Assembly (NCBI GenBank): GCA_903844735.1
Contig: CAIMUX010000073.1
Span: 1 to 64,000, forward strand
Origin: Candidatus Eiseniibacteriota bacterium
Lineage (GTDB): Bacteria; Eisenbacteria; RBG-16-71-46; CAIMUX01
Length of the DNA stretch: 64,000 nucleotides
Reading direction: 5' to 3'
A program made the translations under genes and the position numbers. Of the stretch, positions 1 through 64,000 are shown piece by piece (the first letter of the stretch is position 1; each line of letters opens with the position of its first letter). Below the pieces are notes generated by a model. The model saw nothing but the letters and a program-made list of their open reading frames with translations, made no database searches and was not told where the DNA came from.

Positions 1-1
1 C

Positions 2-2572
2 CCGGCGAAGATCACCGACAGCTACAACGGTGAATTCAACGCCCTGAAGAACAACCTGAACATGGCGATCGACGCGATCAACGCGCTGGTTGCCGACGCC
101 AACATGCTCGCCAAGGCCGCGGTCGATGGCAAACTGGCCACCCGCGCCGACGCCTCCAAACACCAGGGCGATTTCCAGAGAATCGTCGCCGAGGTCAACG
201 ACTGCCTCGACGCGGTCATCGGTCCGCTGAACGTATCGGCGACCTACGTGGACAGAATCTCGAAGGGCGACATCCCGGCGAAAATCACCGACAGCTACAA
301 CGGTGACTTCAACGAGATCAAGAACAATCTGAACCAACTGGTGGACGTGGCCAACGGTCTGCTGCAAGAGACGGATGGGCTGGTCAAGGCCGGCCAAGCG
401 GGCAGGCTGGAGGCGCGCAGCAACCCGAAGGCGTTCAACGGCGGCTGGGCCGACCTGATGACCGGCCTGAACACGATGCTGGACGCGATCCTGCTGCCGA
501 TCGGCGAGGGAAACCGGATCTTGGGCCAGGTCTCGGCGGGCAAGATCGATGAACTGATCGCCCAGACCTACCAGGGCGACCACGAGAAGATGAAGCAGGC
601 GATCAACAACGTGGCCGTGGTGCTGCAGGGTCTGCAGAAGGAGCTGGCCCGGCTGACGGAAGCGTCGCGGGAAGGACAGCTCTCGACGCGGGGAAAGCCC
701 GAGCAGTTCCAGGGCGCCTACGCGGACGTGATCTCGGGCGTGAACCAGATGCTGGACGCAATCCTGTTGCCGATCGGCGAGGGGAACCGGGTCTTGGCCC
801 AGGTCTCGGCGGGCAAGATCGACGAACTGATCACCCAGACCTACAAGGGCGACCAGGAAAAGATGAAGCAGGCGATCAATAACGTGGCCGTCGTGCTGCA
901 GGGTCTGCAGAAAGAACTGGGTCGGTTGACGGGAGCGTCGCAGGAAGGACAGCTCTCGGAGCGGGGAAAGCCCGAGCAGTTCCAGGGCGCCTACGCGGAA
1001 GTGATCTCGGGCGTGAACACGATGCTGGACGCGATCCTGCTGCCGATCGGCGAAGGGAACCGGATCTTGGGCCAGGTCTCGACGGGTAAGATCGACGAGC
1101 TGATCGCGCAGACCTACAAGGGCGATCACGAGAAGATGAAGCAGGCGATCAACAACGTGGCCGTGGTGCTGCAGGGGCTGCAGAAGGAGCTGGGCCGGCT
1201 GACGGAAGCGTCGCGGGACGGACAGCTCTCGGAGCGCGGCAAGGCGGACCGGTTCCAGGGCGCCTACGCGGAGATTGTCCTCGGCGTGAATCAGATGCTG
1301 GATGCGATCCTGCTGCCGATCGGCGAGGGGAACCGCATTTTGGCCCAGGTGTCGGCGGGAAGGGTCGACGAGCTGATCGCGCAGACCTACAAGGGCGACC
1401 ACGAGAAGATGAAGCAGGCGATCAACAACGTGGCGGTAGTCCTCCAGGACCTGCAGAAGGAGATGGGGCGGCTGACCACCGCGTCGCACGAAGGCCGTCT
1501 CTCCGAGCGGGGGAAGGTCGACCAGTTCCAGGGGACATACGCGGAGGTGATCCGGGGGGTGAACGAAACCCTGGACGCGGTGCTCATGCCGATCACCGAG
1601 GCGGCCCAGGTGTTGGACAAGGTCGCGGCGCGCGACCTGACCGCCCGGGTGACCGGCGACTACAAGGGCGACCACGCGAAGATCAAGAACTCGCTGAACA
1701 CGGCGGTGGATAACCTGGACGAGGCGCTGCGGCAGGTGGCGACCGGTGTGGAACAGGTGGCCGCGGCCGCCGGTCAGATCGGGCAGGGAAGCCAGGCGCT
1801 GGCGCAGGGAGCCTCGGAACAGGCTTCGAGCCTCGAAGAGATCGGCAGCAGCCTGCAGGAAATGGCCTCGATGACCCGCCAGAACGCGGCGAACTCGAAG
1901 GAGGCGAGGGGGATGGCGGAGCAGACGCGGGGCGGGTCGAACAAGGGCCTGGAGAGCATGACGCGCCTCAGTGACGCGATGGAGAAGATCAAGACGAGTG
2001 CGGACGCCACGGCGAAGATCGTCAAGACGATCGACGAGATCGCGTTCCAGACGAACCTGCTGGCCTTGAACGCGGCCGTCGAGGCGGCGCGAGCAGGAGA
2101 CGCGGGGAAGGGGTTCGCGGTGGTGGCCGAAGAGGTGCGGAACCTGGCGATGCGTTCGGCCGAGGCGGCTAAGAACACGGCAAACATGATCGAGGAGTCG
2201 GTGCAGAACGCGGAGACAGGGGTGGAGTTGAACCAGGAGGTTCTGGCCCAGCTCAAGGAGATCAACGGCCAGACGAACAAGGTCGGCGAGGTCATGGGCG
2301 AGATTGCCGTGGGTTCCGAGCAGCAGAGCCAGGGGATCGACCAGATCACCGGCGCCGTCGAACAGTTGAACCAGCTCACGCAGCAGAACGCGGCGAACTC
2401 GGAGGAATCGGCCTCGGCGGCGGAAGAGCTGTCGAGCCAGTCCGAGGAGCTGCGGACGATGGTGGCGGCGTTCAAGATCACCGCCCAGCAGGCCCAGAAG
2501 GGGTGGGGTGGCGGGCAGCTCAAGAAAGCTCCGGCCATCGCGAACCTCGATGATCACCGGAAGGCCGCGTAG
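2..2572 (+). CDS. Methyl-accepting chemotaxis protein with poly-HAMP array (5' partial)
   Basis: The frame is open to the window edge, so the N-terminus, and any sensor domain or membrane segment, lies upstream; 856 residues are visible. The first two thirds is a chain of HAMP-like modules, including four copies of a 91-residue unit (bases 488-1579) beginning [17 protein letters not shown] more divergent module follows ([20 protein letters not shown]). The C-terminal third is the MCP coiled-coil signalling domain with the highly conserved hairpin tip [18 protein letters not shown] and Ala/Gln/Glu-rich flanks typical of methylation helices. It would relay a signal to CheA through CheW, and a cheW lies 149 bp downstream. 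No transmembrane segment is seen in the visible part, so membrane or cytoplasmic location cannot be decided. The family call is secure; the ligand is unknown. Confidence 0.95.
488..1579 (+). repeat. Four tandem 273-bp repeats encoding HAMP modules
   Basis: The string atcctgctgccgatcggcga, or a near copy, starts at 488, 761, 1034 and 1307, an exact 273-bp (91-codon) period. Copies are nearly identical even at silent positions, with only scattered substitutions. A diverged relative of the unit lies upstream of 488 and another follows at about 1580. The array is inside the chemoreceptor gene and keeps its frame. Confidence 0.93.
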
Positions 2573-2721
2573 ACGGGCAGACCGCGGCGGGAGGGGTACG
2601 CTCCTCCCGCCCACCGAATATTGGCGCCGCGTCGCCACGCGGTGTCCCAGACGGGGAGCTCCACGTACCCGGCCGATCGCAGGCTGGGAGGCGAGGCCCC
2701 GGACGGGGAAGGTAGGGGACC

Positions 2722-3282
2722 ATGAGCAACCCGATCGGTAATCGAGCAGAGGCGGTCGCGAGGGAACGCCGCCGGGAACAGCGGGGCGGGAAGTTTCTGA
2801 CCTTCTTCCTGGCCGGCGAGGAGTACGGACTCGAGATCCTGAAGGTGCAGGAGATTATCGGCATCATGGATATCACGCCGGTTCCCCGCACCCCCGACCA
2901 TATTCGCGGGGTGATCAACCTGCGAGGAAAGGTCATCCCGATCGTCGACCTTCGGCTGAAGTTCTTGATGGAGTCGGCGGAACGTACGAGCGAATCCTGC
3001 ATCATCGTGGTGGAGGCGAATCGGGTCCAGACCGGCATCGTGGTGGACAAGGTGTCGGAGGTTCTCGATGTCTTGGGAGAGAACATCGAGGACGCCCCGA
3101 ATTTCGGGGCGGATGTGCGGACGGACTACATCTTGGGGATAGGGAAATCCGAGGGACACGTCAAGCTGTTGCTCGACATCGACCGGGTGATGAGCGAGGA
3201 GGACTTGGCGCAACTCGCCGCGGCCTGCCGGGATGCCGGCGAGGAAGCGCCGATCGAGGAAGAGGCGATGTCCGTGGCGTAG
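2722..3282 (+). CDS. cheW: Chemotaxis coupling protein CheW
   Basis: Protein of 186 residues with the CheW fold: FLTFFLAGEEYGLEILKVQE near the start, then the conserved VINLRGKVIPIVDLRLKF stretch, VVDKVSEVL, and a C-terminal KLLLDIDRVM segment. CheW is the cytoplasmic adaptor bridging chemoreceptors and the CheA kinase. A purine-rich GGGGAAGG lies just upstream of the ATG. It follows the chemoreceptor gene on the same strand with a 149-bp gap, so the two probably form one unit; no cheA is present in the window. The N-terminus carries about 25 extra charged residues (Arg-rich) before the domain, and the C-terminus is an acidic tail. Confidence 0.95.
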   Translation: MSNPIGNRAEAVARERRREQRGGKFLTFFLAGEEYGLEILKVQEIIGIMDITPVPRTPDHIRGVINLRGKVIPIVDLRLKFLMESAERTSESCIIVVEANRVQTGIVVDKVSEVLDVLGENIEDAPNFGADVRTDYILGIGKSEGHVKLLLDIDRVMSEEDLAQLAAACRDAGEEAPIEEEAMSVA

Positions 3283-3457
3283 GGACCGGCGCGCAGTTGT
3301 ATCAGCCCGGGGCGCGTTACGCTCCTGGTCGAGTCCCCAGCTCGGCCATCGCACTCCGGGCTGAAATCGCGGGGCGGGGTCGGATGATCCTGCCCCGTTT
3401 CACAACCAGCGGATCTCTATCTCCGCATCCCCATTTTACTGTTGTTCCAGGGTCTGT

Positions 3458-4891
3458 TCAGCCCGATTCCTCGGCACTCTCCAGAACGACGGCGCTGGCG
3501 GCCCAGTCGAGCCGCGCGACGACGGGGCCCAGCATCTCCACGTCGGTTTGAAGGTCCCCGTGGTAGATCCTGAACGAGACTCCCGGGTAGAACTGCTTCT
3601 CGACCCGGATGACCGCCCACTGGTCCTCCTCGACCTTGCGGACGATCGTCTGGATTTCCCCCACCCGCGCCGGGATCCACTCCTCGATCCGGGCGGCCTC
3701 GGCGGCGATTTCCGCCATCTTCTTCTTCCCGGCCGGGCTGAGCAGCGCCTCCTGTTTCTGGTACTCGCGCAAGCTCCGCCGCGCCGCCCGCAGTTGCTCG
3801 CTGGCGTCCGCGACACGCTGCTTGAGCTTCTGGATCCCGGCCGTGATCTCCCTATCCGGCCGGATGGCCAGGATCGTCCGGGGATCGCTGCCCGATCCGG
3901 CCTCCCCGACGGTAATGCCGCGAGCGGCGACGACCTCCCCGCCGACAATGCGACCCGCGGAAATCTTGACCTCGCCGCCGGTCTCGACCTTGGAGCGATA
4001 GATCTCCTTTTCCACGACGACTTCGCCACGTGCTCGGACGGTGGAGTTCAGGATGAACTTCGCGTGGAGAGTCCCCCGAACATCGAGGGTCGCACTGGAG
4101 TTTCCATTGACTCCGCCCGCGATGGCTAGACTTCCTCCGCACTTGATATGCGCGGCGTAGACCATCCCGCGCACTTCGATGTCATCCGTGGCCTGCACGG
4201 TATAGCCGACATCCACGTCGCCGTGGATGACGATCGACCCGTTGTGGTGGACGTTCCCCGTCACCGTGCCCACATCGCCGCGGATATCCAGAACAGGGTC
4301 GATGCGGAGCGTGTGATCGCGGAACGACACGCGCCCCGAGCAGGTGGCGCGATAGCCTCCGGCCTCCTCATCCCGAGTCACGTTGGTCGCGGGGATGAAC
4401 CGTAGTTCGACCGGCTGGCGGACCGGGAAGCAGGTGCCGTCGAGGTCCTTGCCGGGACGACCGTGCTTCGCGGGAAAGACCTTGACCACCAGATCGCCCT
4501 GGAGAACAGACGGATTACCGACACGGTTCTTAAAGTCGATATCTCCGGTCTTCGGATCTACCGGGTAGTGCGTATCGAAGTAATCCCGGCTCCACTCGAG
4601 CCGCCCATCCTGCGGCTCTATCAGCTCCTCGCCGCTCACAAGAAGGAAGTCGCTGACCCGCGGAGCCTTCATCTCAAGGGCTTCCGCCCGCATTTGATCG
4701 AAGGCATCACGGTCGGGCGTGAAGACGATCCCTCGACTGGCGAGCTGGGCTGCGATCTGCTCATACAATCCGGGCAGTTGCAAAACGCCGGCATCACAGG
4801 AGAAATAGAGGTGCATCCGGTCTTTGGAGACCTTGAAGCTGATGTTCGCCGTGGCCGTTTCCACGGCCGGACTGGGTTCGTTCTCTCCCAC
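3458..4891 (-). CDS. FapA / DUF342 family protein
   Basis: Predicted 477 residues. The middle part is a series of short beta-helix-like turns rich in Gly and Val (for example GDVDVGYTVQATDDIEVRG and GRIVGGEVVAARGITVGE), which is the hallmark of the DUF342/FapA polymer-forming domain. A coiled-coil segment follows (QLRAARRSLREYQKQEALL). FapA relatives have been linked to flagellar assembly or cell-surface polarity, but the biochemical role is not settled. Start is GTG at 4891 after a G-rich stretch; an alternative start further in is possible. It lies convergent to cheW, and I see no flagellar genes nearby, so a motility role is only inferred from the family name and the adjacent chemotaxis genes. 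Confidence 0.85.
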   Translation of the reverse strand: MGENEPSPAVETATANISFKVSKDRMHLYFSCDAGVLQLPGLYEQIAAQLASRGIVFTPDRDAFDQMRAEALEMKAPRVSDFLLVSGEELIEPQDGRLEWSRDYFDTHYPVDPKTGDIDFKNRVGNPSVLQGDLVVKVFPAKHGRPGKDLDGTCFPVRQPVELRFIPATNVTRDEEAGGYRATCSGRVSFRDHTLRIDPVLDIRGDVGTVTGNVHHNGSIVIHGDVDVGYTVQATDDIEVRGMVYAAHIKCGGSLAIAGGVNGNSSATLDVRGTLHAKFILNSTVRARGEVVVEKEIYRSKVETGGEVKISAGRIVGGEVVAARGITVGEAGSGSDPRTILAIRPDREITAGIQKLKQRVADASEQLRAARRSLREYQKQEALLSPAGKKKMAEIAAEAARIEEWIPARVGEIQTIVRKVEEDQWAVIRVEKQFYPGVSFRIYHGDLQTDVEMLGPVVARLDWAASAVVLESAEESG

Positions 4892-5190
4892 CGGCGCGAC
4901 CCCCGTTTTGGAACGACGAGCCAGGACGACCGGCGGTCCGCTACCGGCATCTCCGGTGCGGATCCTCGGCGCCCCGGCCGGACGGCTCAGTCCCAGCCAC
5001 TGATCAGATCGGCATTGGCACGGTTGTACCTGAGAACCGTTTGTTCTCCCGCTGGGGTGCTATTCCCATAAATCTCAAGTCCCCCCCCCCTGGGAGGACG
5101 CGAAAAGGGGAGCGACAGGTCAACCCGCCGCCCCCCATTCAGGCCCCGATCGTCGATTCCGATCGTCAGTTCGATCGTCTGCCCCGATCC
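4892..5190. other. Intergenic region with long C tract
   Basis: About 300 bp between the FapA start and the end of the dehydratase small subunit. It should hold the FapA promoter (minus strand) but I cannot pick a convincing -10/-35 pair. It contains a run of about ten C residues near 5082-5091, a likely slippage or sequencing-error site. No coding signal was seen. Confidence 0.4.
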
Positions 5191-5694
5191 TCACCGCACA
5201 GGCCGCTCCAGCAGCAGTCTGCGCGCGTACGGAATCAATCCCCCGGCATCGATGATCGCCTGCCGAGCCTGCGGCAACGACTCGATCGCGAACGACTTGC
5301 CCGACGTGCGGTTTACGACCTTGCCTCCTGTAACGTCAAGCTCGTCACCCTCTTCCGCCTCGATGTTCGGGCAAATCACCATGGCGAGCCCGACGTTGAT
5401 CGAATTCTGCAGAAAGATGCGCGCGAAATTCCGCGCGATGACGGTGATCTCGTAGCCCTTGATGCATGACGCGGCCTGCTCTCGCGACGAGCCGCAGCCG
5501 AAGTTGCCCCCCGCAACGATGAACGAGCCGGGCGGGATCTCCTTCGCCTTGAGCTTCCGGTTGAACCCCGCATCGTCCACGAACGCGTACTGGGGAGTCT
5601 CGGTCGGCAGGACCGTCGCCATAAACCGGCCCGGGTAGATGATGTCCGTCGAGATATCGTCGCCGAGCTTTCGCACGACTTTTCCTGTGGCCAT
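5191..5694 (-). CDS. Aconitase-family dehydratase small subunit (LeuD/homoaconitase-like)
   Basis: 167 residues, normal for a LeuD-type swivelling subunit. The opening KLGDDISTDIIYPGRF and the substrate-loop motif GGNFGCGSSREQA are diagnostic. It pairs with the large subunit directly upstream (stop and start are 1 nt apart), forming a hydro-lyase that moves or adds water on a 2-hydroxy acid. Family members act on isopropylmalate, homoaconitate, citramalate/citraconate or dimethylmalate, and the sequence alone does not decide between them. No leuA or leuB is adjacent. The neighbouring CoA-transferase and lyase suggest a catabolic C5 or C6 hydroxy acid rather than leucine synthesis; that is inference. 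Confidence 0.9.
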   Translation of the reverse strand: MATGKVVRKLGDDISTDIIYPGRFMATVLPTETPQYAFVDDAGFNRKLKAKEIPPGSFIVAGGNFGCGSSREQAASCIKGYEITVIARNFARIFLQNSINVGLAMVICPNIEAEEGDELDVTGGKVVNRTSGKSFAIESLPQARQAIIDAGGLIPYARRLLLERPVR

Positions 5695-5695
5695 C

Positions 5696-6985
5696 TCAGT
5701 TCACTCCTCTCGGGTCGGAGATCACACCGGTGAGCGCACTGGTCGCCGCAACCGCGGTCGAGCACAGGTAGACCTCGGCATTCGGGTTGCCCATCCGTCC
5801 CTTGAAATTTCGGTTGGTGGTGGCCAACGCCGTCTCGCCGTCGGCCAACGCTCCTTGGTGAATGCCCAGACACGGGCCGCAGCCGGGATTGCACACCACG
5901 GCGCCGGCCGCGATGAGGTCCGCCAGATAGCCCAGACGCAGCGCCTCGGCATAGATACGCCACGATGCCGGGAAGATCAGCATGCGGGTGCTGTCCGCCA
6001 CGCGCTTGCCCTTCAGAATTGCCGCCGCCACCTCCAGGTCGTCGAGGCGGCCATTGGTGCACGAGCCGACCACGATCTGCTGGATCTTCTTGCCGGCAAC
6101 CTCGCCGATCGGCTTGACGTTGTCCACGGTGTGCGGGCAGGCGATCTGCGGAGCCAGGGTCGCCGCGTCCACCTCCACCACTTGGTCGTACACCGCGTCC
6201 GCATCCGGCCCGAACAGGTCGAGCGGTTCCTTCACGCCGGCTTCCTCGCGCAAGTAGCGCTCGGTCTCCGCGTCCGGTGGTATCACGCCACCGGTAGCGC
6301 CGGCCTCGACCGTCATGTTGCACAGCACCAGCCGGCCCGAGGTCGGCATGCTACGAATCGTCTCGCCATGGAACTCGATGACCCGGTAGTTGGCACCTTC
6401 GGCGGTGAGCTTTCCGATCAAGTAAAGGATCAGGTCCTTCGGGTAGACGCCTCTGGCGAAGCGCCCGTTCACCACGACCTTGATGGTGCCCGGGACTTCG
6501 ACGTTCAGAATGTTGCCCAGCGCCCACACTGACGCCATCTCGGTGGCGCCGATGCCGAAGGCAAACGCGCCGAGCGCGCCGTGCGTCGTGGTGTGGCTGT
6601 CCGTGCCCACCAAGACCTGCCCTGGCCGCACATAGCCGTTCTCCGGCAGAATCTGGTGGCAAATGCCACCCACGTCGCCGCGGATGTCGTGAAACTTGGT
6701 GATCCCCTGCTTCGCGATGAACTCGCGGATCTTCTTCTGGTTGGTCGCCGTCTTCGACGACTCCGCGGGCACGCGGTGGTCGAAGATGATGGCGATTCGA
6801 GACGGATCCCAGACCTTCGGCTCCCGGCCGGTGCCCTGGAAGATCTCGTTGAACTGGTTGATAACGAGCGCCCCGTTCTCGTGCGACATCGCCAGATGCA
6901 CCGGCGGTTCGAGAACGTCGCCCAGCGCCACCGCAGATTTGCCGCAGGCCCTGGCCAGCAGCTTCTGCACGTACGTCATGCCCAT
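5696..6985 (-). CDS. Aconitase-family dehydratase large subunit (LeuC/homoaconitase-like)
   Basis: 429 residues from ATG 6985, which has GAGGAGGG about 8 nt upstream; a longer frame to 7042 lacks conservation. The three [4Fe-4S] cysteines are visible: Cys309 in VGSCTNGR and Cys369/Cys372 in NPGCGPCLG. The VGTDSHTTTHGALGAFAFG segment is the classical aconitase signature. It belongs to the LeuC/HacA branch and works with the small subunit encoded immediately downstream. The operon also has a family III CoA-transferase and an HMG-CoA-lyase-like enzyme, so (R)-citramalate to citraconate or mesaconate-type chemistry is a reasonable candidate. Isopropylmalate isomerase remains possible. Confidence 0.92.
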   Translation of the reverse strand: MGMTYVQKLLARACGKSAVALGDVLEPPVHLAMSHENGALVINQFNEIFQGTGREPKVWDPSRIAIIFDHRVPAESSKTATNQKKIREFIAKQGITKFHDIRGDVGGICHQILPENGYVRPGQVLVGTDSHTTTHGALGAFAFGIGATEMASVWALGNILNVEVPGTIKVVVNGRFARGVYPKDLILYLIGKLTAEGANYRVIEFHGETIRSMPTSGRLVLCNMTVEAGATGGVIPPDAETERYLREEAGVKEPLDLFGPDADAVYDQVVEVDAATLAPQIACPHTVDNVKPIGEVAGKKIQQIVVGSCTNGRLDDLEVAAAILKGKRVADSTRMLIFPASWRIYAEALRLGYLADLIAAGAVVCNPGCGPCLGIHQGALADGETALATTNRNFKGRMGNPNAEVYLCSTAVAATSALTGVISDPRGVN

Positions 6986-7152
6986 CGTGATCCGTCCCTC
7001 CTCTTGCAGCCGTCTCCGACGACGCCCTCTTCCTCGATCCAACGACGCTCTGCGATTCGTGCCAACGATGCCCTTCGCTTCGATTCTACGATGCCGTTCC
7101 TTCGGACCGGGCGGTGTCCGGCGGTCCGCTCACGCGATGCTCCTTGATCCGG

Positions 7153-8352
7153 TCAAATGATGCCCTTTGACTTGAGAATGGCCAAGTCCTCCGGTGTCAC
7201 ACCCACGCTTGCCAGCACTTCCGCGGTGTGCGCGGAGAGACGCGGCGGCGGGGCCGTAATGTCGCCCGGTGTCTTCTCGAACTTCGCGGTCAGTCCGAAC
7301 AGCGGCAACGTGCCCAACCCCTCTACGGGCACCTCCTTCAGGGTCTGACGATGCCGGATCTGTGGCTGCTTGAGCGCATCCTCAAGGTTCAGAATCTCTC
7401 CGCTGGGGACGTCCTTGGCGTTGAGCAGATCCACCCACTCCTTCGTGGGACGCTCCACGAGCCGCACTTCCAGCAGCGGCGTGAGTTCCCGGCGGTTCTT
7501 CTTGCGGATGTCGCGCTTCTCAAAGCGCGGATCCATCTTCAACTCGGGTGTGCCGAGCACGTCGCAAACCGATTCCCACTGCTCCTGCTTGTTCGCGGCG
7601 ATGTTGATGTAGCCGTCCTGCGTCTTGAACGTGCCTGACGGGGCGGCGGTGAAGTTGTCGTTGCCCATGAGCACCGGCTGCTGCTTGCCGATCAGCAGGT
7701 TGGCCGCCACCCAACCCATGAGCGGCATGATGGAGTCAAGCATAGCGACGTCGATGAACTGTCCTTCCCCTGAACGCTCGCGGTCGTAGAGGGCCGCCAT
7801 GATGGCAAACGCCGCATTGAGCCCGCCCACCGTGTCGCACACCGGGAAACCGGCGCGCAGCGGACTCAGGCGTTCATCACCGTTCACAGACATTTCGCCG
7901 CTCAAACCCTGGATGATCTGGTCGTAGGCCGGCTTGAATGCGTCCGGTCCGGTCTGGCCGAAGCCCGAAATGGCGCAGTAGACCAGCCGCGGGTTGATCT
8001 CCCGAAGCACCGGGTAGCCAAGCCCGAGACGACCCATGACGTCCGGCCGGAAGTTCTCCACTACGACGTCCGCGTCCTTCACCAGCTTCTTGAAGATCTC
8101 TTTTCCCTCGGGCGACTTGGTGTTGAGCGTCACCGACTTCTTGTTGGCGTTCTGGGCCAGAAAACTGGTGCCCATCAACTGCTCGTTCAGCTCGGGCACG
8201 ATGCCGAGCTTGCGGGCTAAGTCGCCGTCCTTCGGATTCTCGATCTTGATAACCTCGGCACCGAGCAGGGCCAAGTGCAGCGTGGCGAACGGCCCGGCCA
8301 GCACGTTGGTGAGGTCGAGGACCCGAACGCCGGAGAGGATGCTGCGGCTCAT
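7153..8352 (-). CDS. Family III CoA-transferase (CaiB/BaiF type)
   Basis: 399 residues from ATG 8352, which sits behind GAAGGAGG and overlaps the upstream lyase stop by four bases (ATGA), so translation is probably coupled. The N-terminus LSGVRVLDLTNVLAGPFAT and the segment IKIENPKDGDLAR are typical of CaiB/formyl-CoA transferase enzymes; a conserved Asp acts as the CoA carrier in this family. These enzymes move CoA from a donor such as succinyl-CoA to a carboxylic acid. Together with the HMG-CoA-lyase-like gene upstream and the aconitase-like pair downstream it could activate citramalate or a related acid. The exact substrate cannot be read from the sequence. Confidence 0.92.
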   Translation of the reverse strand: MSRSILSGVRVLDLTNVLAGPFATLHLALLGAEVIKIENPKDGDLARKLGIVPELNEQLMGTSFLAQNANKKSVTLNTKSPEGKEIFKKLVKDADVVVENFRPDVMGRLGLGYPVLREINPRLVYCAISGFGQTGPDAFKPAYDQIIQGLSGEMSVNGDERLSPLRAGFPVCDTVGGLNAAFAIMAALYDRERSGEGQFIDVAMLDSIMPLMGWVAANLLIGKQQPVLMGNDNFTAAPSGTFKTQDGYINIAANKQEQWESVCDVLGTPELKMDPRFEKRDIRKKNRRELTPLLEVRLVERPTKEWVDLLNAKDVPSGEILNLEDALKQPQIRHRQTLKEVPVEGLGTLPLFGLTAKFEKTPGDITAPPPRLSAHTAEVLASVGVTPEDLAILKSKGII

Positions 8353-9260
8353 GAAGCCTCCTTCGTGGTAATAGGCCCCGTCCGGTAGACGTGGCCCGGC
8401 AGGTCGCGCCCGAAGTGTTCCGCCACGCTGCGCGCGACCCCAAGCAGGCCGTCGAGGCGAACGTCCGGGCGGAGTCCCTGCCGATGCAGGGCGTGGACGA
8501 GGTCTTCCGTGGCCACGTTGCCGGCCGCCACCTTCGTGAAAGGACAGCCGCCCAGGCCCGCAAACGAGGTCTCCAACGTCGTCACCCCCGCGCGCAGGGC
8601 GGCGAAGATGTTGGCCATGCCGAGACCGTACGTGTTGTGAAAATGGCAGGTGCACTCGACCGCGGGGTCGAGAGCGAACACCGCGCCGAACAGCCGCTCG
8701 ACCTGAGCCGGGTCGGCGTGCCCGGCCGTGTCGGCCAAGCTGATGTTCGTGAGCCCCGCCTCCAGATAGGCGCGCACCATGCCGAGCACGCGATCTTCGG
8801 GAATCGGTCCTTCGAACCCGCAGCCGAACGCGGACTGTACCGAGACCTGCACTTTCTTGCCCGCCGCCACGGCCTGCTTCGCCGCGCCGATGATGCGTCT
8901 CGTGGCCTCCTCGGTTCCGATGCCGGTGTTCTTTCGGCTATGGGTCTCGCTCGCGGACGCGCCCAGGCAGAACATCTCGACACCGCATTGCAAGCCCCGC
9001 TCGAGCCCCTTCTCGTTTAGCACCAGGCCCGACAGAACCGTGGAGCCGGTCTTGCCCGCGGTGAGCCGCCGAAACAGCTCGTCGGTGTCAGCCATCTGCG
9101 GGACCTTCTCCGGGTGAACGAACGAGCCCACCTGGACGAGGTCCACGCCGGCGTCCATCACGCCGCGGATCCATCCTTCCTTGATCTCGAGCGGCACGAC
9201 CTGCTTTTCCATCTGCAGGCCATCCCGCGGGCCGACTTCGTGAATCAGAATGCGTTTCAT
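8349..9260 (-). CDS. HMG-CoA-lyase-like acyl-CoA lyase (HMG-CoA or citramalyl-CoA lyase)
   Basis: 303 residues, full length for the DRE-TIM lyase family. Visible motifs: HEVGPRDGLQ at residues 7-16 with the catalytic Arg12 and metal-binding Asp13, the metal-binding pair in CHFHNT (His206, His208), and the G-loop GLGGCPFTKVAAGNVATEDL with the active-site Cys239. Such enzymes cleave HMG-CoA to acetyl-CoA and acetoacetate; the R-citramalyl-CoA lyase of Chloroflexus belongs to the same family and is used with a family III CoA-transferase. The gene is first in a minus-strand operon with that transferase and the dehydratase pair. Substrate assignment between HMG-CoA and citramalyl-CoA is open. Confidence 0.9.
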   Translation of the reverse strand: MKRILIHEVGPRDGLQMEKQVVPLEIKEGWIRGVMDAGVDLVQVGSFVHPEKVPQMADTDELFRRLTAGKTGSTVLSGLVLNEKGLERGLQCGVEMFCLGASASETHSRKNTGIGTEEATRRIIGAAKQAVAAGKKVQVSVQSAFGCGFEGPIPEDRVLGMVRAYLEAGLTNISLADTAGHADPAQVERLFGAVFALDPAVECTCHFHNTYGLGMANIFAALRAGVTTLETSFAGLGGCPFTKVAAGNVATEDLVHALHRQGLRPDVRLDGLLGVARSVAEHFGRDLPGHVYRTGPITTKEAS

Positions 9261-9465
9261 GTTCTCCTCGGTCGGGGTTGGAGCTTCGGGGCGACGGCGT
9301 CCCCTCCGCCATCCGCCCTGTGGGCACGAGTGTAGGGGGCTTTCTGGAATCGCTCAAGCATTCGGTGAGACAATGAAGATCGAGAAGCGGTCGCACGGAC
9401 TCCAGGAAGGGTCTCCGGCCCGGGCCGTGAGCCGAAATCATGAGCCGGGGGCCGTGAGCGGGGGC

Positions 9466-10725
9466 TCATGGGCCGGTGCCGGAATGCCCATCTGTTGCGA
9501 CTCGCTCTTTGTCGTTCTGGACGTCCACAGCGTCCACGAACGTCGCCAGCCGTTCTAGGGCCGCCCGCAGCTTGCGCTTCCGTGCCGCCGTGGCATTGAT
9601 CCCCGATTCCCACCACAGCCCTTTCACCTCCAGCACACCGCGATCCCGATGCAGCTTGAGATCCACACGCCCCACGAGGCGATCACCTTCAAGGATGGGC
9701 AACACGTAGTAGCCGAAGACTCGCTTAGTCTCGGGGACGTACGCCTCGAACCGGTAGTCGAACCCGAAACGGCGCAGGCACCGAGCGCGATCGCGGATCA
9801 CCGGATCGAAAGGACTCAGGAAGCGCATCCCCTCCAGGCTTTCCGCGGTTCGGTCAAGCCGGGTCAAACATGCCTTCCAGTCCGCAAGAACCCACGCCGG
9901 CCGAGGTTCTGAGCCGTCCGCCCCGGGCACGGTCACCGGCACGAGGCGACCTTCCTTCAAGGCCTTCTCGCACCACGCTGTAGCGCCCGCCGCGTCGACC
10001 GTGCCCAGATCGTTCCAGAAAGCTGCTAATTCCCGGGACGTGAACACCGCGAGACGCTCGGCGGCGCCCGCACAGACCCATTCGACATGGGAGTCCGGAT
10101 CAGGATCGGGCCGGGCACTGGGCTCGGGAAGCACCCGCTCCGCCAGATCGTAGACCTTGTGGAAATGCACGCGGCGGGCCACCGCCAGTTCACCGCAGCG
10201 CCACAGATATTCCAGGGCCGCCTTCTGGGGCGTCCATCCCCACCACTCCCCGCGTTTCTTTTCGTGAAGAAAGTCGGCAGATCGCAGCGGGCCTTCTCGT
10301 CGGATCCGCTCGCGCACATGGTCCACGACGCGCTCGCCATCCGCGCCCAGGTGCTGGGCCCACCAGGCCCTGTCCTGCAGGCGCTGCGCGCTCATGCGGA
10401 ACCTCGGCTTCCAGTGGGCATACCAGACCACGGGGATCAGCGACGCGTCGTGGGTCCAGTGCTCAAACAGCACTCGATCCCTTTCCACGAGGGCTGCCAG
10501 ATGCTTGGGCTTGTAACCATGCAGGCGGCTGAACAGAGTCAGATCATGGGCCCGAGCCAGCACATTGATGGTGTCGAGCTGCACGAAGCCCAGTCCGTGG
10601 ATGAGCTTCGACAACGCGGCCTTCGTCGCGGGCCGCCTGGGATCCTCCAGCAGACCCTGCGCGCCCAGGAAGAGCTGTGCGGCCTGGGCCGCAGTGAGCC
10701 TGACACCGGCGGGGGCCCTGCTCAC
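9466..10725 (-). CDS. Winged-helix YcaQ/AlkX-like DNA glycosylase family protein
   Basis: About 419 residues when started at GTG 10725, four bases after the upstream peptidase stop; the frame is open to 10812. The region VQLDTINVLARAHDL carries the QxD active-site motif of the HTH_42/YcaQ family, followed by FEHWTHDASLIPV, which is also conserved. Family members unhook interstrand DNA crosslinks or excise alkylated bases; the fold is built of tandem winged helices. The C-terminal half (VFGYYVLPILEGDRLVGRVD) is typical for the group. Being last in a row of minus-strand genes it may be co-transcribed with the M16 peptidase, though no functional link is evident. Confidence 0.85.
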   Translation of the reverse strand: MSRAPAGVRLTAAQAAQLFLGAQGLLEDPRRPATKAALSKLIHGLGFVQLDTINVLARAHDLTLFSRLHGYKPKHLAALVERDRVLFEHWTHDASLIPVVWYAHWKPRFRMSAQRLQDRAWWAQHLGADGERVVDHVRERIRREGPLRSADFLHEKKRGEWWGWTPQKAALEYLWRCGELAVARRVHFHKVYDLAERVLPEPSARPDPDPDSHVEWVCAGAAERLAVFTSRELAAFWNDLGTVDAAGATAWCEKALKEGRLVPVTVPGADGSEPRPAWVLADWKACLTRLDRTAESLEGMRFLSPFDPVIRDRARCLRRFGFDYRFEAYVPETKRVFGYYVLPILEGDRLVGRVDLKLHRDRGVLEVKGLWWESGINATAARKRKLRAALERLATFVDAVDVQNDKERVATDGHSGTGP

Positions 10726-10729
10726 GCGC

Positions 10730-13636
10730 CTAGCGACCGCCGGGCTTTCCGCCCTCGGCAGGCTTTCCGCCCTCAACCGCCTTCCGCTTGGCGCCGGCGA
10801 AGTCGCCCGCAACCACGACCGAGGCCTTCCTCGGGTCCACGTACTTCTTCATGGCGGCTAAGAGCTCCGCCGAAGTGAGGTCACCCACCCGTCGTTCCAG
10901 CTCCGTGTCCCACGCCAGGGTCCGTTCCTGCTCCTCGCGCTGGGCCAACGTCTGCGCCAGCTCCCGCTCGCCGGAACGCTGGACCTGGCGTTGCTGGAGC
11001 CAGCCCGACTTCGCCTCCGCGACTTCGGTGTCTGTGAAGCCGGTATCGCGAATCTTCTGTAGCTCTTCGCGGAAGGCGGTGACCAAGCGGTCTGCGTTTT
11101 GCGGGGCGCAGATGGCGAAGGCGCCGAACCCGGCGCTGCGGTCCTTGCTGTCAGCGAAGAAGTACGAACCGACCGAATAGCTCAAGCCGTCCTTCTGTCG
11201 AATGCGGGTGGCAAGCCGCGAATTGAGGAAACCGCCGCCGGTCATGAAGTTGCCCAGCGTCATGGCCGGATAGGCAGCATCATCGTCCCTCAGCGGCATC
11301 CGCAGACCGGCGTTGAAGACGGCGCTCTCCTTGTCCGGCGTCTCGAGCCGCTGGTCGAGGGCGGAGCGAGCTTGATAGGTTTCGACCAGCCGAGCATAGG
11401 GCGTGGCGCTCTTCCAGTCGCCGAAGAGCCCGCCGAGCAGTTCGCGCGTCGGGGCGGGATCGAAGTCGCCGACCACCGCCATCTCGCCGGCCGAAGCGCC
11501 ATAGAAGGAGCGATGGAATGCCGCGACCTGCGCGCGAGTCACCGCCTTGGTGGCCGCGATCTGCTCGTCCGGGGAAAAGACGTATCGCACATCATCCTTC
11601 GGGTAGGGACGGAGGTGCCGCTGTAGCGCTGTGCGGGCGATCTGCCCCGGGTCTTTCATACCCTCCTCCAGGCCGGTGATCTCTTCGCGCTGGAGCTGGA
11701 CCAGTTCCGAGTCGGGGAAGGTCGGCTCACGCAGCATCTCGGCGAGCAGCGTTAGCGCCGCGGCGAGACTGTCGCGCGGGACCTCCAGGGAGGCGGTCAC
11801 CCCGGTCGGATCGCCGTACAGGCGGATCCGCGCGCGCAGCCGGTCGAACTCGTCCTTGAGCTGCTGGCGCGTGTGCCGGGTCGTCCCGCGGTCCAGCATC
11901 GACCCGGTCAACTCGCCGACCGTGGCCAGCCCGCGCAGGCTCTTCTCGTCCCCGAAGTGGAGGCGAAGGTTCACGTTCACGGTGGCGGCACGGGTCTTCT
12001 TCGAAAGGAGGACGAGCTTCAAACCTGACGGCAACGTCGCACGCATAAGGCGAGCCTCGATGGCCGCCGGCCTGGCGTCAAACTCCTCTCCCTGGGACAT
12101 CCCTTGACCGCCGGTGTAGGCAGCCAGTTGCTCGGCCGGCGGCGCCGCCTGCGGAATCTCCACCCGCTCGGGCTTTTCCACGGGAATGTACAGACCGACG
12201 GTCCGGTTCGTGGAGACTACGTACGCAGAGGCAACCCGCTGCACATCCGAAGGTGTCACCTTCCGCAGCCGGTCGCGGTGCAGGAAGATCAGGCGCCAGT
12301 CCCCCATCGCCGCCCACTCGCTCAGGCCCACCGCCGCCCGCTCGGAGTTGCGCATGCCGCTCTCCCAGTCGGCGAGCAGCGACTCGCGGGCGCGGGTCAC
12401 CTCTTCGGCGGTCGGAGGCTCCGCGGCCACCGACTCGAGAACGCGCACAGCGGTGTCCCGCGCGTCGCCGATATCCTTGTCCTTCCCCAACTCCACGCTG
12501 AACCAAGCAATACCCGGGTCATGGAGCTGGAACGCTTCCGCGGAGACCGAGGACGCCTTGCCGGTCTCCACCAGGGCCTTGTACAACCGGCCCGACGGGC
12601 TGTCCCCAAGGATCCTGGCCAGAACCTCGACCGGCGCAAAATCATGGTGCGAGCCGGCGGGAATGTGGTAGGCGATCCCAACCGCCTGCGTGTCACCCAC
12701 CCGATGCAGCGTCACCTCGCGCTCGCCGTCTTGGGCGGGCTCCACCGTGTAAGGGACCGGCAACGCGCGGGACGGCCGCGGGATGGCGCCGAACGTCTCC
12801 GCCACCAGCGCGAGCGTGCGCGGCCGATCCAGCTTGCCGCCCACGACGAGAACGGCGTTGTCGGGCTGATACCATGTTCGGTAGAATGCCTGCAGCCTGT
12901 CGATCGGGACATGCTCCAAGTCAGAACGCGCGCCGATCGTCGACTTGCCGTAGTTGTGCCAGAGATAGGCGGCCGAGAGGGTGCGGTCCATCCCCACCTC
13001 GCGCGGATTATTTTCACCGACCTCGAATTCGTTGCGGACCACCGTCATCTCGGAGTCCAGGTCCTTCTGCGCAATGAAGCTCTTCACCATCCGATCGGCC
13101 TCGAGATCCAGCGCCCAGGTAAGATTGGCCTCGGACGCGGCGAAGGTCTCAAAGTAGTTTGTGCGGTCAAACCAGGTGGAGCCGTTGGGCCGGGCGCCAT
13201 GCGAGGTCAACTCCTGCGGAATGTTGGTGTGGCGCTCGGACCCCTTGAACATCAGGTGCTCGAGGAGATGCGCCATCCCGGTCTCGCCGTAGTTCTCGTG
13301 CCGCGAGCCGACGAGGTAGGTGATGTTCACGGTCATCGTTTGCTTCGACGGTTCGGGGAAGAGCAGCACGCGCAGCCCGTTTTCCAAACGGTACTCCTCG
13401 ATTCCTTCCACGGCGGTGACGAAGGTCAGGCCGGGGGGGACCTTGGCCGCGGGATGTGTTGCGGACGGCGTCGCGGGCGGACTTGCTGCCTGGGCGAGCG
13501 CGCCCTCAGCGGGCTGGAGCAGGGCAAGCGGCAGGGTCGCCCCGAACGACAAGGTCGCCACGCGCGGCAAAGTCGCCACAAGCAGGGTCTTGAGACAGAC
13601 CGCGACGAAACGTCGGACTGATCGCGGACAGGTCAT
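10730..13636 (-). CDS. M16 family zinc metallopeptidase (pitrilysin-type, two-domain), exported
   Basis: 968 residues from ATG 13636, with a perfect AGGAGG seven bases upstream. An N-terminal hydrophobic segment ending near AEGALAQA looks like a signal peptide, so it probably works in the periplasm. The inverted zinc motif HLLEH is at residues 123-127, with the downstream Glu in RNEFEVGENNP as third ligand. The second half (from about residue 500) repeats the M16 fold without the zinc motif, as is usual for fused two-half M16 enzymes that act as a peptide-degrading clamp. It follows the BatA-type gene by 57 bp and precedes the YcaQ-like gene; the functional link to MoxR/DUF58/BatA is unknown. 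Confidence 0.94.
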   Translation of the reverse strand: MTCPRSVRRFVAVCLKTLLVATLPRVATLSFGATLPLALLQPAEGALAQAASPPATPSATHPAAKVPPGLTFVTAVEGIEEYRLENGLRVLLFPEPSKQTMTVNITYLVGSRHENYGETGMAHLLEHLMFKGSERHTNIPQELTSHGARPNGSTWFDRTNYFETFAASEANLTWALDLEADRMVKSFIAQKDLDSEMTVVRNEFEVGENNPREVGMDRTLSAAYLWHNYGKSTIGARSDLEHVPIDRLQAFYRTWYQPDNAVLVVGGKLDRPRTLALVAETFGAIPRPSRALPVPYTVEPAQDGEREVTLHRVGDTQAVGIAYHIPAGSHHDFAPVEVLARILGDSPSGRLYKALVETGKASSVSAEAFQLHDPGIAWFSVELGKDKDIGDARDTAVRVLESVAAEPPTAEEVTRARESLLADWESGMRNSERAAVGLSEWAAMGDWRLIFLHRDRLRKVTPSDVQRVASAYVVSTNRTVGLYIPVEKPERVEIPQAAPPAEQLAAYTGGQGMSQGEEFDARPAAIEARLMRATLPSGLKLVLLSKKTRAATVNVNLRLHFGDEKSLRGLATVGELTGSMLDRGTTRHTRQQLKDEFDRLRARIRLYGDPTGVTASLEVPRDSLAAALTLLAEMLREPTFPDSELVQLQREEITGLEEGMKDPGQIARTALQRHLRPYPKDDVRYVFSPDEQIAATKAVTRAQVAAFHRSFYGASAGEMAVVGDFDPAPTRELLGGLFGDWKSATPYARLVETYQARSALDQRLETPDKESAVFNAGLRMPLRDDDAAYPAMTLGNFMTGGGFLNSRLATRIRQKDGLSYSVGSYFFADSKDRSAGFGAFAICAPQNADRLVTAFREELQKIRDTGFTDTEVAEAKSGWLQQRQVQRSGERELAQTLAQREEQERTLAWDTELERRVGDLTSAELLAAMKKYVDPRKASVVVAGDFAGAKRKAVEGGKPAEGGKPGGR

Positions 13637-13693
13637 GATGATTCCTCCTCGCAAAGGTTCCCGGCTGGGTCTTCTGACACGAGGGTCCGGGAG

Positions 13694-16003
13694 TCACCCC
13701 AACAGCCGCCCCCGCCCCAACAACGACTCCACCACCAGCAGCACCAACACCATCACCAGAAACGGCCGCCACAACTCCCGCCCATACCGCCCCGCCAGCA
13801 ACTCCCGCGTCACCCGTTGCTCCGGATCCAATCTCCTCGCGTCCCGCCCAAACAACCGCGACTGCAGCTCCGGCGGTGCCACGCGCAAGTCCCCCTCGCC
13901 GGGATCAAGGTTCACCGCAAACGACGCAATCGTCCGCCCCGCCGCATCCCGGAACCGATACACCCCCGGCCAGGCCGCCGGCACGGACCGCAGCCGCACC
14001 ATTTTCTCCAGAGGGCTCGCCTCTACCGCCGTCTGCGTACCCGAAGGATCGACACAAGAGACAACACCATTCACGTCACTCTCCGGCAACGTCGCTTCGA
14101 GCCGCGCCCCCACCAGCCCGGCCCGCTCGTCCCCGGCACCCCGCGTGGCAAGATGCCGGACCAGTTTGTGCAACAGCGGCGGATACGAGGCGCTGAAGAC
14201 GAAATCGTTCCAGCCCCCGTCGAGACTGCTGGTGAAAAGGAGTACGCCGTCCCCCTCGACGATGGCGGGATTCGCGCGACCGAACTCGGCCAGCACGCGC
14301 ACCTCCTGCCCGGTACGGCAGGTAACCAGGCGACGGAACCGCGCCGAGCCAAGGTCGTCGCCCGGGCCGATCGGAAAGCCGCTGAAAATCGGGTGGGCGA
14401 GAACGACCGGCCGGAGGCTGCGGAACGCCCCCTCGCCCTCTTCTTGCGAGACATTGAGCAGCTCCACGGGGAGCAGCCGCGGCAGGATGTCGGTGTTGTA
14501 GTAGCGCGGGTCAACGCGGTCACCAAGTCCGATGAGAATCCCGCCGCCGCGCGCCCGGAACGCCACCAGGTTCTCGACCGCGGCAACGGAGAGGCGGCCG
14601 ACGTTCGAGAGGATGACGACGTTGGCGTTTAGCCCATCGGGAGCGGCGAGTCCGTCGGGATTCGTCTCGCGAACGGAGAAGAACTCGCTCGTGCCGTCGG
14701 GGTCGAGGGCGGTGCGAAGGAAGCGCCCCTCGTCGCCCGCGGCGCCGCCGGGTGGGGACGTGCCCATGGCGGAGGCCGCGCCCCCGGTGACCAGCAAGAC
14801 CTTGCGCACCCCCGGGTCGCCGGCCACAAGGTAACCGGTATTGTCCAGCTCCAGAGCGTCCGACCCGAGCCGAACAGCCAAGGTGCCGTCCGCGGGCAGG
14901 CCGGACAGGTCGGCGGTGACGTCACCCCGCCCACCGGGCGGCAGGTCGAGAACGGCATCCGCCAGGACTTCACCCAGAGAACCGCCCGCGGTCACGCGCA
15001 CCGGACGGGCGGTCAACGGATCCTCACCGTGGTTGACCACCGTCACGGCGAGCTGTCCCCTCCCACCGAGCCCGGCCGCCGCGTCGTACCGCAAGCGCGC
15101 CACCGAAGCGTTGTCCAAGGAAGCGGTACGAGCGGGAACCAGGTAAACATGGATCCCGGCCGGGATCTTGACCAGACCGCCGAGGAGATCACCGCCCGCG
15201 CTTCCCGCGGTGGCCGTTCCTCCCGTGGGCGCCGCGATCCCTGCGGAAGCCGGGTCCCCTGCGGAGCCGGCGCGAAGCCACGCATCCAGGTCGCGCTGCT
15301 GGAAGTCGGAAACGATAAAGAGCTCGCGGTTCATCGTGCGTGCCGAAGTCAGAATCGGCAGCACCTGCGCCAGCGCGGCAGGCAGGTCGGCACCCTCGGC
15401 CGCGAGCGGCGCCCGACGCACCTCTTGCCGGAGGAGCCCCGCATCGGCCACCGGCGTCACAAACGGCAGCGTCACCGGTCTCCCCGCCAAAGCCAGGATC
15501 CCCCGGTCGCCTTCACCCATCAGATCGAGGATATCGAGCGCCCGCTCTTTCGCCGACTGGTACACGGTGCCCGATTCGTCGAACTGCGTTCCCGTATCCT
15601 GATCGCCCGCGCCCGCCACCGTGCCCCCCGCGGACGAAATGTTATCCAGCGGCGGCATCTCCCCGCTGCGCCGCGGGTCAGCCGCACCCATGCTGAAGCT
15701 GTTGTCCAGCACAACCGCGATCGTGGAACTGCCGCGTGTAACCACTCCGGCCCCACCGCGGATAGCGGGCCGCCCCATCGCCATGGCGAAAAACGCGATG
15801 ATCAGCACGCGCAGCGCCAGCAATAGCCACTGCCGCAGACGCATTCTCCGGACCTTCCGCCGTGAGATCTCCTGGAGGTACTCGAGGCTGGAAAACGTGA
15901 TCTCGCGCGCCCGCCTCCGGCTGAAGAGGTGGATGAGGATCGGCAGCGCCGCCGCCGCGAGGCCGGCGAGGAAGATCGGATTCAGGAAATTCAAACCAAA
16001 CAC
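13694..16003 (-). CDS. BatA-domain / von Willebrand A-like membrane protein
   Basis: 769 residues from GTG 16003, preceded by GAGGGGC. The N-terminus FLNPIFLAGLAAAALPILIH is the first membrane helix of the BatA (aerotolerance) N-terminal domain, followed by the FSRRRAREITFSSLEYL motif and a second helix around residues 60-80. A VWA-type site IAVVLDNSFSMG follows, then a long periplasmic part with beta-rich segments and a glutamine-amidotransferase-like region (GGGILIGLGD). A last helix (FLVMVLVLLVVESLL) closes the protein. It sits in the classical order MoxR, DUF58, BatA; such clusters are thought to build or fold membrane or metal-dependent complexes, but the role is not defined. Confidence 0.9.
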   Translation of the reverse strand: MFGLNFLNPIFLAGLAAAALPILIHLFSRRRAREITFSSLEYLQEISRRKVRRMRLRQWLLLALRVLIIAFFAMAMGRPAIRGGAGVVTRGSSTIAVVLDNSFSMGAADPRRSGEMPPLDNISSAGGTVAGAGDQDTGTQFDESGTVYQSAKERALDILDLMGEGDRGILALAGRPVTLPFVTPVADAGLLRQEVRRAPLAAEGADLPAALAQVLPILTSARTMNRELFIVSDFQQRDLDAWLRAGSAGDPASAGIAAPTGGTATAGSAGGDLLGGLVKIPAGIHVYLVPARTASLDNASVARLRYDAAAGLGGRGQLAVTVVNHGEDPLTARPVRVTAGGSLGEVLADAVLDLPPGGRGDVTADLSGLPADGTLAVRLGSDALELDNTGYLVAGDPGVRKVLLVTGGAASAMGTSPPGGAAGDEGRFLRTALDPDGTSEFFSVRETNPDGLAAPDGLNANVVILSNVGRLSVAAVENLVAFRARGGGILIGLGDRVDPRYYNTDILPRLLPVELLNVSQEEGEGAFRSLRPVVLAHPIFSGFPIGPGDDLGSARFRRLVTCRTGQEVRVLAEFGRANPAIVEGDGVLLFTSSLDGGWNDFVFSASYPPLLHKLVRHLATRGAGDERAGLVGARLEATLPESDVNGVVSCVDPSGTQTAVEASPLEKMVRLRSVPAAWPGVYRFRDAAGRTIASFAVNLDPGEGDLRVAPPELQSRLFGRDARRLDPEQRVTRELLAGRYGRELWRPFLVMVLVLLVVESLLGRGRLLG

Positions 16004-16009
16004 ACGCCC

Positions 16010-16097
16010 CTCAGTGCAGCCGCTGCCGCTTCTTCGCGTAACTCAGTGCAGCCGCTGCCGCTTCTTCGCGTAACTCAGTGCAGCCGCTGCCGCTTCT
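16010..16097. repeat. 32-bp tandem duplication of the DUF58 gene 3' end
   Basis: The unit beginning ctcagtgcagccgctgccgc starts at 16010, 16042 and 16074; the first two are identical 32-mers and the third is partial, diverging after about 24 bases inside the gene. Read on the minus strand the unit encodes KKRQRLH plus a stop, so the last codons and stop of the DUF58 gene have been copied twice into the 71-bp gap before the BatA-type gene. Confidence 0.9.
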
Positions 16098-17073
16098 CTA
16101 GATATCGCAGCAGGGCCGTGTCGTACGGCGTCCGCGTGAGCACCCGCTCGTAGGCGATCCGGTTCTCCGAGCAGCCCCGCTTGTAGAAGGCGACCCGCTC
16201 GTCGTTCCGCCGGCGGTACTCGCGGGCAATCTCCCATGGCTGAATGTTGAGCTGCTCGCCGGTCTCCAAGTCGGTGAAGAGCCCCTCGTCGCGGAACGGG
16301 AACTCTGCCTCCGCCGGATCCTGCAGGTGGAAGACCACCACCTCGTGCTGCCGGTAGCGGAAGTGCTTCAAGGCTCCCAAGACCTCTGCTTCACCGGGGT
16401 CCCACAGATCGGTGAGCAGGATGATCAGCCCGCGCCGCGGGATCCGCTCGGCTAGTTGCCCGAGGCAGTGCCCGATGCGGGTCCGCCGCGGCTCCTCCTC
16501 ACGCGGGTCGCGCTTGGCCGCCCGCCTGGCCTCCACTTCCAGCTCGCGCAGGAGCACCCGCAGGTGGGTGCGCGCGCTGCGGGCGGGCACCATTCGGTGC
16601 ACTCGATCGGAGAAGAGAAGCAGCCCCACAGCATCCTGCTGCTGGATCATGAGGTAGGCCAGCGCCGCGGCGAGGTTGATCCCATAGCGAAGCTTGGTCA
16701 GCTCCGCGGGCTCGCCCGCGTGCGCGTGCTTTCCGTAGTGGGCCGGGTCGCCGCGATAGAGCATCGAACTGGAGGTGTCGAGCAGGAGGTGGCAGCGGAG
16801 GTTGGTCTCTTCCTCATACTGCTTGATGTAGTAGCGGTCGCTCTTGGCGAACGCCTTCCAGTCGACGTCACGCACCGGGTCGCCCGGCATGTACTGCCGG
16901 TAGTCGGCGAACTCAACGCTGAAGCCATGGTATGGGCTCTTGTGCAACCCGGTGAGAAGCCCCTCCACCACGAGGCGCGCCACCAGGTCGAGCCGCTGCA
17001 ACTTCCCGACCACGCGGGGATCGAGAAAGCTCCGGCTGTCCGCCTCGAGCGTACGCACCCCGGGCTGGCTCAT
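16075..17073 (-). CDS. DUF58 domain protein (VWA-like)
   Basis: 332 residues from ATG 17073; the frame is open further but the conserved part begins here. The DUF58 hallmark is at residues 50-90: GFSVEFADYRQYMPGDPVRD then DVDWKAFAKSDRYYIKQYEE. A MIDAS-like site LLLDTSSSM follows, as in von Willebrand A domains. It lies between a MoxR AAA+ ATPase and a BatA-type protein, the usual partners of this family, all on the minus strand with short gaps. MoxR-type ATPases are believed to act as chaperones with VWA proteins; the client here is unknown. Its 3' end has been duplicated in tandem downstream. Confidence 0.9.
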   Translation of the reverse strand: MSQPGVRTLEADSRSFLDPRVVGKLQRLDLVARLVVEGLLTGLHKSPYHGFSVEFADYRQYMPGDPVRDVDWKAFAKSDRYYIKQYEEETNLRCHLLLDTSSSMLYRGDPAHYGKHAHAGEPAELTKLRYGINLAAALAYLMIQQQDAVGLLLFSDRVHRMVPARSARTHLRVLLRELEVEARRAAKRDPREEEPRRTRIGHCLGQLAERIPRRGLIILLTDLWDPGEAEVLGALKHFRYRQHEVVVFHLQDPAEAEFPFRDEGLFTDLETGEQLNIQPWEIAREYRRRNDERVAFYKRGCSENRIAYERVLTRTPYDTALLRYLEKRQRLH

Positions 17074-17137
17074 CGGGCCACCCCGGCCGGACTCATTGCG
17101 CCACCCCGACGTGGTCCATCGGGCCGACCCGCATGAC

Positions 17138-18172
<1,035 letters not shown>

Positions 18173-18553
18173 CGATGCTCCTTCCGCAACCTACTTCCGC
18201 AGCCTACCGCCAGTGGAAAGTCGCCCGCCCGCCTGCCCTGTGGTGCGAGTTGTGCCCCCACCCGGGGTCGTGCCCCCTGTGGGGGCCCCCGTGGAGTCCG
18301 GGGGACGAACAGCGTAGGGTATCAACCCTTGCCGGGGCGAGCAGTTCCTCGTCGCGTGACACTCGTAGCGGCGAATCGGTCCGGTTTCCAGGCACGCTCA
18401 AGCGAGTGTTGCCTTGTGCCGCCGACGATGGTATTCCTCTGGATTCGATACCGCTCTCCAAAGGGGCGTATCCGCGGAAACACGGCGCGGCCCCTCAGCA
18501 AGCGCAGTACGTGACCGGAGACGAGGCTAAGGATTCGGATCAGGAGGCAGACC
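18173..18553. other. Divergent intergenic region with GC palindromes
   Basis: About 380 bp between the MoxR start (minus) and the VOC gene (plus), so promoters for both should lie here. No strong sigma-70 pair is evident; TTGCCT followed 17 nt later by TATTCC (near 18410-18440) is a weak candidate for the plus direction. At 18273-18290 there is a hairpin-forming ccccctgtgggggccccc string that resembles another at 50732-50763. No coding signal was seen. Confidence 0.4.
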
Positions 18554-19348
18554 ATGGGTGACGCTCAGTCGAGTCATGTGGGAACGATCGTCTGGTATGA
18601 CCTGCTGACCCACGACGCTGCTGCCGCGTGGAAGTTCTACGGCGCACTTTTCGGCTGGACACAAGTCGAGACCGAACGGCCGGTTGGCCGCTACGCCATG
18701 ATCCGGCGGGGCGACCGCAACTTGGGTGGCATCGTCCCCCTGAAAGCCGGGGACAGCTTTCCCTCACACTGGGTCGCCTATGTCTCGGTGACCGATATCG
18801 AAGCCTGCTGCCGCGCCGCGTCCGAGGCAGGAGGGCGCTTGCCGGTTCCTCCGACCGACATCCCGGGAATCGGGCGCTTTGCCGTCGTTTTCGATCCGCA
18901 GGGAGCAGCCATCTCCCCCTTTCAGACAGAAACCCCGCCGTCCTCGCCGCGCCCCGATGGCACCGGAGCGTTCTGCTGGATGGAGCTGCTCACCCCCGAC
19001 ACCAAAGGCGCGGGTGAGTTCTACGGCAAGGTCTTCGGATGGGAGATGAAACCGGGGCGGCCAGGCGCCTTCGGCGACTACTGGACCTACCGCAAAGGCA
19101 GCCACGCCGTGGCGGGAATGGTCGAGCGGCCGGCCGGCGCCGACTATCCGACCCGCTGGCTTCCCTATGTGCAGGTCGAGGGGTTGGGGGAGATCACTGC
19201 ACAGGCCGCGCGGCACGGCGGCAGCGTACTTCTGCCGGTGACACCGATCCAGGACGAAGGGCAGTTCTCCATCCTCCGTGACCCGTCCGGGGCGGTCATC
19301 GGTGTTTTCGAAGCAGAAGCCGGGACGGGCTCGCAGCCAGCTTTGTAA
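18554..19348 (+). CDS. VOC family protein with two glyoxalase-fold domains
   Basis: 264 residues, ATG behind AGGAGG. Two similar halves are visible: one from about residue 8 (GTIVWYDLLTHDAAAAWKFY, then GALFGW) and one from about residue 140 (GAFCWMELLTPDTKGAGEFY, then GKVFGWEM). Each has the beta-alpha-beta pattern of vicinal-oxygen-chelate domains, and the pair forms one metal-binding or ligand cup. The closest general family is the double-domain glyoxalase/bleomycin-resistance-like group; no specific substrate can be given. It is followed after 11 bp by ornithine aminotransferase on the same strand, so the two are probably co-transcribed, though no shared pathway is obvious. Confidence 0.88.
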   Translation: MGDAQSSHVGTIVWYDLLTHDAAAAWKFYGALFGWTQVETERPVGRYAMIRRGDRNLGGIVPLKAGDSFPSHWVAYVSVTDIEACCRAASEAGGRLPVPPTDIPGIGRFAVVFDPQGAAISPFQTETPPSSPRPDGTGAFCWMELLTPDTKGAGEFYGKVFGWEMKPGRPGAFGDYWTYRKGSHAVAGMVERPAGADYPTRWLPYVQVEGLGEITAQAARHGGSVLLPVTPIQDEGQFSILRDPSGAVIGVFEAEAGTGSQPAL

Positions 19349-19359
19349 GGAAGGGGACA

Positions 19360-20583
19360 ATGATGAACACGCACGCAGCCGGCACCCGCAGCCGGCAGTT
19401 GATCGATCTCGCCGATACCTACGGTGCGCACAACTACCACCCGCTCGACGTAGTGATTGAAAAGGCGGAGGGGATCTGGGTCTGGGATTGCGAAGGCCGA
19501 AAGTACCTCGACTGCCTGTCGGCCTATTCCGCACTCAACCAGGGGCACCGCCACCCGAAGATCATCCAAGCGATGGTCGAGCAGGCCGGCAAGGTCACCC
19601 TCACCTCGCGCGCCTTTCACAATGAGGTCATGGGCCCGTTCCTCCAGGATCTGACAGCTTTCTGCGGGAAGGATGTCGCCCTGCCGATGAACACCGGCGC
19701 GGAGGCGGTCGAAACGGCGATCAAGGCGTGCCGCAAGTGGGGCTACCAGGTCAAGGGAATCCCCGAGGGAAAAGCCGAAATCATTGTCTGCGCGAGCAAT
19801 TTCCACGGGCGCACCACCACCATCGTCGGTTTCTCGAGCGAAGCGCAGTACCGCGAAGGCTTCGGGCCGTTCACCCCCGGCTTCGTCATGGTTCCCTATG
19901 GCGATCTCGCGGCGTTTGAACGGGCAATCACGCCCCACACCGCCGGTTTCCTCTTCGAGCCGATCCAGGGTGAGGGCGGTGTCTTGGTCCCGCCGGAGGG
20001 ATACCTGCGTGGCACCTACGACCTGTGTCACCAGCACCGAATCCTCTGGATGGACGACGAGATCCAGACCGGCTTCGGCCGCACCGGCCGCAAGTTCTGC
20101 TGCGAGTGGGACGGGATCAAAGACCCCGACATGCTCATCCTCGGCAAGGCTCTGGGCGGCGGGATCTACCCGGTGAGCGCGGTCGTGGCGAGCAAAGAGG
20201 TCCTCGGCGTCTTCAAACCCGGCGACCACGGCTCCACCTTCGGCGGCAACCCGCTGGCCTGCGCCATCGCCCGCGCAGCCATCAGGGTGATCGAGGACGA
20301 GGGGCTGGTGGCCCGCTCCGCCGCGATGGGTGCGTACTTCATGGACGGCCTGCGCCGGATCAACTCACCGCACGTGCAGGAAATTCGCGGGCGCGGCCTC
20401 CTGATCGGCGTCGACATCAAGAAGCAGTCGGGTCCGGCGCGTCCCTACTGCGAGAAACTGCGCGATCTCGGCATCCTCTGCAAGGAAACCCACGAGCAGG
20501 TCATCCGGTTCGCGCCGCCGCTCATCATCGGCACCGAGGAGATCGACTGGATCCTGGAGCGGGTGGCGCAGGTGCTGGCGTAA
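19360..20583 (+). CDS. rocD: Ornithine aminotransferase (ornithine-oxoacid transaminase)
   Basis: 407 residues, the standard length. Class III PLP-dependent aminotransferase: the PLP-binding lysine is Lys263 in ILGKALGGG, the cofactor Asp is in MDDEIQTGFGRTG, and FEPIQGEGG lies before it. The N-terminal YSALNQGHRHPKI and GSTFGGNPLACA are characteristic of ornithine transaminase, which converts ornithine and 2-oxoglutarate to glutamate semialdehyde and glutamate in arginine and proline metabolism. ATG occurs twice (19360 and 19363) behind AAGGGGAC. It follows the VOC gene by 11 bp. Another class III aminotransferase specificity cannot be fully excluded, but the match to RocD is good along the whole length. 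Confidence 0.92.
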   Translation: MMNTHAAGTRSRQLIDLADTYGAHNYHPLDVVIEKAEGIWVWDCEGRKYLDCLSAYSALNQGHRHPKIIQAMVEQAGKVTLTSRAFHNEVMGPFLQDLTAFCGKDVALPMNTGAEAVETAIKACRKWGYQVKGIPEGKAEIIVCASNFHGRTTTIVGFSSEAQYREGFGPFTPGFVMVPYGDLAAFERAITPHTAGFLFEPIQGEGGVLVPPEGYLRGTYDLCHQHRILWMDDEIQTGFGRTGRKFCCEWDGIKDPDMLILGKALGGGIYPVSAVVASKEVLGVFKPGDHGSTFGGNPLACAIARAAIRVIEDEGLVARSAAMGAYFMDGLRRINSPHVQEIRGRGLLIGVDIKKQSGPARPYCEKLRDLGILCKETHEQVIRFAPPLIIGTEEIDWILERVAQVLA

Positions 20584-20630
20584 CGAGACCCGAACCCGCT
20601 GCGGAACACAGGCAACTCCGGCAACAGGGG

Positions 20631-21572
20631 TTACATCCCGGAACGGGGACCTCCCGACGGGGGACCACCCGAACCCATGTGGCCGGGATCGCGCGGCGGG
20701 CCTCCGGGGCCGTGCATCTGGCCGGGATCCTGACCCGGTCCCATCCCGGGACCGCGATAGCCGTCGGGGCCGCGCATCGTGTCGAGGTGCCGCAGGATCC
20801 TCTCGCGATCCATGCCCTCGCGCATCATGCCGCGGATTCGGTCGAGGGCGGCAGGGGGCGGTCCTTGCCCTGAACGTCCGGACTCGGCGAGGTCACGTCC
20901 AAGCCGCTCCAGTTCCATGCCGCGAAAGCCGCACTCCCACGCCTCGCGGACGAAGTCCACGGACCGATCGGGGGCCATGCCGCCGGCCGCGAGACAGCCG
21001 ACCGCCAACACCGGTGCGGCGGCCGCCGCCGGGCCATCCTGCTCTTTCTCCGCGAGGCGCAGCATCGCAGCCACGCCCGTCGGGGGCACGCCCGCGCCGA
21101 TGGCGTACGCTCCGTCATCGATGAGCGCCAACCGCACCTGCGGATCACGCCGTGCCCGGGCGAGAGGAAAGACCTCGTCGACGCGGTCGGCCGCATCGCG
21201 CAGTCGTGTCTCCAGTTGATCTACCACCGACTCGATGCGAGAGAACGGCACCGCCTTCGCCAACCCCTGGATGTACCGATCGAGCACGGGACGCACAGGC
21301 AGGTCGGCAGCCTGGATCCGCTCCACGTGCTGTTCCATCCGCACCCGGTCGGCCTCCGCCAGGCCCGCCGCCGCGGCCCGCTCACGCAGTTCGGCCCGCA
21401 AGTCCGGCTGTCCTTGCGCGAAGGCAGACACCGCAAGCATGAGCAGAACGAGGACAACACACGGCCGGACCGTCAACGACGCAACAGGCGACACCGCGAC
21501 CGCGTCCCTCCGGTGAAACCCCGGCCCGATTGCAGACTTTCCGCCCGTTTCGAGCATTCGAGTACGCTCCAT
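20631..21572 (-). CDS. Small exported protein, unrecognised family
   Basis: 313 residues from ATG 21572, which has GGGGAAG upstream; the longer frame to 21701 runs into the neighbouring gene. A signal-peptide-like stretch (CVVLVLLMLAVSAFAQGQ) is at about residues 38-55. The body is Ala/Arg/Leu-rich and predicted helical, and the last 50 residues are Gly/Pro/Met-rich (for example GPGQDPGQMHGPGGPPRDPG). I do not recognise the family; it is probably periplasmic. It is last in a minus-strand group made of an ECF sigma factor, an anti-sigma-like protein and an outer-membrane-like protein, 43 bp after the last, which suggests it belongs to the sigma regulon. Confidence 0.65.
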   Translation of the reverse strand: MERTRMLETGGKSAIGPGFHRRDAVAVSPVASLTVRPCVVLVLLMLAVSAFAQGQPDLRAELRERAAAAGLAEADRVRMEQHVERIQAADLPVRPVLDRYIQGLAKAVPFSRIESVVDQLETRLRDAADRVDEVFPLARARRDPQVRLALIDDGAYAIGAGVPPTGVAAMLRLAEKEQDGPAAAAAPVLAVGCLAAGGMAPDRSVDFVREAWECGFRGMELERLGRDLAESGRSGQGPPPAALDRIRGMMREGMDRERILRHLDTMRGPDGYRGPGMGPGQDPGQMHGPGGPPRDPGHMGSGGPPSGGPRSGM

Positions 21573-21615
21573 CGTCAGACTTCCCCGTGTCTTGGACGAC
21601 ACCCTGACCTTCTGG

Positions 21616-23130
21616 TTACTTCCGGGACCACGGCGCAGCCGGGTTCGCGGATTCCAGAGGTGACTCTCCCCCGACTCCCACCGGCACATCGAGAATGCCA
21701 TTCACCCCGCCAAAACCATCTTCCTCGTAGCGCGACGCCCCAGGTGGCTTCACCCAGGCGCCATCAACGACAAACGCATACCGCCACGCCCCCGGTGGCA
21801 CAGCAATGACACACTCCCATGTGCCATCCGGAGCCGGCCCCCGCAAGGGCGTGCGAGCCGGATCCCAGCCGTTGAACCCTCCGACCACGGACACCCCAGT
21901 CGCAGTCGGTGCTCGCACGCGCAAGCGCACGCCAAGGGCCGTGTCCCCATGGAGGGGCAGATCCGCCACCGCACCCAACGAGAAGACGGTGGGCGCGAGT
22001 GGATCAGGAGCAGACGTGGCCCATCCATATCCGGAAAGCCGCCGGGTCCGGCCGGCGGCAAGCGAAATGCGCAGGCCCGCGGTGACCCGCGCCTGATCGA
22101 AAGCGAGCGCGGCGACATTGGACGACTGGTGCGTGACCGAGTAGAGCACAAAACCCCGCACCCGACCGCGGACGCGGCGGGTCGCCTCCAATTCCAACTG
22201 CCATGTCCGGTCTGCCCGCGTGTCGCCGGCCGTGCTCCCCTGGGAGCCAGCCCGCGTATCGCCGCTTCGCACCAGGTAGACCGGGTAGCGGTCGTAGCGG
22301 CGGGCAGCAAACGCAGCCACGGCCCGCAGACCGAACCCATGGGCCGCCTCCAACGAGCTTCTGAGCTCGATGCCGGGACCGTCGTAGCCGAGCGCCGGGT
22401 CGTTCGATCGGTTGCGCCGCCACGTCGCGGACGCGGCCAGGGCCGCGCCCTCTCCACGGTCGTGGGCCAAGATGAGCGCCACGTCGGTCCGTTCATCCTC
22501 CTGCCTCTGGGCAGTGCCGATCTGGGTACCCGTGCCGGCAATGGACCTCGAGATGTCACGACCCGGATAAAACGGCCGCGAGTATCCTCCCTCGACAGCG
22601 GTCGACCAGGGGCCGCCGAGCACGCGCAACACGCGGGCCGAGCACTCGGGCATGTCGAGGTCGAACGCGGGCACCCCCTCGCGCCGAAACCGCCTGAAAG
22701 AACCGGCCGCCTCCACCGCGGTGCGCGCGCCGGAGAACATCCGGTACCGCAAGCGCCCGAGCAGATCCCGGTCTGTCGCGCCGACCGCTGCTTCATACCC
22801 GGTCATCGCCGCTTCCACGTCGACATCCAGCCGGTCGCCGCCATCGTGTGTGAGAAGACCGGCGAACTGTCCGGTCGCCCGCGCATGTCCCGAGATAAGC
22901 CGCGAGGCGACAGGAGTGGTGATCCCCGACCCCTCAGGGTCAACCAGCACCTCGTCATCGTGCCCGGCGTGGGCTTCCAAGGTGAATCCACCCGACGGTT
23001 CCAGGGCGGAGACCGCGGTCACCCGACCGGCGCAGAGCAGAGCAAGCGCCATCCATGGAACGGACAGGCACGCACACGCCGACATCCCGCTCCGATCGAA
23101 AGCGCGGGGCCTTGACCCACAACCGCCCAT
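21616..23130 (-). CDS. Outer-membrane-like protein with C-terminal glycogen-binding-type (AMPK1-CBM/CBM48) domain
   Basis: About 504 residues when started at ATG 23130, which overlaps the upstream stop by one base (TGATG); a TTG one codon earlier is also possible. A signal-peptide-like segment WMALALLCAGRVTA is near the N-terminus. Most of the protein alternates polar and hydrophobic residues (for example ELEATRRVRGRVRGFVLYSV), as in outer-membrane beta-barrels. The last 90 residues form an early-set glycogen-binding domain: VVGGFNGWDPARTPLRGPAP, then WRYAFVVDGAWV. The preceding gene ends in the same kind of domain. A role in binding or sensing a glucan or other cell-envelope polymer is inferred. 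Confidence 0.75.
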   Translation of the reverse strand: MGGCGSRPRAFDRSGMSACACLSVPWMALALLCAGRVTAVSALEPSGGFTLEAHAGHDDEVLVDPEGSGITTPVASRLISGHARATGQFAGLLTHDGGDRLDVDVEAAMTGYEAAVGATDRDLLGRLRYRMFSGARTAVEAAGSFRRFRREGVPAFDLDMPECSARVLRVLGGPWSTAVEGGYSRPFYPGRDISRSIAGTGTQIGTAQRQEDERTDVALILAHDRGEGAALAASATWRRNRSNDPALGYDGPGIELRSSLEAAHGFGLRAVAAFAARRYDRYPVYLVRSGDTRAGSQGSTAGDTRADRTWQLELEATRRVRGRVRGFVLYSVTHQSSNVAALAFDQARVTAGLRISLAAGRTRRLSGYGWATSAPDPLAPTVFSLGAVADLPLHGDTALGVRLRVRAPTATGVSVVGGFNGWDPARTPLRGPAPDGTWECVIAVPPGAWRYAFVVDGAWVKPPGASRYEEDGFGGVNGILDVPVGVGGESPLESANPAAPWSRK

Positions 23131-23879
23131 CAAAGAAGCAGCACGGCGTTCATGTGGCCGAAACCGTCATCGACGCGTTGCGAGGCGTCCGGATCGCTCT
23201 CCCACCTGCCATCCACCACGAACATGTACTCGTGGCGACCCGGCGGCAGCTCCACCGAGACTTCCCAGGTGCCGTCACCGGCCGGTCGCAAGGGCGTGCG
23301 GCAAACCGCCCAGCCGTTGAAGCTCCCCACGAGGCAAACCTGGTGCGCAGGGCCCGCGGCAAAGCTGAATTCCCAGCGGATCGGCCCGGAAGAAGATGTG
23401 GCTATCTCGACGGGCGCGGCGGGCAACACGCGGGGCTCGTCCACGACGACCCGCACCACCAGAAGAACCACGGCCGCGAGAGCCAGCGCGGCGGGGACCC
23501 AGGCGAAGTCCTTCGGGCGACCCGAGGAGCGGGACGGGGACTCGATCGGTGACACCTTCGCAACGGATAGAAACCGCCGCCACCACGACGGGCGACCGCG
23601 CCGTGCCGTCCATTCTCCGCGCGCCGCATCCACCCGTACCGCGGCTGCAATCGCCGCGGCGAGTTCCGGCGGAGCCACGGAACGCGTCTCCCCCAACCAA
23701 CCCTCCATCCCGCGGAGTGCTTCCATGCGACGACGCAGCAGGGGATCCCCGACCAACCGTCGATTGAACGCCACGGTCTCGGCGGGGCCCATCGACCCAT
23801 CCAGCCAGAAATGGAGATCGCCCAGCCCACCCAGCCCGCCCTGCTCCGCGTCGCCGTGATCGATTTCCTCGTCACGCAT
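23130..23879 (-). CDS. Anti-sigma-factor-like membrane protein with C-terminal glycogen-binding-type domain
   Basis: 249 residues from ATG 23879, with GGAG eight bases upstream. The N-terminal third (DLHFWLDGSMGPAETVAFNR) resembles the cytoplasmic part of anti-sigma proteins. One membrane segment (FAWVPAALALAAVVLLVV) is near residue 125. The outer part is an early-set domain as in AMPK-beta/CBM48: VCLVGSFNGWAVCRTPLRPA, then HEYMFVVDGRWESDP. The gene directly follows an ECF sigma factor and overlaps the next gene, so it is placed as the cognate anti-sigma factor whose outside domain could sense a carbohydrate. I see no classical zinc HCC motif. The anti-sigma function is inferred from layout. 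Confidence 0.72.
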   Translation of the reverse strand: MRDEEIDHGDAEQGGLGGLGDLHFWLDGSMGPAETVAFNRRLVGDPLLRRRMEALRGMEGWLGETRSVAPPELAAAIAAAVRVDAARGEWTARRGRPSWWRRFLSVAKVSPIESPSRSSGRPKDFAWVPAALALAAVVLLVVRVVVDEPRVLPAAPVEIATSSSGPIRWEFSFAAGPAHQVCLVGSFNGWAVCRTPLRPAGDGTWEVSVELPPGRHEYMFVVDGRWESDPDASQRVDDGFGHMNAVLLL

Positions 23880-23968
23880 GGTCTCGTCTCCTGTCTCGAC
23901 GCCCCCAGCGCAATGGCTGGTTCTCGATCTCTTCATCGTCTCGCTTCGTTCCGCTTCGCCCGCCTTCG

Positions 23969-24610
23969 TCAGACATCGTGCCCTAGACGGCGAAGCGACG
24001 CCAGAATGGACTCGCGCGCACGGTGCACCCGCACTTTGGCGTTCGCCGCCGAGATCCCCAGCACCGAACCGATCTCCGCCGGGCCCAGACCCTCCTGGTG
24101 CCGTAAGAGGAAGGCCGTCCGGTGGGCTGGATCAAGCCCGTCGAGAGCTCGGGCGAAGGCGTGGGACAGTTCTTTCTCTTCGAGGCGGCCGTCGGGGCCG
24201 GGCTCGGCCGAAACCACCGCGCGCCCCGCCATCTCCTCCGCCTCGATGCTCGTCTCCACGCGACGCCGACGCTCCCCGCTGCTTCCGCGGTGATCGAGGC
24301 AGAGGTTCCACGCGATGCGGAAGAGCCAGGTCGAGAACCGAGCCTCTCCGCGAAACACCGCCAGACCCCTCCAGGCGCGCAGGAACGCGTCCTGGGTCAG
24401 CTCCCGCGCGGCTTCCGTCTCGCCGACCCAACGCGACACCAGGCCGAAGACGGAGTCCTGATGCCTCAGGACCAGAAGGTCAAACGCCCCAAGATCGCCT
24501 TCGCGGGCACGCCGCACCAGCGTGGAATCGTCGTCCGGCCGCGGACTGCTCGCCCCAGGCGGGGAATCCAAAACGCCCTCCTGCTCGATCACCCCCCCGC
24601 CAACCAACAA
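23969..24610 (-). CDS. ECF-type RNA polymerase sigma factor (sigma-70 family)
   Basis: 213 residues. Region 2 is clear (DAFLRAWRGLAVFRGEARFS, then TWLFRIAWNLCLDH) and region 4 carries the helix-turn-helix LGPAEIGSVLGISAANAKVR. There is no region 1 or 3, as expected for extracytoplasmic-function sigma factors. It is followed after 89 bp by a membrane protein in the position of an anti-sigma factor. The first 20-25 residues are poorly conserved and a start further in is possible. Target promoters are unknown; auto-regulation from the region between 24611 and 24864 would be usual for such units. Confidence 0.93.
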   Translation of the reverse strand: MLVGGGVIEQEGVLDSPPGASSPRPDDDSTLVRRAREGDLGAFDLLVLRHQDSVFGLVSRWVGETEAARELTQDAFLRAWRGLAVFRGEARFSTWLFRIAWNLCLDHRGSSGERRRRVETSIEAEEMAGRAVVSAEPGPDGRLEEKELSHAFARALDGLDPAHRTAFLLRHQEGLGPAEIGSVLGISAANAKVRVHRARESILASLRRLGHDV

Positions 24611-24864
24611 CCGGCAACCGGTTAGACGGCGGAATCATGGCATGGTTACGGCCCCTTGACCGGACTCGATGATCGCGTCGCGCATTGTAACCGTACGCCC
24701 GCGCCCCCGTCCAACGACAGCGAGCGGAGGACCCGCGGAGACCGACCAAGGTCGCCGGGGTGGCGGAAACGCCAGAACGAGACCACCGATCAAGGTTCCG
24801 GGTCTTCTGATCCCGCGGAACGCAACCAGGTGTCGCGGACACAACACAATGGGAGGATCTAACG

Positions 24865-25620
24865 ATGGAACTGCGCAGAGCGACGGCAGGAGCGGCGACG
24901 GTCTTGCTCATCGCCCTGGCCCTGACAGGCTGCGGGCACGACGGGGCGGGACAAACGACCGATCCGCTCGGAACAAACAACGAGGCCTCCAGCGCTCTCG
25001 GGCTCGGGAGCGTGGCCGTCACACTGAAGGTGGCGGCTTGCGCCGGATCGGACACCACCCACCCGGGTTGGGCACACGACGCAGGCGTGGCCCGGTTGGA
25101 CCTCACGTTCGACACAATTCGCATCTACCCAGCACCGTGCAATCCTGACAGCGCGCGGTATGTCGAGATCCTCACCGATCCGATCACGGTCGATGTCGTT
25201 GCGCTCGGCACGGAGCTGAGTCGGCTCATCGGCGCTGCGGCGGTGCCCGCCGGCAACTACGCACGCATCGCGCTGCGCGTGATCGCAGCGAGCGCGCTGA
25301 CCGACTCCGGCGCCACGGTCCCGGTAACCGTGGCCTCGCGCGACAGCCTCCTGCGCATCATGTCGCGCTTCACCGTGGTCGAGGGACAGCAAACCGTGAT
25401 CCCGGTGGTCATCGACCTCGACCGCTCCGTGCGCGAGGTTCCGCCGGGTAGCGGCAACCTGGTGCTGAGGCCGGTGCTGTTCGGTGGTGGTCCGGGTGGT
25501 CCAGGTGGTCCAGGCGGTCCGGGTGGTCCAGGCGGTCCGGGTGGTCCAGGCGGTCCGGGTGGTCCAGGCGGTCCGGGTGGTCCAGGTGGCGGCCCCGGAT
25601 GTGGACGCGGACGACCTTGA
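24865..25620 (+). CDS. DUF4382-like lipoprotein with collagen-like Gly-Gly-Pro tail
   Basis: 251 residues. A lipoprotein signal is at the N-terminus: VLLIALALTGC, with the lipobox Cys near residue 23. The core has segments ARLDLTFDTIRIYP, DVVALGTELSRLIG and AAVPAGNYARIALRV, a pattern like DUF4382 proteins. From about residue 207 the chain is Gly-Gly-Pro repeated about a dozen times, encoded at 25483-25599, ending GGGPGCGRGRP. GGA-rich sequence (gggaggatctaacg) precedes the ATG. It is divergent from the ECF sigma gene. Function is unknown; the tail could extend from the cell surface or be a linker. Confidence 0.78.
   Translation: MELRRATAGAATVLLIALALTGCGHDGAGQTTDPLGTNNEASSALGLGSVAVTLKVAACAGSDTTHPGWAHDAGVARLDLTFDTIRIYPAPCNPDSARYVEILTDPITVDVVALGTELSRLIGAAAVPAGNYARIALRVIAASALTDSGATVPVTVASRDSLLRIMSRFTVVEGQQTVIPVVIDLDRSVREVPPGSGNLVLRPVLFGGGPGGPGGPGGPGGPGGPGGPGGPGGPGGPGGPGGGPGCGRGRP
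25483..25599 (+). repeat. 18-bp tandem repeat encoding Gly-Gly-Pro tail
   Basis: Units of ggtggtccaggcggtccg (two GGP triplets) are repeated in tandem about four times and flanked by variant triplets. The array is in frame with the lipoprotein and has alternating synonymous Gly and Pro codons in an 18-bp pattern, which indicates expansion by duplication of an 18-mer. Confidence 0.9.
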
Positions 25621-25723
25621 CGAACCGCCCAACGCAGAGGGCCGGCGCCGTGCCGGCCCGCAACGTCCTCCGCCGACACACATCAGCGCGCGCCCCGGGC
25701 AGTTCCGCCGCAAGGACACCCGC

Positions 25724-26914
25724 TCAGAGCGGCTTCCGAAAGATCCGGTAGCGTTTGTAGATCTGGCCGCCCTGGCGCTCCATCTCGGCGCGAACGAGGC
25801 TGTTCGTCTCGAGTTCGTGGTGGCTGTCGAAGTGCTCGATACCCGCGGCGATGGCGGACTTGAGCATCTCTCGGCCCAGCAGCATGTCGATGCCCTTGCC
25901 GCGGTATTTCTCCGCGATGCCCGCAAGGAGAAGATCGAGCTGTCGGGCACGCCTTCCCGCCCGCATGATATGTATGAATCCGAATGGAAAGAGACGGCCC
26001 TTCGACTTCACGATCCCTTCGTAGAGATCGGGCATCGCGACCATGAACCCGACCACTTCGCCGTCACTTCCGACGCCGCCCCTTCCGACGTCGTCCTTCG
26101 CAGCGCCGTCCTTCGCAGCGCCGTCCTTCGCGTCGGTCTCCTTCACGACGATCTTGAGGAAGCGAACATCCAGCAGCATCATGTACTTCTTCGCCAGATC
26201 CTTCATCTCTTGCTCGTCAAGCGGGGAGTAGCCGTAGATCCCCTGGTAGGACTCGTTCATCAGCCTGAGAACAGGGCCGAGGTAGCGCTTCACCTGCCGC
26301 TTGCTCGTGAGGCCGACCTCACGAAACCCGCGGCGCTCGACCCGCTCGGCAACCTTCGTCATGAGCTCGGGAACGGCGCTCGCTCGCGGGATCTTGTAGA
26401 CGACGTAGTCCGTTTCCTTCCCATAGCCCTCCGCCTCAAGCTGGCGGATGAGGTACGGAAAATTGTAGTAGGTGACGATCGTCGGGTGGTGTTCGAACCC
26501 CTCGATCTGGAACCCCTCCGGGTCCTGGTCATTGAAGCCGAACGGCCCGATGACCTTCGTCATCCCCTTCGCGCGGGCCCAGTCCTCCACATGCGCCAGG
26601 AGGGCATGGACGACCTCCCGGTCCTCGGTGGCCTCGAGCAGCGCGAAGCGCCCGGTCCGCTCCTGCACGTGGTCGTTGTGGCGGCGGTTGATGATCCCCA
26701 TGATCCGCCCGACGAGCCGGCCACCCTTCCACGCGAGCGTCATCGTGGTGTCGCAGTACCCGAAGGCTCTGTTCTTTTTGACGTTGAAGTACTCCCACTC
26801 GTCCATGTAGATGGGCGGCATCCACAAAGCGTGGTCGCGGTGAAGTTGCTCGGGCAGGAGGATGAACTGCCTCAGTTCGCGCCTGCCGGTGACCGGCGTC
26901 AGGGATACGGTCAT
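25724..26914 (-). CDS. GNAT-like N-acyltransferase-fold protein, conserved hypothetical
   Basis: 396 residues when started at the inner ATG at 26914 (MTVSLTPVTGRRELRQFILL); the frame is open ten codons further up. The segments AWKGGRLVGRIMGIINRRHN and IAEKYRGKGIDMLLGREML resemble the beta-strand and acetyl-CoA-binding loop of GNAT enzymes in two halves. VIGPFGFNDQDPEGFQIEGF is a conserved stretch of this hypothetical family. A low-complexity insert KDGAAKDGAAKDD, encoded by a 15-bp repeat, interrupts the C-terminal half. Substrate unknown. It stands alone, convergent with the lipoprotein gene. Confidence 0.7.
   Translation of the reverse strand: MTVSLTPVTGRRELRQFILLPEQLHRDHALWMPPIYMDEWEYFNVKKNRAFGYCDTTMTLAWKGGRLVGRIMGIINRRHNDHVQERTGRFALLEATEDREVVHALLAHVEDWARAKGMTKVIGPFGFNDQDPEGFQIEGFEHHPTIVTYYNFPYLIRQLEAEGYGKETDYVVYKIPRASAVPELMTKVAERVERRGFREVGLTSKRQVKRYLGPVLRLMNESYQGIYGYSPLDEQEMKDLAKKYMMLLDVRFLKIVVKETDAKDGAAKDGAAKDDVGRGGVGSDGEVVGFMVAMPDLYEGIVKSKGRLFPFGFIHIMRAGRRARQLDLLLAGIAEKYRGKGIDMLLGREMLKSAIAAGIEHFDSHHELETNSLVRAEMERQGGQIYKRYRIFRKPL
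26093..26130 (-). repeat. 15-bp tandem repeat inside the GNAT-like gene
   Basis: The unit gtccttcgcagcgcc begins at 26093 and 26108, with a partial third copy at 26123-26130. On the minus strand it encodes KDGAA repeats inserted in a loop of the acyltransferase-like protein. Confidence 0.85.
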
Positions 26915-27326
26915 GCGACTCGCCCCGGGGAACGTGATGGGCACCGGCGGGCCCTGGCTTGGACTCGATCACGGGACCCTACGATGCCGGGCGCCGGCTC
27001 GATCGAGCCACCCTGCCTTGACCTTGATGGTGCCAAGAACCCTCCCGGGGATGGCGAGATATCCCCGCTGGAACTCGGGTCGAGAGACCCGCCTGTGCGT
27101 GTGAGTTACCCGTTCTCTTCCTTGGTTGCCGCCCCGAAGCATAGCCGGTTCCCTGGAGGCGGGAAAGGCGCTTCCGGGGCCTGAGGAGCCGCTTCGAAAG
27201 AACGGGCCGGCACCGTTCTCCCGGTCGGAATCCGTGGGAGGAGAGAACCTGCCCGGCGGCACCCGCCCCCTGTCTTGCACCCGCATCTCAAACTGCCGCA
27301 TTTTGCCCCTATAGTGTGCAGATCGC
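26915..27326. other. Intergenic region upstream of the selenoprotein candidate
   Basis: Divergent region between the GNAT-like gene (minus) and the exported protein gene at 27468 (plus). No further gene was recognised; the six-frame products here are Arg/Pro-rich and unconvincing. A second -10-like tatagt lies at 27310-27315 without a good -35 partner. Confidence 0.4.
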
Positions 27327-27355
27327 TTCCACTTTCGCGAGACTTGCCCTATACT
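27327..27355 (+). promoter_or_regulatory. Candidate sigma-70 promoter of the selenoprotein candidate
   Basis: TTCCAC at 27327-27332 and TATACT at 27350-27355 are separated by 17 nt. The -10 matches the consensus at five of six positions; the -35 is weak. Transcription would begin near 27362, about 105 bases ahead of the ATG at 27468. Confidence 0.4.
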
Positions 27356-27467
27356 TACGTCTGGACCAATCTACGAGGGCGCCGAGGGCTCCGCAGCCTA
27401 AGCGCCCGGCTCGACCGGTTCGCTTCGGTTTCGCGGCGAACAACACACTCCAAGGGGGAGGCTCTCG

Positions 27468-29492
27468 ATGCGGATCGCCTGGAAGTTCGTGCTTGTTTTT
27501 GCCCTCCTGGCGCTCGGCGCGGCGGCCCCTGGTTTCGCCGGCGTTCCCAGGGTCATCTTTGCGGACGAGTTCGGATGGGCTAGCTGACCCTACTGCCCGA
27601 CAGCGCGGTGCGCGCTGGGAATGATGAACGATGAGTACCCAAACTCCTTCCTGCACGTCGACAGCCACATCAATGGCGATCCGTTCCAGATCCCGGAGAC
27701 CGCGGCCCGCGCGAACTGGTACGAGGTAAACAGCGGCCCGTGGACCATCTTCGACGGCGAGATGCCCGGGGCGATCGGCGCCTGGGAGACGTGTGCGGAG
27801 CAATATGCATGGTATGACTCCATCTATACGGCCCGGTGGGATGCGACAGGGGGACTCGCGCCTGTCAGCATCGAAGGCCTCTACTCCATCAACGGCGATC
27901 AGTTGACGATCGATGCCACCTACCATTTGGAAGACCCGGTGACACTGACCGACATCCGAGCCACGTTCTTCCTCGCTGAAAGCGACCTGTACTACAGTTC
28001 GACCCGCACGTTCGACCACGTCACCCGGAAGATCTACAGCCAGAACATCACACTGACCAACGTCGGGGACTCGATCGCGGTCCAGGCCACGCTCACCCTC
28101 AACCCCGCGTGGAATCCTGCCAACTTCGAGGTGATCGCCATCGTGCAGCAAGCCTCCGGAACCAAGGAAGTCTACCAGGCGGCCGCACTGCCCTTCCTCT
28201 TCGACTACCGGATGTCCTTCGCTCCGCTGCTGAAGTCCGTACCGGACGGCAGCGGTGAGGCCCTGTTCGCCGGACGTGTCACGAACGTGAGCGCTCTGGC
28301 CGACACGCTCACGCTCTCCATGGACACCGGCTTCGGCTGGCCGGTCGCCTTCCAGGTGGGAAGCGATCCGACTTGGTACGCCGACGCGCGGGCTTTCCCC
28401 CTCGCCGCCGGCGACTCAGCCGCGATCACGGTCAAGATCACGACCGACGACGTGAAGCGGATCGGCGTAGGGAACTTCCAATGCCAATCTGCCGTGACCG
28501 AGCGCCTCGGGTCGGTGCAGCTCCAGGTCTACAACAAGGCATACTCCATCCTCTTCGTGGATGATGACGGAATCAACTCCGACGAAACGCCATTCATAAC
28601 GGCCTTTTCCCAGCTCGGCTATCTCTACAAGGACTGGGACGTCCGCAACGACCACGCCGGCATCACCCCGACATCAAGCAACATGGCGGGATTCGACGTG
28701 GTCGTCTGGCAAACCGGATACTCCACGACGGCCATCGGCACCGGCGCCCAAGGCGCCCTCATGGCCTATCTCGACACCGGCGGCAACCTCTACATGAGCA
28801 ATATGGACCTGACGACCACCGTCTATCCGCCGAACGTCTTTGCGGTGAACTACCTAGGGATCTTCAGCCGGACACTCAACGTCAAGGGGTACACTGCGAT
28901 AGGCGTGCCGGGAGATCCAATCACCTCCGGAATGTCGATCCCGCTGACTTTCTCGAGCGAGATCTTCAACAAGGTCGACAACATCGCCCCGACGGCCACG
29001 GCTCATACCATCTTTCGCAACGAGAACGGCTGTTCCAACGCGCTGGCGAATCAGCTCGCCGGAGGCGGCCGGGTCGTCTTCAACACCATCGTCCAGGCGG
29101 CGTTCAGCACGAGCAGCGCCGATCCGAACAACAACGAGACGGTCATCGAGAGGACAATCGTCTGGCTGACAGGCCAGGACGTGACGAGCACGCCGGAAGG
29201 GCCGGTCGTCGTCTCTCGTCTTACGGTCGCGCCGAATCCGTTTGCCGGAAGCACCGACCTGAAGTTCAGCCTCTCCCCCGGGGCCTCCGCAGGGGCGGTG
29301 CGGCTAACCATGGTCGACGTGACGGGCCGACGGGTGCGCACGCTGCTGGACGGCCGGATGACGCCGGGGACGCAGCTCTTGCGCTGGAACGGCGCGGATG
29401 ATCTCGGTCGGGCGCTGCCCTCCGGCATCTACTTCACGAGGCTGCAGACGGTCGAGGGCACGAAGACCCAGAAAGTCATTCTGACTCGATAA
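27468..29492 (+). CDS. Probable selenoprotein: exported Omp28-like thioredoxin-fold protein with in-frame TGA (Sec40) and FlgD-like C-terminal domain
   Basis: 674 residues if the TGA at 27585-27587 is read as selenocysteine. ATG 27468 has GGGGGAGG seven bases upstream and opens a signal peptide (WKFVLVFALLALGAAAPGFA). The mature start reads VIFADEFGWAS-TGA-PYCPTA, so the TGA takes the place of the first Cys of a CPYC-type redox motif, in the position where Omp28-like proteins have WCxxC. Downstream, DSHINGDPFQIPETAARANW and GPWTIFDGE fit the thioredoxin-like domain. The middle (SILFVDDDGINSDE, then FDVVVWQTGY) looks like a ThuA/amidotransferase-like region. The end (APNPFAGSTDLKFSL, then LPSGIYFTRLQT) is a FlgD/T9SS-type C-terminal domain. 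A standard gene caller would start at 27621 and lose the signal peptide and active site. Alternative: a nonsense mutation or a base error. Confidence 0.8.
27585..27620 (+). promoter_or_regulatory. SECIS-like hairpin immediately after the in-frame TGA
   Basis: CAGCGC (27601-27606) pairs perfectly with GCGCTG (27612-27617) around a five-base loop GGTGC. The first loop base lies 20 nt after the TGA, close to the spacing of the E. coli fdhF SECIS, and the loop begins with GG followed by U, as SelB-binding loops often do. The outer CC and GG can extend the stem past a small bulge. All of it is inside the coding frame, as in bacterial SECIS elements. Confidence 0.6.
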
Positions 29493-29532
29493 GGTCCTGT
29501 GCCATCCCACGTCTGATGGAGACGGCGGGGTG

Positions 29533-29549
29533 CCCGGGTAGATCCCGGG
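29533..29549 (+). terminator. Weak hairpin after the selenoprotein candidate
   Basis: CCCGGG-TAGAT-CCCGGG forms a six-pair stem 40 bp after the stop at 29492, and more GC inverted sequence follows to about 29630. There is no T-tract, so termination here is only possible. Confidence 0.25.
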
Positions 29550-29758
29550 TGATCCCACCGGCCCAAGGCCGAAAACATAAGGAGGGGGTCCCGTCGGGGA
29601 TCCCCTTCTCGCGTTTAGGGACCCGCCCGTTGCCGGAAATCCTCGGCAGCCTCGACATCCCCGTGGTTGCCTGAGACCGCCCGTCCTCCTACACTCCGTC
29701 CGGTCACCCGAGGAGATCATGGGCCCGCCGCCGGCGTGGCCCGAGGGGAGGAAGGGAC

Positions 29759-30517
29759 ATGGGCGCGAACACGTTCGACATCATCATCCTGAACGGTCGT
29801 CCCGCGGCCGGCAAATCCGAGGTCATCGACTTTCTCAAGAAGACCCCATTGGAAGAGCGGATTCGCCGCTTCCACGTGGGGGAATTCGAAGAGTTCGATG
29901 ACTTCCCGGTCCTCTGGGAGCGGTTCGAGGACGACGACCTATGGGAGAAGCACGGTAAGCCGCGGCTCATCTCCGATCGCTTCTTCGACTACAAGGGAGA
30001 GCGGCATGAGGGGTATGTCTTCAAGGATCTGTTCTTCTGGCACTGGTGCATTGAGAAGTTGAACCAGCAGTACGCCCGGCGTTTGCGCGACGTGCCGGGT
30101 TATCACGACACGCACACGGCGATCTTCGAATTCGCGCGCGGATCTCAGCACGGCGGATTCGGCGAGGCGTACAAGTATCTTTCTGACGACGTCCTGTCGC
30201 GGGCCTGCACCATGTACATCAAGGTCTCGTGGGCCGAGTCGCTGCGAAAGAACCGGCGCCGTCGCAATCCCGACAAGCCGGACAGCATCCTCGAACACTC
30301 GCTCGAAGACCTGAAGATGGAGATGCTCTACGAGAATTCCGACTGGGAAGAGTTCTCCGGAGCCGACCCCGCGTACCTGCTCGCGCGCGGGAAGCGGGTT
30401 CCCTACGCCGTCTTCGACAACGAGCCGGAGAAGACCCTCGATCCGGCGTTGCTCGGGCCCACGCTCGAAGAGGCGATATCCAGGCTCTGGAAGACACACC
30501 GGGCGCTGCGGGGCTGA
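29759..30517 (+). CDS. P-loop NTPase-like hypothetical protein
   Basis: 252 residues; ATG behind GGGAGGAAGG. A Walker A motif is near the N-terminus, GRPAAGKS at residues 13-20 after the strand FDIIILN, as in small nucleotide or sugar kinases. The rest is rich in Trp, Asp and Glu with EFARGSQHGGFGEAYKYLSD and ISDRFFDYKGERHEGYVFKD as distinctive segments. A conserved RKNRRRRNPD could be a basic binding loop. No specific substrate is recognised; kinase activity is an inference from the P-loop. It stands alone, convergent with the OPA transporter downstream. Confidence 0.75.
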   Translation: MGANTFDIIILNGRPAAGKSEVIDFLKKTPLEERIRRFHVGEFEEFDDFPVLWERFEDDDLWEKHGKPRLISDRFFDYKGERHEGYVFKDLFFWHWCIEKLNQQYARRLRDVPGYHDTHTAIFEFARGSQHGGFGEAYKYLSDDVLSRACTMYIKVSWAESLRKNRRRRNPDKPDSILEHSLEDLKMEMLYENSDWEEFSGADPAYLLARGKRVPYAVFDNEPEKTLDPALLGPTLEEAISRLWKTHRALRG

Positions 30518-30704
30518 CGGCACCGCTCGGCAGCGGAGACCGCGCCCCTCTCGGGAGATGGCCCGTCGGGACACGTCTTTCGGCATTTCGGGAAGGAGCC
30601 ACCGAGGGAGAGTGTGCGTGCGGGGGGTGCGGATCGGCGTCACCGGGCGCGATCCGCACCTCCTCGTTTAGCCATGACCGCGGTGCACCCCGGCCTAGCC
30701 CGGC

Positions 30705-32147
30705 CTAGCTCGCCGTCTTCGGCTTCGGCTTCGCGTTGCGGATCCGCCAGGCGAAGAACAGTCCCACCAGAGCCAACGGAATCATCGCCACCGGCCACGG
30801 TTGCCAGTTACCGGGGTCGGTGGCCGGTCCGATGATCCTGCCCGTGGGGTCGAGCTGCTCCTTGGGCAGGATCAGCGCATAGGTGAACGACATGACGGCC
30901 GTGCCGAGATAGACGAAGCCGTCGATGATCCCCACGGCGATGCCTGCGTTCTTGCTGCCGCCGAAGTCCATGCTTGCGGTGCCCGACAGCATGCCGTGCA
31001 CACCGATTACGGCCATCGACATCGCGACGACGAGCCAACCCACAATCGGGCTCGTGTACGCAAAAGTAAGCACCACCGCACCGATCAACATCACGCCGTA
31101 AAGCAGAACCGCCGCCGGACCGCGCCGCGACTGGAACAGATGATCGCTGATCACGCCCGCCACAACCCCGCCCAGGATGCCGGCGCAGCACAGCAGCAGC
31201 CCCCAGTTCGCGTAGACGAAACCGCCCTTGAGGCCCAGGACTCCGTCGGTCTGCTTCGCGTAGGTCTGGAACCACTGCATGATTGCCTGGCGCAGGAAGC
31301 CGCTGCAGAATTCGATCAACGAGATGGTCACGATGATGGGATTGCTCAACATCGCCTTGAAGACCTTCACCGCCCCCAGGCGCGGGCCGCGATCGCCGCT
31401 TGTGGCGTCGGCGGTGTCAAAGTCGCTGAAGCCGGCTTCGCTCGGTTGGTCGCGCACCATCAGCACGTCCAGCACCCAGAACACCGCCAGCAGCGCCGCC
31501 GGCACGAAGAAGACCCAGATCAGGCCGAAACTCTTGAGGATGGCCCCTCCCCAGTCATAGGCGAAGTAGACCCCCAGCGAGATGAGAATGCCGAAGATCG
31601 CCCCGAACACGCCGCGCTCACGCACATGGAACCAGGCCGCGTTGACCTTGACGATCGCGACAGCGCCGAAGCTCTGGAAATACATGTTGAGCGAGTACAG
31701 GGTGGCGAAGACCGCCACGAAGTTGCGGTAGAAGAATGCGTGCCCCGCTCCCTGCACCAGCAGCGACCAGGTGATGAGCCCCATGGCCACGTTGGCCAGC
31801 GTCGCCCCGCCCGCACCGACGAGGATCGACCAGCGTCCCCCGAACCGGTCCGTCAGCGGCCCGTTGATCAGGAACGACACCCCGTAGACGACTGTCCCGA
31901 TCCCGAAGATCAGGCCGAAGGCGTCGTTGCCCATCATCGCCCCGCCACCGCTGCCGGCGAAATTCTCGAAGGCGCGCTTGCTAACGGTGAGGTTGTACCG
32001 CCCCATGTAGAGGAACGCGTAGGTCAACCCCAGGGGCAACCAATTCATGATCCGCCGCCGCCGATAGGCGGCGCTGTGTCCGAGCTCGATCTTGGGCAGC
32101 CGCCACAACACGAAGGCGACCACGACGAGAAGGATGAGAATGGTCAT
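30705..32147 (-). CDS. Organophosphate:phosphate antiporter family (OPA/GlpT-like) MFS transporter
   Basis: 480 residues with about twelve hydrophobic segments. The family signature MGRYNLTVSKRAF in helix 1 and the MFS loop motif GPLTDRFGGRWSILVGA are present, as is YFQSFGAVAIVKVNAAWFHV, typical of GlpT/UhpT/PgtP proteins. Members exchange phosphate for glycerol-3-phosphate, hexose phosphate or phosphoglycerate. The N-terminus has an extra helix (ILILLVVVAFVLWRLP) not present in GlpT. An inner-membrane location is certain; the substrate is not. No glp or uhp regulators are adjacent. Confidence 0.9.
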   Translation of the reverse strand: MTILILLVVVAFVLWRLPKIELGHSAAYRRRRIMNWLPLGLTYAFLYMGRYNLTVSKRAFENFAGSGGGAMMGNDAFGLIFGIGTVVYGVSFLINGPLTDRFGGRWSILVGAGGATLANVAMGLITWSLLVQGAGHAFFYRNFVAVFATLYSLNMYFQSFGAVAIVKVNAAWFHVRERGVFGAIFGILISLGVYFAYDWGGAILKSFGLIWVFFVPAALLAVFWVLDVLMVRDQPSEAGFSDFDTADATSGDRGPRLGAVKVFKAMLSNPIIVTISLIEFCSGFLRQAIMQWFQTYAKQTDGVLGLKGGFVYANWGLLLCCAGILGGVVAGVISDHLFQSRRGPAAVLLYGVMLIGAVVLTFAYTSPIVGWLVVAMSMAVIGVHGMLSGTASMDFGGSKNAGIAVGIIDGFVYLGTAVMSFTYALILPKEQLDPTGRIIGPATDPGNWQPWPVAMIPLALVGLFFAWRIRNAKPKPKTAS

Positions 32148-32348
32148 CAGGCAGCTCCCCCGATCCTGGGCCAGTCAGGCAGCCGTTCCGGCGGGCAGGT
32201 CGGCGGCTTCGGGCATGCATGCCGCGATCCGACCAGCCGGGGATGACCGTAGTCGAGCTTTGGAGGGGACGCAAGCAGAGCGCATGCCAAGGTCGGCAGT
32301 CGAAGCCCTTCCGGGGGGCTTCGACCTCAGACCCATCATCGAGACGGA

Positions 32349-33503
32349 TCAGTCGTTCGCCTTCTTCGCCACAGCCTTCTCATTCACTTTGGCGTCGGCC
32401 GTAATTCGCGACAAGACTTCGAGCTGGATTCCATCAGAGAGGCCCGGTTTGGACTTCCCGTCGTTCGAACTTCCGGGGCGCTGTCGCAACCTCAACGTAC
32501 CTCTTGTCCCCTTCAAACCTGAGCCGGCTCTAGTGGATGGACAGGACACAGTCGCGCCGATCGAGAATTCCCGGCTCCGGGGCCGTCGCCGCCGGAAACG
32601 GACGGGACTTCGGAAGGGACGGCCCGAACTAGAGAAGAACGACCGTGCGTCGGCTCGCATGCGGACCCCCGGGCGCACGCCTGACGCCGCCGGGACGTCC
32701 GTCCCCAGGCTCAGCAACGTCATCTGGTTGGTCGTGCCGCGCCAGTTCCATGCGATCCCATTCGGCGACGTCGCCACTTCCCCGGTCCCCGCCGGCGCGA
32801 AGAGCGTGCCCGAGATGCTCACCAGAGAGGTCATTCCGACTTGAGACAGAGTGCCGACCATTACCCACGTGGCCGCTCTGCCTGTGCTTCGGAAGAGGTC
32901 GCCGGTTGCGGTCAGAACGTAGAGCGCGCCCAAGTGGTCGCAGAGCTTGACCGCGTCGGAAACCGCCACCGCGCCCTTCCGGTCCAGCTTGCTCCGCCGT
33001 TCGCACTCCCGAAGATCTCGCCCGTCCTGTCCAGGGCATAGAGCGTCAGACCATCCCCGCTCGGAACCAGGGCCACGAAGTTCGAGCCGATCAGGCAGGC
33101 CAGTGTCGCGAACGTTTCCCCCTGATCCGTGGAGCGGTACACAATCCCGCTCGCGCTCGCCAGGTAGAGGTCCGAAGTCGAGACGCCCACCGCAATCGCC
33201 ATGACATCGCCCGCAGGAAGGGCTGCGCGGACGGTCCGGGTCGCGCCGGGCAAGCGACTCACGGGAGTCGCCATGCTTGCCTGCCTCGCACGGGTCCAGC
33301 GGATCACGCGGGTCGCCCGGGTTGCCCGTTTCGCGCGTATCACGCCGTTGGCCCGGGTCCCCACGAGTCCGCGGGCGAGGTTTTCCTGCTCCGTTCTCAT
33401 CGCCCCACCACCTTCCGTGATCCGACTCCGAAATGCGCTGTCCGGAATCGTGCGCCGGGGTTCTCCCGCGCCACCGCAGGGCCGTGAACTTCAGGTGCGA
33501 CAA
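32349..33503 (-). pseudogene. Frameshifted beta-propeller (BNR-type) protein remnant
   Basis: Minus-strand reading shows propeller blades split across two frames. One frame (about 33240 to 32975) gives TSDLYLASASGIVYRSTDQG and LTLYALDRTGEIFGSANGGA; the other (about 32970 to 32700) gives LYVLTATGDLFRSTG and GTGEVATSPNGIAWNWRG. The jump is near 32965-32985 and would be healed by one extra base after ACCGG. The part before the blades (about 33370-33270), in the second frame, shows degraded Gly-X-Y triplets. Neither frame is open over the whole length with sensible composition. It may be a true pseudogene or an assembly error; the original was probably a surface or secreted protein. Confidence 0.6.
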
Positions 33504-33931
33504 CGGTCCTTACCAGACTGCCTTACCCGGACATCCTTGCCGGGACGCCAATCTCCGGCCGTCATTCCCGGGCCGTTCCGCGGTTCATACAACAACCTCG
33601 GATGCGTTCGACCGATGCCCGGCCGAAGGGAACGACCTTGCCTTTGCTCTCCGAGCTCGGATAGAGTCTTCGGTGGCCGCTCGGACTCGGGCAAGGGGCA
33701 CCACGGAGGCGTTGGCCCGTCTTATGAGCTATACGCTATCAGTCGGATCTCCCGTCCCCTACATTCTCGAACCACGCGCGGCGGGACTGCCGCGGGCACG
33801 CCCGCACCCGCCGTGGAGCACGTTCACGCGCAACCAGGACGACATCGGACACGGGTCGCTTTCGTTCGACCCGCAGATCTTCTCGCGCACCGCGGGCCGC
33901 GTCTTCCGCGACCCGGGCGGGTATTAGCGCC
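33504..33931. other. Intergenic region before the polysaccharide cluster
   Basis: About 430 bp with no convincing coding frame; six-frame products are Arg/Pro-rich. It lies between the propeller pseudogene and the first plus-strand gene of the polysaccharide cluster and should hold its promoter, which I cannot pinpoint. Confidence 0.4.
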
Positions 33932-34780
33932 GTGGCCGCGCGCATCCTGAGCCGCTGGCTGCCCCCGGTGTTGGCCGACGCCGCCCGGGCGCTGCGCGAC
34001 GCCATGGGCACCAGCGAGTGGCACGTCGCTCCCGACGGCTTCACGCGCACCCCGCGCGGCGCGGGGTGGGAGGACGAGAGCATCGTTGCAACGCAGGCCG
34101 CCCGCTGGGCCGCGTATGTGCAGCGCACGGCGGGCACCGGCCCGCTGGGCTTCTCGGGCGAATCCGAATCCGACGCTCCGCAGGACGACGTCGCCCACAA
34201 CTCCGCCATGGTGTTCGCTTACACTCTGGCGCGGGCATCGCACGGCCGTGAGCGCATGGCGCTGCTCGACTGGGGCGGCGGACTGGGCCAATACGGGGTG
34301 CTGGCACGCGCGCTCATGCCCGAGGTGGAGATCGACTACCACTGCCGCGACCTGGCCCATCTGGCCGCGCGCGGCCGCACGCTGCTCGCGGGCGCAACGT
34401 TTCACGACGACGACACATGCCTGGCGCGCCGCTACGATCTGGTCCTCGCCAGTTCGTCGCTGCAGTACCACGAGGATTGGCGCGGCGCGCTCGCGAAACT
34501 GGCCGCGGCCACCGAAGGGTTCCTGCTGGTGACGCGCATGCCGGTGACCCTCTCTGCGCCCGGCTACGTCGTGGTGCAGCGGCCGCACCGTCACGGCTAC
34601 ATGACCGAGTACCCTGGCTGGGTCCTGGACCGCGACGAACTGATCTCCGCCGGGGGCGCACTGGGCCTGGTGCTGCAACGCGAGTTCCTGATCGGAGAGC
34701 GTCCCCGCATTCCCGGCGCGCCCTCGCCGTGCGAGTACCGCGGGTTTCTGTGGCGCGCCGAGCGCGTGGCAGGCGCGTGA
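33932..34780 (+). CDS. SAM-dependent methyltransferase, TIGR04325-like
   Basis: 282 residues from GTG 33932. The SAM site is LLDWGGGLGQYGVL, and YDLVLASSSLQYHEDW is the typical post-motif strand; TEYPGWVLDRDELI near the C-terminus is typical of the TIGR04325 group, often found in polysaccharide clusters. The Shine-Dalgarno site is weak (GGGCGGG). It overlaps the next gene by GTGA, so the two are co-translated. It could methylate a sugar or other part of the surface polymer; this is inferred from the company of glycosyltransferases. Confidence 0.85.
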   Translation: MAARILSRWLPPVLADAARALRDAMGTSEWHVAPDGFTRTPRGAGWEDESIVATQAARWAAYVQRTAGTGPLGFSGESESDAPQDDVAHNSAMVFAYTLARASHGRERMALLDWGGGLGQYGVLARALMPEVEIDYHCRDLAHLAARGRTLLAGATFHDDDTCLARRYDLVLASSSLQYHEDWRGALAKLAAATEGFLLVTRMPVTLSAPGYVVVQRPHRHGYMTEYPGWVLDRDELISAGGALGLVLQREFLIGERPRIPGAPSPCEYRGFLWRAERVAGA

Positions 34781-35772
34781 GCGAGACACCTGACGTTCCG
34801 GCGGCCGCGCCCGCGCGTCACTTCTGCACGTACTTTGATTCCAACTACTTGCTCAAGGGCCTGGCGCTCTACCGCTCGCTGCGCCGCCATTCGCCGGGCG
34901 CAACTCTACACGTGCTCGCGTTGGACGACCGGGCGCTGCGCACGCTGCGGCAACTGGCTTTGCCGGACCTGGTTGCCGTCCCGCTGGCCGACCTGGAGCA
35001 GGCCGTGCCGGAACTGCTGACCGCGAAGGCTAACCGCTCCACGATGGAATACTATTTCACGTGCACGTCCCCGTTCGTGCGCTGGCTGCGCGAACGCACG
35101 GCCCCGGGTGAACCGCTCACGTACGTGGACGCCGACCTGTGGTTCTTCGCCCCGCCCGAGCCGCTGTTCGACGAGCTGCGCGGCGCGTCCGTCACAATCA
35201 TCGGCCACCGCTTCGCGCCGGACCAGCAACACCTGGAGATCCACGGCGTGTACAACGTGGGCTGGATTTCGTTCGCCGACGACGCTGACGCGCGCGCGTG
35301 CCTGTTGTGGTGGAGCGAGCGCTGCTTGGAGTGGTGCTACGACCGCATCGAAGGCAATCATTTCGCCGACCAGAAGTACCTCGACGACTGGCCGACGCGC
35401 TTTCGCGGTGTGCGCGTGATCACAAATCCCGGCGCCAACGTGGCGCCGTGGAACGTGGCCACGCAGCCGATTGCGCGCCGCGGAGCCACGTTGGTGGCGG
35501 GCGAGACACCGCTGGTGTTCTTCCACTTCGCGGCGTTCAAACGGCTCACGCCGTGGCTGTTCGAGCCGAGCCTCGCCAACTATGACGTGCGCCTCACACC
35601 CGCATTGCGCGACGAGGTCTACTTGCCGTACATCGCGGAGTGCCGCGCGATTGAGCGCTGGCTGCGCGAGACGGCGCCGGGATTCGGCAGGGGCTGGGGC
35701 TCGCTGCGGCGCCCTGGATGGCTGGGCGTGGCGCAGCGACTGGTGCGGGGACAACTGCTGCTGGCGCCGTAG
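34777..35772 (+). CDS. Glycosyltransferase-like protein with DxD motif (family 8-like)
   Basis: 331 residues from GTG 34777, which overlaps the methyltransferase stop; the frame is open further upstream in the shadow of that gene. HFCTYFDSNYLLKGLALYRS near the start and TYVDADLWFFAPPEPLF with a DxD-like site fit a nucleotide-sugar transferase of the GT-A type. Further conserved-looking parts: HGVYNVGWISF and HFADQKYLDDWP. The donor and acceptor are unknown. It is the last plus-strand gene; six bases later the opposite operon ends. Confidence 0.8.
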   Translation: MSETPDVPAAAPARHFCTYFDSNYLLKGLALYRSLRRHSPGATLHVLALDDRALRTLRQLALPDLVAVPLADLEQAVPELLTAKANRSTMEYYFTCTSPFVRWLRERTAPGEPLTYVDADLWFFAPPEPLFDELRGASVTIIGHRFAPDQQHLEIHGVYNVGWISFADDADARACLLWWSERCLEWCYDRIEGNHFADQKYLDDWPTRFRGVRVITNPGANVAPWNVATQPIARRGATLVAGETPLVFFHFAAFKRLTPWLFEPSLANYDVRLTPALRDEVYLPYIAECRAIERWLRETAPGFGRGWGSLRRPGWLGVAQRLVRGQLLLAP

Positions 35773-35778
35773 CTCGTG

Positions 35779-36984
35779 CTACCGCACCACATGCCGCAGC
35801 AGCTCGTCCAGCCTCGGCGCGCGGTGGTGAAAGGTGTGCGCCGCGAGGCACCTCTGCTGGCCCGCCACGGCCATGCTTTCGCGTTCGACGTCGTGGGCAA
35901 TCAGCCAGCGGGCTTTCTCCACGCACTCATCGTCGCTACTGTACACGGCCACTTCGCGATCGGGCTCGAACAATTCGGCCAGGTTGGGCGCCGCGTCGGT
36001 CAGCAGGCACGTGCCCGCACCTGTGGCCTCGAACAGGCGCATGTTCGACGTAAAGCGCGTGGCCGACCCCGCGTGCACATTGAGCGTGGCACGCGAGTCG
36101 CGCAGCGTGCGAAACAACTCCATCCCGAATCGCCCGGGACACAGAGTCTTCTTGAGGCGCTTAGGCAGCCCAGCGCGCGGCGGCGCCTCCCACGCGGCGG
36201 CGGCACCGATCACCGGCCAGCGGCGCACAGCCTCGCGGGGCACGCCGGCGTGCTCCAGCGCCCGCGCAATCGCAAACGCCGCGCCCTTCACGGCGCGCAT
36301 CGCGGGCGAACCCGCGGTCCGCGCGTGGCTGGGCGTGAAGATGGCCAGGTCCACCTCGCCCAACAGACGTTCCAGAAGCCGCTCGCGGTGGACGTGAATC
36401 GCCGCGTCGGCGGCCAACTGGCCCACGAAGCTGAGCGCGAGCTTCGGCTCGCGCGGCCCCAGCGCGCGCAGCACGCGATCCTGGAACGCGTGGTGCAACT
36501 GCGCCGCGCGCACGCCGCGAGCCGTGAGCGTCTCCACCGATTCCGACGCGCACGAAAGCACGAGGTCAAACGCGCGCCAACCGGGCGTGTCCGAGAGCGC
36601 GCTGCCCACCCAGCCGATCGTCCCGCGAATGGACGGGCACGCCTCGCGTATGCGCGGCAAGAGCCGCTCGTCCCAGTGATCGAACCACAGGACGTCGGGT
36701 GCGAACGCGCGCAACTGCGCCAGCGCGATGGCGTCGGGCTCAGCGCCGGGCACGCCGTGCTCGCGAGTCCACGCGCGCTGCAGAAAGTCCACGTTGTGCC
36801 ACACCTCCAGAACCTCGTGACCCAGCGGCGCCAGAGCCGGCCCCCACGCACCCACCCAGCCGAACACATCGGCCTCGAACGCCTCGCGCGCTTGGGCGAA
36901 CGAACGAGGCGGGCCGTCCGCGTACCGCGCCTCGAGTTCCACGGCGTACCGCGGATAGACGGTGGAAAGGTACGCGAGCTTCAT
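35779..36984 (-). CDS. CgeB-like group 1 glycosyltransferase
   Basis: 401 residues from ATG 36984; the frame is open further up but lies inside the neighbouring methyltransferase. The N-terminus MKLAYLSTVYPRY is a Rossmann strand, PDVLWFDHWDERLLPRIREA lies in the first half, and NMRLFEATGAGTCLLTDAAP is the C-terminal GT-B signature shared by CgeB/Glyco_trans_1_2 proteins. It is last in the minus-strand operon of the polysaccharide cluster, seven bases after the preceding methyltransferase. It would add a sugar to a lipid-linked or surface polymer; the specificity is not visible. Confidence 0.85.
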   Translation of the reverse strand: MKLAYLSTVYPRYAVELEARYADGPPRSFAQAREAFEADVFGWVGAWGPALAPLGHEVLEVWHNVDFLQRAWTREHGVPGAEPDAIALAQLRAFAPDVLWFDHWDERLLPRIREACPSIRGTIGWVGSALSDTPGWRAFDLVLSCASESVETLTARGVRAAQLHHAFQDRVLRALGPREPKLALSFVGQLAADAAIHVHRERLLERLLGEVDLAIFTPSHARTAGSPAMRAVKGAAFAIARALEHAGVPREAVRRWPVIGAAAAWEAPPRAGLPKRLKKTLCPGRFGMELFRTLRDSRATLNVHAGSATRFTSNMRLFEATGAGTCLLTDAAPNLAELFEPDREVAVYSSDDECVEKARWLIAHDVERESMAVAGQQRCLAAHTFHHRAPRLDELLRHVVR

Positions 36985-36991
36985 GCGCCGC

Positions 36992-37708
36992 TCACAGACC
37001 CAGCACGTTGTCGTCGCGATAGAACACCGCGGTCTCGGCCTTGGCGTTGAAGATCGGCGCCATGCCGATGAACGACACCCTGCGAAACCCCGCCGCCGTG
37101 AGCAACTCATAGCCATCGCGATACTCCTCGCGATCGCTGTTGTCCCACACGACCACGCCGCGCGGATTGAGCGCCGTAAGCGCCGCATCCGCGCACTGCA
37201 CCCGCTGGCGGCCGTCGATCACGATCACGTCGAAGCGGCCGGGCCAGCGCGCGCACGTCTGCGCATACGTACCGGCGTCGTCCAGCGGCACGTGCAGCAG
37301 CTCCGCGCCGGCGGGCAACATCGGACGGATCCGCTCGGCCCACGCGGCCTCGTGCTCACACGCCACCACCTTCGCGACGCGCGCCGTCCACCACAGTGTG
37401 CTTTGGCCGCAGCCATACTCGAAGACCTCCCAATCGGCCCGCACGTGGCGCGAGAGGAACTCAATCGCCGGATACGTGATCCACGGAAGCGGCCGGCCAT
37501 CGGCATCCACTGCGCGCCCCTCGCGGAAGCTGCGCAACCACCCGTCGGCGCGCAGCGGTCCCTGCGTCATCAGCGACCAATTCGCGTATAACCCGGTTGC
37601 ACGCAGCAGGCCGCGTCCTACGGCCTTGAACCACGCAGGCGCCGACGGCGCGCCGGCCGGCGTGTTGCCGGGAAGAAGGTTGTGTCCTTCACGTTCGTCG
37701 GCAGCCAT
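36992..37708 (-). CDS. SAM-dependent methyltransferase (class I)
   Basis: 238 residues from ATG 37708, overlapping the flippase stop by one base (TAATG). The SAM loop is VFEYGCGQSTLWW, with DVIVIDGRQRVQCA as the motif IV strand and VVVWDNSDREEY following. The pattern is close to the Methyltransf_24/FkbM-like group common in surface-polysaccharide loci. It is co-translated with the flippase and followed by a CgeB-like glycosyltransferase. The acceptor is unknown. Confidence 0.85.
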   Translation of the reverse strand: MAADEREGHNLLPGNTPAGAPSAPAWFKAVGRGLLRATGLYANWSLMTQGPLRADGWLRSFREGRAVDADGRPLPWITYPAIEFLSRHVRADWEVFEYGCGQSTLWWTARVAKVVACEHEAAWAERIRPMLPAGAELLHVPLDDAGTYAQTCARWPGRFDVIVIDGRQRVQCADAALTALNPRGVVVWDNSDREEYRDGYELLTAAGFRRVSFIGMAPIFNAKAETAVFYRDDNVLGL

Positions 37709-39036
37709 TAGAAGCTCCTCGGCACCAGGGCGCGAGTGATCATGACGCCGGTGCGGTTGAGAGGCCGATACAGCCAGCACGTGCCGTGTGCCGCCACCCA
37801 GTAAGCCACGCACGACGCGATCACGGCACCCATGCCCGCCATGCGCGGGATAAGCAGCAGGTTGAGCGTCACGTTGACCACGCAGCCGACCGCCACGGTC
37901 ATGAAGTAGGCCCAGGTCCAGTTCATGCTGGAGAGAAATGCCCCGCGCACCAGTCCGAGGCTCGTGAACAGCAGCGACCACACCAGCACCGCCAGCATGG
38001 GCGCTGAGGCCGCGTACTGCTGACCGTACACCACGCGCACGATCCATGGCGCCAGCAGCGTGGTGGGAATGGCGATCGCGTACGAGATCGCGGCCATCAG
38101 GTTATACAGCCGTTGCAGCCGGTCGTAGAAGCGCGCCTCGTCCCGCCGCCGCGCCTCCACGATGCTGGGGAACGCCGAGGCCACGATGGCCGCCGGCAGG
38201 AAGTACCACACCTCGACCAACTTCACCGCCGCTGCGTAAACGCCCAGGTCGCGCGCAGTGGCCATCTGGCCCAGCATCACCTGGTCTACTCGCGTATAGA
38301 TCATGACCATCACGCCCGAGAGCATCAGCGGCCAGCCATCCCTGAGCAGTGTCCCCATGCGCACGCGCGAGACGCGCCACGCCTGGCGCGCGCCGTCGCG
38401 CATCCGGTGCGACACCGCCAGCCCGATGCTGCCCAGCGCCAGTTCCGCGGCCCACGCCCAGGCAAACGCCACCAGCGGCGCGTGCGTGAGGATCAACACC
38501 AGGCGGGCGATCGCCGCCAGCATGAAACCCACGCTCATCGCGAGCACCGACGTGCGCGCGCGCAGGCGCGACTGGTTCCACCAATCGATCACGTCGAACG
38601 CCTGCACCAGCATGACGCTCGAAAGAATCGCCACCATGGCCAACATCTCTTTGTCGCCGCGCCGCAGCAGCCCGAGCGCCCCGATCGCGAGCAGCGCGCC
38701 CAGCGCGCCGCCAGCCAGGCGCAGCGCGAACGCGCTGCCCAGGATGGCATCGGCGTCATCGGGCTCGTTCACGAGTTCACGTACCGCAATGCGCTCCAGG
38801 CCCATGGTGCCGAGCGGGCTGAACAACACAATGAACGCGATGGCGAAGTTGTAGCGCCCGAACGCCGCGGGGCCGAGGTAGCGAGCTACCCAGGCGCTCA
38901 CCACCAGGCTCACCGCCATGCGTACCAACCGATCCGCCACCAGCCAGCCGGTGTTGGGGATCAGCTTGCGAACGGTGGGGCTCGCGTCGAAACGCGCGCG
39001 CCACGAGCCCGGCAGCCGAAGTGGTGCGCCGCTCAC
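37708..39036 (-). CDS. Polysaccharide flippase (Wzx/PST type)
   Basis: 442 residues from GTG 39036, overlapping the upstream glycosyltransferase stop (GTGA); an open frame continues upstream through other genes but is not coding. About a dozen hydrophobic segments are present. NTGWLVADRLVRMAVSLVVS, then YLGPAAFGRYNFAIAF is the N-terminal signature of the polysaccharide transport (MOP) superfamily. Such proteins flip undecaprenyl-linked repeat units to the periplasmic side of the inner membrane. No Wzy polymerase or ABC exporter is seen in the window, so the export pathway may be completed elsewhere. Confidence 0.92.
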   Translation of the reverse strand: MSGAPLRLPGSWRARFDASPTVRKLIPNTGWLVADRLVRMAVSLVVSAWVARYLGPAAFGRYNFAIAFIVLFSPLGTMGLERIAVRELVNEPDDADAILGSAFALRLAGGALGALLAIGALGLLRRGDKEMLAMVAILSSVMLVQAFDVIDWWNQSRLRARTSVLAMSVGFMLAAIARLVLILTHAPLVAFAWAWAAELALGSIGLAVSHRMRDGARQAWRVSRVRMGTLLRDGWPLMLSGVMVMIYTRVDQVMLGQMATARDLGVYAAAVKLVEVWYFLPAAIVASAFPSIVEARRRDEARFYDRLQRLYNLMAAISYAIAIPTTLLAPWIVRVVYGQQYAASAPMLAVLVWSLLFTSLGLVRGAFLSSMNWTWAYFMTVAVGCVVNVTLNLLLIPRMAGMGAVIASCVAYWVAAHGTCWLYRPLNRTGVMITRALVPRSF

Positions 39037-39851
39037 CGGCGAACCGCCTTCGCGCCCCGGCGCACGGCGTTCAACAACCCCAGGCGCCTGAGCGCCTGTT
39101 GCAGCCAAAAGCGTCCGTAGTCGCCGAAGCCCGTCCAGAGCGTATAGCGTACCAGGTCCACAAACGGGAAGCGCCGCCGCACGATCCTCCGGCGTTCCCG
39201 CACCGAATCGAGATACCGCACGTCGCTCAATCCACCGCGCCGCATGGTGGCCACGGTGACCGGCACGAACCTCCGGCTCACGCCGGAGTCGTGGAACGCG
39301 CGCAACACCCAATCGTAGTCGGCCGCGATGCGGTACTGAAGATCGAATCGGCCGATGCGGTCGAACACCGCGCGCCGGCAGAATACGGTCTGGTGGTGGC
39401 AGCGCATGCCGTAAAGCAGCATGCGTCCTTGCACCTCGCGGCCGATTACGTCGCGGTAGTTGAGTTCCTCGTCGAGGCGATCCAGTCGTCCGTAGAGGAA
39501 GTCCTCTCCCGCCGAGCCCTTCATCATGCTCTCCACGGTGTCGGGCGCGTACAACATGTCGTCGGCGTTGAGGATCACGATGTAGCGTAACGGATCCTCG
39601 ACCATGCCGATGCCCTTGTTCATGCCGTCGTACGGGCCACGGTCGGGCTCGCTCACCCAGCGCACACGCGCGCCGAAGCCTGCCAGCATCTCCTGCGTTC
39701 CGTCGGTCGAGGCGGCGTCCACAACCAGGTGATCGACGTCTGAATAGGTCTGCGCAAACACACTGCGGATGGTGTCCTCGAGCGTGGCACGACCGTTTCG
39801 TACGGCCGTCACGACGGTCACGCCGGGGTGCGCGGACGAAGGGGAGATCAT
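39033..39851 (-). CDS. Family 2 glycosyltransferase
   Basis: 272 residues from ATG 39851, overlapping the preceding stop (ATGA). The GT-A site is complete: VTVVTAVRNGRATLEDTIRS, VVDAASTDGTQEML, the metal site ILNADDML and the downstream AADYDWVLRAF. This is the WcaA/PgaA-like subgroup in which the Asp pair holds the nucleotide-sugar metal. It is followed by the flippase. The sugar donor is unknown. Confidence 0.93.
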   Translation of the reverse strand: MISPSSAHPGVTVVTAVRNGRATLEDTIRSVFAQTYSDVDHLVVDAASTDGTQEMLAGFGARVRWVSEPDRGPYDGMNKGIGMVEDPLRYIVILNADDMLYAPDTVESMMKGSAGEDFLYGRLDRLDEELNYRDVIGREVQGRMLLYGMRCHHQTVFCRRAVFDRIGRFDLQYRIAADYDWVLRAFHDSGVSRRFVPVTVATMRRGGLSDVRYLDSVRERRRIVRRRFPFVDLVRYTLWTGFGDYGRFWLQQALRRLGLLNAVRRGAKAVRR

Positions 39852-40852
39852 GGGACCGGCGTATCCGCTTCGGCGCGGCGCCGCGCGGCGGTCCGCCCCC
39901 TCCCGCGCAGCAGCGCCAGAGTGAGTGCGAACGGCACCACCAGGGCCGCGGGGAAATGAAGCGGCGAAAAGCGCCACTTGGCCCATACGGGCAGGAACAG
40001 CACCAGCGCCGCGGCCACCGCCAGGCGAGCAAGATCGGGCCGCGCCGCCACCGCCAGCGCCGCCGACAGCACCACGCACAGCACCACGCCCACACACGCC
40101 CGCACGATGGGCCGGCGCACGCGGAACGGCCCCACGCGGTGCACCTCGATGCGCTTTCGGAACAGCCGCGGGTGCAGGCGCGCCAGGAGCGGGTCCATCT
40201 CGTAACGGACCGCCCAGCGCACGGGGTCCCACGGGCCGGGATGCTCGTCGGGATGCGTGACCACAATGCTTTCCTCGCGCACGGTGAGCGCGTTCGCCTC
40301 CTCCAGCTTGAAGCCGAAATCGGCGTCCTCGCGGAAATAGACCCCGCGCGAGGGCTCGTAGAACGCCTCCTCATAGCCGCCCACGCGCTCAAACCACGCG
40401 CGCCGGACAAACAGCGTCGTGGGCAGGTACTGAAGTCCCGCTTCGGGCCGGATGCGCAGCGCGCGATCGCCGGGCCGTTGCGTGACGCCTTCGATGGCGT
40501 CGGGCGCGGGCTCGCGCATGATGCGCGCCGCTGCCTGCTCCAGCCAGTCGGGCGAAGGCGTGACGTCGTCCTCGGTGAACGCGAGCCACTCCCCCGTGGC
40601 GGCCGACACTCCCGCATTGCGCGCAGCTCCGGGCCCGGACCGCCTCGCGAGCGGCACGATCCGCGCGCCTGCCTGCTCGGCGAGTGCGGAGGTCTCGGGC
40701 GTGGGCGAAAGCCCGTCGAACACCAGCACGATCTCGAAGCGCTCGCGTGGGAACGACTGGGCCTGCAAAGCACGCAGCAGGCCGGGCAGCGTGCCGGACC
40801 GGGTGCCGGGCCGCCCGAGCGTGGGCACAACGACCGAGAAGAGCACGCTCAC
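39848..40852 (-). CDS. Family 2 glycosyltransferase with C-terminal membrane segments
   Basis: 334 residues from GTG 40852 (Shine-Dalgarno GGAAGGG); the longer frame to 41206 is not conserved. The N-terminus SVVVPTLGRPG, the segment LVFDGLSPTPETSA, the metal site FTEDDVTPSPDWLE and FREDADFGFKLEEA are typical of family 2 enzymes. Two hydrophobic stretches near the C-terminus (VVLCVVLSAALAVA, then FPAALVVPFALTLALL) anchor it in the inner membrane. It is the first recognisable gene of the minus-strand part of the polysaccharide cluster. Confidence 0.9.
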   Translation of the reverse strand: MSVLFSVVVPTLGRPGTRSGTLPGLLRALQAQSFPRERFEIVLVFDGLSPTPETSALAEQAGARIVPLARRSGPGAARNAGVSAATGEWLAFTEDDVTPSPDWLEQAAARIMREPAPDAIEGVTQRPGDRALRIRPEAGLQYLPTTLFVRRAWFERVGGYEEAFYEPSRGVYFREDADFGFKLEEANALTVREESIVVTHPDEHPGPWDPVRWAVRYEMDPLLARLHPRLFRKRIEVHRVGPFRVRRPIVRACVGVVLCVVLSAALAVAARPDLARLAVAAALVLFLPVWAKWRFSPLHFPAALVVPFALTLALLRGRGRTAARRRAEADTPVP

Positions 40853-41124
40853 GGCCCTTCCCGCGCTTCCCGGGATAGCCGACCGCCCGTGACTGGCGCC
40901 CTCAGGCGCGGACCCCGGCCGCGCGCCTGGCGCGGTACCACTCGTGGATCGAGATCTCCTTGATCGGCTCGCACAACATTCCGCCGCCCCCCGGTCGCGT
41001 GATCGCCCCACGCCGACCAACTGGCGACGAGGGTAGCCGGGGTTTCCGTGCGAGTGCAAGGGCGTTTCCGGGTCACGCCGGGCCACCCACTGTGCCCGCT
41101 GCGTTGCTCCGCGTCTTTGACGGA

Positions 41125-41916
41125 TCAGTGCAGCACGAACTTGATCGGGACCGTCACCCAGACCTTCACCGGCCGGTGCTGCTGCAGGGCCGGCTTGAAA
41201 ACCCAAGCTCGGACTGCCGCGAGGGCCGCCTCATCGAGCATCGGGTGGCCCGAAACGACAAACGCCTTCTCGATCCGCCCCTCCTTGTTCACCAACGCTC
41301 GCACACGAACCATCCCCTCGACTTCCGCAGCGCGCGCCATCTCCGGATAGACCGGCGCAGGGCTTTGGACCGGATACGGCTCCTCCTCCACCGGAACGAA
41401 CTCTCTTGGGTCCGGGTCTGTCTCGGAGGACGACATGCTGATGACGATCGACTCGTTTCCTCCACCGAGATCCCCGGAAACGACCGGGGTCAGGTTGTTC
41501 ACCCAATCCTCCGTCGACTTGTACGGAGTGTCCGGGGCCTGGAAGTCGATCACCGGCACGGGCACGCCAACGGCGGTGGCTGCGATCGCCTCCGGCTCAG
41601 GCTGGGTCGCGGCCCGGTCGACCTGAGGCCGGATTGGCGGCGGAGGCCGCACATCGATCAGCTCACAGATCCGATCCGCGCCCGGCATGACCGGGACGGG
41701 CAATTCCCCGGTACTCAGTCCGCGTTGGACCAGCCAGGCTCCGAAGATCACGAAATGCAGGGCCACCGCGAAAAGGATCCCGCGGCCGAGCAGGCCCTGG
41801 GCATGAAGCTTCAGCGGGTGCAGATCGCCGCTGACGACCGGGAAAACGGCGCCATCCGGGAACAACCAGGGATGAGCGCGGGCAAGAGGAGCGTGAGCAG
41901 TCGGTTTCATGACCAT
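41125..41916 (-). CDS. TonB-family energy transducer protein
   Basis: 263 residues from ATG 41916, with GGAAAGGCGG upstream; a second ATG two codons later is possible. One N-terminal membrane helix (ILFAVALHFVIFGAWLV), a Pro-rich linker (RPPPPIRPQ), and the TonB C-terminal domain: PVYPEMARAAEVEGMVRVRA, then AVRAWVFKPAL. TonB transfers the proton-motive force to outer-membrane transporters. No exbB or exbD is adjacent, so partners must be elsewhere. It is divergent from metH, with which it shares the 171-bp region 41917-42087. Confidence 0.88.
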   Translation of the reverse strand: MVMKPTAHAPLARAHPWLFPDGAVFPVVSGDLHPLKLHAQGLLGRGILFAVALHFVIFGAWLVQRGLSTGELPVPVMPGADRICELIDVRPPPPIRPQVDRAATQPEPEAIAATAVGVPVPVIDFQAPDTPYKSTEDWVNNLTPVVSGDLGGGNESIVISMSSSETDPDPREFVPVEEEPYPVQSPAPVYPEMARAAEVEGMVRVRALVNKEGRIEKAFVVSGHPMLDEAALAAVRAWVFKPALQQHRPVKVWVTVPIKFVLH

Positions 41917-42087
41917 GCCGCCTTTCCCCAACCCCAAAGACTCCGGGACCGAACGGGAACAGAGCGAGCACGGGACCACAGTCGGTGGCTTCGCTGGCAT
42001 CAGTATCGCGCCGCCCGCAGCGCCTGTCCAGCGCGTTGTGCCATACTTCACCCGGAGGCGCCGTATTCCCGATTGAAGGAGGCTCCG

Positions 42088-45000
42088 ATGGACCATCCCC
42101 GGCAGGCCCGCATAGCCACCATCGAGGAGGCCGCAGCGACGCGCATACTCATCAAAGATTCGGCCACCGGCACGTTTCTGCAGTCGCTGGGCCTCACCGA
42201 GTCCGACTACCGCGGCGAGCGGTTCGCCGACCATCCGCACGACCTCCAAGGGAATCACGATCTTCTCGTCCTGACGCGACCCGACGCCGTGCGCGCCCTG
42301 CACGAGGCAAACCTCGCGGCCGGCGCCGATTGCATCGAGACCGACACCTTCACCGCCACGGTCATCGCCCAGTCGGACTATGGCCTCGATCCGTTCGTCC
42401 GCGAGATGAACCGCGAGGCGGCCCGGATCGCGCGCGCGTGCGCCGATGCCTGGACGGCGCGCACGCCGGAGAAGCCGCGCTTTGTCATCGGGTCGATCGG
42501 GCCGACCAATCGGACGTTGAGCCTCTCCCCGCGGGTGGAAGACCCCGCCTATCGCGCGGTCACCTTCGCCCAAGTACGGGAGAGCTACGCCGAGCAGATC
42601 CGCGGACTCGTGGAAGGAGACGTCGACCTTCTCGCGGTGGAAACCGTCTTCGACACCCTGAACGCCAAGGCGTGTCTCCTCGCCATCGAGGACGTCTTCG
42701 CCGAGACGGGCCCGCGCCTGCCGCTCTTGCTCAGCGTCACCGTCGTCGATCGCAGCGGGCGCACCCTTTCCGGGCAGACGGTGGATGCCTTCTGGACCTC
42801 GGTGCGCCACGCGCGACCGCTGTTTGTCTGCCTCAACTGCGCACTCGGCGCGCGGGAGATGCGGCCGTTCCTCGAAGAACTGGCGCGGATCGCCGATACT
42901 CGCGTCGGCTGCTACCCGAATGCCGGTCTGCCGAACGCCTTCGGCCAGTACGAGGAGACTCCGGGAGAGACCGCCGCTCTCCTCGGCTCATTCGCCCGGG
43001 AGGGGCTCGTCAACCTTGTCGGCGGCTGCTGCGGCACCACGCCCGCCCACATCGCCGCCATCGTTCGCGCCGTACAGGGGGTCACGCCGCGTGTGATTCC
43101 GGTTCATGACGGGCTCACGCGTCTCGCCGGGCTGGAGACCCTGGTCTTCCGCCCCGACAGCAACTTCATCATGGTCGGAGAACGGACCAACGTGTCCGGG
43201 AGCCGCCGTTTCGCCGACTGCGTGCGTCGCGCCGACTGGGCGGCGGCGCTCTCCGTGGCGCTTGAACAGGTGCGGGGCGGCGCGAACATCCTTGATGTCA
43301 ACATGGACGAGGGGATGCTCGACTCCGAGGCGGCGATGCGGACCTTCCTCAACCTCGTAGCCACCGAGCCGGAGGTCGCGCGCCTGCCGATCATGATCGA
43401 CTCCTCGCGCTGGTCGGTGCTGGAGGCGGGACTGCAGTCGGCGCAGGGAAAGTGCGTCGTCAACTCCATCAGCCTCAAGGAGGGCGAGGCCGATTTCCTC
43501 GATAAGGCGCGTGTGGCGCGCCGGTACGGGGCCGCGGTGGTGGTCATGGCGTTCGATGAACAAGGCCAGGCCGAAACCGCCACCCGGAAGTTCGATATCC
43601 TCGCCCGCGCCTATCGGCTCCTGACCCAGGAGGCCGGGTTCCCGCCCGAGGAAATCATCTTCGACCCGAACATCTTCGCCGTCGCCACGGGGATGGAGGA
43701 GCACGACGGATACGCCCTGGCCTACATCGAGGCGGTGCGGCTCCTCAAGGCCGCCTTTCCGCAGACGAAGGTGAGCGGCGGCGTGAGCAACCTCTCGTTT
43801 TCCTTCCGCGGGAACGACGCGGTGCGCGAGGCGTTCCATTCGGGGTTCCTCTTTCACGCCATCCGCGCCGGGATGGACATGGGGATCGTCAACGCCGGGC
43901 AGCTCGCGGTCTACGAAGAAATCCCGACCGATCTGATCGAGCGGGTGGAGGATGTCATCTTCCGGCGCCGGCCCGACGCCACCGAGCGGATGCTGGAGTA
44001 TGCCGGGCGCGTAAAGGGAACGGCCCGCAAGCGGGAGACCGACGACGCCTGGCGGAGCCTTTCGGTGGAGGAACGGATCCGCCACGCCCTCGTGCATGGC
44101 CTAGCCGAGCACGCGGAAGAGGACGCGGAGGAGGCCAGGCTCCTTCTGGGCAGCGCCCTCGCTGTGATCGAGGGCCCGCTCCTGCGCGCGATGCAGGCGG
44201 TCGGCGACCTGTTCGGCGCGGGGAAGATGTTCCTGCCCCAGGTCGTGAAAAGCGCGCGCGTGATGAAGAAGGCCGTGGCTCATCTGGAGCCGTTCGTCGC
44301 TGCTGCGCAGGATGCGGTGGAGACGCCGGCCGCCGAGACCGTGGCTGGGGGTGATGAGCCCGCTCCCACCCGCCCCTCGCCCCCGGCGCGCCGCGGACCC
44401 CGCCGCGCCGGCAAGATCATCCTCGCGACAGTCAAAGGCGACGTTCACGACATCGGCAAGAACATTGTCGGTGTGGTGCTGGCCTGCAACAACATCGAGG
44501 TCGTCGACCTGGGCGTCATGGTGCCGGTCGGCCGCATCCTCGACACCGCCGAAGAGCTGGGGGCCGACCTCGTGGGATTAAGCGGGCTCATCACGCCGAG
44601 CCTCGATGAAATGGTGGTGGTGGCGCGCGAGATGGAGCGGCGCGGTATGCAGCTTCCTCTCCTCATCGGCGGGGCCGCCACCAGCCGTCCTCACACCGCC
44701 GTGCGTATCGCTCCTGCCTACTCCGGCCCCGTGGTACACGTCCTCGACGCCTCGCGCTCGGTCGGCGTGGTGGCGGGTTTGCTCGACGCGGCCCAGCGCC
44801 AGGAACTAAACCGGAAGAACCGCGACGAACAGGAGGAGCTGCGCCACCTCCACGCGGGAAACCGCGGCCGTCCGATTCTTCCCTACAACGAGGCGAGGCA
44901 AAGGCGCGCGGCGATCGATTGGCGGGCTGAAGATCTGCCGACGCCGGAATTCCTCGGGCGTCGTCTCCTGCTCGAAGTACCGCTGGAGGAGATCGCCGCC

Positions 45001-45846
45001 GCCATCGATTGGACCTTCTTCTTTACCGCATGGGGACTGAAGGGGCGCTATCCGGCCATCCTGGAGAGTCCGGAGTACGGCGTCGCCGCGCGCGACCTGC
45101 TGGCTAATGGGCAGGAGATGCTGGCAAGGATCGTGGCGGAGCGGAGTCTTCACGCCCACGCCATCTACGGTTTCTGGCCGGCCGCCTCCGACGAGGAGGA
45201 CATCGTCCTCTTCACCGACGCGACTCGCGCTGAGGAACGCCTCCGTTTTCCGATGTTGCGACGGCAACAGGACGACGGCGAGGGCAAGTCATGTTTCTCC
45301 CTCTCCGACTTCGTGGCGCCGCTGGACAGCGGCCTCTCCGACCACGTAGGGGCCTTCGCGGTGACCACGGGGATCGGCCTCGACGATCTCGTGACCGCCC
45401 ACGAGCGAGCCCATGACGATTATTCCGCGTTGCTGTGCAAGGCGCTCGCCGACCGTCTCGCCGAAGCGCTCGCCGAGGTGCTGCACAGCCGCGTCCGCCG
45501 CGAGTGGGGCTACGGCCGCGACGAGAGTCTCACTGTGGACGAGTTGATCGCCGAGAAGTATCGCGGCATCCGCCCCGCCTTCGGCTACCCCGCCTGCCCG
45601 GACCACTCGGAGAAGCCGAAGCTCTTCGATCTCTTGGGCGCACCCGAGGCGGGGATCAGACTCACTGAGAACTTCGCCATGATCCCCGCGTCCAGCGTGA
45701 GCGGGATCTACTTCGCCCACCCGCGAGCGCGCTACTTCACCGTGGGGCGCATCGGGCGCGATCAGTTGGAGGACTACGCGGCACGCAAGGGGATGCCGGT
45801 GGAAGAGGCCGAGCGGTGGCTGCGGCCGAATCTGGGGGGGGAATAG
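42088..45846 (+). CDS. metH: Cobalamin-dependent methionine synthase
   Basis: 1252 residues, the full multidomain length, from ATG 42088 behind GAAGGAGG; the frame is open upstream but without conservation. Domains in order: homocysteine domain (residues 1 to about 320) with zinc Cys in LNCALG (about 251) and GGCCGTT (314-315); methyl-folate domain ([14 protein letters not shown]); cobalamin cap and binding domain with the lower-ligand His787 in DVHDIGKN; and the SAM reactivation domain ([16 protein letters not shown]). It makes methionine from homocysteine and methyl-tetrahydrofolate. A Pro/Ala/Arg-rich linker ([18 protein letters not shown]) lies before the cobalamin domain and is longer than usual. 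No cobalamin riboswitch was recognised upstream. Confidence 0.97.
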
Positions 45847-45848
45847 GT

Positions 45849-48233
45849 TCAGTCGAGCTCACTGCCGATGCTCGAGCCCCCGGTCGGCGCCCCCTCGCCC
45901 ATCTGCTCCCGCATTCGCAGCAAGTCTCGGCGCAGCGCCTTAGCTCGCACCGGACGGGTCAAGCGCAGACTCGCCTCTCCCGGTGTTGCCGGACCAGCCC
46001 CGCGCAGGCCGCTGATCCAGAGCAGCCGCGGTCCCGCGTCACCGAGCATCTCGGCAATCGGGGCCGGGAGTTCTCCCTCTGTGCCCGCGAGGCGATCATC
46101 GAGATAAAGGATCTCGAACGGCCGACCCTGTTCGGCCGCACGGCGGAGTTCGGCCACGGCCGCCGCAGCGTCCGTCACCCCCGTGGCCTCCATGCCGAGA
46201 TTCACGAGATCCTCGACCAAGGCGGCCAGGGCCCCCGCCGCGGGCATGGCGGCAAGCACCCGCCTGCGGCGATCGCCTCCGCCCACCCGGTGTGTACGCC
46301 CCGTGTGGATCTCGTTCACCGCCAGCGGCACGCGGAACCAGAAGATCGATCCTTGGCCCTGCGTGTTCTCCACGCCGATCTCCCCACCCATCAGCTCCAC
46401 CAATTGGCGGCAGATGGCCAGACCCAGCCCGGTGCCGCCGAAGCGGCGCGCCACCGTGCGGTCTGCCTGGCTAAACGAGCGGAAGAGGCGCCCCACCCCC
46501 TCGGGCGGGATCCCGACGCCGGTATCTCGGACGGTGAAGCGGATCACCACCTCCGCCGGTCGCCGTTGCTCCAGCTCCGCTCGAACCTCGACCTCGCCCT
46601 CGGGGGTGAACTTGACGGCGTTGCCAACCAGATTGGTCAGCACCTGGCGCAGCCGCCCGGGGTCGCCCCGAACCTGTTCGGGGATCCGGCCGTCGAAACG
46701 GCAGTAGAGCTCCACCCCTTTCCCTTGCGCTGATACCGCCAGCAGCTCCGCGGCTTCGTCCATCATCACGCGCGGTTCGAACAGGACCGACTCCAGCTCG
46801 AGCTGTCCCACTTCCATCTTCGAGTAGTCGAGGGTGTCGTTGACGATGCCCAGAAGAGAACGGGCCGACTGCAAGGCCATGAGGACGAACCCGCGCTGCT
46901 CCCCATTGAGGCCACTCTCCAGCAAGAGTTCCGTCATTCCGATGACCCCGCCCAGCGGCGTGCGGATCTCGTGGCTCATGGTGGCGAGGAACTCGGCTTT
47001 CAGCTCCGCCGCGCGCACAGCTTCGTCGCGGGCTTCGGCCAGCTCCCGTTGGGACCGATTTCGCTCCGTAACGTCCACGATAACGGCCAGCGAGCGGGAG
47101 ATACGGCCGTCCTCATCGCGCTCGGCAATGGCGGAGAGAAGAACCTCCACGACGGTCCCGTCCCGAGCCACAAACTCGTAGGGAACATCCCGGCAGACCC
47201 CGGTGACATAGAACTCGGGCAGCACCACATCGCGGGCCAGGCGCGTCGATGCGGGGGTCAGAAACTCGGTGGACTTGTGACCGATGACCTCGTCGCGTGT
47301 GTACCCGAGTTTCTTCAACCAGTGATTGCTCACACTCACAATCCGCCCTTCGGGATCGATGGAGTGAAGCATGACGGGCGTGTTGAGGTAGAGCGTGCGA
47401 TAGCGCTGCTCGCTGTGACGGAGCGCGTCCTCGGCGACCCGGCGTCCGGTGATCTCGGTACCGCTGACGCAGACACCGAGAATCTCCCCCGACTCGGCGC
47501 GCACCGGGTAGTAATCGAGCACGTACCAGGCGGTAGCACCGTCCTTCCGGCGCACCTCACGCTCGATGGTGATCTCCTCGCCCGCGAGCGCCTTTTCGAA
47601 GCGATCCTGGATCGCCTCGTTGAATGGAATCAGCTCATCGAGGGGCAAGGAATCCCCCTGCTTCAGCTCGCGGCCGAAGAGAACCGGGGTCTTCTCCCTC
47701 GCCAAACGGTTCAGGTCCACGATGCGGCGATTCCGGTCGAGAAGGAAAACCAGTTGCCGACTGCCGTCCAGGATCGCCCGGAGCGTCGCTGCATGCTGTC
47801 GAAGGTCCTCCCGCGCCTGCCGCTCCACCGTGACATCGCGGAAAAAAACCGCCATCCGGTCGGGCCCTGTCTGCAGCGCATGGATCTCGAATGTCCCCTG
47901 GATGCCGTCTCGATCGTAGGGAACACTCTCCTTCTCAAACGGCTCGCCGCTGGTGGCCACGCGCCGGTAGGCGTCGGGAATGGGAGTGTTCACCAGGCCC
48001 GGAAACGCCTCTTCGATCGGCAAGCCGATCAACCCCGGCCCGTGCGCTCCCAACAGCGCCCTGGACTGCCGGTTATGGCCGGTGAAGATGAGCCGGCCAT
48101 CCGCGTGCAGTTCGTAGAAGTGCGCGCCGAACGGGGCGGCGTCGATCATCTCGCGCAGCCCCGCCTGAGGGAGCGCCTCGTCCGGGCGCGCATCCGTTCC
48201 TCTGCCATCCAAGCGAGGACAGTCGGGTAGCAA
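45849..48233 (-). CDS. PAS-domain sensor histidine kinase with degenerate receiver domain
   Basis: About 794 residues; start uncertain (TTG 48233 with no clear Shine-Dalgarno site, or ATG 48149). Three PAS-like domains occupy the first 400 residues (one begins [20 protein letters not shown]). The kinase core has the H-box [14 protein letters not shown] with His421, the N-box [12 protein letters not shown], and G-boxes DTGVGIP and GGTGLGLAI. The C-terminal 120 residues look like a receiver domain ([10 protein letters not shown], then [12 protein letters not shown]) but the first acidic pair is missing and the conserved Lys is Arg. There is no membrane helix, so it is probably cytoplasmic. It is convergent with metH, two bases apart. 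Confidence 0.9.
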
Positions 48234-48416
48234 TGGGGAAACGTCATCGTGCTGGTATGGAATAGCTTGATCCTCCCTGTCTCTCGGTTATCGGGGCGGG
48301 CCGGGAGGGCATTTAGGTCAAAGAGATACGACATGTGGGACTGAGATTCGGAGTGGGGAGAAATACGACTGGCCTCGGGCTTCTGAATCCTGACTTCTGT
48401 CCCCTGTCCCCTGTCT

Positions 48417-49496
48417 TCAGACGGGCCGCGAGACCATCCGTTCGTCCAACCTCGCCTTCTCGCTTCTGTAGAGACGGTCCAAAGCGCGGTTCGATAGACA
48501 GGAGGCCGAGGCGAGGCCGATGACGCGACGCACCTCGGGGCGCGTGATGCGAACCCGCTCTGCTCCCAGGAGGACTTGCTCCTCGCCCCAGATCCTCACC
48601 AGAGTCCGCACCGCGAAGAGAACCGGCCAGGCGCAGAAGAGCCGAAGGCGCGGTGTGCGGCGAGGCAGGAGAAGCGTGTACTCCATGGCCCGGTCGAGGT
48701 AGGCGGCAGCCTCCCGCACCACCGAGCCGATCACCCGCAGGGCGCGGGGCCGTTCGGCCGGCTCCTCCAACAGCTTCATGCTGGTGCCGTGGGCGCGAGC
48801 CAGTTCCTCGGGCAGGTAACTCCAGCCGCGCCGCCGGTCTTCAGCCACGTCCTGGAGGATGTTCGTGTACTGCAGCCCGAGACCGAAGGGACCAGCCAGC
48901 GCATGAAGCTGCTCGGGATCAGTCGCGCCGGGGCCGAGGTGGAGCGCAAAGAGGTCGGTCAGCAGGTGTCCCACCGTGCCGGCAACATAGTAGGCGTAGA
49001 GCTGCATCTCCTCGGCCGTGCCAAGGACGACCCGCACCGGTGACGTGGCGTCGCCGGCCCGCCGCTCGCGATCGACGAACGAGGCCATACCGAGCGCCAT
49101 CGCCTGCACCCAGCGTGACACCACTTCCTGCGTCTCCCCGGAAAGCGAAGCGTAGGCGCAAAAGACAGTCTCCCGGTTGCGGAAGAGGCGCGTCTCGGCG
49201 TCACTGGGCAGCGGGAGCGACTCGGCCGGCGCCAGCGCGGCCGTCAAGTCGGCCGGCGAGAAAGTCGCCGTGGCGATCCCTTGCGCCAGCGACTCCAACC
49301 CCTCGATGCGCACCGCCGGGTCGCAGCCGGTTGCGTCTTCCAGGAAATCGGCCAAACGGCAGAGCAGATACGCGACCGTTACGGGGTCGCGCAAGGGGCG
49401 AGGCAACACGCGAATCGTGAGCGCGAAGGTGCGGGAGACGGTTGGCAGCGCGGTCCGGCAGGCATGCAGCGCCGCAGCATCCTCCCGCGGCCTCAC
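48417..49496 (-). CDS. Squalene/phytoene synthase family protein (squalene-synthase-like)
   Basis: 359 residues from GTG 49496, overlapping the Maf stop by GTGA. The two Asp-rich motifs of squalene synthase are visible: DFLED at residues 50-54 and DVAED at 216-220, with SRTFALTIRVLP before the first and YVAGTVGHLLTDLF between them. The DxxED form of both motifs favours squalene synthase (two farnesyl diphosphates to squalene) over phytoene synthase. No other hopanoid or carotenoid gene is nearby. Translation is probably coupled to the Maf gene. Confidence 0.88.
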   Translation of the reverse strand: MRPREDAAALHACRTALPTVSRTFALTIRVLPRPLRDPVTVAYLLCRLADFLEDATGCDPAVRIEGLESLAQGIATATFSPADLTAALAPAESLPLPSDAETRLFRNRETVFCAYASLSGETQEVVSRWVQAMALGMASFVDRERRAGDATSPVRVVLGTAEEMQLYAYYVAGTVGHLLTDLFALHLGPGATDPEQLHALAGPFGLGLQYTNILQDVAEDRRRGWSYLPEELARAHGTSMKLLEEPAERPRALRVIGSVVREAAAYLDRAMEYTLLLPRRTPRLRLFCAWPVLFAVRTLVRIWGEEQVLLGAERVRITRPEVRRVIGLASASCLSNRALDRLYRSEKARLDERMVSRPV

Positions 49497-50110
49497 GCAG
49501 AGTCCTCAGGGTCGAGCGGCGAGACGCCGAACCGCTCGAGCAGTCGCACCACCGCCGTCAGCGGCAGGCCGATGATGGCGGTCGGGTCGTCTCCCCCCAT
49601 CGACTCGAAGAGCGCCACGCCGAGCGACTCGGAGAGATAGCTTCCGGCGGAACGCACCGGGCGTTCCAGCTCCACGTAGCGGCGGATTCTCTCCTCGCTG
49701 AGCGGACGCATGCAAAGCCGGCTCGTCACCAGCTCGTGAACCAGCCTGCCGTCCCGCGTGTCGAGCAGCGCTACCGCGTTGTGGAGACGGTGTTCCTTCC
49801 CAGCCAGGAAACGGAGCTGCTCCCTCGCGCGCTCTTCGGTCCCGGGCTTGGCTAGCACCCGCCCCTCGCACTCGCCAAGCTGGTCGGAGGCGAGGATGAG
49901 CGTGTCAGGATAGGCATCACGGAGCGAGAGCGCCTTGCCCACGGCGTTTTCCCGCACCACCGCGCGGACCGTGTCGGCATCGGCGGGGCCGGGCGGCGGG
50001 GAAATCTCCTCGAAGCCGGGCGCCGCCATATCAAACGGTAGGCGAAGGCGGGCCAGGAGATCCCGGCGGAAGACCGAGGTGGACGCAAGGATCAGTCGCC
50101 GATGGCTCAC
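49493..50110 (-). CDS. Maf-family nucleotide pyrophosphatase
   Basis: 205 residues from GTG 50110, with GGGAGG seven bases upstream; the longer frame to 50221 is not conserved. The Maf signature is LILASTSVFRRDLLARLRLP, with LILASDQLGECEG and GGDDPTAIIGLPL as further conserved stretches. Maf proteins hydrolyse non-canonical or modified nucleoside triphosphates; the SDQ variant is like the YceF branch, which prefers m7GTP. It is followed by the squalene-synthase-like gene with overlapping stop and start. Confidence 0.93.
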   Translation of the reverse strand: MSHRRLILASTSVFRRDLLARLRLPFDMAAPGFEEISPPPGPADADTVRAVVRENAVGKALSLRDAYPDTLILASDQLGECEGRVLAKPGTEERAREQLRFLAGKEHRLHNAVALLDTRDGRLVHELVTSRLCMRPLSEERIRRYVELERPVRSAGSYLSESLGVALFESMGGDDPTAIIGLPLTAVVRLLERFGVSPLDPEDSA

Positions 50111-50441
50111 GGTGCCTCCCTTGGCATGCCCGGGCAGCATTTCGCAGGGATCCGGCTCGGCCGTTTGGCGTTCTCCTGCTGGCACTGCTCGGGGCGGTTC
50201 CATCCGGTGGGAGGATAGCACAGACGGGGATGCGATGGTTGGCGGGCACCAGAACCCAGGAAGGGATGCGCCCAGCGGCGCGGTGCTGCTATTCTCGGTG
50301 GAGGCGCAAGGAGGGGCCGGGGTGCGGGAAGATCACCGTCCCGGCGCGGACCAGGCGACACGAGGGGCGAACATCGCGGCCGGGACGGCCGACAAGACCG
50401 GCACGGCGGCGGGACCGGCACGACCAACGGGAGGTACATCA
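50111..50441. other. Divergent intergenic region
   Basis: About 330 bp between the Maf gene (minus) and the hydrolase gene (plus). The plus frame is open through it but reads as Gly/Ala/Thr-rich low-complexity protein without a good start, so I do not count it as coding. No clear promoter was found. Confidence 0.4.
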
Positions 50442-51119
50442 GTGTTATTGAAGCGGGACGACGCGGTGCTGGTAGTGATCGATGTCCAAGAAAGGCTCCT
50501 GCCGTTCATCCACGACTCCGAGCTCACGGTCCGGCAGGTAGTGCGTCTGGTCCGGGGCTTCCACATTCTGGGACTGCCGATTCTGGTCACCGAGCAGTAC
50601 CGCAAGGGGATCGGCCCGACCGACGCGCGGGTGGTCGATGCCCTGATCCGCCCCGAGAGTGTGGATGAGCCGCTGCCCCCGATCTATGCGAGCGACACCG
50701 ACCTTCCCGAGCGCCGGGTCCAGCCCGCTGTGCCCCCCCTGGGGGGCGTCCCCCCGCAGGGGGCCGCGTCCGCTGCGCAGGCTTCATTCGAGCCGCTGGA
50801 GAAGATGACCTTCAGTTGTGCCGAGCACCCGCCCTTCATGGAGGCCCTACGCGCCACGGGCCGCAGCCACGTGTGGCTCTGCGGCATCGAATCGCATGTG
50901 TGTGTGCTCCAGACGGCTCTGCAATTGGTGGAACGGAGCTTCGATGTCTTTCTCGCCGCCGACGCCGTCTCTTCGCGCAGCCCTCGCAACGTCGAGATCG
51001 CGCTGCGTCGCATGGAGCGCGAGGGGGTGCACCTGACCTCGGTGGAGGCCGGCGTCTTCGAGATGATGCATGTCTCAGGGACACCGGAATTCAAGCGCTG
51101 GAGCCGGCAGATCAGATAG
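50442..51119 (+). CDS. Isochorismatase-family cysteine hydrolase
   Basis: 225 residues from GTG 50442, with GGGAGG eight bases upstream. The catalytic triad is present: Asp14 in VLVVIDVQERLL, Lys121 in LEKMTFSC and Cys154 in CGIESHVCVLQTAL. The nearest named relatives are YcaC/nicotinamidase-like hydrolases; the substrate is unknown. Residues about 92-117 (VQPAVPPLGGVPPQGAASAA) form an insert not usual in the family and are encoded by two GC palindromes at 50732-50763. It stands alone, next to the M56 gene on the other strand. Confidence 0.87.
   Translation: MLLKRDDAVLVVIDVQERLLPFIHDSELTVRQVVRLVRGFHILGLPILVTEQYRKGIGPTDARVVDALIRPESVDEPLPPIYASDTDLPERRVQPAVPPLGGVPPQGAASAAQASFEPLEKMTFSCAEHPPFMEALRATGRSHVWLCGIESHVCVLQTALQLVERSFDVFLAADAVSSRSPRNVEIALRRMEREGVHLTSVEAGVFEMMHVSGTPEFKRWSRQIR
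50732..50763. repeat. Double GC palindrome inserted in frame in the hydrolase gene
   Basis: Two adjacent hairpin-forming strings, ccccccctgggggg and cccccgcaggggg, lie inside the isochorismatase-family gene and keep its frame. A related string, ccccctgtgggggccccc, is at 18273-18290 in an intergenic region. The likeness suggests a small dispersed palindromic element, but with two copies it may be chance in GC-rich DNA. Confidence 0.45.
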
Positions 51120-51133
51120 GCGGTTGATCGAGC

Positions 51134-53263
51134 TTACCGCAGCGTCCGGATCACCCGCGAGTACTCCCAGCTCGAGTCAAGGCGCTGTGCCGCCTCGCGG
51201 CAGATCTCGCGCAGCTTCTCGTCGCTTCCGGCGCGACGGGCCAGGGCGACGAGCACGTTGGCCTTCTCGTAGTCCGAATCGAGGCCATCGAAGGTCGCGA
51301 AATAGGCGCGGCTCGTGCCCTGGTCCGCCAGGAGATCCGGGTCGAAGGCGGTCAGGAACTGGGCGGCTTCGTAATCCGACCTCAAGTCGTCCACCGCCGC
51401 GAGCAGCATCGCCAGTTCCCCGGGCGTGCGGTTCTCGCCGTCCAGACCACTCTGGAGCGCCTGGCGCCTTTCGTAGTCGGACTCAATGGACGACAAGCAC
51501 GCAAGGAAGGCCTCCCGCGTGTTTTCTCGCCCCAGGTGGCGGTCCACGTATGAGATCAGGATGGACGCCCGCAGGTAGTCCGACTCAATGTCGCGGCGGA
51601 TACGCCCGAGGGCTTCTGCGATCTCGGCGTCGGGCAGGTTGTCCAGGGCGAAGAACTCCGCATAGTACATGCTCTTCGAGACATCGGAGTCGACCTGGTC
51701 GATCAGCGCCAGGACACCGCGGAGGCATCCCTGTTCGTACGCGTGTCGCACCCGCTCATCCGCGTCGAACCCCGACACCAGCATGACAAACTCGATGGTA
51801 CGCGCCAGCCACGCGCCTCCCTCGGAGTCGAACGGCCTGGAGTCACGGCCGACCTGGAAGTGGCACACGGGCTGCCCGCCACCGCCCGGCTCCGCTCGGA
51901 GCGTCGTCTTGCGACGTCCCCGCTTCTCCTCGATCGCAAAGCCGGAACTATCGTCCATGCGGACGATGCCGGTGTAGTCCTCCTTGAACTGGATCCTGCC
52001 CTTCATTTTCATCTTCACATTGATCCCGTTCATCTGGAACTCGCACGACATCGGCCGACCTGAGGCAAACACGTCCAGACCCGACTTGCGCTGCAGAGGA
52101 AGTGATGGCACGGAGGGCAGGTCCGGCACCGACGAGGCCTGGAGCCCGCCGCCCGAGGCCGGTCCCGACGTGTTCTCCCCGCGCGCCCGGGCCATCGGAC
52201 CCAAGGCGGACAGCCCCGTGACAACGGTCAGAGCCATGCAGGCGGCGATCGCGACCGCGCGACGGCCGGGTGCCCGCCGGCGACGCCGGGAGTCGAGCAC
52301 CGCGTCCAGTCGGTCGAACAGGCGCGACCGATGCGCCATCTCCAACCCGCCCGCTGGGGCTCGGTCCCGGCCGCCGAGGTGGCAGGCGATCTGCAGCAGG
52401 TGGTTCGCATAGCTGGAGGGCAGAGCGCCCGCGCTGAGCACCAGATCGTCGCAGGCCAGTTCGCGCTCGACGCACATCCGCCCCGCGGCCATCCACACCA
52501 GGGGATTGCACCAGTGGAGGAGGCAGGCGCATCGGGCCGCGAACTGGGTCAGACAGTCGCGCCGCCCGACGTGAGCCAACTCGTGGAGCAGCACCTGGCG
52601 GCGGAGTTCCTCGGGCCAGTCGTGGCAGTCCCCGGGCAGGAGTATCACCGGGCGGCGCAGGCCCCAGGTCATGGGAACCGGCGCATGGGGGCTGGTGAGA
52701 AGCGCCGGAGGGGTGTCGACACCCAGATCACGGCACAGCGACCGAAGGAGAGCAGGCCATCCGTCACTCTCCAGCGGCCGGGCCTCTTTCCGGAAGCGCC
52801 CCAATCGAGCCATGCCCCACGCACGGGCGAGGAGCAGCATCAGTATGCCCGAGACCCAAAACAGGAAGCACCAGATCGAAAGCGGCAGGAAAGCCTTAGC
52901 CTCCCGCAGGGCGTGGAACGACCCGGCGTCGGGCTCGCCGGCGCCCGCGGAAGCATCGACGGCCGCAACCGCAACAGACGCGGCAGCGGTCTTTGGCCCT
53001 CCATCGATGCCGGAGACAGAATCGGGGACCGGGACGACCCGCCAGGAGGGCAGCCCCGCTTCCAGGACCGGAAGCAAGAGCAGGCCGATCATCCCGAGGG
53101 TCCAGATCAGGTGGCGGGCGGAGGCGGAGGCGGAGCGCATCAGCCGACCCGCCAGCAAGAGCAATCCCACCAGCAGACTGCCCTTGAGCGCCACGGGCAG
53201 GACGATCGCGATCCACGGATCGGCGATCCGGGCGATGGAGAGGGATCTTACGATGGGGAACAT
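51134..53263 (-). CDS. M56 (BlaR1-like) membrane metallopeptidase with SDYE-type repeat domain
   Basis: 709 residues from ATG 53263, with GGAAGG nine bases upstream; GTG 53269 overlaps the BlaI stop as an alternative. About four membrane helices in the first 350 residues enclose the zinc site HELAHVGRRD (His227, Glu228, His231) and the later ELACDDLVL. The outside part ends in at least five helical repeats of about 36 residues with the core SDYE or a variant: IESDYLRASILISYVDR, IESDYERRQALQSGL, LRSDYEAAQFLTAF, LDSDYEKANVLVALARR. BlaR1-type proteins sense a signal and cleave the repressor BlaI, encoded just upstream. No penicillin-binding sensor is present, so the signal is not a beta-lactam on present evidence. 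Confidence 0.9.
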   Translation of the reverse strand: MFPIVRSLSIARIADPWIAIVLPVALKGSLLVGLLLLAGRLMRSASASARHLIWTLGMIGLLLLPVLEAGLPSWRVVPVPDSVSGIDGGPKTAAASVAVAAVDASAGAGEPDAGSFHALREAKAFLPLSIWCFLFWVSGILMLLLARAWGMARLGRFRKEARPLESDGWPALLRSLCRDLGVDTPPALLTSPHAPVPMTWGLRRPVILLPGDCHDWPEELRRQVLLHELAHVGRRDCLTQFAARCACLLHWCNPLVWMAAGRMCVERELACDDLVLSAGALPSSYANHLLQIACHLGGRDRAPAGGLEMAHRSRLFDRLDAVLDSRRRRRAPGRRAVAIAACMALTVVTGLSALGPMARARGENTSGPASGGGLQASSVPDLPSVPSLPLQRKSGLDVFASGRPMSCEFQMNGINVKMKMKGRIQFKEDYTGIVRMDDSSGFAIEEKRGRRKTTLRAEPGGGGQPVCHFQVGRDSRPFDSEGGAWLARTIEFVMLVSGFDADERVRHAYEQGCLRGVLALIDQVDSDVSKSMYYAEFFALDNLPDAEIAEALGRIRRDIESDYLRASILISYVDRHLGRENTREAFLACLSSIESDYERRQALQSGLDGENRTPGELAMLLAAVDDLRSDYEAAQFLTAFDPDLLADQGTSRAYFATFDGLDSDYEKANVLVALARRAGSDEKLREICREAAQRLDSSWEYSRVIRTLR

Positions 53264-53265
53264 GG

Positions 53266-53655
53266 TCACCGTCCTTCCTTGCGGGCCTGCTCGATCATCC
53301 GGGCCAGCTTCTTCAACTCCAAGTCCGACAGGTCCCCGGCCGAGTTCTCGATCAGAGCCGCGATCATCTCTTCGTGGGAATCGTCGAAAAAGTTGCGCAA
53401 CAGGCTCTTCAGCGCCGAGCGGCGCGCACGCTCCCGGGAGACGATTGGTTCGAAAAGGTGGCGAGGGCCGTCCCACCGGTGGCGCAGGTGCTCCTTCTCT
53501 TCCAGAACCCGCAGGTGGGCCCGGACCGCTGAGTAGCTCGGCGGGTCCTCGAGGCTGTCCCGGACTTCCTGCGCGGTGGCCTGCCCGAGACGGTACATGA
53601 TGTCCATGATCTGGCGTTCGCGCCGGCTCAAACTGACATGGGGATCCCTTGCCAT
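53266..53655 (-). CDS. BlaI/MecI-family transcriptional repressor
   Basis: 129 residues; ATG behind GGAGGAC. The winged helix is in LSRRERQIMDIMYRLGQATA and YSAVRAHLRVLEEKEHLRHR, followed by the C-terminal dimerisation helices. BlaI-type proteins bind as dimers to palindromic operators and are inactivated by proteolysis through an M56 partner; here that partner is encoded next, with a slight overlap. The downstream M56 protein lacks a beta-lactam sensor, so the pair probably controls another stress response. The operator is expected just upstream (about 53656-53700) but I do not see an unambiguous palindrome. Confidence 0.93.
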   Translation of the reverse strand: MARDPHVSLSRRERQIMDIMYRLGQATAQEVRDSLEDPPSYSAVRAHLRVLEEKEHLRHRWDGPRHLFEPIVSRERARRSALKSLLRNFFDDSHEEMIAALIENSAGDLSDLELKKLARMIEQARKEGR

Positions 53656-53783
53656 CGACGTCCTCCTTCTTCGGCCGCGCCGCGATCCGGACGGCCGGTC
53701 GACCCGTGCTGCCGCGCCCCCGCCGTGAGCGCCGACGATCTGCTCATGATCGCACCGCCCAAACGCCGACGCGGCATCTTCCC

Positions 53784-54491
53784 CTACTGCGCTGCCTCCA
53801 AACGCTTCAGCGTCTCCCGGCCGCCGGCGTTGCGTTCCTGCAGAAACCGGTAGCCGAGAGCGTTGAAGTCGTTCTCGTCGAACACGGGACCTGTGTCGCG
53901 ACGGGTCAAGAGCTCCTGGAGCGCCTTCTCCGCCGCCGGAATCCCCCCGTCGGCGAGGGCCTTCCCGACGACTGCGGCCGCGGAGCCTGACTTCGCTTTG
54001 CGCAGCGCAGTCCGCGCTCGCTCGATTTGTGGCGGCTCCCAGGGGAACATCGCCTCCACCGAATCACCCTGCCCCAGCACGGCCTCTGCGGCCGCGACGT
54101 CACCCGTACCCAGGTACGCCTGCGCCAGCATTCCATAGGTGCTGGCGAGCTTCGGATAGTCCTCGCGACAGGCTCGCAGCAGGCCGATCGCCTCGGGGTA
54201 TTGCTTACGCCCCAGGTAGTCACCGGCCTGCTGCATGACCTCGTCCACGCCGAAGAAGCATGTGTCGGCTCCGACCGCCCGCGTCCGGTCTAGCCTGGCG
54301 ATCGCGGCTTCGAGGCCGTGCTCCCGGACGCCTCGCACGTATTCCTTGACGACCGAGGTCTTCAGGTTCACGAGGCTGCCGGCCTCATCCTGGGACGCGG
54401 GTGCGCCGTTCTCCAGCAGCCGCAGCGCGAACGCCAATGCCCGGTCCGTCCCCGCGGCGATACCGACCAGGACGGCGGATAGGCGCGTCAT
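53784..54491 (-). CDS. TPR-like helical protein, hypothetical
   Basis: 235 residues from ATG 54491, with GAGGAG upstream; the longer frame to 54629 is not needed. The first 25 residues are moderately hydrophobic (SAVLVGIAAGTDRALAFALR). The repeats around YLGRKQYPEAIGLLRACRED and YPKLASTYGMLAQAYLGTGD are tetratricopeptide-like. SVVKEYVRGVREHGLEAAIA is similar to the linker seen in some C-terminal TPR parts of serine hydrolases, but no hydrolase domain is present. It lies upstream of blaI on the same strand with a gap of about 130 bp. Function unknown. Confidence 0.7.
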   Translation of the reverse strand: MTRLSAVLVGIAAGTDRALAFALRLLENGAPASQDEAGSLVNLKTSVVKEYVRGVREHGLEAAIARLDRTRAVGADTCFFGVDEVMQQAGDYLGRKQYPEAIGLLRACREDYPKLASTYGMLAQAYLGTGDVAAAEAVLGQGDSVEAMFPWEPPQIERARTALRKAKSGSAAAVVGKALADGGIPAAEKALQELLTRRDTGPVFDENDFNALGYRFLQERNAGGRETLKRLEAAQ

Positions 54492-54730
54492 GATGGCTGA
54501 CTCCTCTCGATGGGTGACTGGGAAATCCGTGATGGCCTTCGATGCTGCCCACCGGCGGGTCTGGTCATGGCACTCCTCGCGGCCGCGAAGGTTTGCCGGC
54601 CATGGGCCATTGGGCGACAGTGTCCACATGCTAAGAAAACAACCATGTGCTAGATTACTAGCATTCGCGGTTCAGGGTTGCAGGAAAAAGTGACCGCCGC
54701 CGGCTGATTCACTTCCGGCGACTGGTGTGC
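54492..54730. other. Intergenic scar region, partly AT-rich
   Basis: Between the TPR-like gene and the DUF4143 remnant. A short AT-rich stretch (ctaagaaaacaaccatgtgc, then tagattacta) stands out from the GC-rich surroundings near 54628-54660. No gene was recognised. Confidence 0.35.
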
Positions 54731-54844
54731 GTGCGCGGTTCTCTTCTGGCCCATCCGAAGATCTACCTCTTCGATCTCGGCGTCCGCAATGCGCTGCTCC
54801 CGAGCCCATCACAACTCTCTGCTTCCGTTGCGGATATGGCGTGA
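54731..54844 (+). pseudogene. Remnant of a DUF4143-type AAA ATPase
   Basis: The frame in this stretch reads SLLAHPKIYLFDLGVRNALL and ends at a TGA at 54842. This matches the conserved core (PK-Y-F-D-G-RNALL) of the DUF4143 domain found in AAA ATPases related to fused ATPase/nuclease proteins. There is no start or ATPase part, so it is a fragment of less than 40 codons left after deletion. Confidence 0.55.
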
Positions 54845-55188
54845 CCCCGGCAGCTGTCACCACCGGCGCCTGCGTCAACCACTCGGGCCACCCAAGTTCG
54901 TGGTTCGAGGGTTTGCCTCGCCGTTACGCCCCGTTCACGAACCTGGTCCTGTTACAGGGGCAATTGCCCTCAGGCTGCTATCTTCGTGCGCAACAGATCG
55001 TTCGACTGGGCGCCAATGCGAGGTCACGGAGATACCACCCCAGTCCCCCGTGCACCGACGGCAGGCCTATGCCCGGCTGAGAGTCCGGCACGGAGACCAA
55101 TTGGGACCGAGGTCGGTCTGACCCCACCCCCCTGCCTCCGAGTCAGCCTCTCGCGAGACCAGAATGCGCACTTGCCTAAATCGCTTTC
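54845..55188. other. Intergenic region before the toxin gene
   Basis: No coding signal. TTGCCT at 55172-55177 and TATACT at 55193-55198 (15-nt spacing) could be the promoter of the toxin-antitoxin pair; the -10 lies within the first codons of the longest toxin frame. Confidence 0.4.
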
Positions 55189-55545
55189 ATGCTATACTCT
55201 GACCAGGTGCAGATTCGCTCCTACAGAAGCAGCAGCGGTCGCCTGCCGATGGAGGAGTTCATCCTAGCCCTGCCGCACCGGCTCCAGGCCGCAGTCGTGG
55301 AAACAATGGCTCGCCTGCGTCAGCAGGGACTGGGTGCTCCTGGAGTGAGTCTTCGCCAGGTTCGGGGCAAGCTCTGGGAGATCCGGGTTTCCGCCGGCGG
55401 AGCGGTGCGAATCTTCTATTGCACCTTGGCGGGCGGCACTGACGAAACGCTGATTCTTCTCCATGCCTACCAGAAGAAGACCCCGAAAGCGCCGCCGCGG
55501 GAGATCGAGGTGGCCGAGAAGCGCATGAGGGAGGTTCTCCCATGA
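55189..55545 (+). CDS. RelE/ParE-superfamily (HigB-like) toxin
   Basis: 118 residues on the longest frame. Start uncertain: ATG 55189 without a Shine-Dalgarno site, or GTG 55207, which fits the usual N-terminus (VQIRSYRSSSGRLPMEEFIL) and would give a nearly leaderless message if TATACT at 55193 is the -10. LRQVRGKLWEIRVSAGGAVR, then FYCTL and LLHAYQKKTPKAPPREI are the typical HigB/phage Gp49 elements. Such toxins cut ribosome-bound mRNA. The antitoxin gene follows with an ATGA overlap, so the order is toxin first, as in HigBA systems. Confidence 0.9.
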   Translation: MLYSDQVQIRSYRSSSGRLPMEEFILALPHRLQAAVVETMARLRQQGLGAPGVSLRQVRGKLWEIRVSAGGAVRIFYCTLAGGTDETLILLHAYQKKTPKAPPREIEVAEKRMREVLP

Positions 55546-55913
55546 AGACCGCTACGAAGACGAAAGGACCCGGGATGGGTGGTACTGCGGTGAAACGCCG
55601 GATTTCCGAACGACTCGCGAGGGAGAAGACGGTTCCTTGGGAAGAAACGGAAAGACGCGTCCTGACAAATCCCGAAGTGCGATTTCTGTATGAGGATCTG
55701 CATTTCCGCCGGCAGATTGCGGTAGCGCTGACGGAAGCTCGCAAGCGCGCCGGACTGACGCAGGCCGGCTTGGCCGCACGGATCGGCTCGACACAATCCG
55801 TGGTGGCGCGTTTCGAGGGGGGAGCAGCCGGCGTGCCGAGTCTGCATTTTCTTGATCGCGTGGCCCGCGCGTTGGGGCTTCGATTGGCTCTCACCCTCGA
55901 GAAAGCGGCCTGA
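55542..55913 (+). CDS. XRE-family HTH antitoxin (HigA-like)
   Basis: 123 residues, overlapping the toxin stop by ATGA. The helix-turn-helix is at AGLTQAGLAARIGSTQSVVA, then RFEGGAAGVPSLHFLDRVAR, an XRE domain near the C-terminus. The N-terminal half (EDLHFRRQIAVALTEARKRA) is helical. It should neutralise the toxin and repress the promoter. The stop codon overlaps the beginning of a transposase remnant in another frame, so the last residues may have been reshaped by the insertion. Confidence 0.9.
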   Translation: MKTATKTKGPGMGGTAVKRRISERLAREKTVPWEETERRVLTNPEVRFLYEDLHFRRQIAVALTEARKRAGLTQAGLAARIGSTQSVVARFEGGAAGVPSLHFLDRVARALGLRLALTLEKAA

Positions 55914-56107
55914 TCTTCTTCGGCGAAACGTCTTTGCGGAAGGCCACCACCGACTTTCTCGCTCACTTTCACACGGAGAGGAATCACCAGGGGCTGGGCA
56001 ACCGATTGATCGAGGGCGGCGAGGAAGTCGGTCGCTCAACTGGCCAGGTTCAATGCCGGGAACGGCTCGGCGGCATGCTGCGGTACTACCATCGGGAAGC
56101 TGCATAG
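55907..56107 (+). pseudogene. C-terminal remnant of an IS transposase (integrase core)
   Basis: The frame reads GLIFFGETSLRKATTDFLAH, then FHTERNHQGLGNRLI, and ends RERLGGMLRYYHREAA before TAG at 56105. This is the characteristic end of an rve-type integrase/transposase. Nothing of the N-terminal part remains; upstream of 55907 the frame belongs to the antitoxin gene. No terminal inverted repeats were recognised. Confidence 0.75.
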
Positions 56108-56317
56108 AAACCTCGGCCGGTGAGGTTCGGAACTTGCCCCGTGACTCCGTCGGACAGCTACGTCCTCGAACTGCCGAATTCCCTGACCCTTGGCTCAAGA
56201 GACGCTGTGATCGGCCGGAACTGGCCCCATCGAATCGACTGAAGTCTCGAATTCTCTGGATCCTAGGCTTCGCTCGAGTATTTTCCCCTTACGCTCGACC
56301 GTCACGCCCAAATGCAC
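56108..56317. other. Intergenic region downstream of the IS remnant
   Basis: About 210 bp with no coding signal, between the transposase remnant and the pyrophosphatase terminator. Confidence 0.4.
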
Positions 56318-56358
56318 GCAAGCGGTCCCGGGATGCCGTGTGCCCCGGGACCGCTTGC
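56318..56358 (-). terminator. Long perfect hairpin after the pyrophosphatase gene
   Basis: gcaagcggtcccggg (56318-56332) and cccgggaccgcttgc (56344-56358) are perfect 15-bp inverted repeats around an 11-base loop, 26 bp downstream of the hppA stop. Only a short T run follows on the minus strand. It is the best intrinsic-terminator candidate in the window. Confidence 0.65.
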
Positions 56359-56384
56359 CAGCCGGATCGAAATCCGTCAGCCTA

Positions 56385-58907
<2,523 letters not shown>

Positions 58908-59063
58908 TCCCTCTCCCTTGGTCCGGCGAGGGCTCTCTACAGCGAGCCCCGCATCCTCTTCCCTATCGACCGCCCTGGGGCAGCCCGCCAGTCATTGATC
59001 CCAACAGCGGGTTACCCCGCCGAGAGTCGATCTCCCGCATCGGCTCCCGCATCAGCTCCCGCA

Positions 59064-60686
59064 TCAGCCCCCGCCCCACCCCGGAAACAGCTCCTGATGC
59101 TGCAACGCGAACCGATCCTTGCCCCCGGCCAAGGCCAGGGTGATCGGCATTCGCTCCCGCGCCAGCGCCAGCATCCGCCCGGCCAGCCGTCGGATGTCCC
59201 ATTGGGCGTGGACATCCTCCCGCAGCCGGGAGACATGGTGCAGCTCGCGCGCATTCATCCGCACGAGCACCCGGCGACGCTGCGCGTTCAGCAGCGCGTA
59301 CGCCGCCGCGGGGTGTTCACCGTTGGAGTGCCGTGCCGCCTGCCGGGACGCCCCGAGCGAATCAATGGCCCGCCAGACCTCGGTCGCCCGATCGGCCAAC
59401 CGCCGCAGATCATCCCCCAGCCCGGCGCGCTCCACCGAGTCGGGCACGGTCAAACCCAGGCCGGGATCATACGGCAAGGGAACCATGGTGGCCATGCGGT
59501 GCCGCTTGAGCTGCGCATAGCAGGCGGCGCTGACGACCACCTCGAATTCGGCCGTCACCAGCTCGTACTCACGGAGCACGGCATCGTGGGGTCCCAGCGC
59601 GGTCAGATGCGACCAGGCCACGCGGCGGCGATCGTCCGGGCCGAGCATCGAGACCAGGGCGCGGCAGTGTTCCATCGGCCCCGCGCCGCCGGTGAAGAGG
59701 AGTGCCGCCACGAGAGCTCCGTCGGGATCGGGGGTGGTCCTCAGGAGTCGCACACCGCCCTCAGGCGACGAGTCAGCCGGGTCAAAGGCCGCGCCTGATC
59801 CAGCCTGTTCACCCATCCCGGCCGTCCCCGAGACCACCGCCGCCACCGCCTCGGCCAATCGCGATCGAGCCTCCCGCAGGTAGGGCGTCGGCTCGGTGTG
59901 CTTGGCCAGCGAAGGAGCCAGGTCGGCCGCGGCCCCGTGCAACGCAGTCCCTAGCTCCCTCACCTCGACCAGAGAGTGGGCAGCGCAGCGGGCCAGCAGC
60001 CCCTCGAGACTTCTTGCATTCAGCGTCATTCCCAGTTGCACGGTGGTGGCGAGTCCCAGACCGTAGCGCGCATCCTCCCGGGCGATGCCCTCGGCGGCCC
60101 GCCGGCGATCGTGGTCCGTCTCCCCGCTCGCTTGCTCCGCGAGGAAAGCAGGCAGGAGCCGGTCGTGGGCCCGGTGATAGAAGCTGTTCTGCTCCGAAAG
60201 CAGCGCCCGAAACGCCGACTCGGCGGGCGAGCCGCACACCTCCGACGGAACGACCCAGTCTTCATCCACGAAAATGTAGCGCTGCGATTTTTCGGTGAAG
60301 CTGGCCAGCCTCCGCCGTTCGAGCGTCTCCACGGCCAGCCGGGAAAGCCCCATGACATCGAAGTTGAAGACCGCGTGCTCGGCCACCGACGCATGCCCCA
60401 GGCCGTACACGATCGCCTCGTTGCTGCGGCGCGCGCGATCTACCTCGTGGCGCGCCACAGCCCGCAGCTCAGTCACCGACCGGGGATCGCGGCTGACCCG
60501 GGCGTAGGCCGCGGCAATCGTCTCGGGAGTCCAGTTGTCGCACGCGAGGACCTCGCGCACATGCTCGCAGAGTGCATCCCGGTCCGCAGGCGTCTCGGCC
60601 CTTAACACATCGCCAAGGAGAGCACGGACTTCGAGGAGAAGGTCTCGGTCCAGGTTGTGTCCGGCCAGCACGACCCGGAGGGACAT
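59064..60686 (-). CDS. Double-domain ThyX-like flavin-dependent thymidylate synthase
   Basis: 540 residues, about twice a single ThyX. First half: SVAEHAVFNFDVMGLSRLAV and RRRLASFTEKSQRYIFV, a close variant of RHRxxSxNExSxRY with His changed to Arg and Asn to Thr. Second half: AWSHLTALGPHDAVLREYEL, then YAQLKRHRMATMVPLPYDPG, which keeps RHR but loses the NExSxRY part. ThyX makes dTMP from dUMP with FADH2 and methylene-folate; here the two halves may each supply part of one active site. No thyA is in the window. Whether it is the true thymidylate synthase is likely but unproved. Confidence 0.85.
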   Translation of the reverse strand: MSLRVVLAGHNLDRDLLLEVRALLGDVLRAETPADRDALCEHVREVLACDNWTPETIAAAYARVSRDPRSVTELRAVARHEVDRARRSNEAIVYGLGHASVAEHAVFNFDVMGLSRLAVETLERRRLASFTEKSQRYIFVDEDWVVPSEVCGSPAESAFRALLSEQNSFYHRAHDRLLPAFLAEQASGETDHDRRRAAEGIAREDARYGLGLATTVQLGMTLNARSLEGLLARCAAHSLVEVRELGTALHGAAADLAPSLAKHTEPTPYLREARSRLAEAVAAVVSGTAGMGEQAGSGAAFDPADSSPEGGVRLLRTTPDPDGALVAALLFTGGAGPMEHCRALVSMLGPDDRRRVAWSHLTALGPHDAVLREYELVTAEFEVVVSAACYAQLKRHRMATMVPLPYDPGLGLTVPDSVERAGLGDDLRRLADRATEVWRAIDSLGASRQAARHSNGEHPAAAYALLNAQRRRVLVRMNARELHHVSRLREDVHAQWDIRRLAGRMLALARERMPITLALAGGKDRFALQHQELFPGWGGG

Positions 60687-60699
60687 GGCCTCACTCCTC

Positions 60700-61944
60700 T
60701 CAGTCGAAGGCGAAGAACCGGGCGCCCAACTTGTCGAGGAGGGTTGCCTTACTCACATCGCGCGCCGCCACCGCGGGAACCGCCGCCGCGAGGCTGTCAC
60801 CCACCATGATGCGCAGCAGCCCGACTTGCGCCCCTCGCAGCACGGGCGAGGTGATGGAGAGCGGAGCCTCCACCAGAACCCGGATGTCCGGTATCCGGTG
60901 CGAGGACATGAGGACGCTGACATCCTCACCCGCCACCAGACGGACCGAGCCGACGCTTCCGCCGATGATGTCGCAGGCACGATCGAGGTCCTGTCCCTTG
61001 CGAATGACCGCGATCTTGCGGAAGCTCGCAAACGCGCTTGCGAGAAGCCCCGCCGACTCGGAGAACCGACGGCGGCTGTTGGTGGCCCCCAGAAGCACGG
61101 AGACGACGCGCATCCCGTCGCGCTCGGCAGTAGAGCAGAGGCAGAATCCGGCCTTGCCGGTGTAGCCGGTCTTGAGTCCATCGACCCCGTCGCAGGCGCC
61201 CAGGAGCCGGTTCGTGGTATGGATCACCTGGCAACCGCGGATGGTGTCGGACACGGTGGAAGAGATCTCCAACGTAAGAGGGTGGTTCACGAGCTGCCGG
61301 GCCAGCAGCGAGAGATCCCGCGCGGTGGTGATCGACCCGGGCCGGTCGCTGCGGTCAAGACCGTGCGCGTTGACGTAGCGGGTGCGCAGCATCCCCAGCT
61401 CGCGGGCCCGCCGGTTCATCTGGAACACGAACGCAGGCTCGGAGCCGGCGAGGTGATTGGCGATCGTGAAAGCGGCATCGTTGGCGGAGGAGATTGCCAT
61501 CGCCCGTAGCGCATCCCCGAACGGGAGCCGCTCGCCCGGCCGCAGACGGACGCGACTGCCGCGGATGGCTCGGATATCCGCCGGAACGATCAACGTGTCC
61601 GTGAGCCGGACCTTCCCTCGGTCCAGCGCCTCGAGAGCGAGAAGCTCGGTCATCATCTTGGTGAGGCTGGCCGGGGCCCGCAGCTCGTCCGGACTCTTCT
61701 CGAAGAGGATCTTCCCGCTCTCGGCCTCCACCACAAAAGCGGAAGCGTAGGCCTGCCGGTACTTCTGGTAGACATTGCGCGGTCGCCGGGGTGGCTTCTT
61801 CTTGCGGCTCCCCGCGGAAGCGGCGCCGGAGAGAATGAAAGACAACGCCAGCAGGCATGCAAGCACCCGTACGACTCGATGACGCGGGATGAAACGGACC
61901 TCGGGCCAACGCACTTCGAGCCGACGAGGTTCGAACCGACACAC
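60700..61944 (-). CDS. D-alanyl-D-alanine carboxypeptidase (S11 family)
   Basis: 414 residues from GTG 61944, with AGGAGG seven bases upstream. A signal-peptide-like helix (VVRVLACLLALSFILSGAAS) begins at residue 24. The three penicillin-binding motifs are present: SLTK (Ser93-Lys96), SAN (Ser153-Asn155) and KTG (Lys258-Gly260). These enzymes trim the last D-Ala from peptidoglycan side chains in the periplasm. The C-terminal beta domain follows the catalytic part. It is the second of two adjacent paralogues; 28 bp separate it from the first. Confidence 0.93.
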   Translation of the reverse strand: MCRFEPRRLEVRWPEVRFIPRHRVVRVLACLLALSFILSGAASAGSRKKKPPRRPRNVYQKYRQAYASAFVVEAESGKILFEKSPDELRAPASLTKMMTELLALEALDRGKVRLTDTLIVPADIRAIRGSRVRLRPGERLPFGDALRAMAISSANDAAFTIANHLAGSEPAFVFQMNRRARELGMLRTRYVNAHGLDRSDRPGSITTARDLSLLARQLVNHPLTLEISSTVSDTIRGCQVIHTTNRLLGACDGVDGLKTGYTGKAGFCLCSTAERDGMRVVSVLLGATNSRRRFSESAGLLASAFASFRKIAVIRKGQDLDRACDIIGGSVGSVRLVAGEDVSVLMSSHRIPDIRVLVEAPLSITSPVLRGAQVGLLRIMVGDSLAAAVPAVAARDVSKATLLDKLGARFFAFD

Positions 61945-61972
61945 TTCGAGACCTCCTGTCTCCTGAAACCCC

Positions 61973-63304
61973 TCAATCCCGAGAGAAAAGGCGCCGCAAC
62001 CAGCCTGCCGCGGGGATCTCCTCCGCGGCCACGGCCGGAACCTCGGCCAGAACAGCCTCGCCCGCGAGAACGCGAAGCGTGCCGACCTGCGTGCCCGCGC
62101 GCACCGGAGCGCGCAATATCTCTATCGGGACCAGCACTTTTGTGATCCGGCGGTCGTCGGGACGGGAGACCACCACGGTGACCTCGCCCGGCGCGACCGC
62201 GCGAACCGTCTTGACCTTGGCCCCGCGGACCCGGACGGGATCGCCGAGGACGTCCCCCTTCCCGCAGATCCGCACGGGGGCGAATGTTTGAAAGCCCGCC
62301 GCGAGCAGGCTGGCTGTCTCCTCGATTCGGTCCTGAAGGCTGTTGGCTCCCAAGATCACCGAGATGAGGCGAAGACCCTTGCGCTCGGCGGTGGCACAGA
62401 GGCAGAAACCGGCCTTCCGGGTATAGCCGGTCTTGAGCCCGTCGAGCCCGGCAAAGTGGCCGAGAAGCTTGTTCGTGTTCTGCAGAAGGAAGTTGCCGCC
62501 GCGAAAGGGGGCCTCGATGGTGGACGACCAGTCGAGGATGTGCGGGTATTGGATCAGTTTCCGCCCGATCTGGCTGATGTCGTAGGCGGTCGTGTAATTC
62601 CCCTCGCCCGGCTCGTCGTCGAGCCCGTGAACATTGACATAGTGCGTGTCCGTGAGCTCAAGCGCTTCCACCTCCTGATTCATGAGGCGCACGAACCCGT
62701 CGGAATTGCCCGCGATATGCTCGGCTACCGCCACGCACGCGTCATTGGCCGAATGGATGACAATCGCCTGCATCATCTCCCCCAGCGGAAACGCCTCTCC
62801 GTCGGCAAGGTAGACCTGCGAACCGCCGATCTTGCTGGCCCAGGGCGAGACCCGGACAGTGTCATCGAGAGAGAGTCTTTCGGCCGCGATCTCGTTCATG
62901 ACCACCAGCTCGAGGGTCATCTTGGCGATGGAGGCGGGCGCGCGCCGCGCGCGGGCGTTCTGCTCGTACAGGATCTGATTGGTCCCCGGCTCGATGAGGA
63001 TCGCCGAAACGCACGGCAGAGACGGCAGGTCGATGGGACGTCCGGCAAAGATCACCCGGGCACTGTCGGGGACGACAAGGGCCGGCGGCCCCTCCTTCCC
63101 GCGGCCACCGCAGGCAAGAACGAGGAGCACGGCGAACAGCACGACGACCGGGCCCGGCTGCCGCTTCGGAACAATCAGAGGAGCGGCAAGGAGTAAGACC
63201 GGTGTCCGCGATCTCGGGATTGCGATCTGACCGGGGATCCGGGTGTGCCCCACCTCGCAGACGAGACGCCGCCACCAAGTTGTGCCCACGCCGGAATGCG
63301 CCAT
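61973..63304 (-). CDS. D-alanyl-D-alanine carboxypeptidase (S11 family), possible lipoprotein
   Basis: About 443 residues from ATG 63304 (G-rich stretch upstream); the frame is open to 63391 and the true start is uncertain. A hydrophobic segment VVVLFAVLLVLACGG looks like a lipoprotein signal with lipobox Cys, but it comes unusually late, so a start further in is possible. The catalytic motifs are SIAK, SAN (in IVIHSANDACVAVA) and KTG (in GLKTGYTRKAGFCLC). It is a paralogue of the next gene, with which it shares YTxKAGFCLCxTAER; the two probably arose by duplication and form one operon. Confidence 0.9.
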   Translation of the reverse strand: MAHSGVGTTWWRRLVCEVGHTRIPGQIAIPRSRTPVLLLAAPLIVPKRQPGPVVVLFAVLLVLACGGRGKEGPPALVVPDSARVIFAGRPIDLPSLPCVSAILIEPGTNQILYEQNARARRAPASIAKMTLELVVMNEIAAERLSLDDTVRVSPWASKIGGSQVYLADGEAFPLGEMMQAIVIHSANDACVAVAEHIAGNSDGFVRLMNQEVEALELTDTHYVNVHGLDDEPGEGNYTTAYDISQIGRKLIQYPHILDWSSTIEAPFRGGNFLLQNTNKLLGHFAGLDGLKTGYTRKAGFCLCATAERKGLRLISVILGANSLQDRIEETASLLAAGFQTFAPVRICGKGDVLGDPVRVRGAKVKTVRAVAPGEVTVVVSRPDDRRITKVLVPIEILRAPVRAGTQVGTLRVLAGEAVLAEVPAVAAEEIPAAGWLRRLFSRD

Positions 63305-63716
63305 TCCCCCCCCGGATTCCATTCCCAGATCGACCGCGGTCCCGGGCGAGCCCGGCGGTTGAGGCCAGTCGACCGACCACGACCCTCCCATCCACCGGGG
63401 CCGCGGGCGCTACACCCGAGCGCAGGTAAGATATACCTCGGCAGCTCTGTGCGGGGCAAGGGAAAGCAACGGCGGAAACACCGGTCGTCGCGACCGCTAG
63501 TCGCGCCAAAGCCAAACAGCCGGCACCCATCGAGGGTCGAACGTCCGGCCCCGCGGCCGTACCCGCGGGCGGCTTTGTTCTTCCGAAGGATGGGGTGCCG
63601 GGAAGGTGTCCCGGTTGCGGCTGGTCTTTCTTCCCGCCGTGTTTCCTGCCCGCGGGCCCCCATGGGCCTTCGATCCCCCCGGCGAGGAGTTCAAGCTCGC
63701 CGCCACAGGATGCCCC
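63305..63716. other. Intergenic region upstream of the carboxypeptidases
   Basis: About 410 bp between the carboxypeptidase operon and the end of the spermidine-synthase-like gene. No coding frame was recognised; six-frame products are Arg-rich. A promoter candidate lies at 63430-63459. Confidence 0.4.
63430..63459 (-). promoter_or_regulatory. Candidate sigma-70 promoter of the carboxypeptidase operon
   Basis: On the minus strand TTGCCC (63459-63454) is followed after 18 nt by TATATC (63435-63430). Both boxes match the consensus at four of six positions. Transcription would start near 63423, about 120 bases before the assumed ATG. Confidence 0.35.
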
Positions 63717-64000
63717 TCACTTCCGATAGCGCCGGAGGAAATAATATTCGTTCACTGGCCGGTCATCGGACAGGACATGCGCGGCGCGATCGGCCCGGAT
63801 CAAATTCTGGACCGGGATTTCCTTCTCAATTACCGCCTGGAATTGCTCGGTCGCCGTTCGTTTCGGTCCCCAGGCCAGGAGATCCTGTGCGGCACTGGCT
63901 GGAAGCAGGGCGGCAAGCTGCGCCGCGCCGCGCCGCGGAATCGGAACCCTGCTGGCCAGGTAGTGAGTCCCCCACCCTTCGACCGAGGAGAATGCCCGCA
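63717..64000 (-). CDS. C-terminal part of a spermidine-synthase-like (fused MFS type) protein
   Basis: The frame runs in from the window edge and ends at TGA 63719-63717; 93 residues are visible. It reads SSVEGWGTHYLASRVPIPRR near the edge and ends SDDRPVNEYYFLRRYRK. The motif DDRPxNEYxxLRR is the conserved end of the fused MFS/spermidine-synthase-like proteins common in uncultured bacteria. The catalytic part lies outside the window, so activity cannot be judged. Confidence 0.7.
   Translation of the reverse strand, partial: RAFSSVEGWGTHYLASRVPIPRRGAAQLAALLPASAAQDLLAWGPKRTATEQFQAVIEKEIPVQNLIRADRAAHVLSDDRPVNEYYFLRRYRK

Follow-up and report, generated by a model that had tools for sequence, protein, structure and literature searches.

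The window, the stretch of 64,000 nucleotides analysed here, most probably encodes at 27468-29492 an exported redox protein containing selenocysteine (Sec), a reading to which we assign a probability of about 0.9. As the earlier note on this DNA had described, one reading frame opens with ATG at 27468, meets TGA in the residue context FGWAS-U-PYC, and continues for 634 further codons to a TAA stop at 29490-29492. The sequence AAGGGGGAGG stands ahead of the ATG and a hydrophobic leader follows it, in agreement with the Shine-Dalgarno site and signal peptide that the same note had placed there. Its expectation that standard annotation would begin at 27621 and lose the active site also proved correct, the standard six-frame ORF list returning only 27621-29492, a 623-aa ORF in which the active site is missing. 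When the in-frame TGAs of the whole window were scanned for U-x-x-C or C-x-x-U contexts, the one at 27585 had by far the longest downstream frame, with coding-like third-base composition on both sides, and no second TGA was comparably credible. Rfam gave no matches on the window and PHROGs gave none, while a scan for consensus promoters and terminators yielded nothing useful. The features of the gene and its product are collected in Table 1.

Table 1. Coordinates of the predicted selenoprotein gene and its features in the window
Feature	Position	Strand	Basis and remarks
Complete gene, 674 aa, TGA predicted to be read as Sec	27468..29492	+	Single open frame interrupted by one TGA
Shine-Dalgarno region, AAGGGGGAGG, 5' of ATG	27452..27461	+	Sequence
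Predicted N-terminal signal peptide, ~residues 1-24, ...APGFA/G	27468..27539	+	From sequence; hydrophobic N-terminus kept in relatives
Sec-bearing thioredoxin-like + beta-sandwich (Omp28/HBP35-like) domain, residues 25-241	27540..28190	+	AF2, Foldseek, NF045500
Predicted Sec codon TGA (Sec40), U-P-Y-C motif	27585..27587	+	Codon 40; resolving Cys43 at 27594-27596
Bacterial SECIS-like hairpin	27596..27619	+	Core stem GCGCG-GUG-CGCGC 27603-27615; loop GUG 27608-27610
Ig-like beta domain, ~residues 245-356	28200..28535	+	AF2 model; boundaries approximate
Alpha/beta module, ~residues 357-571	28536..29180	+	AF2; common to other large proteins
C-terminal FlgD_ig / probable T9SS type A sorting domain, residues 583-674	29214..29489	+	TIGR04183, PF13860

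AlphaFold2, supplied with the family alignment, modelled the whole chain with a pLDDT of 87 and the Sec domain alone with 95.9, and the latter is predicted to be a thioredoxin-like fold bearing U-x-x-C. In Foldseek, the best match of this domain was HBP35 (5y1a, TMq 0.81), followed by 2axo (DUF1223) and 2r2c (Omp28), a result that bears out the proposal of an Omp28-like thioredoxin domain around the TGA; the sequence profile PF11551 stayed below its gathering score (20.4 vs 34.9). The hydrophobic N-terminal leader is kept in relatives, consistent with the export already suggested for the protein. Matches to the alpha/beta module in other genomes are confined to residues ~352-572, where the module stands alone in other large proteins.

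Among proteins of solved structure, HBP35 of P. gingivalis shares with the window protein the fold of the Sec domain and the combination of a thioredoxin motif with a type IX secretion system (T9SS) C-terminal domain, but it has Cys instead of Sec, is only 15% identical, and its solved chain of 314 residues contains no extra modules. HBP35 is a surface protein whose thioredoxin activity needs both active-site cysteines (PMC2907840), and it is a T9SS cargo (PMC3120885). Omp28 of the same species (2r2c; PF11551, NF033782) has the domain fold and a weak sequence match in common with the window protein, whereas it is a lipoprotein without Sec, and NF033782 gives the window protein only 14.7 of the 150 bits required. 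DUF1223 presents a similar two-part fold over the domain (TMq 0.61), but has neither Sec nor a T9SS tail, and its function is unknown.

In 2008, the Global Ocean Sampling study described Omp28-related selenoproteins as "hypothetical protein GOS_C" (PMC2398784), and NCBIfam model NF045500, "Omp28_seleno", which represents this same family, is listed in Table 1 of PMC13188914. Like these, the window protein has a thioredoxin-like/Omp28 domain with U-x-x-C, a predicted Sec from TGA and a SECIS-like hairpin, and it could be a plain member of that family with nothing new about it, an option that we consider doubtful, though it is the strongest of the alternatives. No curated model fits it better than NF045500 (E 2.8e-18), which also matches each of the 26 aligned relatives. 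Against this, the score is 66.5 bits where the cut-off is 200, the match spans only profile positions 39-265 of 377, and not one of 385 genomes has a protein above the cut-off, nor does either genome of one further phylum (2 genomes). The window protein is also 674 aa long, compared with the 377 positions of the model, and its C-terminal half is unrelated: in genomes that match there, positions 266-377 correspond to TSP3/dockerin-like repeats, which are absent from the window protein and replaced by the Ig domain, the alpha/beta module and the T9SS tail. We therefore read the Sec-bearing domain as one of a known kind, and the branch and its architecture as lying outside the curated NF045500 model. 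The novelty first claimed for the protein thus holds for the divergent branch and the different C-terminal architecture, but not for an Omp28-related selenoprotein as such, this kind being known already. Our literature search found no paper on a selenoprotein with Omp28 by name and none on selenoproteins with type IX secretion, much subscription-only work lying outside its scope in both cases; it likewise found none on a selenoprotein with Krumholzibacteriota.

The C-terminus had been described as FlgD/T9SS-like, and both halves of this description find support in the profiles, with TIGR04183 above its cut-off (27.4 bits vs 23) and PF13860 (FlgD_ig) exactly at it (27.0 vs 27), while PF18962 remains below (17.6 vs 27). 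We regard the tail as a probable T9SS domain and not a certain one, because it resembles FlgD Ig domains too. A real selenoprotein that stays in the periplasm or bound to the outer membrane, its tail being an Ig domain of FlgD type that serves some other purpose, would fit the FlgD_ig score and the observation that, among PDB sequences, FlgD chains match the tail best. This is, however, rather unlikely in view of the TIGR04183 score, of a tail match to the PorU model in its C-terminal part, shared by dozens of the genome's proteins, of the presence in the same genome of SprA (467 bits) besides PorU itself (495.9 bits), and of the fold match to HBP35, a T9SS cargo. A T9SS route to the surface is therefore the likely one for the predicted selenoprotein.

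An N-terminal domain model found matches in 54 of 371 genomes, and by our own tally from the match listing 52 matches in 31 genomes contain exactly one in-frame TGA, with TAA also present in one match and TAG in none; because of this recurrence, the TGA within 27468-29492 is not there by chance. With the full-length protein as query against 99 genomes, we obtained about 12 near-full-length relatives from the same family and order (32-38% identity), nearly all with exactly one TGA, and their codon at this column is TGA or TGC. Short relatives of about 350 aa, consisting of the thioredoxin/Omp28 domain and the tail only, have Sec or Cys. The earlier note had proposed looking for Cys in place of the TGA among homologues, and every one of the 58 distinct alignable relatives has either Sec (31) or Cys (27) at the column and no other residue. 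Were the TGA a true stop, whether in a pseudogene or through a sequencing error, translation would be limited to the 623-aa ORF that starts at 27621, which is precisely what a standard gene caller yields. This is very improbable: a sequencing error can be rejected since 30 further distinct sequences from many genera have TGA in this column as well, and a pseudogene since the TGA alternates with Cys only and both the signal peptide and the reading frame ahead of it are conserved.

The window is part of contig 73 of a MAG of 5.4 Mb (95.77% complete). A search for selA, selB, selC and selD had been recommended, and this genome carries all four, namely selA (485 bits), selB (325 bits, an ORF of 714 aa), selD (368 bits) and tRNA-Sec (73 bits, anticodon TCA), albeit on contigs other than the window's and in a MAG with 4.99% contamination. 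Two outcomes that the earlier note had named as refuting, a genome lacking Sec machinery and homologues with neither Cys nor Sec at the site, thus did not occur. With relatives showing Cys and never Trp at the column, one TGA per gene and the Sec machinery in the genome, recoding of UGA as another amino acid (e.g. Trp, by a genetic-code change) or plain readthrough, for which the frame open across the TGA could be cited, is the least credible alternative and is rejected. The proposal of selenocysteine at the TGA is thus favoured by the machinery, the Sec/Cys column and the SECIS conservation described below, from which we infer its incorporation. Among 10 other genomes of the same family or order, 8 have selA above the cut-off, the two exceptions being 68% and 75% complete (G001 with none, G006 with a fragment); no selA was detected in either G049 or G012, and all the relatives examined in these two genomes are Cys forms. 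The product of selD (- strand, G000:C103:143022-143945) contains Sec too, in a CAG-U-ASK motif, which makes selD the second selenoprotein gene of this genome with a UGA for Sec, and one from a known family.

Bacterial SECIS elements have been modelled as hairpins with a loop of 3-9 nt, a G within its first two positions and a stem of 4-16 bp, placed 16-37 nt from the UGA and with an MFE <= -7.5 (PMC13188914). The hairpin previously noticed at a suitable distance from the TGA passes every one of these rules, having a GUG triloop, a 6-bp upper stem, an MFE of -12.5 kcal/mol and a position 20 nt past the UGA. In the 17 Sec genes that the clade contains, which encode proteins of only about one-third identity, most copies of the 13-nt core read GCCCG-GUG-CGGGC or GCGCG-GUG-CGCGC. 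When synonymous codons were randomised, 1.5 complete 5-bp stems were expected and at most 6 seen in 4000 trials, compared with 14 observed among the 17 genes, and a G in first loop position was expected in 7.0 and observed in all 17; the excess of stem pairs peaks at the SECIS offset (z 6.8, the next best being 3.4). The stem and the loop G are hence conserved far more strongly than the encoded protein alone would demand. Besides, pair 21-29 has changed from C-G to G-C in 5 sequences; in 4 of them GGG (Gly) has given way to GCG (Ala), and the wobble position of the Ala codon upstream has changed with it. RNAalifold alone gave a weak consensus (the three innermost pairs, -1.33 kcal/mol), and the stability of the window hairpin is ordinary for its protein sequence (z = -0.67), so that codon choice and one compensatory pair are mainly what argue for a SECIS element.

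A maximum-likelihood tree, built without canonical NF045500 (GOS_C) members, places 7 changes between Sec and Cys, at least 3 of them forced by well-supported branches, with weak support at many of the other forks. The window protein belongs to an order-level clade (97% SH-aLRT) of 17 Sec and 2 Cys rows, and because the Cys rows are nested among the Sec rows, Cys has probably replaced Sec there. Both Cys rows keep the stem but lack the loop G, because their Arg codon is CGC. At another locus (G007:C172:6051-10192), the long form is present in tandem in Sec and Cys versions, the Cys version retaining the stem but, with CGC in place of CGG, not the loop G. At G151:C186:34498-43936, at least 5 Omp28-like domain matches are clustered, some with one in-frame TGA and others with none, possibly representing tandem Sec and Cys paralogues. 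A second Sec subgroup (L054 and L055, on G006:C417 and G007:C183), with the motif ELGTATW-U-GYCP, lies among Cys relatives and has no GCCCGGUGCGGGC core.

We propose that the ribosome would meet UGA at codon 40, where the hairpin downstream would recruit SelB with Sec-tRNA; the inserted Sec would be the attacking residue of the thioredoxin-like U-x-x-C site, to be resolved by Cys43. The signal peptide would direct the protein to the periplasm, and the T9SS type A C-terminal domain would allow its passage through SprA across the outer membrane, after which PorU would cleave the tail and fix the protein on the surface. There the protein most likely acts as a thiol-disulfide oxidoreductase, by analogy with HBP35 in P. 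gingivalis. In this scheme the computations show the recoding signature, the Sec machinery, the conservation of the SECIS, the predicted folds of the domains and the presence of SprA and PorU, and from them we infer the surface location, the redox activity and the substrate.

More broadly, we lean slightly towards the view that many uncultured bacteria have selenoproteins that are exported by T9SS and attached to the cell surface, frequently several per genome and nearly all truncated in annotation, which would form an extracellular thiol redox system. A standard gene call loses the first 51 residues, including the signal peptide and the active site, and such proteins would therefore be catalogued as non-exported and of unknown function; the variant occurs in many uncultured bacteria, and gene callers would shorten its genes. 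The family would join selenocysteine and type IX secretion, a link absent from the literature searched. Repeated Sec/Cys exchange and paralogues lying side by side would make the family a natural test case for when the cost of Sec pays off. Its SECIS is so tightly encoded that the choice between Ala and Gly tracks base pairing.

Elsewhere in the window, a DUF4382 protein with a long Gly-Pro-Gly repeat tail at its end is encoded at 24865-25617 (+ strand), and ORFs with short-period repeats, seemingly collagen-like in one frame, occupy both strands at 32349-33503. On the - strand, the region 21616-24610 contains a gene for a Sigma-70 family factor and, after it, one whose product has a glycogen-binding (AMPK1_CBM/CBM48) domain, as well as a 505-aa ORF with a similar-looking stretch at its end.
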